NCBI RefSeq assembly: GCF_001463705.1
Contig: NZ_BBWH01000007.1
Span: forward strand, 1 to 33,000
Length of the DNA: 33,000 nucleotides
Direction of reading: 5' to 3'
Source of the DNA: Aureimonas sp. AU12
GTDB lineage: Bacteria; Pseudomonadota; Alphaproteobacteria; Rhizobiales; Rhizobiaceae
A program made the position numbers and the translations under genes. Positions within the stretch are counted from its first letter, which is position 1. Each line of letters begins with the position of its first letter. Positions 1 through 33,000 of the stretch are shown one piece after another. The notes under the pieces are model-generated. The model worked only from the letters and a program-made list of their open reading frames with translations. It ran no database searches and had not been told where the DNA came from.

Positions 1-473
1 TCCGAAGCCAGTTCGATCGAGACGATCTCGGCATCGCCCTGCCCCGCCTTGACCACGTCGCCGACGCTCTTGCCGAGCAGGCTGCGGGCGAGCGGCGAGA
101 CATGCGACAGGAGTTCGTGGGCCGGATCGGCCTCGTCGATACCGACGATGCGAAAGCTCTGGCTGCGCCCGTCGTCGCGTTCCACCGTGACGCGGCTGCC
201 GAAATGGACGCTCGACGCGTCGGACGGCGCGTCCACCAGCTCAGCCGAAGCGCGTCGTGCATGCCAGTAGCGCACATCGCGCTGGATCGTGGCGATGGCG
301 ATGCGGTCATCGGCCTCACGCGCCTCGACGAGGCGCTCGTCGAGATCGACCAGCGCCTCGTCGATCAGGCGAAGGCCGCGCGTCGTGACGAGATTCGTGT
401 CGGTGCCGAGATCCCGGTCGGGAAGGGTCTCGACCTGCAGGTCGTTGGGTTCTTTGACGAATGCAACGCTCAT
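1..473 (-). CDS. GreA/GreB-family transcription elongation factor, partial
   Basis: The gene starts at an ATG at 471-473 and runs off the left edge, leaving 157 codons without a stop. The visible protein has a charged helical stretch (about residues 32-72), which fits the N-terminal coiled coil of Gre factors. A C-terminal FKBP-like Gre domain follows, with FGSRVTVERDDG, FRIVGIDEADP and the family signature SPLARSLLGKSVGDVV. Gre-domain proteins bind RNA polymerase at the secondary channel. True GreA/GreB stimulate transcript cleavage in paused complexes, while short relatives such as Rnk act differently. The sequence is divergent at the N terminus, so this could be a GreA/GreB paralogue rather than the housekeeping GreA. 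The family assignment is secure and the exact role is inferred. Confidence 0.85.
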   Translation of the reverse strand, partial: MSVAFVKEPNDLQVETLPDRDLGTDTNLVTTRGLRLIDEALVDLDERLVEAREADDRIAIATIQRDVRYWHARRASAELVDAPSDASSVHFGSRVTVERDDGRSQSFRIVGIDEADPAHELLSHVSPLARSLLGKSVGDVVKAGQGDAEIVSIELAS

Positions 474-513
474 GGGAACTCTGCCTTTGTTCGACGTTTC
501 GGGTCCGTCCCGC

Positions 514-801
514 TCAAGGCTGTGCAACGGCGTGCTGGCCATGACGATCCATCGCATCCGACATCACGCGGATCGCGGCGGGGGAATAGACGTGGCCGGC
601 GGACGAGCGGATCCACGGATGAAGGTCATCCTCGGCGCGGTCGCGCATCATGCCGACGGCGTAGTTGATGGCGTGGTGGAGCGAAGGCCAACGATCGGCC
701 GAATGACCGGTGCCGGGTCCGGCGATGCGCCAGACCGAGGGGTCGGGGTGGGAGGTCCGGTCGCCCCAGATCAACGTCGCGACATCATCTTCGCCGGGCA
801 T
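514..801 (-). CDS. Small hypothetical protein, 95 aa
   Basis: The frame can be extended upstream to 891, but I place the start at the ATG 799-801 because a GGAG ribosome-binding site lies just before it and the upstream part is Cys/Arg-rich and unlike a protein N terminus. The product is soluble and has no signal peptide. It contains IWGDRTSHPDPSVWRIAG, then W-x-SLHHAINYAV, then HPWIRSSAGHVYSPAAIRVM. The layout (a Trp followed by SL..AI..V, then PWI and a hydrophobic end) resembles short conserved proteins of unknown function common in rhizobia, but I cannot name a domain. It lies just upstream of the Gre-type gene on the same strand, with a 40-base gap, so the two may be co-transcribed. Confidence 0.6.
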   Translation of the reverse strand: MPGEDDVATLIWGDRTSHPDPSVWRIAGPGTGHSADRWPSLHHAINYAVGMMRDRAEDDLHPWIRSSAGHVYSPAAIRVMSDAMDRHGQHAVAQP

Positions 802-939
802 GGGTTCATTCTCCGAACGGCCGGCACGACACGCGCAGCGGGGAAGATCAATGGAATGAAACCCGACCGAACCGTTTCGGTTCCCTAACAATCAGTCGCA
901 CGACGCATTGCCGGCCGTCACTTCGCGAATCGCGAGCCG

Positions 940-965
940 AAAAGGCCGGGGAATACCGGCCCTTT
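940..965 (-). terminator. Intrinsic terminator after rpiB
   Basis: A perfect 6-bp stem, GGCCGG (944-949) with CCGGCC (956-961), encloses a six-base loop. On the minus strand it is followed by TTTT (complement of 940-943). It lies about 20 bases past the rpiB stop codon. Confidence 0.7.
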
Positions 966-983
966 CGAGCGGTGTGGCCGAGA

Positions 984-1445
984 TCAGCCGGCCTTGTACT
1001 TGCCGTCGAGCGCGTCGATCGCGTCGACATTGGGCCCGGAGGAACTGGCGGGATCGAAGTCGGCGGCCAGATAGGCGTCGACGATCGACTTGGCGAGTTC
1101 GGGGCCGATCACCCGAGCGCCCATCGTGATGATCTGCGCGTTGTTGCTCTTGGCGGCCCGCTCGGCCGAATAGGTGTCGTGCGTCAGCGCGGCGCGAATG
1201 CCCGGCACCTTGTTGGCCGAGATACAGACGCCGATGCCCGTGCCGCAGACGAGGATGCCACGCTCGTATTCACCGTTCACCACCGAGGATGCGATCCGGT
1301 CCGTAGTCGAGGCGTAGCGCTCGTCTGCGCCCGTGGGCGAAGCGCTGGCGTCGACGACCTCGAGGTCGGAGCGCTTGGCCAGATGTTCGGCGATAATCTT
1401 GACGAGCGGAAGTCCGGCGCTGTCGCCGCCCAGAACGATTTTCAT
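984..1445 (-). CDS. rpiB: RpiB/LacA/LacB-family sugar-phosphate isomerase, probably tetrulose-phosphate type
   Basis: The product is 153 aa, the usual RpiB size. I chose the ATG at 1443-1445 because GGAGGAG lies 6-12 bases upstream. The catalytic loop [14 protein letters not shown] is intact (Cys67, Thr69), as is MGARVIG. However, the Asp-His near the N terminus of ribose-type enzymes is Asp8-Ser9 here (GGDSAG), and the His before Asn-Asn is Ser100 (SNN). RpiB-fold enzymes with such changes include EryI/DerI, which isomerise D-erythrulose-4-phosphate to D-erythrose-4-phosphate in tetritol catabolism. It lies downstream of a SorC-family regulator (139-base gap), and a tpiA gene that also looks EryH/LerI-like is nearby, which supports a four-carbon substrate. 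This is inference; ribose-5-phosphate isomerase remains the alternative. Confidence 0.88.
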
Positions 1446-1502
1446 GCGTGTCTCCTCCGATGGAACGACGGGTTCGGCGGCCGGCATCGCCGGGCCGCAC
1501 GC

Positions 1503-1530
1503 GGACGGGACCTCACGAGGTCGCCCGTCC
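1503..1530. other. Hairpin between regulator gene and rpiB
   Basis: GGACGGG + ACCT (1503-1513) pairs with AGGT + CCCGTCC (1518-1530), with a four-base loop and a two-base bulge. There is no T-run on either strand, so I do not call it a terminator. It lies in the rpiB leader and could limit read-through or stabilise mRNA. Confidence 0.4.
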
Positions 1531-1555
1531 CCTCCTCGTTACGATAATCACTTCC

Positions 1556-1570
1556 CGTTCAGATGTTCAA
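1556..1570. promoter_or_regulatory. Possible second regulator half-site upstream of rpiB
   Basis: CGTTCAGATG followed by TTCAA. The first ten bases are identical to one arm of the inverted repeat at 2609-2641 in the divergent promoter region. It is 111 bases upstream of the rpiB start, so the same SorC regulator might also act here. This rests on sequence similarity of one arm only. Confidence 0.3.
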
Positions 1571-1584
1571 CCCGCGCTCGTTTT

Positions 1585-2565
1585 TCAAGGCGAACCGGCC
1601 CGCCGCGTTGCGTCGTCGATGGCGAGGATGCTCTGGGCGTTGGCGAGCGAGGTGGCGATGACGTCCACGGCGCCGGTGCGCAGGGCCGCGAGGATCGAGA
1701 CCGATTTCGTCGGCTCGCCCGCCAGCGCCACGACGTTGGGGATCGCCCGCATTTCCGACAGCCGCAGACCCACGACACGCCCGCCGAGGATCTCGTTGCG
1801 CTCGCGCCCTTCGAGATCGAAGAAGTCGTAGCCCATGAGATCGCCGACGACGCCGGCCGCGCGCGCCGCCAGGATCTCGTCGCGCTTGAACCAGCCCATG
1901 CGGACCATGTGGCTTTCCTCGCCGAGATCACCGATGCCGATCAGCGCGAAATCGGCGCCGCGGGCGATGTCGAGCGTGCGCCGCACCGTCTGGTTGCGCA
2001 GAAGCGCGTCGCGCAGATCCGCCTCCGGCACGTAGGCCGGCGCATAGAGCGTCTCGGGCGTGCCGCCGAAGCGCCGTGCCAGCTTGCGGCAGATGTGATC
2101 GGCGTTCCAGGGCTCGCCGGCCCGGTGCGCGCCGCCGGTGGCGCAGACGAAGGTCGCGGACTGGACCGCCGCGCGGCCGCGCGTATCGGCCACCGCCGCG
2201 ACGTTGCGGCCCATGCCGACCGCCACCGTCGCGCCGTCGAAGAGGGCCTGCTCCAGATAGTCGGCGACGACGAGCGCCACCTCGGCGCGCTGCGCGTCGG
2301 GCTCGCGCCGGTCGGTGGCGATGAGCGCGGCCTTGATGCCGAAGCGCGCCTTAAGCCGCTCCTCGACGTCGCGCGCGATCGAGCGGTGGACGCGGATGCG
2401 AACGTCCACCACCCCCTCCTCGCGCGCCTGGCGCAGGAGACGGCTGACCTTCATGCGCGACAGGCCGAACTCCGCGGCGATGTCAGCCTGCGTCGCGTCG
2501 CCTTCATAATAGCGACGGGCGATCTGTGTCAGCATGTCGAGGTCGGAGGGTGCCGACGATTCCAT
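1585..2565 (-). CDS. SorC-family (DeoR-like) sugar-sensing transcriptional regulator
   Basis: The product is 326 aa. I chose the ATG at 2563-2565 because GAGGAG precedes it; an upstream extension to 2733 would run through the intergenic operator region. Residues about 12-55 form a helix-turn-helix (TQADIAAEFGLSRMKVSRLL). The rest is the SorC sugar-phosphate-binding domain, with VAVGMGRNVAAVADT, ALIGIGDLG and GVVGDLMGYDFFDLEG. SorC proteins bind a phosphorylated sugar and control the neighbouring catabolic genes; EryD of the Brucella erythritol locus is a member. The gene is divergent from tkt-tpiA-fba and precedes rpiB on the same strand, so it probably controls both arms. The effector is unknown; a tetrulose or pentose phosphate is a guess from context. 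Confidence 0.9.
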   Translation of the reverse strand: MESSAPSDLDMLTQIARRYYEGDATQADIAAEFGLSRMKVSRLLRQAREEGVVDVRIRVHRSIARDVEERLKARFGIKAALIATDRREPDAQRAEVALVVADYLEQALFDGATVAVGMGRNVAAVADTRGRAAVQSATFVCATGGAHRAGEPWNADHICRKLARRFGGTPETLYAPAYVPEADLRDALLRNQTVRRTLDIARGADFALIGIGDLGEESHMVRMGWFKRDEILAARAAGVVGDLMGYDFFDLEGRERNEILGGRVVGLRLSEMRAIPNVVALAGEPTKSVSILAALRTGAVDVIATSLANAQSILAIDDATRRAGSP

Positions 2566-2608
2566 GGAACCTCTCCTCTTGTCGCCGGAGGCGCCCGGCC
2601 TTGCCTCA

Positions 2609-2641
2609 TGTTCATATGGCACTGCAGCGTTCAGATGAACA
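2609..2641. promoter_or_regulatory. Candidate SorC operator in the divergent promoter region
   Basis: TGTTCATATG (2609-2618) and CAGATGAACA (2632-2641) form an inverted repeat matching at 9 of 10 positions with a 13-base spacer. The right half also contains GTTCA-GA-TGAAC, a smaller perfect palindrome. It lies 44 bases upstream of the regulator gene and about 170 bases upstream of tkt, which is where an autoregulated divergent operator would be expected. Confidence 0.5.
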
Positions 2642-2809
2642 ATTTTCTGGCAGCGGCGATTGATTCCGGTGCGGACCCGTGGGATTGCTGACCGCGAACG
2701 GGGGCTCCCACGTCGCAACGGGACGTCCCGCATGCCTTATCGCTGGCACCACCACCCGCAATCGCCGGGCGGCAGTGCCGGCGCCGCGATCGAAGCTGAA
2801 GGACGTTTC

Positions 2810-4822
<2,013 letters not shown>

Positions 4823-4835
4823 TCGAGGACTGACG

Positions 4836-4866
4836 CTTCGGCCCCGGCATCAAGCCGGGGCCGAAG
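4836..4866. other. Strong hairpin between tkt and tpiA
   Basis: CTTCGGCCCCGGC (4836-4848) pairs perfectly over 13 bp with GCCGGGGCCGAAG (4854-4866) around the loop ATCAA. Only TT follows on the plus strand, so termination would be partial at best. Within an apparent operon such a structure often protects the upstream message or lowers downstream expression. Confidence 0.6.
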
Positions 4867-4918
4867 TTGCGAAGGCGTCGCCCCGGCGGCGCGAAACGGC
4901 ATGGGAGGAAAGACCGTC

Positions 4919-5686
4919 GTGACCAAGCGTCCCTGGATCGGCACGAGCTGGAAGATGAACAAAACGATCCGGGAGGCCGATGCCTTCTGCGAAACGTTGC
5001 GCCAGTCCGACTGGTCCCGGCAGAGCGATGCCGCCCAGCTCTTCGTCATCCCTCCCTTCACGCTTCTGAACCGCGTGGTGATCGCGCTCGACGAGACCGA
5101 CGTCATCGTCGGCGCGCAGAACGCCCATTGGGAAGACGCCGGCGCCTGGACGGGCGAAATCTCGCCGGTGCAGGTGAAGGATTGCGGCGGACGCCTGGTC
5201 GAGATCGGTCATTCCGAGCGCCGCACCTTCTTCAACGAGACCGACGAGACCGTCGCCAAGAAGACCGCGTCCGCTGTGCGCAACGGGCTGACGGCGCTGG
5301 TCTGCATCGGCGACACGCTCGAGGAGTACGAGGCCGGCAAGACCGCCGCCGCCCTCAAGCGCCAGACGCTCGCGGCGCTCTCGCTCGTCAACTGGGCCGG
5401 CGGCGCCAAGGTCATCATCGCCTATGAACCCGTCTGGTCGATCGGCGAAGGTGGCACGCCCGCCGACCCGGCCTTCGCCGACGAGCAGCATGCCCGCATC
5501 AAGGAGCTGACGGCGGCCGAGCTCGGCGCGCCGCTGGCGGTCCTCTACGGCGGCAGCGTCAACCCGACCAACTGCGTCGATCTGGCGAACCGCCCGAACA
5601 TCGACGGGCTCTTCATCGGCCGCTCCGCCTGGAAGGCGGACGGTTATCTCGGCATCGTCTCGGACGTCGTCGCCTCGCTCGCCTGA
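4919..5686 (+). CDS. tpiA: Triose-phosphate-isomerase-family enzyme, EryH/LerI-like variant
   Basis: I prefer the GTG at 4919 (255 aa) to the ATG at 4901, because GGGAGG at 4903-4908 is an excellent ribosome-binding site for the GTG and lies inside the longer version. The TIM catalytic residues are present: Lys12 (WIGTSWKMNKT), His98 (GHSERR) and Glu170 (AYEPVW). Two features differ from glycolytic TpiA. The usual Asn of GNWKMN is Ser10 here, and the loop after EPVW reads SIGEGGTPADPAF instead of AIGTGKTAT. Such IGTSWKMNKT proteins are typical of EryH/LerI, which isomerise tetrulose phosphates. The gene sits between tkt and fba and is probably co-transcribed. Canonical triose-phosphate isomerase activity cannot be excluded. 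Confidence 0.93.
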   Translation: MTKRPWIGTSWKMNKTIREADAFCETLRQSDWSRQSDAAQLFVIPPFTLLNRVVIALDETDVIVGAQNAHWEDAGAWTGEISPVQVKDCGGRLVEIGHSERRTFFNETDETVAKKTASAVRNGLTALVCIGDTLEEYEAGKTAAALKRQTLAALSLVNWAGGAKVIIAYEPVWSIGEGGTPADPAFADEQHARIKELTAAELGAPLAVLYGGSVNPTNCVDLANRPNIDGLFIGRSAWKADGYLGIVSDVVASLA

Positions 5687-5722
5687 CCTCTTCTCCTCAC
5701 CGCTTTCAGGAAACCGTCACCG

Positions 5723-6793
5723 ATGGCATTGATCACGCTGCGCCAGCTTCTCGACCACGCCGCCGAGTACGGCTACGGCGTACCCGCCTTCAACATCAAC
5801 AACATGGAGCAGGGCCTCGCCATTCTCGCGGCGGCGGCCCAAACCTCCTCCCCGGTGATCCTGCAGGCCAGCCGCGGCGCGCGCGCCTATGCCAACGACC
5901 TCATCCTCGCCCGGCTGATCGAGGGCCTGGCGGAGATGCATCCCGACATTCCGCTCTGCATGCATCTCGACCACGGCAACAACGAAGCGACCTGCCTCAC
6001 CGCCATCCAGCACGGCTTCACCTCGGTGATGATGGACGGTTCGCTGCGCGAGGACGGCACCTCGCTCGCCGATTACGACTACAATGCCGGCATCACCCGG
6101 CGCGTCTCCGACATGGCCCACTGGGCCGGGGCCTCGGTCGAGGGCGAGATCGGCGTGCTCGGCTCGCTCGAAACCGGCGGCGGCGAGCAGGAGGACGGAC
6201 ACGGCTTCGAGGGCACCCTCTCGCACGACCAGCTGCTGACCGACCCGGCCGAGGCCGCGCGCTTCGTCGAGGACACCCATGTCGATGCGCTCGCCGTGGC
6301 GATGGGCACCTCGCACGGCGCCTACAAGTTTTCGCGCAAGCCCGACGGCGACGTCCTGGCGATGAACGTCATCGAGGCGATCCACCGGCGGCTGCCCAAC
6401 ACCCACCTGGTGATGCACGGCTCGTCCTCGGTGCCCGAAGACCTGCAGGAGATCGTCAACAAGTATGGCGGCGAGATCAAGCCGACCTGGGGCGTGCCGG
6501 TCGCCGAGATCCAGCGCGGCATCCGCCACGGCGTGCGCAAGATCAACATTGACACCGACTGCCGTCTCGCGATGACCGGCGCCATCCGCAAGGTCTTCGC
6601 CGAGAAGCCCGAGGAGTTCGACCCTCGCAAGTATCTCGGCCCCGCCATGACGGCGGTGACGAAGCTGGCGGCGCAACGCTTCGAGGAGTTCGGCACCGCC
6701 GGCCACGCCGACAAGATCCGCCCGATCGCGCTGGCCGACATGGCCAAGCGCTACCGCGACGGCTCGCTGCGCACCGAAGTGGCGGCCGCGTAG
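5723..6793 (+). CDS. fba: Class II fructose-bisphosphate aldolase, Calvin-cycle subtype
   Basis: The product is 356 aa. The start ATG at 5723 is preceded by AGGA. Zinc-binding motifs are present: CMHLDHGNN (His81, Asp83, His84), VEGEIGVLG and [13 protein letters not shown], followed by [21 protein letters not shown]. The form with an extended C-terminal part (about 350 aa) is the type common in alphaproteobacterial Calvin-cycle and central-metabolism clusters. It joins dihydroxyacetone phosphate to glyceraldehyde-3-phosphate, and often to erythrose-4-phosphate to give sedoheptulose-1,7-bisphosphate. The second activity would link directly to the erythrose-4-phosphate suggested by the neighbouring isomerases. 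It is the third gene of tkt-tpiA-fba, 36 bases after tpiA. No RuBisCO or phosphoribulokinase gene is in the window. Confidence 0.96.
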
Positions 6794-6805
6794 GGCGTTT
6801 CCAGC

Positions 6806-6884
6806 CGAAGCGGGCCCCGCTTCGTCGTCGGACCCTTGCGAATGGTCTGAACAGACGTCCCGCGAGCCGATGTTGGCGGGACGT
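6806..6884 (+). terminator. Two hairpins after fba
   Basis: CGAAGCGG/CCGCTTCG at 6806-6824 is followed by ACGTCCCGC (6855-6863) pairing perfectly with GCGGGACGT (6876-6884). Neither has a good T-run, so termination is inferred from position at the end of the tkt-tpiA-fba unit. Confidence 0.4.
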
Positions 6885-6988
6885 ACTAACCATCGCCGGC
6901 AACGCCAGAGGTCGAACGGACGGCCCCGTCGGGACTCCGCCGCCCGAAGATCCGCGGCGCCATCGGCCGCCATGGGAGGGCGATCCCG

Positions 6989-8167
6989 GTGCCCTCGTTC
7001 GAGATGCCGATGCGCCTGCGCTCCTTCCTGCCGGAACCCACCAGCGTCAGCCTGCGCGAACGCGTTCGCGCAGCATTGGGCGCACTTGTGGGCATTCTTG
7101 CCACCGGCCTCGTCAGCCGCACCGCGATCGGCGACGTCTCGGCACTCCCGGCGTTGATTGCGCCGATGGGCGCCTCGGCGGTCCTGCTCTTCGCGGTGCC
7201 TGCCAGTCCCCTCGCGCAGCCCTGGTCGATCGTCGGCGGCAATCTTGTCTCGGCGGCGATCGGCGTCGCGGTGGCCGGCCTTCTCCCCGATCCGCTGCTG
7301 GCGGCGGGACTGGCCATCGGCCTCGCCATCGCCTGCATGACCGTGCTCCGCTGCCTACATCCGCCGAGCGGCGCGGTTGCGCTGACGGCGGTGCTCGGCG
7401 GGCCGGCGATCCATGCTCTCGGCTACGGCTTCGTGCTCTGGCCCGTGCTCGCCAACTCGCTGCTGCTTCTCGCCTGCGCGCTCGCCTTCAACAACCTGAC
7501 GGGACGTCCCTATCCCAACGCAGGCGCCCGCAAGCCGATCGACCACGGGACGGCCGACCCCGCGCCCGGCGCGAGGGCCGGCTTCTTGTCGGACGATCTT
7601 GACGCGGTTCTGCGGGACTACGACCAGCTTCTCGACGTCTCGCGCGCCGATCTCGAGGCGATCCTGCGGCAGGCGCAAATGCGCTCCTACCGCCGCCGCG
7701 CCGGCGGCACGCTCTGCGCCGACGTGATGTCGCGCGATGTGATTGCGATCGCACCGGACGCGTCCCTGAAGGAAGCGTTCGAACTCCTGCGCGCGCATCA
7801 CATTAAGGCGCTACCAGTGACCGACGACAGCGCGCGCGTGCTCGGCATCGTCACGCAGACCGATCTCCTCGATAAGGCGGTGTGGGACCGACGCGGGCCG
7901 CGCCTCGGCACGCGCCACCGCATCCAGCTGTCGCTCGGTCGCGGCCGCGCGCCGTCCGGCAGCGTCGAGGACATCATGACGACGCCGGTCGAAACCGTCT
8001 CGCCCGACGCAAGCGTCGCCGCCGTGGTGTCCCTCATGTCGGAGGCCGGGCTGCATCACCTGCCCGTCGTCGGCCCCGACCGCCGGCTGGTCGGCATCGT
8101 CTCACAGACCGACCTCGTCATGGCGCTTCTCGCCGACGCGGCGGACGCGGCTGCGCCGATCTCCTGA
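6989..8167 (+). CDS. HPP-family membrane protein with C-terminal CBS pair
   Basis: The product is 392 aa. GTG at 6989 is chosen because GGGAGGG lies 8 bases upstream; ATGs at 7004 and 7010 are alternatives. Residues about 24-170 hold four to five hydrophobic segments with the name-giving motif LRCLHPPSGAVALTAVLGG. A linker follows, then two CBS domains: ADVMSRDVIAIAPDAS...VLGIVTQTDLLDKA and VEDIMTTPVETVSPDAS...LVGIVSQTDLVMALL. HPP proteins are inner-membrane proteins of poorly known function; some are implicated in nitrite transport in chloroplasts and cyanobacteria. CBS pairs bind adenine nucleotides, so the C-terminal part may gate the membrane part by energy state. It stands alone between the fba unit and the liu operon. 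Substrate unknown. Confidence 0.9.
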   Translation: MPSFEMPMRLRSFLPEPTSVSLRERVRAALGALVGILATGLVSRTAIGDVSALPALIAPMGASAVLLFAVPASPLAQPWSIVGGNLVSAAIGVAVAGLLPDPLLAAGLAIGLAIACMTVLRCLHPPSGAVALTAVLGGPAIHALGYGFVLWPVLANSLLLLACALAFNNLTGRPYPNAGARKPIDHGTADPAPGARAGFLSDDLDAVLRDYDQLLDVSRADLEAILRQAQMRSYRRRAGGTLCADVMSRDVIAIAPDASLKEAFELLRAHHIKALPVTDDSARVLGIVTQTDLLDKAVWDRRGPRLGTRHRIQLSLGRGRAPSGSVEDIMTTPVETVSPDASVAAVVSLMSEAGLHHLPVVGPDRRLVGIVSQTDLVMALLADAADAAAPIS

Positions 8168-8213
8168 TCGATCCATCGGCTCGAACGGCTGCCGGGCATC
8201 CTGTCAGGCGCAA

Positions 8214-8242
8214 TTGACAGTCATTCGGTTGTGTCTCAATAT
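8214..8242 (+). promoter_or_regulatory. Probable promoter of the liu operon
   Basis: A perfect TTGACA (8214-8219) is followed 17 bases later by CAATAT (8237-8242), a weak -10. It lies directly before the palindrome at 8244-8257 and 28 bases before the regulator start. Confidence 0.5.
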
Positions 8243-8243
8243 G

Positions 8244-8257
8244 AATGAACGTTCATT
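8244..8257. promoter_or_regulatory. Palindromic TetR operator candidate
   Basis: AATGAAC-GTTCATT is a perfect 14-bp palindrome between the likely -10 element and the TetR-family gene. This is the classic site for an autorepressor that would also block the downstream liu genes. Confidence 0.65.
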
Positions 8258-8269
8258 TTATTGGGCATC

Positions 8270-8878
8270 ATGGTCGAAACCCTCGCCAAACCTCGCGACA
8301 CCGCCGCCGCCATTCGCACCGCCGCGCTCGGAATGTTCGCCGAGAAGGGCTATGCGGCGGTGTCGATGCGCGAGATCGCGGAGGCGTCCGGCATCCGGCA
8401 GGGCGGCATCTACAATCACTTCGCCGCCAAGCAGGACATCCTGCGCGCGCTGATGGTCGGCCACATGGAGGCGCTGATCGCGGCGTGGGAGACACACGCG
8501 CCGATGGGCGACGATCCGGCCGCCGATCTCACCGAATTCGCGCGCTTTCATATCGGCTACCATTTCGAGCGTCCGGAGGCGGTGTTCGTCGCCTACATGG
8601 AGCTGCGCAGCCTGGAGCCGGACAATTTTGCCGCGGTCGAGGCCCTGCGAGACCGCTACGAGCGCATCCTGCGCGCGATTCTGGAGCGCGGCGCCGCAGC
8701 CGGCCTCTTCGCGCTGCGCGACCCCGCCGTCGAGACGCGCGCGCTCATCGCCATGCTCACCGGCGTCACCACCTGGGTCCGCGAGGGCGGGCGCCTGTCG
8801 ATCGCCGAGATCACCGATCTCTATGCCGGGCTCGTACGCCGCGCGGTCGGGCTGCCCGACGCCACCAAGACCAACTGA
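8270..8878 (+). CDS. TetR-family regulator of the leucine degradation operon
   Basis: The product is 202 aa. I use the ATG at 8270 rather than the TTG at 8261; no strong ribosome-binding site is seen for either. Residues about 12-60 are a TetR helix-turn-helix ([39 protein letters not shown]), quoted here by its parts: [20 protein letters not shown] and [17 protein letters not shown]. The remainder is a helical ligand-binding and dimer domain. It is the first gene of the operon, 15 bases before the isovaleryl-CoA dehydrogenase gene. TetR regulators (LiuQ type) control branched-chain amino acid degradation in several proteobacteria, with acyl-CoA or related intermediates as likely effectors. 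Function is inferred from context and the operator upstream. Confidence 0.9.
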
Positions 8879-8893
8879 GGGGAGGAACCGAGC

Positions 8894-10057
8894 ATGTTCG
8901 AGGGCGGACTGGGCTTCGGCCTCAACGAGGATGTCGCGGCGCTACGCGAGGCCGTGCGCCGCTTCGCTTCCGAGCGCATCGCACCGCTGGCAGCCGAGAT
9001 CGACCGCGCCAACGTCTTTCCCGACCACCTCTGGCGCGAAATGGGCGATCTCGGCCTGCACGGGATTACGGTCGGCGAGGAAGATGGCGGCCTCGGCCTC
9101 GGCTATCTCGCCCATTGTGTCGCGATCGAGGAAATCAGCCGCGCCTCGGCCTCGGTCGGCCTCTCCTACGGCGCCCATTCCAACCTCTGCATCAACCAGA
9201 TCCGTCGCAACGGCACGCCCGAACAGAAGGCGCGGTATCTGCCGAAGCTGATCTCCGGCGAGCATGTCGGAGCCCTTGCCATGTCAGAGCCGGGAGCGGG
9301 TTCCGACGTGATGTCGATGAGTCTGCGGGCCGAGCGGCGGGGCGAGGGCTTCGTGCTCAACGGCTCGAAGATGTGGATCACCAACGGCCCCGACGCCTCG
9401 ACGCTGGTGGTCTACGCGCGGACGGACCCGGCCCCGGGACCACGCGGCATCACGGCCTTCCTCGTCGAGCGCGGCATGCCCGGCTTCTCCACCGCGCAGA
9501 AGCTCGACAAGTTGGGCATGCGGGGCTCCAACACCTGCGAACTCGTCTTCGCCGATTGCGAGGTGTCGGCCGAAAACGTCCTCGGGACGGTCGGTGGCGG
9601 CGTGAGCGTGCTGATGAGCGGGCTCGACTACGAGCGCATCGTGCTCGCCGCAGGGCCGCTCGGCATCATGGCCGCCTGCCTCGATGTCGTGATGCCCTAT
9701 GTCCACGAGCGTCGCCAGTTCGGCCAGGCGATCGGCGAGTTCCAGCTGATGCAGGGCAAGCTCGCCGACATGTACGTCACCGCCAATGCGGCGCGGGCCT
9801 ATGTCTATGCCGTCGCGGCCGCCGCCGATCGCGGCGAGACCAGCCGCAAGGACGCCGCCGGCTGCATCCTCTTCGCTGCCGAGACGGCGACGCAGATGGC
9901 GCTTCAGGCGATCCAGGCGCTCGGCGGCGTCGGCTACACCCACGACTATCCGACCGGGCGCCTCCTGCGCGACGCCAAGCTCTACGAGATCGGCGCCGGC
10001 ACCTCGGAGATCCGGCGCATGCTGATCGGGCGCGAGCTCTTCAAGGAAACCGCGTGA
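8894..10057 (+). CDS. liuA: Isovaleryl-CoA dehydrogenase
   Basis: The product is 387 aa with GGGGAGGA before the ATG. It is an acyl-CoA dehydrogenase with the FAD/substrate signature [16 protein letters not shown] (about 127-142), WITNG at 161-165, and [21 protein letters not shown]. The C-terminal signature is [22 protein letters not shown]. The catalytic base sits at Glu247 in [15 protein letters not shown]. That position within the sequence is diagnostic of isovaleryl-CoA dehydrogenases; most other acyl-CoA dehydrogenases have it much nearer the C terminus. It oxidises isovaleryl-CoA to 3-methylcrotonyl-CoA and passes electrons to ETF. Its stop codon shares one base with the next start (TGATG), indicating tight coupling to the carboxylase subunit that uses its product. 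Confidence 0.96.
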
Positions 10058-11664
10058 TGCCCGCGCTCGCCTCCGCCCTCCTCCCGCGATCGCCGGATTG
10101 TCTCGCCAACCGCGCCGCGATGCTGGCGCAGCTGCGCACCATTGAAGAAGCCGCATCGGACGCCCTGGCTGGCGGCGGCGCGGAGGCCCGCCGGCGCCAT
10201 GTGGCGCGCGGCAAGCTGCTGCCTCGCGAGCGGGTGGAGCGGCTGCTCGATCCCGGCTCGCCCTTTCTCGAGATCGGCCTCTTCGCCGCCCATGGCACGC
10301 ATGAGGGCGGCCTCCCGGCGGCCGGCGCCATCGCGGGCATCGGCCGGGTGTCGGGCCGCGAGGTGATGATCCTCGCCAACGACGCCACGGTGAAGGGCGG
10401 CACCTACTTTCCGCTGACGTTGAAGAAGCACCTGCGGGCGCAGGAGATCGCCGCCGAGAACGCCCTGCCCTGCCTCTATCTCGTGGATTCCGGCGGCGCC
10501 AACCTTGGAACCCAAGACGAGGTCTTTCCCGACCGCGATCATTTCGGCCGCATCTTCTTCAACCAGGCACGCATGTCCGCCGCCGGCATCGCGCAGATCG
10601 CGGTGGTGATGGGCTCCTGCACGGCGGGCGGCGCCTATGTGCCGGCGATGAGCGACGAGACGATCATCGTCGAGGGACAGGGCACGATCTTCCTCGCCGG
10701 CCCGCCGCTGGTGAAGGCGGCGACGGGCGAGATCGCCACGGCCGAAGAGCTCGGCGGCGGGCAGACCCATGCCCGGCTCTCCGGCGTCGCCGATCATCTG
10801 GCGACCGACGATGCGCACGCCATCGCCATCGCCCGGCGCATCGTCGCCAACCTCAATCACGTCAGGCGCTGGCCGGTGGCGCTGCAGCCGGTGGAGGCGC
10901 CACTCTTCGAACCCGAGGAGATCCTCGGTCTCGTGCCGGCCGACCCGAAAACGCCCTTCGACATCCGCGAACTCATCGCCCGCGTCGTGGACGGCTCGCG
11001 CTTCGACGAGTTCAAGGCGCTGTTCGGCCCCACCCTCGTCTGCGGCTTCGCCCATCTCCATGGCATGCCCGTCGGCATCCTCGCCAACAACGGCGTTCTG
11101 TTTTCCGAGAGCGCCCAGAAGGGCGCGCATTTCGTCGAGCTCTGCTCGCAGCGCAAGGTGCCGCTCGTCTTCCTGCAGAACATCACAGGCTTCATGGTGG
11201 GGCGGCAATACGAAGCCGGCGGCATCGCCAAGCACGGGGCCAAGCTCGTCAACGCCGTGTCCACCACGGCCGTGCCGAAGCTGACGATGATCGTCGGTGG
11301 CTCCTATGGCGCGGGCAATTACGGCATGTGCGGCCGGGCCTATTCGCCGCGCTTCCTCTGGACCTGGCCGAACGCGCGCATCGCCGTGATGGGCGGCGAG
11401 CAGGCGGCGGGCGTGCTGGCGACCGTCCGGCGCGAAGCGATCGAGCGGCGCGGCGGGGACTGGTCGGCTGACGAGGAGACGGCGTTCAAACGCCCGACCG
11501 TCGAGCAGTTCGAACGCCAGAGCCATCCGCTCTACGCCTCGGCCCGGCTCTGGGACGACGGCATCGTCGATCCCCGCCGCACGCGCGAGGTGCTGGCGCT
11601 GTCGCTGGCCGCCGCGCTCAACGCCGACATCGCGGAGACGCGGTTCGGCCTGTTCCGGATGTGA
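10057..11664 (+). CDS. liuB: Methylcrotonyl-CoA carboxylase, carboxyltransferase (beta) subunit
   Basis: The product is 535 aa, the normal length. The ATG at 10057 overlaps the upstream stop; AAGGAA lies about 10 bases before it. The reading frame continues upstream to 8245 inside the two preceding genes, but that part is a shadow. Typical motifs are [24 protein letters not shown], given here as [20 protein letters not shown], then [56 protein letters not shown] and [16 protein letters not shown]. The two acyl-CoA carboxyltransferase half-domains are complete. It transfers the carboxyl group from biotin on the alpha subunit to 3-methylcrotonyl-CoA, giving 3-methylglutaconyl-CoA. Followed 7 bases later by the alpha subunit gene. 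Confidence 0.96.
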
Positions 11665-11671
11665 GGGCCCC

Positions 11672-13654
11672 ATGCGCAAACTCCTCATCGCCAATCGCGG
11701 CGAGATCGCCTGCCGCATCATCCGCACGGCACGGCGGATGGGGCTTTCGACCGTCGCCGTCCATTCCGATGCCGACCGCGACGCGCTGCATGTCGCCATG
11801 GCCGACGAAGCGGTGGCCATCGGCCCCGCGCCGGCACCCGAGAGCTACCTTCGGGCCGATCGCATCGTCGAGGCGGCGCTGCGCACCGGCGCCGATGCCG
11901 TCCACCCCGGCTACGGCTTCCTGTCGGAGAATGCCGCCTTTGCCGAAGCCATCGAGGGCGCCGGTCTCGTCTTCGTCGGGCCTTCTCCGGCGGCGATCCG
12001 CGCCATGGGGCTGAAGGACGCCGCCAAGCGGCTGATGGCGGAGGCCGGCGTTCCCGTCGTGCCCGGTTATCACGGCGAGCGGCAGGAGCCGGACTTCCTG
12101 GCCGCGCAGGCCGACGGCATCGGCTATCCCGTCCTCATCAAGGCGCGAGCCGGCGGCGGCGGCAAGGGCATCCGGCGCGTCGACGATCCGCGAGACTTCG
12201 CCGCCGCGTTGGCCGGGGCGCAGCGCGAAGCGCTCGCCGCCTTCGGCGATGCCGCCTGCCTCGTCGAGGCCTATGTCGCGACGCCCCGCCATATCGAGAT
12301 CCAGGTGTTCGGCGACGGTCGGGGCGAGGCCGTCCACCTTTTCGAGCGCGACTGCTCGCTGCAGCGCCGGCACCAGAAGGTGCTGGAGGAAGCCCCCGCC
12401 CCCGGCATGCCCGGCGCGATGCGCGCGGCGATGGGCGAGGCTGCCGTGCGCGCCGCGCGGGCCATCCGCTACGGCGGCGCCGGAACGGTGGAGTTCATCG
12501 CGGACGCCTCGGATGGGCTCCGATCCGACCGCTTCTGGTTCATGGAGATGAACACGCGGCTTCAGGTGGAGCATCCCGTCACCGAAGCGATCACCGGGAT
12601 CGACCTCGTGGAATGGCAGCTGCGCATCGCGGCCGGCGAACCCCTGCCGTTGCGCCAGGATGAGATCGCGATGCACGGCCATGCGTTCGAAGCGCGGCTC
12701 TACGCCGAAGACCCCGCCAACGGCTTCCTGCCCGCCACCGGCCGGCTTCGGCACCTGCGGTTTCCCACCGATGCACGGATCGAGACGGGCGTTCGCGAGG
12801 GCGACGAGATCACGCCCTTCTACGACCCGATGATCGCCAAGATCGTCACCCACGGCCGCGACCGTTCGCAGGCCCTGCGGCGCCTTGCCGATGCGTTGGC
12901 GAAGACGCAGATCGAAGGGACGATCACCAATGCCGGCTTCCTCCGCCGCCTCACGGATGACCCCGACGTCGTGGCGGGCAGCGTCGATACCGGACTGATC
13001 GAGCGCAAACTGGCCGGCCTCACCGCACCCGTTGAGCCCGACGACTGGACGCTTGCCGCCGCCACACTGGCCGAACTCGGCGCCTTCGAGCCGGCGCGGG
13101 AAACGGGCGACCCCTGGGATGCCGGCTCGAACTTCCGCCTGTGGGGCCGGGCGGAGCGAACGGTGGCGTGGGCGCAGGCGGATAGTCCCCTGGCCGTCGC
13201 GGTCTCTGCTACCTCCGGTACGCGCTTCTCGCTGGATCTTCGGGGTGGCCGGGTCGACGTGGAGGCCCGCCCTGCCATCGCCGACCGGCCGGCGACGATG
13301 ACGATCGACGGGTGGACACGGCCGGTGCAAGTCCTGCGCACTGAGGCCGGCGTCACCGTCTTCGGCGGAGATGGCACCGCGAGCTTCACCCGGCCTCGCC
13401 ACAGCGCAACCGGCGTCGAACCGGCATCGGACGGGCGCATCGTCTCGCCCATGCCCGGTCTCGTGCGGCTCGTCGGCGCGGAGGTGGGCGCGGCCGTCCG
13501 GCAGGGCGATATGCTGGCCGTGGTCGAAGCGATGAAGATGGAGCACACGTTGCGCGCCTCTCGCGATGGCGTGATCTCGGCGGTCTTCGTCGCCGTCGGC
13601 GATCAGGTGGAGGCCGGGGCTGGGATCGCCGAACTGGAAGCGATCGAGCCGTGA
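11672..13654 (+). CDS. liuD: Methylcrotonyl-CoA carboxylase, biotin carboxylase/carrier (alpha) subunit
   Basis: The product is 660 aa. The N-terminal biotin carboxylase domain starts MRKLLIANRGEIACRIIRTA and has HPGYGFLSENAAFAEA, the ATP-grasp glycine loop KARAGGGGKGIRRV, ERDCSLQRRHQKVLEEAPAP and FMEMNTRLQVEHPVTEAITG. A middle beta-rich region follows. The C-terminal biotinyl domain has VVEAMKMEHTLRA with the biotin-accepting Lys622. It carboxylates its own biotin with bicarbonate and ATP. The long single-chain form with its own biotinyl domain, adjacent to liuB, separates it from acetyl-CoA carboxylase AccC. The stop codon overlaps the next GTG start by 4 bases. Confidence 0.96.
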   Translation: MRKLLIANRGEIACRIIRTARRMGLSTVAVHSDADRDALHVAMADEAVAIGPAPAPESYLRADRIVEAALRTGADAVHPGYGFLSENAAFAEAIEGAGLVFVGPSPAAIRAMGLKDAAKRLMAEAGVPVVPGYHGERQEPDFLAAQADGIGYPVLIKARAGGGGKGIRRVDDPRDFAAALAGAQREALAAFGDAACLVEAYVATPRHIEIQVFGDGRGEAVHLFERDCSLQRRHQKVLEEAPAPGMPGAMRAAMGEAAVRAARAIRYGGAGTVEFIADASDGLRSDRFWFMEMNTRLQVEHPVTEAITGIDLVEWQLRIAAGEPLPLRQDEIAMHGHAFEARLYAEDPANGFLPATGRLRHLRFPTDARIETGVREGDEITPFYDPMIAKIVTHGRDRSQALRRLADALAKTQIEGTITNAGFLRRLTDDPDVVAGSVDTGLIERKLAGLTAPVEPDDWTLAAATLAELGAFEPARETGDPWDAGSNFRLWGRAERTVAWAQADSPLAVAVSATSGTRFSLDLRGGRVDVEARPAIADRPATMTIDGWTRPVQVLRTEAGVTVFGGDGTASFTRPRHSATGVEPASDGRIVSPMPGLVRLVGAEVGAAVRQGDMLAVVEAMKMEHTLRASRDGVISAVFVAVGDQVEAGAGIAELEAIEP

Positions 13655-14517
13655 GCGAGTTCGTCACGCTTCATGAAATGGGGCCGCGAGACGGCTTGCA
13701 GAACGAGCCGCGGCCCATCTCCACCGCCGACAAGATCGCGCTGGTGGACCGTCTCTCGACGGTCGGCTTCCGGCGGATCGAGGTGGCGAGCTTCGTCTCG
13801 CCGCGCCGCGTGCCGCAGATGGCGGACGGAGCCGCGGTCCTCGGCGGCATCACGCGCCGCACGGGCGCCCTCTACACCGCGCTGACGCCGAACCTTCGCG
13901 GTTACGCCGCCGCCCGCGCCTCCGGGGCCGACGAGGTCGCCGTCTTCGTCTCGGCCTCGGAGGGCTTCTCGCAGGCCAATCTCAACTGCTCGATCGCCGA
14001 GAGTCTCGCGCGCTTCCGAGACGTTCTCGGCGCCGCGAAGACCGACGGCGTGCCGGTGCGCGGCTACGTCTCCTGCGTGGTCCGCTGCCCCTATGACGGC
14101 GCCGTCGCGCCGCAAGCCGTGGCGGATGTCGCGGGCTGGCTCGTAGACCTCGGCTGCGGCGAGATCAGCCTCGGCGACACGATCGGCGCGGGGACGCCGG
14201 ACAGCGTCGGCGCCATGCTGGACGCCGTGCTGTCGGCGTTGCCGCCGGACCGGCTCGCCGGTCATTTCCACGACACGGGCGGCCAGGCGCTCGCCAATAT
14301 CGAGGCCTGCCTCGCGCGTGGCCTTCGCGTCTTCGACACCTCCATCGCCGGCCTCGGCGGATGTCCCTTCGCGCCGGGTGCGCCGGGCAATGTCGATACA
14401 CAGCGCGTCAACGCTCGGCTGCGGGCGCTGGGCTTCGAGACCGGGCTGGACGAGGCGGCGCTGGACGCAGCCGCTCGTTTCGCACGCGCGATCACAGGAC
14501 CGGAGGCCCTGGCGTGA
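13651..14517 (+). CDS. liuE: Hydroxymethylglutaryl-CoA lyase
   Basis: The product is 288 aa. The start is GTG at 13651, overlapping the carboxylase stop (GTGA). The HMGL-like TIM-barrel motifs are MGPRDGLQNEP (about 10-20), IEVASFVSPRRVPQMAD, GDTIGAGTP, HFHDTGGQALANI and the catalytic cysteine loop GLGGCPFAPGAPGNVDTQR. It cleaves 3-hydroxy-3-methylglutaryl-CoA into acetoacetate and acetyl-CoA, the last step of leucine breakdown. The gene order here places it before the hydratase that makes its substrate. The stop codon overlaps the next start by 4 bases. Confidence 0.96.
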   Translation: MSEFVTLHEMGPRDGLQNEPRPISTADKIALVDRLSTVGFRRIEVASFVSPRRVPQMADGAAVLGGITRRTGALYTALTPNLRGYAAARASGADEVAVFVSASEGFSQANLNCSIAESLARFRDVLGAAKTDGVPVRGYVSCVVRCPYDGAVAPQAVADVAGWLVDLGCGEISLGDTIGAGTPDSVGAMLDAVLSALPPDRLAGHFHDTGGQALANIEACLARGLRVFDTSIAGLGGCPFAPGAPGNVDTQRVNARLRALGFETGLDEAALDAAARFARAITGPEALA

Positions 14518-15284
14518 GTGCATCGACGATCCGCATCGAGGTCGAGGCGGGGGTCGCGACCCTGACGCTGACACGCGCGGCCCGGCACAACGCGATGAAC
14601 GCCGAGATGATCGCCGAGCTGACCGATGCCGCGCGCCGGCTCGGCGAGGACCGCTCGGTCGTCGCCGTCGTGCTCACCGGCGAAGGCGCGAGCTTTTCGG
14701 CCGGGGCCGATCTCAGCTGGATGCGCAGCCAGTTCGACGCGACCCGCGAAACACGGATCGAAGCGGCGATGACGCTGGCGCGCATGCTGAAGGCACTGAA
14801 CGAACTGCCGAAGCCGCTCATCGGCCGGATCAACGGTCAGGCATTCGGCGGCGGTCTCGGGCTGATCGCGGTCTGCGACGTTGCCGTTGCCGTCGATACC
14901 GCTCGCTTCGCCTTCACCGAGGTCCGCCTCGGGTTGATCCCCGCGACGATCTCGCCCTATGCCCTGCGCCGCACCGGCGAAGCCAACGCCCGGCGGGTGT
15001 TCTTCTCCGGCCGCGCCTTCGACGCGAACGAGGCCGTGACGCTCGGGCTCGTCGCGCGAACGGCGAGCGCCATCGAACTCGACGCGGCGGTGGATCGCGA
15101 GATCGCGCCCTATCGCGGCGTCGATGCCGGCGCCGTTGCGCTGGCCAAGCGCCTCGTTCTCTCGAATACCGCATCGCTAGACGAGACAGCCCTGCGCCGG
15201 ACCGCCGAACAGTTGGCAGATTGCTGGGAGCGTCCGGCGACGCACGCCGCGATTGCGGCCTTTCTTTCGAAAACTGGCGGGTAG
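14514..15284 (+). CDS. liuC: Enoyl-CoA hydratase-family protein, probable methylglutaconyl-CoA hydratase
   Basis: The product is 256 aa from the GTG at 14514, which overlaps the lyase stop (GTGA). The crotonase fold is clear: LTLTRAARHNAMNAEMIAEL, the oxyanion-hole segment GEGASFSAGADLSWM (about 57-71), and GQAFGGGLGLIAVCDVAVA with FTEVRLGLIPATISPY. The Glu in FTEVRLG fits a hydratase catalytic acid. ADLSWM is typical of methylglutaconyl-CoA hydratases, which hydrate 3-methylglutaconyl-CoA to HMG-CoA. Last gene of the operon; no clear terminator follows. Substrate assignment is mostly from operon context. Confidence 0.92.
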   Translation: MSASTIRIEVEAGVATLTLTRAARHNAMNAEMIAELTDAARRLGEDRSVVAVVLTGEGASFSAGADLSWMRSQFDATRETRIEAAMTLARMLKALNELPKPLIGRINGQAFGGGLGLIAVCDVAVAVDTARFAFTEVRLGLIPATISPYALRRTGEANARRVFFSGRAFDANEAVTLGLVARTASAIELDAAVDREIAPYRGVDAGAVALAKRLVLSNTASLDETALRRTAEQLADCWERPATHAAIAAFLSKTGG

Positions 15285-15496
15285 CGGATGCCGACGAGGC
15301 GATCGTGGCCGCCGACTCGAGGCCTCATCGGCCGAGACCTATAAAGCCTTGATCGCTCCGGCGGCTCGATGATCCATGTGCTACGTGTCAACTGACAAGC
15401 GAACGGGTGACTTGATCGCCGCCGCAGTCGGCCGATAACAGCAGGGAGCGGCCGACGATTCGCCGCGTCGTCCCTGCCGCTCGCCAGGAGCCCGAG

Positions 15497-16237
<741 letters not shown>

Positions 16238-16251
16238 CGGATCGAGGCTCG

Positions 16252-16560
16252 CTATTCGGGGCTCTGGCCGGGAACAAGGCCGCCGGAGGGTGTCGAGGCC
16301 ATGACCGAAGGCGTGATGCCGTTGACCAGCGGGACGCTCGACGGCTTGCCAGTCGCGTCGCCGAGACCGAAGAGGAAGGGTAGCCCGTTGTTCTCGGTCA
16401 GCAGCACGACGCGCCCATCCGGCAACACGTAGCGCTCGACGACCTCGGCGCGCTCGCGGGGCGAGAGCCGCACCCCGGCCTCCTCCGCCTGCGCGGTCAG
16501 AGGCGAGAGAGCCGCGGCCATGGCGGCGACGGCGAAGGTGTTGGTGAGGAACGGTCTCAT
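16252..16560 (-). CDS. Small exported protein with TPSGGLVPGQ tail (first of three)
   Basis: The product is 102 aa from the ATG at 16558-16560, preceded by AAGGAT. A Sec signal peptide is visible (MRPFLTNTFAVAAMAAALSP then LTAQA, cut before EEAG). The mature part is about 77 residues: LSPRERAEVVERYVLPDGRV, VLLTENNGLPFLFGLGDATG and a Pro/Ser-rich stretch ending STPSGGLVPGQSPE. No domain is recognised. The terminal TPSGGLVPGQ recurs in the products at 17195-17335 and 17918-18238. It is the last of five minus-strand genes for small exported proteins. The terminator at 16685-16709 separates it from the gene before it, so it probably has its own promoter. Confidence 0.8.
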   Translation of the reverse strand: MRPFLTNTFAVAAMAAALSPLTAQAEEAGVRLSPRERAEVVERYVLPDGRVVLLTENNGLPFLFGLGDATGKPSSVPLVNGITPSVMASTPSGGLVPGQSPE

Positions 16561-16684
16561 CGCGTGATCCTTCGAACGGGCTCGACGATCGAACGGATCG
16601 GAGCGTTGCGACGACAACGGCAGCGTGGATAGCGAGTTCCGGAAGCGCCCCGGCTTGCGGCGCGCGGCCTGACGGATCGCCAAG

Positions 16685-16709
16685 AAAAAGGCCCCGGAAG
16701 GGGCCTTTT
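16685..16709 (-). terminator. Intrinsic terminator between two small exported-protein genes
   Basis: GGCCCC (16690-16695) and GGGGCC (16700-16705) form a perfect stem with a GGAA loop, flanked by A-run and T-run on each side. It lies just past the stop codon of the 16729-17052 gene and would work in both directions. Confidence 0.85.
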
Positions 16710-16728
16710 CTCCCTCATGGCACGGACG

Positions 16729-17052
16729 TCAGTAACCGTAGCGATAATTGTTCGCCTTGCGCGCGATGTTGTGCGACGCTCGATTCTGCATCCGCTCGAT
16801 CTGGCGACGCGAACGCGGATCGACATGGCCGTTGTTGTAGGCGCGTGCGCGGCGCTCGACTCGGTCGATGCGGTGCTGTTGGCGCTGGAGCCGGGCGGCC
16901 TCGCGAGGGGTCAGCCGACCCGATCGGTAACCGCGCTCGATACGCTCCTGTTGGCGGTACTGCCGCACATCGCTGCGATAGGTCTGCGCCAAGGCCGGCG
17001 CTGCGGTCGTGAAGAGAAGAGCGGCGGCAGCGCCCCAGATCATCGTCTTCAT
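16729..17052 (-). CDS. Exported Arg/Gln-rich helical protein
   Basis: The product is 107 aa from the ATG at 17050-17052, with AGGGAG upstream. It has a signal peptide (MKTMIWGAAAALLFTTAAPA then LAQ, cut before TYRSD). The mature protein is very basic and helical, with RQYRQQERIERGYRSGRLTP, REAARLQRQQHRIDRVERRA and RSRRQIERMQNRASHNIARK, ending in NNYRYGY. It resembles small secreted proteins common in rhizobia that carry SGRLTPREAARL-like repeats; their function is unknown. It lacks the TPSGG tail of its neighbours. The sequence could pack as antiparallel helices and bind an acidic polymer, but this is speculation. Confidence 0.8.
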   Translation of the reverse strand: MKTMIWGAAAALLFTTAAPALAQTYRSDVRQYRQQERIERGYRSGRLTPREAARLQRQQHRIDRVERRARAYNNGHVDPRSRRQIERMQNRASHNIARKANNYRYGY

Positions 17053-17194
17053 AGCTCGAACTCCCTGTTCCACGGATGTCGAAGGTTGTACCGGCACGCG
17101 GCTGAACCGCACCTGAATGGGTCGCCCCTCGCCTGATATGACGTGGAGAGCCTAAGCGTCATGTCGGTCCATTGCCGGCAACAGATCCCTGTCG

Positions 17195-17335
17195 CTAGTG
17201 CTCGGTCTGCCCGGGAACGAGCCCGCCCGACGGTGTCTGTCCGGTGCCCGTCGGGGTCAAACGGCCGGATGGGACGCAGGCGGCGAGCGCCAGCATGGCG
17301 GACAAAGCTGCGATCAAACCGAGGGAATGGCGCAT
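17195..17335 (-). CDS. 46-residue lipoprotein with TPSGGLVPGQ tail (second of three)
   Basis: A very short frame from the ATG at 17333-17335 to TAG at 17195-17197. It starts MRHSLGLIAALSAMLALAAC, a lipoprotein signal with lipobox LAAC and Cys20 as the lipidated residue. The mature peptide is 27 residues: CVPSGRLTPTGTGQ followed by TPSGGLVPGQTEH. The tail matches those of the proteins at 16252-16560 and 17918-18238, although codons differ. A weak AAAGA lies upstream of the start. Such tiny Cys-anchored peptides with a Pro/Gly tail recall other small alphaproteobacterial lipoproteins. The lipobox plus the shared tail make it a real gene in my view. Confidence 0.72.
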   Translation of the reverse strand: MRHSLGLIAALSAMLALAACVPSGRLTPTGTGQTPSGGLVPGQTEH

Positions 17336-17358
17336 GTCATCTTTCAGTGGGAAGCTGT

Positions 17359-17385
17359 GGCGAGGCCGGAAACCCGGCGCTCGCC
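17359..17385 (-). terminator. Hairpin after the 17405-17758 gene
   Basis: GGCGAG + GCCGG (17359-17369) pairs with CCGGC + CTCGCC (17374-17385) with one bulged base. No clear T-run on the minus strand, so a weak terminator or processing structure. Confidence 0.4.
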
Positions 17386-17404
17386 TCTCTATAATGCCGG
17401 TCGA

Positions 17405-17758
17405 TCAGCCTTCGCGGCCGAGGGGGATGCCGATGCCGCTATTGGTCTCCGGGATCGCGCCAGGGACGCGGGTGAGCGTGTTGCCAGCCGTTCCGGACGC
17501 ATCCGGTGCCATGACGCCGTAGGCGCCGACCCCGTTCGAGAGGCCGCCGGGGCCGCGCGGGCTTCCGCTGCGGCTGGAGGTCGACGCATCGAGCCCGACG
17601 CCCGGCAGTCCGGTGCCGCCGGTCTCGACGGGCGTGCCGCGTCCGAGTTCGACGGTCCCGCCATTGCGCGGAATGGGTGCGGAAGACTGCGCGGCGGCGG
17701 CGGTCGCAAGGCCGGCGACGGCGGCAAAGGTTGCGGCAGCCAGAGTGGAGCGGATCAT
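17405..17758 (-). CDS. Exported Gly/Ser/Pro-rich protein
   Basis: The product is 117 aa from the ATG at 17756-17758. The signal peptide is MIRSTLAAATFAAVAGLATA followed by AAAQ, with cleavage before SSAP. The mature chain is low complexity: PIPRNGGTVELGRGTPVETG, GTGLPGVGLDASTSSRSGSP, then PGGLSNGVGAYGVMAPDASG, and an end of SGIGIPLGREG. No domain is recognised, and it is probably disordered. The end is Gly/Ile/Pro-rich but does not match the TPSGG tail of three neighbours. It is one of five adjacent genes for small exported proteins. The ribosome-binding site is weak (GGGAAC). Confidence 0.7.
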   Translation of the reverse strand: MIRSTLAAATFAAVAGLATAAAAQSSAPIPRNGGTVELGRGTPVETGGTGLPGVGLDASTSSRSGSPRGPGGLSNGVGAYGVMAPDASGTAGNTLTRVPGAIPETNSGIGIPLGREG

Positions 17759-17917
17759 GAGTGTGTTCCCATCAGAGAGGTCCGGGACGAAACGGGCGAA
17801 GGATGGGACAGTTCCGCGGAGCCCCGGCCATCCAATCGGAGGTCGGAGCTCGCCGAGCCCGCACGTTTCGCCCCAGTCGGAACGAAGACGAGCAGGCCCG
17901 CCCTCGCTCGCCAAGGA

Positions 17918-18238
17918 TCAGTTCGAACTCTGGCCCGGCACGATCCCGCCCGACGGTGTGGTCTCCGTGGCGACTGCGGCCGCGGCGGGATCCATGCCCT
18001 CGGTCGGCACGAGCGAACCATCCCGCGACGTGGCGCTCGTCGAGGTCGGATCGGTCATGCCGACGCTCGGGGCCCGCGTCGTGTCGCCGGTGGTGGCGGC
18101 GGCGCCCATCTGATCGGGCGACGCGTTGTCGACGCTCGCAGGTGGCGTCACCGGCGCGGGCGCGGGCGTTGCGGACTGGGCGAACGCCGGCGCTGCAGAG
18201 AAGGCCAGCGCTGCTGTTGCGGCCAAAAGTCGGTTCAT
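17918..18238 (-). CDS. Small exported protein with TPSGGIVPGQ tail (third of three)
   Basis: The product is 106 aa from the ATG at 18236-18238, with GGGAG upstream. A signal peptide, MNRLLAATAALAFSAAPAFA, precedes a mature part rich in Ala, Thr, Pro and Ser, for example QSATPAPAPVTPPASVDNAS. Short partial repeats such as SVGMTDPTS and SLVPTEGMDP follow, and it ends TETTPSGGIVPGQSSN. The tail is shared with the lipoprotein at 17195-17335 and the protein at 16252-16560. The middle looks disordered. It is the most upstream gene of the group, facing a 588-base gene-free stretch that probably holds its promoter. Confidence 0.78.
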   Translation of the reverse strand: MNRLLAATAALAFSAAPAFAQSATPAPAPVTPPASVDNASPDQMGAAATTGDTTRAPSVGMTDPTSTSATSRDGSLVPTEGMDPAAAAVATETTPSGGIVPGQSSN

Positions 18239-18826
18239 CGGATCGTCTCCCAAAACGGGTCCGCGAAGCGGACGGTCGTGGAGGGAAGGCCGGCAGGACG
18301 GCATTGGTTTCGCTTGGCGCGTCACGAAGCCGTCAGCACGCTCCGGCCGCCGGAGCGATCGAAGCACGTCGCAAGAGGTGCACGGCCGGTCGGTTCATCC
18401 CACGATGAAGCGCTTTCAAGAGACTTGAAAGAACAGTTTCCGATTCCATCCCGAGCCGTGCTGTTCGCATGAACAAGTCGCCGACGAGAGCGTGGTGAAG
18501 CTGTGGCGAAAACCCGCCTTCGCCGAGACCGGCAGTCTATCCTCGCGGCAAACGAGGGATATGCAAGGCTATCCCCCTTGGGTGCCGATACGAAATGTGA
18601 AGTGGCGTCGTGAAACTTTTGCTTGCAAACACATCGGACTGATTGCAAGAGATTGATGTTCGGGCAAATTCGCGAACTCGGGTAATGGACGAATTGCGTA
18701 TCGAAGGCGCCTCCTTCGGGCGGTTGGCGAAAGCCGGCTGCGATGTATCGGTTCCTTTTCCTCGCATCAAGACTTGCCTGCCAGGCCCGCAAGGGCAACG
18801 AATAAGCCAAGGAAAAGGGTTTCGTC
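18239..18826. other. 588-base gene-free region with cspA leader
   Basis: No convincing gene on either strand. It should hold the promoter of the 17918-18238 gene (minus) and that of cspA (plus). Its right half is less GC-rich than the rest of the window. Visible elements are two TTGCAA copies exactly 20 bases apart (18623-18628 and 18643-18648) and a hairpin CGAAGG/CCTTCG at 18702-18718. A long untranslated leader before cspA, as in other cold-shock genes, is likely but not proven. Confidence 0.55.
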
Positions 18827-19042
18827 ATGTCACAGACCGGTACGGTCAAGTTCTTCAACACCGAAAAGGGCTTCGGTTTCATCAAGCCTGACAACGGTGG
18901 TGCGGACATCTTCGTGCATATTTCGGCCGTTCAGGCGTCGGGCCTTTCCGGCCTCGTCGAGAACCAGAAGGTTTCCTACGAGACCGAGCCGGACAAGCGC
19001 GGCAAGGGCCCGAAGGCCGTGAACCTCGAAGCCGCCGACTGA
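18827..19042 (+). CDS. cspA: Cold-shock domain protein
   Basis: The product is 71 aa, a single OB-fold cold-shock domain. RNA-binding motifs are KGFGFI (RNP1, in [15 protein letters not shown]) and DIFVHI (RNP2). It starts [11 protein letters not shown] after AAGGAAAAGG at a good distance. Such proteins melt RNA structure and may be induced by cold or constitutively made. It is monocistronic: a long gene-free leader precedes it, and a terminator follows at 19095. Confidence 0.97.
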
Positions 19043-19094
19043 GACACGTCGTCGATCGCAAGCCGCAAGGCCGCGATACACGCATGCGAATTTG

Positions 19095-19134
19095 CAAAGG
19101 CCCATCCGGCAACGGAGCGGGCCTTTGTCGTTTT
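19095..19134 (+). terminator. Intrinsic terminator of cspA
   Basis: CAAAGGCCC (19095-19103) pairs with GGGCCTTTG (19119-19127) over 9 bp, followed by TCGTTTT. It lies 50 bases past the cspA stop. Confidence 0.75.
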
Positions 19135-19277
19135 CAGCCTTCTGACGGCGCGAAGCGGGGCGCAAACCGCCCGCCCTCCAAGCAACCGGCCGAGCCCGTG
19201 CCATTTCGAGACAGTTGAACTGGCATGCGCCTTGCTGCGGTATCGTTGACAAAACGTTAACGCGCCGGAGGCTCCCC

Positions 19278-20228
19278 GTGACGCCGCACCCTTCCGTCCT
19301 TCTGACCGCCGCCCTTCTGGCCCTGTCGGCGCCCGCCGAGGCGCGAGACTTCCTCGCCGATGGCGGCGGGATCCAGTCCCGCACGATCGTTCGAACGCCC
19401 TATGGCCGGGTCGCCGTCGAAGCCCCCTCGATCAGCGGCTTCGCGTTCGACGACCACACGCGCAGTTTCCTGCGCGACGGCGGCAGCATCCGTAGCGAGC
19501 GGCCGCGCCCGATCGTCCGCGAGAGCCATGGCGGTAGGTTCGAACGGATCAGCGGCTCGGTCTCGCGCATGAGGGCGGGCCCGGTCGAGGCCTTCGATCG
19601 CGACACCCTCACCTACGGAACCTCCGGCCCCGTCTCCAGCCCGTCCGTGATCTACATCGGCACGCCGCCGAACGAGGGTCCCGATGCGCTGGCCGACCAG
19701 CCGGGCGTGCGGCGTGAGGGCGGAGCCAAGATCATTGATGTCGCCTCCGCGCGGCTGGATCGCCGGCCCTACGGCAAGGACGGGCTCGACATCGTCTATT
19801 CCGGCGCAACCAAGATCATCCGGGTCTCGCCCGACTTCCGCCGCGCGGCGACGGCCGAAGCGCAGAAGGACGACGTCGCCCTGGCGCCTCCCGCCAATGC
19901 GACGCGCTTCTCGCGGCTGACGCCGGCCGAACAGGCGATGACCGTCTATCCCGATGACGGGGCGGCCGGCGACGACGCCCTTCTGCAGGCCCCTGCCCCG
20001 ACCTCGCCGCCGATTCCCGCGGATCGCCCGCAGGCGTCGGTCGCGGCGCCGGTGGATGCCTCGCCTGCCGCGAACGAGGCGACGCCGTCGGCCGAGCCGA
20101 CCGGGTTCGAGCCGTGGACGCCCGAGTGGCTGCGCGACTGCGTCGCCCGCTACCCCGGTTTCGACGCCTCGCTCGGCACCTACACCGACGAGAGCGGACG
20201 CCGCCGGTTCTGCACCGGCGAGCCTTGA
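19278..20228 (+). CDS. Exported protein with BA14K-like C-terminal end
   Basis: The product is 316 aa from the GTG at 19278, chosen because GGAGG lies 6 bases before it and because a signal peptide (TPHPSVLLTAALLALSAPAE then A) begins there. The mature N-terminal part contains DFLADGGGIQSR and, about 40 residues later, SFLRDGGSIRSE, an internal repeat. A middle segment has RPYGKDGLDIVYSGATKIIR. A Pro/Ala-rich linker follows (about 235-275), then a C-terminal WLRDCVARYPGFDASLGTYT and GRRRFC. That end matches the pattern of the BA14K domain of Brucella and relatives (C-x-x-RY-x-x-x-(D)-x-x-x-x-TY-x-x-x-x-GR-x-x-x-C). BA14K proteins are small immunoreactive or lectin-like proteins. The N-terminal two thirds match nothing I know. 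Confidence 0.75.
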   Translation: MTPHPSVLLTAALLALSAPAEARDFLADGGGIQSRTIVRTPYGRVAVEAPSISGFAFDDHTRSFLRDGGSIRSERPRPIVRESHGGRFERISGSVSRMRAGPVEAFDRDTLTYGTSGPVSSPSVIYIGTPPNEGPDALADQPGVRREGGAKIIDVASARLDRRPYGKDGLDIVYSGATKIIRVSPDFRRAATAEAQKDDVALAPPANATRFSRLTPAEQAMTVYPDDGAAGDDALLQAPAPTSPPIPADRPQASVAAPVDASPAANEATPSAEPTGFEPWTPEWLRDCVARYPGFDASLGTYTDESGRRRFCTGEP

Positions 20229-20250
20229 GCGCTTCGAAGGCGACTAGACC

Positions 20251-20892
20251 TCAGACGAGAAACGGGTTGGTGCGGCGCTCGACGCCGAGGCGGCTGCCTG
20301 GCCCATGACCGCAGATGAAGCCGACGTCATCGCCGAGCGGCAGGATCTTGGTGCGGATGGAGGCCAGAAGCGTGGCGTGATCGCCGCCGGGCAGGTCGGT
20401 GCGCCCGATCGATCCCGCGAAGAGCACGTCGCCGGCATGAAGGAACTGCGCCGCCCGCTGGAAGAACACGACATGGCCCGGCGAATGACCGGGTGCGTGC
20501 AGCACCTCGAACGCATGTGTGCCGATCTGGAGCGTTTCGCCCTCCGCGAGCCACCGATCGGGCACGCAGTTGCGAACCGCACCCTCCAGCCCGAACATGC
20601 GGGCCTGATCCTCGAGCCGCGACAGGAGCATCGCGTCGGCCTTGTGCGGCCCGACGATCTCGGCGCCGATCGCATCCCTTAGATCCATCGCGCCGCCGGC
20701 ATGGTCGATATGGCCGTGCGTCAGCCAGATGGCCTCGACAGCGATGCCGAGGCGGTCGATGGCGGCGAGGATGCGCTCGACGTCGCCGCCGGGATCTACC
20801 ACCACGCCCTCCTTCGAGGTGTCGTCGAAGAGGATGCAGCAGTTCTGCTGGAACGGGGTGACGGGCACGATCTCGGCGGACAGTCGGGTCAA
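20251..20892 (-). CDS. Metallo-beta-lactamase-fold hydrolase (glyoxalase II-like)
   Basis: The product is 213 aa from a TTG at 20890-20892 with GGGAG upstream. A longer frame from 20976 would run through the ilvE terminator at 20957-20989, so I reject it. The zinc site is LTHGHIDHAGG (THxHxDH), with further ligands in HAPGHSPGH, HAGDVLFAGSIGRTDLPGGD and CGHGPGS. This short form, with the GSIGRTDLPGGD loop, belongs to the YcbL-like group related to glyoxalase II. Such enzymes hydrolyse thioesters such as S-lactoylglutathione, though many have unknown substrates. It follows ilvE on the same strand but is separated by a terminator, so it is probably expressed on its own. Confidence 0.9.
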   Translation of the reverse strand: MTRLSAEIVPVTPFQQNCCILFDDTSKEGVVVDPGGDVERILAAIDRLGIAVEAIWLTHGHIDHAGGAMDLRDAIGAEIVGPHKADAMLLSRLEDQARMFGLEGAVRNCVPDRWLAEGETLQIGTHAFEVLHAPGHSPGHVVFFQRAAQFLHAGDVLFAGSIGRTDLPGGDHATLLASIRTKILPLGDDVGFICGHGPGSRLGVERRTNPFLV

Positions 20893-20956
20893 GCGGCGGC
20901 TCCCGGATGAAGGCAGTGGCGCCGCGGCGGGATCGCCCGGCGCGTTCCGTCTGACG

Positions 20957-20989
20957 AAAAAAGCCCGGCGCCGCAAGCGGAACCGGGCT
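20957..20989 (-). terminator. Intrinsic terminator of ilvE
   Basis: On the minus strand AGCCCGG (complement of 20983-20989) pairs with CCGGGCT (complement of 20962-20968), with a GC-rich loop, followed by TTTTTT (complement of 20957-20962). It lies 23 bases past the ilvE stop codon. Confidence 0.85.
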
Positions 20990-21012
20990 GATCGATCTCG
21001 GCGGCGACGGGC

Positions 21013-21903
21013 CTATTCGGCGGCGAGACGCTTCGGCGTGACTTCGGCCATGTAATCCTCGACGAGGCGACGGGTGATGTCGCCCGGCTGGAACTGGTAG
21101 GGCCCGACTTCGGCCACCGGCGTCACCTCGGCGGCGGTGCCGCAGAGGAAGCATTCGGTGAAATCCGACAGTTCGTCCGGCAGGATCGTCCGCACGACGA
21201 CTTCGTAGCCACGCCGCTTGGCGAGATCGATGACGGTGCGTCGGGTGATGCCGTCGAGGAAGCAGTCGGGATCGGGCGTATGAATGACGCCGTCCCTGAC
21301 GAAGAAGACGTTGGCGCCGGTCGCCTCGGCCACATGACCGCGCCAGTCGAGCATCAGCGCGTCGGCATAGCCCTTGGCCTCGGCGGCATGTTTCGAAATG
21401 GTACAGATCATGTAGAGGCCGCTGGCCTTGGCCTTCGACGGCGCGGTGCGCGGATCGGGCCGGCAATAGTCGGCGATGTCGAGACGGATGCCCTTCATCC
21501 GCTGCTCGGGATCGAAGTAGCTCGGCCACTGCCAGATTGCGATCGCAACGTTGATCCGGTTCTTCTGAGCCGAAACACCCATCGATTCCGAGCCGCGCCA
21601 GGCGATCGGGCGCACATAGGCGTCGGTAAAGCCCTGGCGGCGCAGAAGCTCGTTGCAGGCCGCGTCGATCTCGGCGGCGCCGTACGGCAGGTCGAAGCCG
21701 AGGATCTTGCCGGACGCGATCAGGCGTTCGGTGTGCTCGCGCAGCTTGAAGATCTCGCCGCCATAGGCGCGCTCGCCCTCGAACACCGACGAGCCGTAAT
21801 GCAGCCCGTGGGTCAGCACGTGAATCTTGGCATCCTTCCAGTCCAGGAATTCGCCGTTGAACCAGATCTGGCCATCCAGCTGGTCGAAGGGAACGGTGCT
21901 CAT
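21013..21903 (-). CDS. ilvE: Branched-chain amino acid aminotransferase
   Basis: The product is 296 aa, from the ATG at 21901-21903 (starts MSTVPFDQLDGQIWFNGEFL). Class IV pyridoxal-phosphate aminotransferase motifs are HVLTHGLHYGSSVFEGERAY, YVRPIAWRGSESMG, the PLP-lysine segment CTISKHAAEAKGYADALMLD and EATGANVFFVRDG, and ECFLCGTAAEVTPVAEVG. It swaps amino groups between leucine, isoleucine or valine and 2-oxoglutarate, and so serves both synthesis and the first step of leucine breakdown. The liu operon in the same window handles the later steps, but nothing shows co-regulation. It is divergent from the MarR-type gene at 22184; the 280-base gap holds the candidate operator at 22161-22175. 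Confidence 0.96.
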   Translation of the reverse strand: MSTVPFDQLDGQIWFNGEFLDWKDAKIHVLTHGLHYGSSVFEGERAYGGEIFKLREHTERLIASGKILGFDLPYGAAEIDAACNELLRRQGFTDAYVRPIAWRGSESMGVSAQKNRINVAIAIWQWPSYFDPEQRMKGIRLDIADYCRPDPRTAPSKAKASGLYMICTISKHAAEAKGYADALMLDWRGHVAEATGANVFFVRDGVIHTPDPDCFLDGITRRTVIDLAKRRGYEVVVRTILPDELSDFTECFLCGTAAEVTPVAEVGPYQFQPGDITRRLVEDYMAEVTPKRLAAE

Positions 21904-22160
21904 CGTGGTTCTCGCGCCCCTTCGAGGAGGCGCCCTTTCCAATTGGTCCGGCGCGCCCGACCCGGCGGCGCATTCCGGCCTCCCACGCGCCCGGGTACGA
22001 CGGACAACCCGCCATCGGTCCGAACGATGCGGCAGGCTTTGGCTGAAATTGCGGCATCAATCATGCAGAACGGGTCGGCGAAGATGCCGGGATGACGGCG
22101 ATCCCGGCTGTCGGACTGTTCCAACCGGTGTGCATCGGTGTAACAATGGAGGGCATATAC

Positions 22161-22175
22161 GTCAACAGTGCTGAC
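22161..22175. promoter_or_regulatory. Candidate MarR operator
   Basis: GTCAACAGTGCTGAC reads the same as its reverse complement at 12 of 15 positions (GTCA-CA-TG-TGAC). It ends 8 bases before the start codon of the MarR-family gene, where autorepression would be expected. Confidence 0.4.
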
Positions 22176-22183
22176 CTATTTCC

Positions 22184-22726
22184 ATGGATATGCGTTTGAG
22201 CGATTCGGCTGCGACCCCCGGTTCGGACATCGTCCGAGAGCCACTGCCGACGCGCGGCGAGCTGGATTTCCGGCTGATCGAGCTGTTCTTCTTCGCCTAC
22301 CGCGAGTTCACCGCCGACGCGGACTCGATCCTCGAGCGCTACGGCTTCGGGCGGGCGCACCATCGCATCCTGCACTTCGTCAACCGCGCGCCGGGCATGA
22401 CCATCGCCGACATTCTCGAACTCCTGCAGATAACCAAGCAGTCGCTTTCGCGTGTCCTGCGCCAGCTCGTCGACGAGGGGTTCATCGTTCAGGTGCAGGG
22501 CGAGGACGACCGGCGGCAGCGCCGGCTCTATCCGACGGAAAAGGGCCGCACTTTGACGCTTGAACTGTCGCGCGCCCAGGGACGCCGCATCGATGCGGCC
22601 TTCAAGGCGGCGGCGCTGCCCGACCCCGGCCTCGTCAACGACTTCCTTCTTGAGATGGGAATCGACCGTCGGGCGACGCGGGACTGGTTCGCCAAGCAGG
22701 GCATCGGCAAGGAGACTGACGCGTGA
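22184..22726 (+). CDS. petP: MarR-family regulator, PetP-like
   Basis: The product is 180 aa from the ATG at 22184 (a second ATG is at 22190); the ribosome-binding site is poor. A winged-helix domain is seen: YGFGRAHHRILHFVNRAPGM, TIADILELLQITKQSLSRVL, RQLVDEGFIVQVQGEDDRRQ and RRLYPTEKGRTLTLELSRAQ. The gene overlaps the following response regulator by 4 bases. The pair matches the PetP-PetR arrangement described in Rhodobacter capsulatus, where these genes lie upstream of the cytochrome bc1 operon and PetR is needed for growth. The symbol is used by analogy. The ligand is unknown. Confidence 0.88.
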   Translation: MDMRLSDSAATPGSDIVREPLPTRGELDFRLIELFFFAYREFTADADSILERYGFGRAHHRILHFVNRAPGMTIADILELLQITKQSLSRVLRQLVDEGFIVQVQGEDDRRQRRLYPTEKGRTLTLELSRAQGRRIDAAFKAAALPDPGLVNDFLLEMGIDRRATRDWFAKQGIGKETDA

Positions 22727-23454
22727 CGGCCATGACGGACACCGCGACCCCGGCACCGCGCCCGGCACCGCTCGACGACGATGCGCCGCACCTTCTGGTG
22801 GTGGACGACGACCGCCGCATCCGCAGCCTCCTGTCGCGCTTCCTGACCGAGCGCCGGTTCCGCGTCTCCGTCGCCGCCGACGCCGCCGAAGCGCGCCGCA
22901 TCCTCGGCGGTCTCGACTTCGATCTTCTCGTCGTCGACGTGATGATGCCCGGCGAGAGCGGGCTCGATTTCGTGCGCTCGATCTCGCCGCTGCGCGACAT
23001 CCCCATCCTGATGCTGACGGCGCGCTCGGAGACGAACGACCGCATCCTCGGGCTGGAGGCGGGTGCCGAGGACTATCTCGCCAAGCCCTTTGACCCGCGC
23101 GAACTCCTGCTGCGCATCAACAACATCCTGAAGCGCGGCGGCACCCAGCCGATCCAGAAGGTCGAGCACGTGCGCTTCGGCCCGTTCAGCTTCTCGCTGT
23201 CGCGCAAGGAGCTGAAACGCGGGGCCGAGATCATCCGCCTGACCGAGCGCGAGCAGGAGATCATGGCGCAATTCGCCGCCAAGGCCGGCGAGACGATCCA
23301 GCGGCAGGATCTCCTCGGCGGCGAAGCCGAGGTGGGCGAGCGCACGGTGGACGTCCAGATCAACCGGCTGCGCCGCAAGGTCGAGAGCGATCCCGCCAAT
23401 CCGCTCTGGCTGCAGACGGTGCGCGGCATCGGCTACCGTCTGAACGTCGATTGA
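22723..23454 (+). CDS. petR: OmpR-family response regulator, PetR-like
   Basis: The product is 243 aa. I prefer GTG at 22723, since AGGAG lies 8 bases upstream and the start overlaps the MarR stop; ATG at 22732 is the alternative. The receiver domain has LLVVDDDRRIRSLL, phosphoacceptor Asp72 (VVDVMMPGESG), Thr99 (LTARSE) and Lys121 (YLAKPFDP). The C-terminal winged-helix has IRLTEREQEIMAQFAAKAGE, GERTVDVQINRLRRKVESDP and LQTVRGIGYRLNVD. It is almost certainly partnered with the histidine kinase 22 bases downstream. A long acidic/proline tail precedes the receiver (PAPRPAPLDDDAP). Confidence 0.94.
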   Translation: MTAMTDTATPAPRPAPLDDDAPHLLVVDDDRRIRSLLSRFLTERRFRVSVAADAAEARRILGGLDFDLLVVDVMMPGESGLDFVRSISPLRDIPILMLTARSETNDRILGLEAGAEDYLAKPFDPRELLLRINNILKRGGTQPIQKVEHVRFGPFSFSLSRKELKRGAEIIRLTEREQEIMAQFAAKAGETIQRQDLLGGEAEVGERTVDVQINRLRRKVESDPANPLWLQTVRGIGYRLNVD

Positions 23455-23476
23455 CGGCGCGCCCCCTCCCGCGGCC

Positions 23477-24907
23477 ATGAGCCTTCTCGATCGCATCTCG
23501 CCCGCCCGGCTGACCGGATCCGCCGCGATCCGCGCCATCTCGAACGCGTTGCGCAAGCCGCGCATCTGGCGCGGGCCGCTGCGCCACGTGCCGCGCTACA
23601 TCGCGCGCCGCACGCCCAAGGGCCTCTACGCCCGCTCGCTCATCATCATCATCGCGCCGATGGTCCTCCTGCAGTCGGTGGTGGCCTTCGTCTTCATGGA
23701 GCGCCACTGGCAGACGGTGACGCAGCGCCTCTCAACCGCCGTGGTGCAGGACATCGCCGCCGTCATCGACGTGCTCGACACCTATCCGCAGGATCCCAGC
23801 TTCCTCAACATCAACCGCATCGCCCGCGAGCGGCTGGGCCTGAACGTCCTCGTGCTGCCGTCCGAGCCCCTGCCAGCGCCGGCCGCCAAGCCCTTCTTCA
23901 ACATTCTCGACGGCATTCTGTCGGAGGAGATCCGCCGGCAGATCAACCGACCGTTCTGGATCGACACGGTCGGCGAATCGCGCATTGTCGAGATCCGCAT
24001 CCAGTTGCCCGAGCACGTGCTGCGCGTCTTCGCGCCGCGCAATTCGGCCTATGCGTCGAACACGCACATCTTCCTCCTCTGGATGGTCGGCACCTCGCTC
24101 GTCCTCCTGCTCATCGCCATCCTGTTCCTGCGCAACCAGATCCGCCCGATCCAGAAGCTGGCGCAGGCGGCCGAGGGCTTCGGCCGCGGCCAGCCGCTGC
24201 CGCCGGACTTTCGCGTGCGCGGCGCCTCAGAGGTGCGGCGCGCCTCGCTCGCGTTCATTCAGATGCGCGACCGAATCGAGCGCCAGATCGAGCAGCGCAC
24301 GCAGATGCTCAACGGCGTCAGCCACGACCTGCGCACGGTGCTGACGCGCTTCCGGCTGCAGCTTGCCCTCCTCGAGGACGGCGAGGACCGCCGCGAGCTG
24401 GAGCACGACGTCGACGAGATGGGGCGCATGCTGGAAGGCTATCTCGCCTTCGCCAAGGGCGAGGCCGGCGAGGATGTCGGCGAGTTCGACCTCGAGCGGG
24501 TCTTCGCCAAGTTCGCCGCCGAAGCCGCGCTCAAGGGCTGCACGATCGAGACCGACGTCGTCGACGATCCGCTCATCACCGTGCGGCCGGACGGGTTCCT
24601 CCGCCTCATCACCAACCTCGTCGCCAACGCCATGCGCCACGGCCGCCACATCCGCCTGACGGCGCGCCGCGACGGGCGCTGGCTGACGGTGACGGTGGAA
24701 GATGATGGGCCCGGCATTCCCGCCTCGCAGCGCGAGGACGTGTTCAAGCCCTTCGTGCGCCTCGACGAGGCCCGCAACATCGACGCGGGCGGCACCGGCC
24801 TCGGACTGGCGATCGCGCGCGACATCGCGCGCAGTCACGGCGGCGATATTCTCCTCTCCGAGTCCGATCTCGGCGGGTTGAAGGCGATGATCCGCGTTCC
24901 CGCCTGA
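23477..24907 (+). CDS. EnvZ-like sensor histidine kinase
   Basis: The product is 476 aa. It has an N-terminal cytoplasmic stretch of about 50 residues, a first membrane segment at about 53-75, a periplasmic domain to about 197, a second membrane segment at 198-219, and a HAMP linker to about 275. The kinase core has the H-box NGVSHDLRTVLTRFRLQLAL with His283, N-box RLITNLVANAMRHG, DDGPGIP and GGTGLGLAIARDIARSHGGD. The canonical Pro of HDLRTP is Val here, as in many alphaproteobacterial kinases of this type (usually Ile). No good ribosome-binding site precedes the ATG; it may depend on translation of the upstream gene. Partner of the response regulator at 22723; signal unknown. Confidence 0.92.
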   Translation: MSLLDRISPARLTGSAAIRAISNALRKPRIWRGPLRHVPRYIARRTPKGLYARSLIIIIAPMVLLQSVVAFVFMERHWQTVTQRLSTAVVQDIAAVIDVLDTYPQDPSFLNINRIARERLGLNVLVLPSEPLPAPAAKPFFNILDGILSEEIRRQINRPFWIDTVGESRIVEIRIQLPEHVLRVFAPRNSAYASNTHIFLLWMVGTSLVLLLIAILFLRNQIRPIQKLAQAAEGFGRGQPLPPDFRVRGASEVRRASLAFIQMRDRIERQIEQRTQMLNGVSHDLRTVLTRFRLQLALLEDGEDRRELEHDVDEMGRMLEGYLAFAKGEAGEDVGEFDLERVFAKFAAEAALKGCTIETDVVDDPLITVRPDGFLRLITNLVANAMRHGRHIRLTARRDGRWLTVTVEDDGPGIPASQREDVFKPFVRLDEARNIDAGGTGLGLAIARDIARSHGGDILLSESDLGGLKAMIRVPA

Positions 24908-25014
24908 CGCTCGGCGTGATCCGGGCGAAGGGCGTGAACGCTGCGTCCGCCTTGCCGGAGGGCGCACGGACGACATGTCCGGCGTCACCCGAACGAACAC
25001 CGGATCATAGTCTC

Positions 25015-26031
25015 ATGCGCGCCGTCGCCTTCAAGACCCCCCTTCCCGTTTCCGATCCCGCCTCGCTGATCGACATCGAGCTGCCACGCCCCGAGCCGAC
25101 GGGGCGCGACATCCTCGTCGAGATCCGCGCCATCTCCGTCAATCCGGTGGACACGAAGGTGCGCGGCGGCGCCATCCCGCTTGAGGGCGAACACAAGGTG
25201 ATCGGCTGGGACGCGGCCGGCATCGTCGTCGGCGCAGGGCCGGAGGCGACGCTGTTCAAGGCCGGCGACGCCGTGTTCTATTCCGGCGAGTTGCTGCGGC
25301 CGGGTTCGAACGCCGAATTCCAGCTGGTGGACGAGCGGCTGGTCGGCCGCAAGCCCGCCAGCATCGGGTTCGCGGATGCCGCGGCCCTGCCGCTCACCGG
25401 CGTCACCGCTTGGGAAACATTGTTTGACCGGCTCGACGTGACGCATCGCCGGCCCGCCGGCGCGGCGAACGCGATCCTCGTCATCGGCGGCGCCGGCGGC
25501 GTGGCGTCGCTGGCGATCCAACTTGCCAAGGCGCTGACCGACCTGACGGTGATCGCCACGGCCTCACGGCCGGAGACGCGGGACTGGGTGCTGGCGCAGG
25601 GCGCCGACCATGTCGTCGACCACTCCCGGCCGATGGCAGAGCAGGTCGCAGCGCTCGGCCTCGGCGCGCCCGCCTTCGTCTTCTCGACCACCCACACCGA
25701 CACGCACCTGCCGGAGATCGCCGAACTGATTGCGCCGCAGGGCCGCCTTGCCCTCATCGACGATCCCGAGACGTTCGACATCGTGCCGTTGAAGACGAAG
25801 GCGATCTCGGTGCATTGGGAGCTGATGTTCACCCGCCCGCTCTTCCGCACCGCCGACATGGGCGAGCAGGGGCGCATTCTCGGCGAGATCGCCGATCTCG
25901 TGGACGCCGGCCGCATCCGATCCACCGCCGCGCAGAACTTCGGCACGATCAATGCCGCCAACCTGCGCCGGGCTCACGAACTCAGCGAGAGCGGCCGGGC
26001 GATGGGCAAGATCGTGCTGGAAGGCTTTTAA
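25015..26031 (+). CDS. Zinc-less alcohol dehydrogenase/quinone oxidoreductase family protein
   Basis: The product is 338 aa from the ATG at 25015 (MRAVAFKTPLPVSDPASLID); the frame is open further upstream to 24916 without support. It is a medium-chain dehydrogenase/reductase with a GroES-like part (SVNPVDTKVRGGAIPLEGEH, GWDAAGIVVGAG) and a Rossmann domain (LVIGGAGGVASLAIQLAKAL). There is no cysteine or usual zinc-ligand set, so despite the zinc-type family name it should act without zinc, like quinone oxidoreductases. It reduces an unknown quinone or enone with NADPH. Monocistronic, convergent with the csaA operon, with a shared terminator-like hairpin at 26038-26065. Confidence 0.88.
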   Translation: MRAVAFKTPLPVSDPASLIDIELPRPEPTGRDILVEIRAISVNPVDTKVRGGAIPLEGEHKVIGWDAAGIVVGAGPEATLFKAGDAVFYSGELLRPGSNAEFQLVDERLVGRKPASIGFADAAALPLTGVTAWETLFDRLDVTHRRPAGAANAILVIGGAGGVASLAIQLAKALTDLTVIATASRPETRDWVLAQGADHVVDHSRPMAEQVAALGLGAPAFVFSTTHTDTHLPEIAELIAPQGRLALIDDPETFDIVPLKTKAISVHWELMFTRPLFRTADMGEQGRILGEIADLVDAGRIRSTAAQNFGTINAANLRRAHELSESGRAMGKIVLEGF

Positions 26032-26037
26032 ACATAG

Positions 26038-26065
26038 GCGGGGCGGCCTTCACGGGCAGCCCCGC
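26038..26065. terminator. Bidirectional terminator-like hairpin
   Basis: GCGGGGC (26038-26044) pairs with GCCCCGC (26059-26065). It fills the 38-base gap between two convergent genes. T-runs are poor. Confidence 0.5.
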
Positions 26066-26069
26066 TTCG

Positions 26070-26432
26070 TCAGAACAAACGGCCGCCGTTCGGAACGGGA
26101 TGGCTGAGTGCGGCGAGGACGACGTTGCCTGCCGCGTCGGGAAAGCCCAGCGTCAAAACCTCGGAGCGCATCGGGCCGATCTGGCGCGGCGGGAAGTTGA
26201 CCACCGCCATGACCTGACGGCCCACCAGGTCTTCCAGCGAATGACGAACGGTAATCTGCGCCGAGGATTTCTTGATGCCGATCGCCTCGCCGAAGTCGAT
26301 CGTCAGACGGAAGGCCGGCTTGCGGGCTTCCGGAAAGGGCTCGGCGGCGAGGATCGTGCCGACGCGGATGTCGACCTTCATGAAATCGTCGAAGGCGATG
26401 ACGGGTGCGGGCGCGACCTCGTCGGCGCTCAT
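26070..26432 (-). CDS. csaA: CsaA-type tRNA-binding domain protein
   Basis: The product is 120 aa, a single tRNA-binding (EMAP-II-like OB) domain: FDDFMKVDIRVGTILAAEPF, PEARKPAFRLTIDFGEAIGI, KKSSAQITVRHSLEDLVGRQ and VMAVVNFPPRQIGPMRSEVL. CsaA was described as a chaperone helping protein export in Bacillus, with tRNA-binding ability. The start codon overlaps the proC stop (ATGA), so it is the third gene of ybjN-proC-csaA. The functional link to proline synthesis is unclear. Confidence 0.93.
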   Translation of the reverse strand: MSADEVAPAPVIAFDDFMKVDIRVGTILAAEPFPEARKPAFRLTIDFGEAIGIKKSSAQITVRHSLEDLVGRQVMAVVNFPPRQIGPMRSEVLTLGFPDAAGNVVLAALSHPVPNGGRLF

Positions 26433-27265
26433 GCCTCGCCTCGCGAGAGTTCCTCGGCCCGGCGCTTGGCGGCCGCGACCGCATGGCGCATCAGCTCCTT
26501 CAACCCGCCATCGTCGACGGACAGGACCTTCAACGCGGCCTCCGTGGTGCCCTTCGGCGAGGTGACGTTGCGCCGAAGCTGCGCGGGCTCTTCCTCAGAG
26601 CGGATCATCAACTCGCCCGCACCGGCCACGGTGTGCCGGGCAAGACGCATGGCGAGCGCAGGCTCCAGGCCTGCCGCAACGCCGGCTTCCGCCAGGGCCT
26701 CGGCCAGCAGGAACACGTAGGCCGGGCCGCTACCGGACACCGCGGTGATCATGTCGATCTCCGCTTCCGTATGCACCCACTCGACCGGCCCGCTCGCCTT
26801 GAGAAGCGCCGTCGTCGTGGCGCGAAGCGTGCCGCCGACGAGGTCGTTGCCGTACGCCCCCGTGATGCCGCGTCCGATCAAAGCCGGCGTGTTGGGCATC
26901 GCCCGAACCACCGGACGCCGGCCGAGCCGGGCTTCGAGGAAGGCGACGGTGATGCCGGCCGCGACCGAGATTACCAGCGTGTCGCGCGTCATCGCCGCCC
27001 GCAGCGGGCCGACCGCCTCGTCCATCATCTGCGGCTTGACCGCGAGGATGACGATGTCCTGCGGCTCGGCCGGGATGGCTGCAGCGTGACGCACGCCCTT
27101 TTCGAAGAGCGGCGCCAACGCCTCGGAGGGACGCGGATCCACCACGATGACGCTTGCGGGGTCGAGACCGTCCGCAATCCAGCCGCGCAGCATCGCGCCG
27201 CCCATGTTGCCGCCGCCCAGAAGCAGGAGGCGACCGACGCTGGCGGACTGCCCGACCCCGGGCAT
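26429..27265 (-). CDS. proC: Pyrroline-5-carboxylate reductase
   Basis: The product is 278 aa. The NAD(P) site is near the N terminus, RLLLLGGGNMGGAMLRGW, followed by ILAVKPQMMDEAV, SVAAGITVAFLEARLG and RAMPNTPALIGRGITG. The catalytic signature is ITAVSGSGPAYVFLLAEALA, with the dimer-domain motif RRNVTSPKGTTEAALKVL. It reduces pyrroline-5-carboxylate to proline, the last biosynthetic step. The start shares one base with the ybjN stop, and its stop overlaps csaA, so the three are translated together. Confidence 0.97.
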   Translation of the reverse strand: MPGVGQSASVGRLLLLGGGNMGGAMLRGWIADGLDPASVIVVDPRPSEALAPLFEKGVRHAAAIPAEPQDIVILAVKPQMMDEAVGPLRAAMTRDTLVISVAAGITVAFLEARLGRRPVVRAMPNTPALIGRGITGAYGNDLVGGTLRATTTALLKASGPVEWVHTEAEIDMITAVSGSGPAYVFLLAEALAEAGVAAGLEPALAMRLARHTVAGAGELMIRSEEEPAQLRRNVTSPKGTTEAALKVLSVDDGGLKELMRHAVAAAKRRAEELSRGEA

Positions 27266-27765
27266 CAGGCGTTGCCCACGGTGTCGAACACGGCGCAGGC
27301 CAAGGCGCTGTCAGCGTCCTTGTCGGCCCACACCACGAACTGGAAGGCCTGATAGTAGCGCTCGCAGCTTTCCAGAGCGGAGGCGAGCAGGCGTTCGGCC
27401 TGCTGGCTTGTCGGCTCGGCGCCGCCCGACAGGAGAAGCGCGTGACGGAACATCACCGCGCCTTCGGACGGCCAGAGATCGAAATGGCCCACGAGCAGGT
27501 TTTCGTTGATCTTGGCGAGGAGCTTCAGCACCTCCCCCTCGCGCCGCTGCGGCACCTTCATCGAGAAGGCGCAGCCCAGATGCAGCGCTTCCACCGTCTC
27601 CATCCACGAGAAGGAGACTGAGTAATCCGTCCAAAGCCCGCGCACTGAGACCGCGATCTCGTCGTCGCATGGCCGCTCGAACGACCAGTCCCGCGTGGCC
27701 GCCACCAGTTCGATCACGTCAACCGGGTTCGATTGCCGTGTCGATTCCCATTCCGCCAGATTCAT
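27265..27765 (-). CDS. YbjN-domain protein
   Basis: The product is 166 aa from the ATG at 27763-27765 (MNLAEWESTRQSNPVDVIEL), preceded by GGGGAA. An extension upstream to 27852 is Arg/Cys-rich and not supported. YbjN-like features are RDWSFERPCDDEIAVSVRGL, WTDYSVSFSWMETVEALHLG and LAKINENLLVGHFDLWPSEG. The fold resembles type III secretion chaperones, and in E. coli YbjN affects stress and motility genes. In rhizobia this form often sits directly before proC. Function here is unknown; operon position suggests a housekeeping role. Confidence 0.9.
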   Translation of the reverse strand: MNLAEWESTRQSNPVDVIELVAATRDWSFERPCDDEIAVSVRGLWTDYSVSFSWMETVEALHLGCAFSMKVPQRREGEVLKLLAKINENLLVGHFDLWPSEGAVMFRHALLLSGGAEPTSQQAERLLASALESCERYYQAFQFVVWADKDADSALACAVFDTVGNA

Positions 27766-28090
27766 GATTGCCAGTTCCCCGTGCCGCATCACCTGCGGGA
27801 CCGCCGGGACGCCGCATGCGACCCGCCGTCTTCGGGGGCAAGTTCCTCGCAAGCCCCCTTTTCCGCAGACGGGGAGATCCGCCGCCGCGGCGAATCACCC
27901 AGTAAAATCAGTGTAGCGATGGGGACTCGCGACACCAGTGCGGAAACCGGATTTTAAGCTTTCGTCAGGACCGGGTTCGGACCGGCGCAGGACCCGAGAG
28001 TCGTAACCGACTCCGGCGACACGCCTTTCCGAATCCGGGCTGTCGCCGCCCTGGCCGGGATAAGCTGTGCATACCCTGTGGATAAGGGGT
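27766..28090. other. 325-base gene-free region
   Basis: No convincing gene. It should hold the promoter of ybjN-proC-csaA at its left end. A perfect DnaA-box sequence, TTATCCACA on the minus strand, lies at 28077-28085, and a weaker copy (7 of 9) at 28066-28074. The inverted repeat CCGG-GTTCGGA-CCGG near 27980 is short. Neither is enough to claim an origin. Confidence 0.5.
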
Positions 28091-28375
28091 TCACATCGCC
28101 TCGGGCACCGGGGACGGAGCGGTCGGCGTCATCTTCGCTTCAAGATCGGCGATCCGCTTCTTGAGCATTTCGTTCTCTGTGCGGGCCTTCACGACCATCT
28201 CGCGGACGGTCTCGAACTCTTCACGCTGCACGAGATCCATCTGGTTGATGAAGCGCTCGCCCTGCGTGCGGAACACGGTTTCCATCTCGCGGCGCACGCC
28301 CTGGGCGGCTCCGGCGGCGTCGGTCATCACGCGGGCGAATTCGTCCAGCATGCGGTTCGGGCCTTTGGTGTTCAT
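28091..28375 (-). CDS. ubiK: UbiK-like ubiquinone biosynthesis accessory factor
   Basis: The product is 94 aa from the ATG at 28373-28375, preceded by GGAG; a longer frame to 28495 is Pro/Arg-rich and unlikely. It starts MNTKGPNRMLDEFARVMTDA, then has EMETVFRTQGERFINQMDLV, QREEFETVREMVVKARTENE and a coiled coil MLKKRIADLEAKM, with a Pro-rich tail. This is the short membrane-fusogenic (BMFP/YqiC) family; UbiK helps aerobic ubiquinone synthesis as a trimeric coiled coil, partnering UbiJ. It is divergent from lgt, an arrangement seen in many rhizobia. Confidence 0.85.
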   Translation of the reverse strand: MNTKGPNRMLDEFARVMTDAAGAAQGVRREMETVFRTQGERFINQMDLVQREEFETVREMVVKARTENEMLKKRIADLEAKMTPTAPSPVPEAM

Positions 28376-28539
28376 CGGATGCAGCTCCATCGGGACTTTC
28401 GATCTCTTCGAGGTAGGCGGTGGACCCCCGCTTGGCAATGGAACGGGCGCATGGTCGCGACGCTTCGCCTTGACCCCGGCGCAACCGCATCGCAAACCCG
28501 CCGCCGACGCGCGACCCCCGCGCCCGATCGGAAGCTGCC

Positions 28540-29400
28540 ATGATCGACACGGCCGTCCTCGGCGTTCTCGCCTATCCCGCCATCGACCCGGTGTTCCTGC
28601 AGATCGGCCCGATCGCCCTGCGGTGGTACGGGCTGGCCTATGTCTGCGGCATCCTGTGCGGCTGGCTCTACGGACGCCACCTCGTCGGCACGCCGCGGCT
28701 CTGGCCGGGCGGCGTCTCGCCGATCACCAAGACCGACATCGACGACTTCATCGTCTGGATCACGCTCGGCATCGTGCTGGGCGGGCGCATCGGCTCGATC
28801 CTGTTCTACGATTTCGCCCGCATCGTCGAGGACCCGCTTTCGGCCCTGCGCATCTGGGAGGGCGGCATGTCCTTCCACGGCGGTCTCATCGGCGTCACGA
28901 TCGCGATGATCCTGTTCTGCCGCACCCACAAGGTGCCGCTGTTCAGCCTGATCGACATCGTGGCCGCCTCCGTGCCCTTCGGGCTCTTCTTCGGTCGCAT
29001 CGCCAACTTCATCAACGGCGAATTGTGGGGCGCGCCGTCTACCGTGCCCTGGGCCATGGTCTTTCCGAGCGGCGGCCCGGAGCCGCGCCATCCCAGCCAG
29101 CTCTACGAGGCCGCGCTCGAGGGGATCGTGCTGTTCCTCGTGTTGCGGCTGCTGACGCATCACTTCAAAATGCTCGGACGCCCGCGCTTCGTCGGCGGCG
29201 CCTTCATCTTCCTCTACGGCTGCGCGCGCATCGCGGTGGAGTTCGTCCGCGTGCCCGACATCCAGCTCGGCTACCTCCTCGGCACCGGCTGGCTGACGAT
29301 GGGCATGGTCCTGTCGCTGCCGATGCTGGCCGTCGGCCTCTGGGCCTTCGCCACGGCCCGGCCGCGCGCCTACGAGCCGAAGCCCACCGCCGCCTCGTGA
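28540..29400 (+). CDS. lgt: Prolipoprotein diacylglyceryl transferase
   Basis: The product is 286 aa with seven hydrophobic segments. Signature motifs are IALRWYGLAYVCGILCGWLY, GGRIGSILFYD, FHGGLIG (His113), and GRIANFINGELWG at 152-164, which is the Lgt signature. It moves a diacylglyceryl group from phosphatidylglycerol to the lipobox Cys of prolipoproteins in the inner membrane. The lipoprotein at 17195-17335 in this window would be a substrate. Its stop overlaps the next GTG start by 4 bases. No strong ribosome-binding site: the start follows GGAAGCTGCC. Confidence 0.97.
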   Translation: MIDTAVLGVLAYPAIDPVFLQIGPIALRWYGLAYVCGILCGWLYGRHLVGTPRLWPGGVSPITKTDIDDFIVWITLGIVLGGRIGSILFYDFARIVEDPLSALRIWEGGMSFHGGLIGVTIAMILFCRTHKVPLFSLIDIVAASVPFGLFFGRIANFINGELWGAPSTVPWAMVFPSGGPEPRHPSQLYEAALEGIVLFLVLRLLTHHFKMLGRPRFVGGAFIFLYGCARIAVEFVRVPDIQLGYLLGTGWLTMGMVLSLPMLAVGLWAFATARPRAYEPKPTAAS

Positions 29401-30494
29401 GCGACGAGCTCGGTACGCGCATCCGCTGGGAGATCGCCTCCGGCGGACCGATGCGGCTCGACCGCTTCTGGAACCTTGCGCTCTCCGATCCCGCTGGCGG
29501 CTACTACGCGACGCGCGACCCGTTCGGGCGGGGCGGCGATTTCGTCACGGCGCCCGAGATCAGCCAGATGTTCGGCGAGTTGCTGGGGGCCTGGGTGCTG
29601 GCCGCCTGGCGCGCGCTCGGACGCCCCTCACCTTTCATTCTGGCCGAGATGGGGCCGGGGCGCGGCACGCTGAGCCTCGACATGCTGCGCACGCTGAAAC
29701 GCCTCGACCCTGCCATCCTCAAGGCGGCGCGGGTGCGACTGATCGAGACGAGCGACCGGCTCGCAGCCCGCCAGATCGAGACGCTGGCGCGGTTCGACCT
29801 GCCGATCGTGCGGCACCGCCATCTCGCCGAGCTCGACGCCCTGCCGCTGATCCTCGTCGCGAACGAGTTGCTCGATGCCGTGGCGATCCGTCAGATCGTA
29901 TGGACGGACGGGGGATGGCGCGAGCGCTTCGTCGCGATCGACGGCCGCGATCGCCTGGCGTTCGCGGTCGGCGAGGCGCTCTCCCGCGTTCCCGCCGCGC
30001 TGCGCATGCTGGGTCCACCCGGCGAAGGCGCAATCTTCGAGTTTTCGCCTGAACGCGACGCCATTGCCGGCACCATCGCCGCGCATGTCCGACGCTATCG
30101 CGGAGCGGCGCTGCTCGTCGATTACGGCCATGTCGCGCCCGGCTTCGGCGACACGCTGCAGGCGCTGCGCGCTCATGCCTTCGCCGCCGTCCTCGATGAC
30201 CCCGGCTCTGCCGACATCACCAGCCACGTCGATTTTTCCGCGGTGCGCGCGGTGGCGCTGGCTGCAGGGCTGAGAGACATCGCGATCGGCCGCCAAGGCG
30301 ATGTTCTCCTTCAACTCGGCCTCTTGGAACGCGCGGGAAGCCTCGGCGCGTCGGCGGATGCGGCCGGGCGCGAGGCGCTGACGGCGGCGGTGCGCCGTCT
30401 CGCGGGCAACGGAGCCGGCGAGATGGGCGATCTCTTCAAGGTGCTGGCGATGGCCTCGGAGCCCCTGCCGCTGCCGCCCTTCGCAGCACAATGA
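29397..30494 (+). CDS. MidA/NDUFAF7-like SAM-dependent methyltransferase
   Basis: The product is 365 aa from the GTG at 29397, overlapping lgt by 4 bases; the frame is open upstream to 28161 in the shadow of lgt. Motifs are YYATRDPFGRGGDFVTAPEI, SQMFGELLGAWVL, the SAM-binding LAEMGPGRGTLSLDMLRTL, LILVANELLDAVAIRQI, FEFSPE and ALLVDYGHVAPGFGDTLQAL. In mitochondria NDUFAF7 dimethylates an arginine of complex I subunit NDUFS2, and bacterial relatives may do the same for NuoD. The ANEFFDALP motif reads ANELLDAVA here. Neighbouring lgt and pgeF are its common companions in alphaproteobacteria. Confidence 0.9.
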   Translation: MSDELGTRIRWEIASGGPMRLDRFWNLALSDPAGGYYATRDPFGRGGDFVTAPEISQMFGELLGAWVLAAWRALGRPSPFILAEMGPGRGTLSLDMLRTLKRLDPAILKAARVRLIETSDRLAARQIETLARFDLPIVRHRHLAELDALPLILVANELLDAVAIRQIVWTDGGWRERFVAIDGRDRLAFAVGEALSRVPAALRMLGPPGEGAIFEFSPERDAIAGTIAAHVRRYRGAALLVDYGHVAPGFGDTLQALRAHAFAAVLDDPGSADITSHVDFSAVRAVALAAGLRDIAIGRQGDVLLQLGLLERAGSLGASADAAGREALTAAVRRLAGNGAGEMGDLFKVLAMASEPLPLPPFAAQ

Positions 30495-30571
30495 TCGACG
30501 ACCAACTGAGCGTCAGGACCGCCACCGGAGGCTGATTGACTTGAGCGACGGGGTCCCCCACCATTTGCGCC

Positions 30572-31378
30572 ATGCTAGATCACCGCCTCGAATCTGCCGC
30601 TCATATCGGTGACGCCGATGTCGTCCAGGACGAACGGCTGTCGCGCACGCCAGGCCTGCGCCATGCCTTCTTCACGCGCGGCGGCGGCGTTTCCACCGGC
30701 CTCTATGCGGGGTTGAACGCCGGCATCGGTTCGCACGACGCACCCGAAGCGGTCCACGAAAACCGCAACCGCGCCATGCACTTCCTCGGCCTCACCGGAC
30801 CCGAACTCGCGACGCCCTGGCAGGTCCATTCGCCCGACGTCGCCATCGTCACCGAAGCGTTCGGCGCCGAGCGTCCGAAGGCGGATGCCGTCGTCACCCG
30901 CACGCGCGGCCTCGCGGTCGGCGTCGTCACCGCCGATTGCGGCCCGATCCTCTTCGCAGATGCCGGAAACGGCGTGATCGGCGCCGCCCATGCGGGCTGG
31001 CGCGGGGCGCTCGGCGGGGTCCTCGACCGGACCATCGAGGCCATGGAAAGCATCGGCGCCGAGCGCGCCGGCATCACGGCGATCCTCGGCCCCTGCATCA
31101 CCCAGCCGAACTACGAGGTCGCGGCTGACATGATGGCCGGCTTCCTCAGTGCCAGCGCCGCCAACGAGCGCTTCTTCGCGCCAGGCGCCAGCACCGACAA
31201 GCGCCAGTTCGACCTGCCCGGCTACATCGTGGCGCGGCTCGCCGGCCTAGGCGTCACCGCCGGCTTCGTCGGCCACTGCACCTATGCCGAGGAGAACCGC
31301 TTCTTCTCCTTCCGACGCACCACCCATCGCGGCGAGCCCGACTACGGCCGCCAGCTCTCGGCGATCGTCCTCGGCTGA
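30572..31378 (+). CDS. pgeF: Peptidoglycan editing factor PgeF (laccase domain)
   Basis: The product is 268 aa from the ATG at 30572. The family metal site is complete: His86 (TPWQVHSPDVAI), Cys123 (VTADCGPILFADAG) and His140 (GAAHAGWRGALGG). Also LGPCITQPNYEV and GHCTYAEENRFFSFRRTTHR. PgeF proteins remove wrong amino acids such as L-Ser from UDP-MurNAc, and the family also has purine nucleoside phosphorylase/adenosine deaminase activity. It follows the methyltransferase gene after 77 bases and precedes the M24-fold gene; together they form a likely lgt-methyltransferase-pgeF operon. Confidence 0.95.
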   Translation: MLDHRLESAAHIGDADVVQDERLSRTPGLRHAFFTRGGGVSTGLYAGLNAGIGSHDAPEAVHENRNRAMHFLGLTGPELATPWQVHSPDVAIVTEAFGAERPKADAVVTRTRGLAVGVVTADCGPILFADAGNGVIGAAHAGWRGALGGVLDRTIEAMESIGAERAGITAILGPCITQPNYEVAADMMAGFLSASAANERFFAPGASTDKRQFDLPGYIVARLAGLGVTAGFVGHCTYAEENRFFSFRRTTHRGEPDYGRQLSAIVLG

Positions 31379-31404
31379 TCCGCCCGAACCCATCGGACCA
31401 TCCC

Positions 31405-32556
31405 ATGCTGCATTTTTCCGACGACGAGTTCACCGAGCGTCTCCAGCGCCTGCGCGCCGAGATGACCGAGCGAAAGCTCGACGCGATGCTCCTGTTCGCG
31501 CAGGACTCGATGTACTGGCTCACCGGCTACGACACGTTCGGCTACTGCTTCTTCCAGAGCCTCGTGGTGAAGGCCGATGGCGAGATGCGCCTGCTGACGC
31601 GCTCGGCGGATCTCAGGCAGGCGCAACACACGTCGAACATCGAACGGATCGAGATCTGGCGCGACCGCGGCGGCGCCAATCCCGCCATCGAGCTTCGCGA
31701 CCTCATGGACGACATGGGCCTCCTCGGCGCCCGCATCGGCGTCGAATGGGCGACGCACGGACTGACGGCGACCAACGGCCGGCTGGTCGAGGAAAAGCTC
31801 GGCTCCTTCGCCAGCCTGCAGGATGCCTCCGACCTCGTGCCCGGCCTTCGTGTGGTCAAGAGCGCCGCCGAGATCGCCTATGTCCGCGAGGCCGCCCGCC
31901 TTGGCGACGAGGCGTTCGCGGCCATGCTGCCGCTGGTGCGCGAGGGCGCCGACGAAGGCGACCTCCTTCACGCGCTGCAGGGCACGATCCTGAAGAACGG
32001 CGGCGACTACCCGGCCAACCCGTTCATCATCGGCTCGGGACCGGACGCCCTGCTCTGCCGCTACAAGTCGGGCCGCCGTCGGCTCTCGGCGCAGGACCAG
32101 CTCACGGTGGAGTGGGCCGGCGTCAAGGCGCAGTACCATGCAGCGCTGATGCGCACGGTCGTCGTGGGGCGTCCGCTGATGCGCCACGAAGAGCTCTTCG
32201 CCGCAGCCGCCGAGGCGCTGGCCGCCGTCGAGGAGGCGATGCAGCCCGGCCGCACGTTCGGCGACGTCTTCGACGCCCATGCCCGCGTCATGGAGGAGCA
32301 CGATCTGGTGCGCCATCGGCTCGCCGCCTGCGGCTACTCGCTCGGCGCCCGCTACGCGCCGTCCTGGATGGAGCCGCAGATGTTCGTCTCGGGCAATCCC
32401 GAGCCGATCCGCCCCGACATGACGCTGTTCGCGCACATGATCATCATGGACTCCGACAGCGGCACCGCGATGACGCTCGGCCAGACCTATCTGACGACGC
32501 AAGGCGCGCCGGAGCGCCTGTCGCGCCTGCCGATCGAGCTTCTCGCGACGGGATGA
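31405..32556 (+). CDS. M24-fold (creatinase/Xaa-Pro peptidase-like) protein lacking metal ligands
   Basis: The product is 383 aa. The N-terminal creatinase domain (MLLFAQDSMYWLTGYDTFGY) and the C-terminal pita-bread domain (RVVKSAAEIAYVREAARLGD) are complete. The five metal ligands of M24 peptidases are missing: the first Asp is Glu236 (LTVEWAGVKAQYH), the second Asp is Ala, the GHG-type His site reads ACGYSLGARYAPSW, and the last Glu positions read MTLFAHMIIMDSD and TLGQTYLTT. A His (His245) sits where creatinase and ectoine hydrolase carry their catalytic His. It therefore probably acts as a metal-free C-N hydrolase rather than a metallopeptidase. Substrate unknown. It is 26 bases after pgeF. 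Confidence 0.88.
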   Translation: MLHFSDDEFTERLQRLRAEMTERKLDAMLLFAQDSMYWLTGYDTFGYCFFQSLVVKADGEMRLLTRSADLRQAQHTSNIERIEIWRDRGGANPAIELRDLMDDMGLLGARIGVEWATHGLTATNGRLVEEKLGSFASLQDASDLVPGLRVVKSAAEIAYVREAARLGDEAFAAMLPLVREGADEGDLLHALQGTILKNGGDYPANPFIIGSGPDALLCRYKSGRRRLSAQDQLTVEWAGVKAQYHAALMRTVVVGRPLMRHEELFAAAAEALAAVEEAMQPGRTFGDVFDAHARVMEEHDLVRHRLAACGYSLGARYAPSWMEPQMFVSGNPEPIRPDMTLFAHMIIMDSDSGTAMTLGQTYLTTQGAPERLSRLPIELLATG

Positions 32557-32731
32557 CGAGCATCCGCGCGCCCGGTGGTTGTGGCGTTGCACGGGGCTTT
32601 CGGGCGGGTGTGGGTTGAATCTTCTTGCGATCTTGTTATGAGCGCCGCAGATGCGAACGGGGTTCCGCATGGCGCGGCGTCCCGACGGCGAACGGGCTGC
32701 CACGTCGCGCCCCAGGACTGAAGCGGATACG

Positions 32732-33000
32732 ATGAAACTCTTTGTCGGCAACTCCAACCGTATCCTCGCCGAAGCCATCGGGAAGTATCTGGAGCTGCCG
32801 GTCGGCCTCGCCTCCGTCCGCCGCTTCGCCGACCAGGAGATCTTCGTCGAGATCCAGGAGAACGTGCGCGGCGAAGACTGCTTCGTGATCCAGTCGACCT
32901 CCTATCCCGCCAACGACCATCTGATGGAACTTCTCATCATCATGGATGCGCTGCGCCGGGCCTCGGCCCGCCGCATCACGGCGGTTCTTCCCTATTTCGG
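32732..33000 (+). CDS. prs: Ribose-phosphate pyrophosphokinase, N-terminal part
   Basis: The gene starts at ATG 32732 and runs off the right edge after 89 codons. [40 protein letters not shown] and [20 protein letters not shown] are typical of PRPP synthetase; they hold the ATP-binding Phe and the NDxLMELL element. The end seen is AVLPYFG, just before the YxRQDRK ATP-binding motif. It makes PRPP from ribose-5-phosphate and ATP for nucleotide, histidine and tryptophan synthesis. A 175-base gap separates it from the M24-fold gene, and it should have its own promoter. Confidence 0.96.

Follow-up and report, generated by a model that had tools for sequence, protein, structure and literature searches.

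A conserved C-terminal tail on unrelated exported proteins of Aureimonas and its relatives, possibly the address label of an envelope docking system

The window analysed here, a stretch of 33,000 nucleotides from Aureimonas sp. AU12, carries on its minus strand a run of five adjacent genes for short proteins, three of which end in TPSGG[L/I]VPGQ followed by exactly three residues; a fourth gene with the same end is found on contig C24. The genes of the run, their tails and the promoters predicted by motif are the following:

16252..16560, minus strand: family A gene, 102 aa, Sec-like N-terminus, ending in STPSGGLVPGQSPE; the start is an ATG inside the longer ORF 16252-16683
16255..16296, minus strand: C-terminal tail of family A (STPSGGLVPGQSPE)
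16616..16640, minus strand: EcfG-like promoter GGAAC-N16-CGTT, 80 nt upstream of the family A start, predicted by motif
16729..17052, minus strand: small Arg-rich protein with a Sec-like N-terminus, without the tail and without a confident Pfam match
17195..17335, minus strand: family B gene, 46 aa, lipoprotein-like, consisting of a lipobox-like Cys, a short linker and the tail QTPSGGLVPGQTEH
17198..17239, minus strand: C-terminal tail of family B
17405..17758, minus strand: family H gene, 117 aa, Gly/Pro-rich, Sec-like N-terminus, without the tail
17791..17815, minus strand: EcfG-like promoter GGAAC-N16-CGTT, 57 nt upstream of the family H start, predicted by motif
17918..18238, minus strand: family C gene, 106 aa, Ser/Thr/Ala-rich, Sec-like N-terminus, ending in TTPSGGIVPGQSSN; the start is an ATG inside the longer ORF 17918-18367
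17921..17962, minus strand: C-terminal tail of family C
18286..18311, minus strand: putative ECF-type promoter GAAAC-N17-CCTT upstream of family C, with one mismatch in the -35 element

The two tailless genes of the run (16729-17052 and 17405-17758) are short and have hydrophobic N-termini, in agreement with the original prediction that they too encode small secreted proteins, and genes resembling family H adjoin tail genes in some relatives. None of the five proteins had a match near the curated cut-off in scans of Pfam, NCBIfam and PHROGs, and a PDB sequence search returned two matches only, with E values of 0.2 and 0.25. Family A was modelled poorly (mean pLDDT 54, with most of the tail below 50), and the model is silent on binding.

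That three genes of the run share a tail had been read from the window alone and is confirmed in the whole genome, in which the DNA pattern for PSGG[LIVMF]VPGQ has four matches and its reversed control none. In the genus, the pattern is present in 28 places in 12 of 21 genomes (1 to 4 strict matches per positive genome), and the reversed pattern gave zero in every listed genome of the genus and of the family. All 28 matches are in frame and are separated from the stop codon by exactly three residues after the Q, so the C-terminal place claimed for the tail is held throughout and random positions were not encountered. Among the named Aurantimonadaceae records of a GTDB scan, 52 of 54 distinct tail contexts have exactly three residues after the Q (the remaining two have 8 and 10), versus three residues before the stop in 1 of 55 contexts from records of other organisms; as a C-terminal tail, the strict pattern was found only in Aurantimonadaceae, barring one single ORF elsewhere. 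The tail is real: a chance or low-complexity resemblance, favoured by the Gly/Pro content and nothing further, is refuted by the reversed controls and by this contrast in position, and its probability is practically nil. The fourth residue of the tail is free, giving the general form T-P-S-x-G-[LIV]-[VI]-P-G-Q-x-x-x-COOH, and the last three residues are variable. This variability speaks against a very improbable reading in which the tail is cut off and released as a peptide signal, as with small exported pheromone precursors; short exported precursors with a conserved end would suit such a role, but the tail is also carried by lipoproteins and by domain proteins of 192 and 231 aa, and no receptor was recognised in the loci scanned, among those neighbours that were covered; one Aurantimonas locus has a pyroglutamyl peptidase.

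The conservation of the tail concerns the peptide. In fact, the four tails of the genome differ pairwise in 3 to 5 of ten codons synonymously and in 0 or 1 residue, and in 72 tail genes the nine-codon core occurs in 70 distinct DNA versions encoding 13 peptides, which supports the earlier proposal of selection on the peptide as opposed to a recent DNA duplication; because these 72 genes were picked with the tail expression, part of the invariance at those positions follows from the way the set was made. Less biased toward the tail, though its query includes it, is the set gathered by homology to family A. All 15 matches found in the genus with the whole protein or a profile, including one fragment at a contig edge, have the tail or a variant differing by 1-2 residues at their end, as do 16 of 16 in a family-wide sample; profile matches were found in 15 of 247 genomes of the family and in 1 of 297 of the order, with the tail in every match. 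In family A, identity is kept at the T, S, G, P, G and Q of the tail. Conservation of the tail in sister species and genera is supported, except that families A and C, which co-occur in the same 14 of the 21 genus genomes, are both absent from the other 7.

In our own grouping, seven types of protein carry the tail, each protein bearing a single copy: families A, B, C, D (loci L004 and L025) and E (locus L026), and proteins with the Pfam domains DUF4142 and DUF7282, whose tailed members score 131 and 85.8 bits, respectively. Among the loci read, families A, B and C lie mostly in one neighbourhood, and the tail is found on unlinked genes as well. In 19 genomes, one of 20 DUF4142 matches is tailed (in G061), 18 are untailed and one could not be judged, while the tail is present in none of three DUF7282 matches; Aurantimonas has tailed proteins of both kinds. 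Judged from these relatives, the tail behaves as an added suffix on domain families that are mostly without it. By eye, the last 30 or so residues are similar in the Aurantimonas tailed DUF4142 and DUF7282 proteins and in the family C protein of Leaf443. When protein databases were queried with the tail region of the tailed DUF4142 protein and with that of family C, 2 and 3 proteins, respectively, were obtained, which is too few to extend the range of carriers.

The variety of carriers bears on two further explanations. It is improbable that common descent suffices, with one ancestral gene duplicated and its copies diverged save at the end, in the absence of a shared partner: the signal peptides of families C and D are similar, Aurantimonas carriers have linker residues in common and families A, B and C share a neighbourhood, as such descent would predict, but DUF4142 and DUF7282 are distinct Pfam families that have relatives without the tail, and the residues of an unconstrained end would not persist as the third positions of its codons change. 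It also seems quite unlikely that the tails, by means of their Pro/Gly turns, bind each other and form a stress layer in the periplasm or at the surface. The low-complexity Ser/Thr/Gly/Pro carriers of families C and D and the minimal lipid-anchored carrier of family B would fit a self-associating layer, which is harder to reconcile with one tail per protein and so few strict matches per genome; moreover, the identity kept in family A would exceed the needs of a generic turn.

As to export, a start giving a hydrophobic N-terminus could be placed by a crude hydropathy rule in 70 of 73 tail ORFs versus 74 of 231 control ORFs, the rule being nearly, not fully, the same for the two sets; the carriers thus look exported, as first proposed, rather than cytoplasmic. 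At the level of sequence, then, a conserved tail at a fixed place is spread over unrelated proteins with hydrophobic N-termini.

The promoters provide a second common trait. The preset motif GGAAC-N16/17-CGTT is found upstream of 11 of 70 tail genes, where its density in the loci predicts 0.24, and a motif widened to G[GC]AAC upstream of 28 of 70, where 0.62 are expected; in both counts orthologues are treated as separate genes, and the variants GCAAC and NCTT were admitted post hoc, after the data had been seen. The widened motif also precedes 1 of 237 called control genes, but the rough ORF caller that supplied these genes uses the earliest start, so control sites may be hidden, and family H of the window, though site-bearing, is missing from the caller's positives; the density-based expectation is free of this start problem. 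Only families A and DUF4142 have the preset motif, which in its exact form precedes 9 of the 12 distinct family A genes of Aureimonas, while GGAAC-N16/17-NCTT precedes 11 of 14 family C genes. Neither motif is present at 29 of 70 tail genes, some of which are second genes behind family B. At six nepR loci the exact motif was found in none, and with one mismatch allowed GGAAC-N16-[G/A/T]GTT lies upstream in three; NepR itself (PF18557) is present in 26 of 27 genomes. Promoter and tail can occur apart, since EcfG-like sites are also present at three DUF4142 orthologues that have no tail. As far as motif counts can tell, EcfG-like sites are enriched upstream of tail genes; we infer that these genes may be under EcfG stress control, and the tailed proteins would then probably be made together under stress.

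With the chances about even, we propose that the tail is a portable C-terminal recognition module on small envelope proteins of the general stress response, namely the alphaproteobacterial PhyR-NepR-EcfG response, in Aureimonas, Aurantimonas, Jiella and relatives. Several unrelated exported proteins with the same flexible end would be induced by EcfG under stress, and this end would be read after Sec export or lipidation of the carriers. A single partner, common to the carriers and located in the envelope, would bind the end by a site reading PSxG and the VPGQ located three residues from the free C-terminus, thereby docking or gathering the carriers. The lipoprotein of family B, whose 50 or so residues comprise little besides an anchor, a linker and the tail, would display the tail at a membrane. 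The single partner and the docking outcome are what we would infer from the shared end. More tentatively, and with somewhat less than even probability, the tail may act as an address label within the general stress response, for a docking system of the envelope that has not been described before. It would be a soluble, membrane-free tag with one dedicated receptor, fused to unrelated exported proteins, those with DUF4142 and DUF7282 domains among them, and borne by a minimal lipoprotein that consists of hardly anything else.

The analysis found no partner. One candidate considered was an exported protein of about 190 aa encoded upstream of the B-A genes in Jiella, Fulvimarina and some Aurantimonas loci. 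Three copies of it were scanned against Pfam and two against NCBIfam, in each case with no match, and at the Aureimonas loci L097 and L113 it is absent from the listed ORFs. In G013 and G019, pdxJ is some 50 kb away from family A and so failed as a synteny anchor.

Whole sorting systems, such as PEP-CTERM and GlyGly-CTERM, have earlier been reached through C-terminal signatures that unrelated exported proteins share, and the tail described here suggests that the cell envelope has a system for docking or processing not described before. It offers a handle on exported proteins of unknown function, probably stress-regulated, and the tail peptide is directly usable as bait for the partner. In the literature library searched, the matches listed contained nothing on such a tail, nor anything on Aureimonas or Aurantimonadaceae; in a text search for the tail strings, only VPGQ appeared among the matches listed, in unrelated subjects.

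Encapsulin cargo-loading peptides, short C-terminal tails on unrelated cargo that are read by one partner, offer an analogy only for how the tail can work, since encapsulin cargo is cytoplasmic whereas the tail carriers look exported. The EcfG regulon has promoters of the GGAAC-N-GTT type and many members of unknown function; in S. melonis the motif is GGAAC-N17-20-GTT, with GCAAC variants tabulated (PMC6599016). A shared protein tail is unmentioned in the available text of that source, and the EcfG control proposed here is predicted.

PEP-CTERM is a short C-terminal homology domain that occurs several times in a genome, on diverse proteins that have signal peptides but are otherwise little related, many of which have a shared upstream regulatory site (PMC1569441). 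The tail, like the PEP-CTERM/exosortase (EpsH) system, is found on otherwise unrelated carriers with predicted N-terminal signal peptides and of different Pfam families, but it has neither the transmembrane helix nor the basic cluster that follow the PEP-CTERM motif. GlyGly-CTERM proteins are homologous in the C-terminal region only and belong to families with and without the suffix (PMC3237569). These likenesses, namely several tails per genome, unrelated carriers and a suffix present or absent within one family, together with the fixed distance to the C-terminus, favour an unlikely but not negligible reading in which the tail is a signal for processing or attachment: a protease or transpeptidase of the envelope would cut in or after the tail or join it to a polymer, a sortase-like action without a membrane-spanning segment. 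Against such processing, the motif is usually followed by three residues only, with no hydrophobic segment or basic cluster, lipoprotein carriers would already be anchored, and exosortase (PF09721) was found in 0 of 27 genomes. Since the tail is short and soluble and has no membrane segment, its dedicated reader, if any, is unlikely to be a known sortase-like enzyme. GlyGly-CTERM/rhombosortase signals, known from many genera, are tripartite (an SGGS-like motif, a membrane helix and a basic end), whereas the tail is a short soluble end with no membrane helix or basic end and, in its strict pattern and apart from the single ORF mentioned above, was found only in Aurantimonadaceae. The logic of the tail resembles that of PEP-CTERM and GlyGly-CTERM.

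Five short genes lie consecutively on the minus strand of the window, from 18238 down to 16252:

17918-18238, minus strand, family C, tailed
17405-17758, minus strand, family H, tailless
17195-17335, minus strand, family B, tailed
16729-17052, minus strand, small Arg-rich protein
16252-16560, minus strand, family A, tailed

The products of C, B and A (the families are our own grouping of the carriers) share the C-terminal end TPSGG[L/I]VPGQ plus three residues, here called the tail, and the same genome carries a fourth tail on a different protein, family D, on contig C24. Elsewhere in the window, positions 8245-15281 hold carboxyltransferase, biotin carboxylase, HMGL-like and enoyl-CoA hydratase genes, the biotin carboxylase gene matching a methylcrotonyl-CoA carboxylase domain; this set probably serves ordinary leucine breakdown.

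Read as a DNA pattern, PSGG[LIVMF]VPGQ was found at 28 places in 12 of the 21 genus genomes and in 10 of the 199 genomes of a family-level sample, with no control match in either. A scan of GTDB contigs for the tail pattern gave 89 stretches, 34 from Aurantimonadaceae (Aureimonas, Aurantimonas, Jiella, Fulvimarina and Mangrovicella) and 55 from other organisms. Exactly three residues separate the Q from the stop in 52 of 54 distinct Aurantimonadaceae contexts (57 of 59 when further genome loci are included), the two exceptions among the 54 having 8 (locus L061) and 10 residues (L121), versus one of 55 contexts in other organisms (L066). This contrast is a strong position control of the tail; in the GTDB contigs, the strict pattern formed no such C-terminal tail outside Aurantimonadaceae except in that single L066 ORF.

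The four tails of the window's genome differ pairwise by synonymous changes in 3 to 5 of ten codons and by no residue or one, and the core occurs as 13 peptides and 70 DNA versions among 72 tail genes. Since these 72 were selected by a tail expression, family A copies found by homology weigh more: the tail or a variant (TASGGIVPGQ, TPSNGIVPGQ, TPSGGLIPGQ, TPSGGRVPGQ and TPAGGIVPGQ among them) is kept in 15/15 genus matches and 16/16 family-sample matches, giving the consensus T-P-S-x-G-[LIV]-[VI]-P-G-Q-x-x-x-stop. In an alignment of 22 family A sequences, which does not include the TPAGG copy found afterwards, T90, S92, G94, P97, G98 and Q99 are invariant. The body of family A is conserved as well, so the tail is not its sole constrained part. 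In three family A relatives (P0012, P0013, P0015), with the variants TPSDGVVPGQ, TPSSGVVPGQ and TPSHGVVPGQ, the N-terminus is lipobox-like, so that both soluble and lipoprotein forms of family A may occur.

The carriers are diverse. Family B consists of lipoprotein-like proteins of 45-63 aa, and the tail also occurs on family E (L026) and on proteins of two domain families, DUF4142 (PF13628, 131 bits) and DUF7282 (PF23951, 85.8 bits); C and D, whose signal peptides are alike, may be related. By a crude hydropathy rule, 70 of the 73 tail ORFs could be given a start with a hydrophobic N-terminus; the rule failed for a contig-edge fragment, an other-organism ORF (L125) and a short ORF in Aurantimonas endophytica L061. 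A nearly identical rule was passed by 74 of 231 control ORFs, and although weak for a single gene it gives a clear contrast. The L061 ORF (minus strand, tail at 6130-6156, TPSGGIVPGQTDDGGQSN) adjoins family H, has no signal peptide and is probably a decayed family C gene. In a search of 19 genomes, 20 DUF4142 matches (3 below the Pfam cut-off) comprised one tailed, in Aurantimonas genome G061, 18 tailless and the window genome's own copy, not judgeable for an in-frame stop, while none of three DUF7282 matches bore the tail, which is therefore a suffix borne by some family members. The own copy (contig C12, 4327-4719) holds a single in-frame TAG, reflecting either gene decay or an assembly error. 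The linkers of the tailed Aurantimonas DUF4142 and DUF7282 proteins and of the Leaf443 C proteins also resemble each other, a likeness which suggests spread by fusion.

Of the 21 genus genomes, 14 hold both family A and family C and the other 7 hold neither; family A was found in 15/247 family genomes (8/109 genera) and, in the order-wide sample, in 1/297, the window's own genome. The gene order in L097 and L113 is cold-shock gene, C, H, A, and B was observed to lie between the last two. Aurantimonas L061 and L083 keep the cold-shock/C/H/B/A set in part, with insertions of a methyltransferase-type gene (the Pfam scan was of the L055 copy) or an exported protein of ~190 aa. In six loci of Jiella, Aurantimonas and Fulvimarina (L050, L055, L061, L082, L098, L110) this exported protein is encoded upstream of A or of the pair B-A; its copies have Cys residues in common, none of the three scanned matched Pfam, and it is a possible partner. 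Ten neighbours of tail genes were scanned against Pfam: no sorting enzyme was among these ten, and one Aurantimonas locus has a pyroglutamyl peptidase. Family H, which shows SG[IV]GIP-like letters close to its C-terminus in the window, L097 and L113, adjoins tail genes there and in L061 and L083. The window's copy has an EcfG-like site to itself, and family H is a possible functional companion.

Two sites of the form GGAAC-N16-CGTT lie on the window's minus strand, one 80 nt ahead of A and the other 57 nt ahead of H; a third, at 475, is on the plus strand (number expected per window, 0.77). The preset EcfG-type motif, GGAAC-N16/17-CGTT, precedes both tailed DUF4142 genes and 9 of 28 family A genes; every one of these 9 belongs to the set of 12 distinct Aureimonas family A genes. 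Widened to G[GC]AAC, post hoc, after these tail genes had been viewed, the motif marks both tailed DUF7282 genes and 13/21 family B genes, none from Aureimonas and mostly as GCAAC-N16/17-CGTT, and in all 28/70 tail genes versus 1/237 called control genes (reversed, 3/70 versus 3/237). A second form, GGAAC-N16/17-NCTT, stands upstream of 11/14 C genes, 1/2 D genes and the one E gene, or 13/70 tail genes versus 3/237 controls (reversed, 1/70 versus 3/237). Positives expected per 70 genes were 0.24 (preset), 0.62 (widened) and 0.57 (second form), from a density in the same loci that includes real sites. The S. melonis EcfG table likewise has GCAAC variants and varied -10 letters (PMC6599016). NepR was found in 26/27 genomes. 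The nepR loci served as local control: the exact motif adjoins the gene in 0/6 loci, and GGAAC-N16-[G/A/T]GTT, one mismatch being allowed, stands with a divergent partner in 3/6. Stress control of the tail genes is predicted and judged likely.

The strict residues, the fixed distance from the free end and the unrelated exported carriers are consistent with a common reader in the envelope, which would recognise the tail. Family B has little beyond an anchor and the tail, which hints that the active element is the tail itself. PDZ-type proteases read the very last C-terminal residues, and the variation of the last three argues against these or other such readers. Rival accounts are processing of the tail without a membrane segment, association of tails with one another, common descent without function, and release of the tail as a peptide. 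The structure model was too weak to inform the mechanism.

Among the matches listed in a literature search for the tail letters, all were on unrelated subjects. PEP-CTERM (PMC1569441) and GlyGly-CTERM (PMC3237569) follow the same logic as the Aurantimonadaceae tail. The tail, however, has neither membrane helix nor basic end, exosortase was found in 0/27 genomes, and on these counts it belongs to neither system; its reader could possibly be a new kind of envelope receptor.
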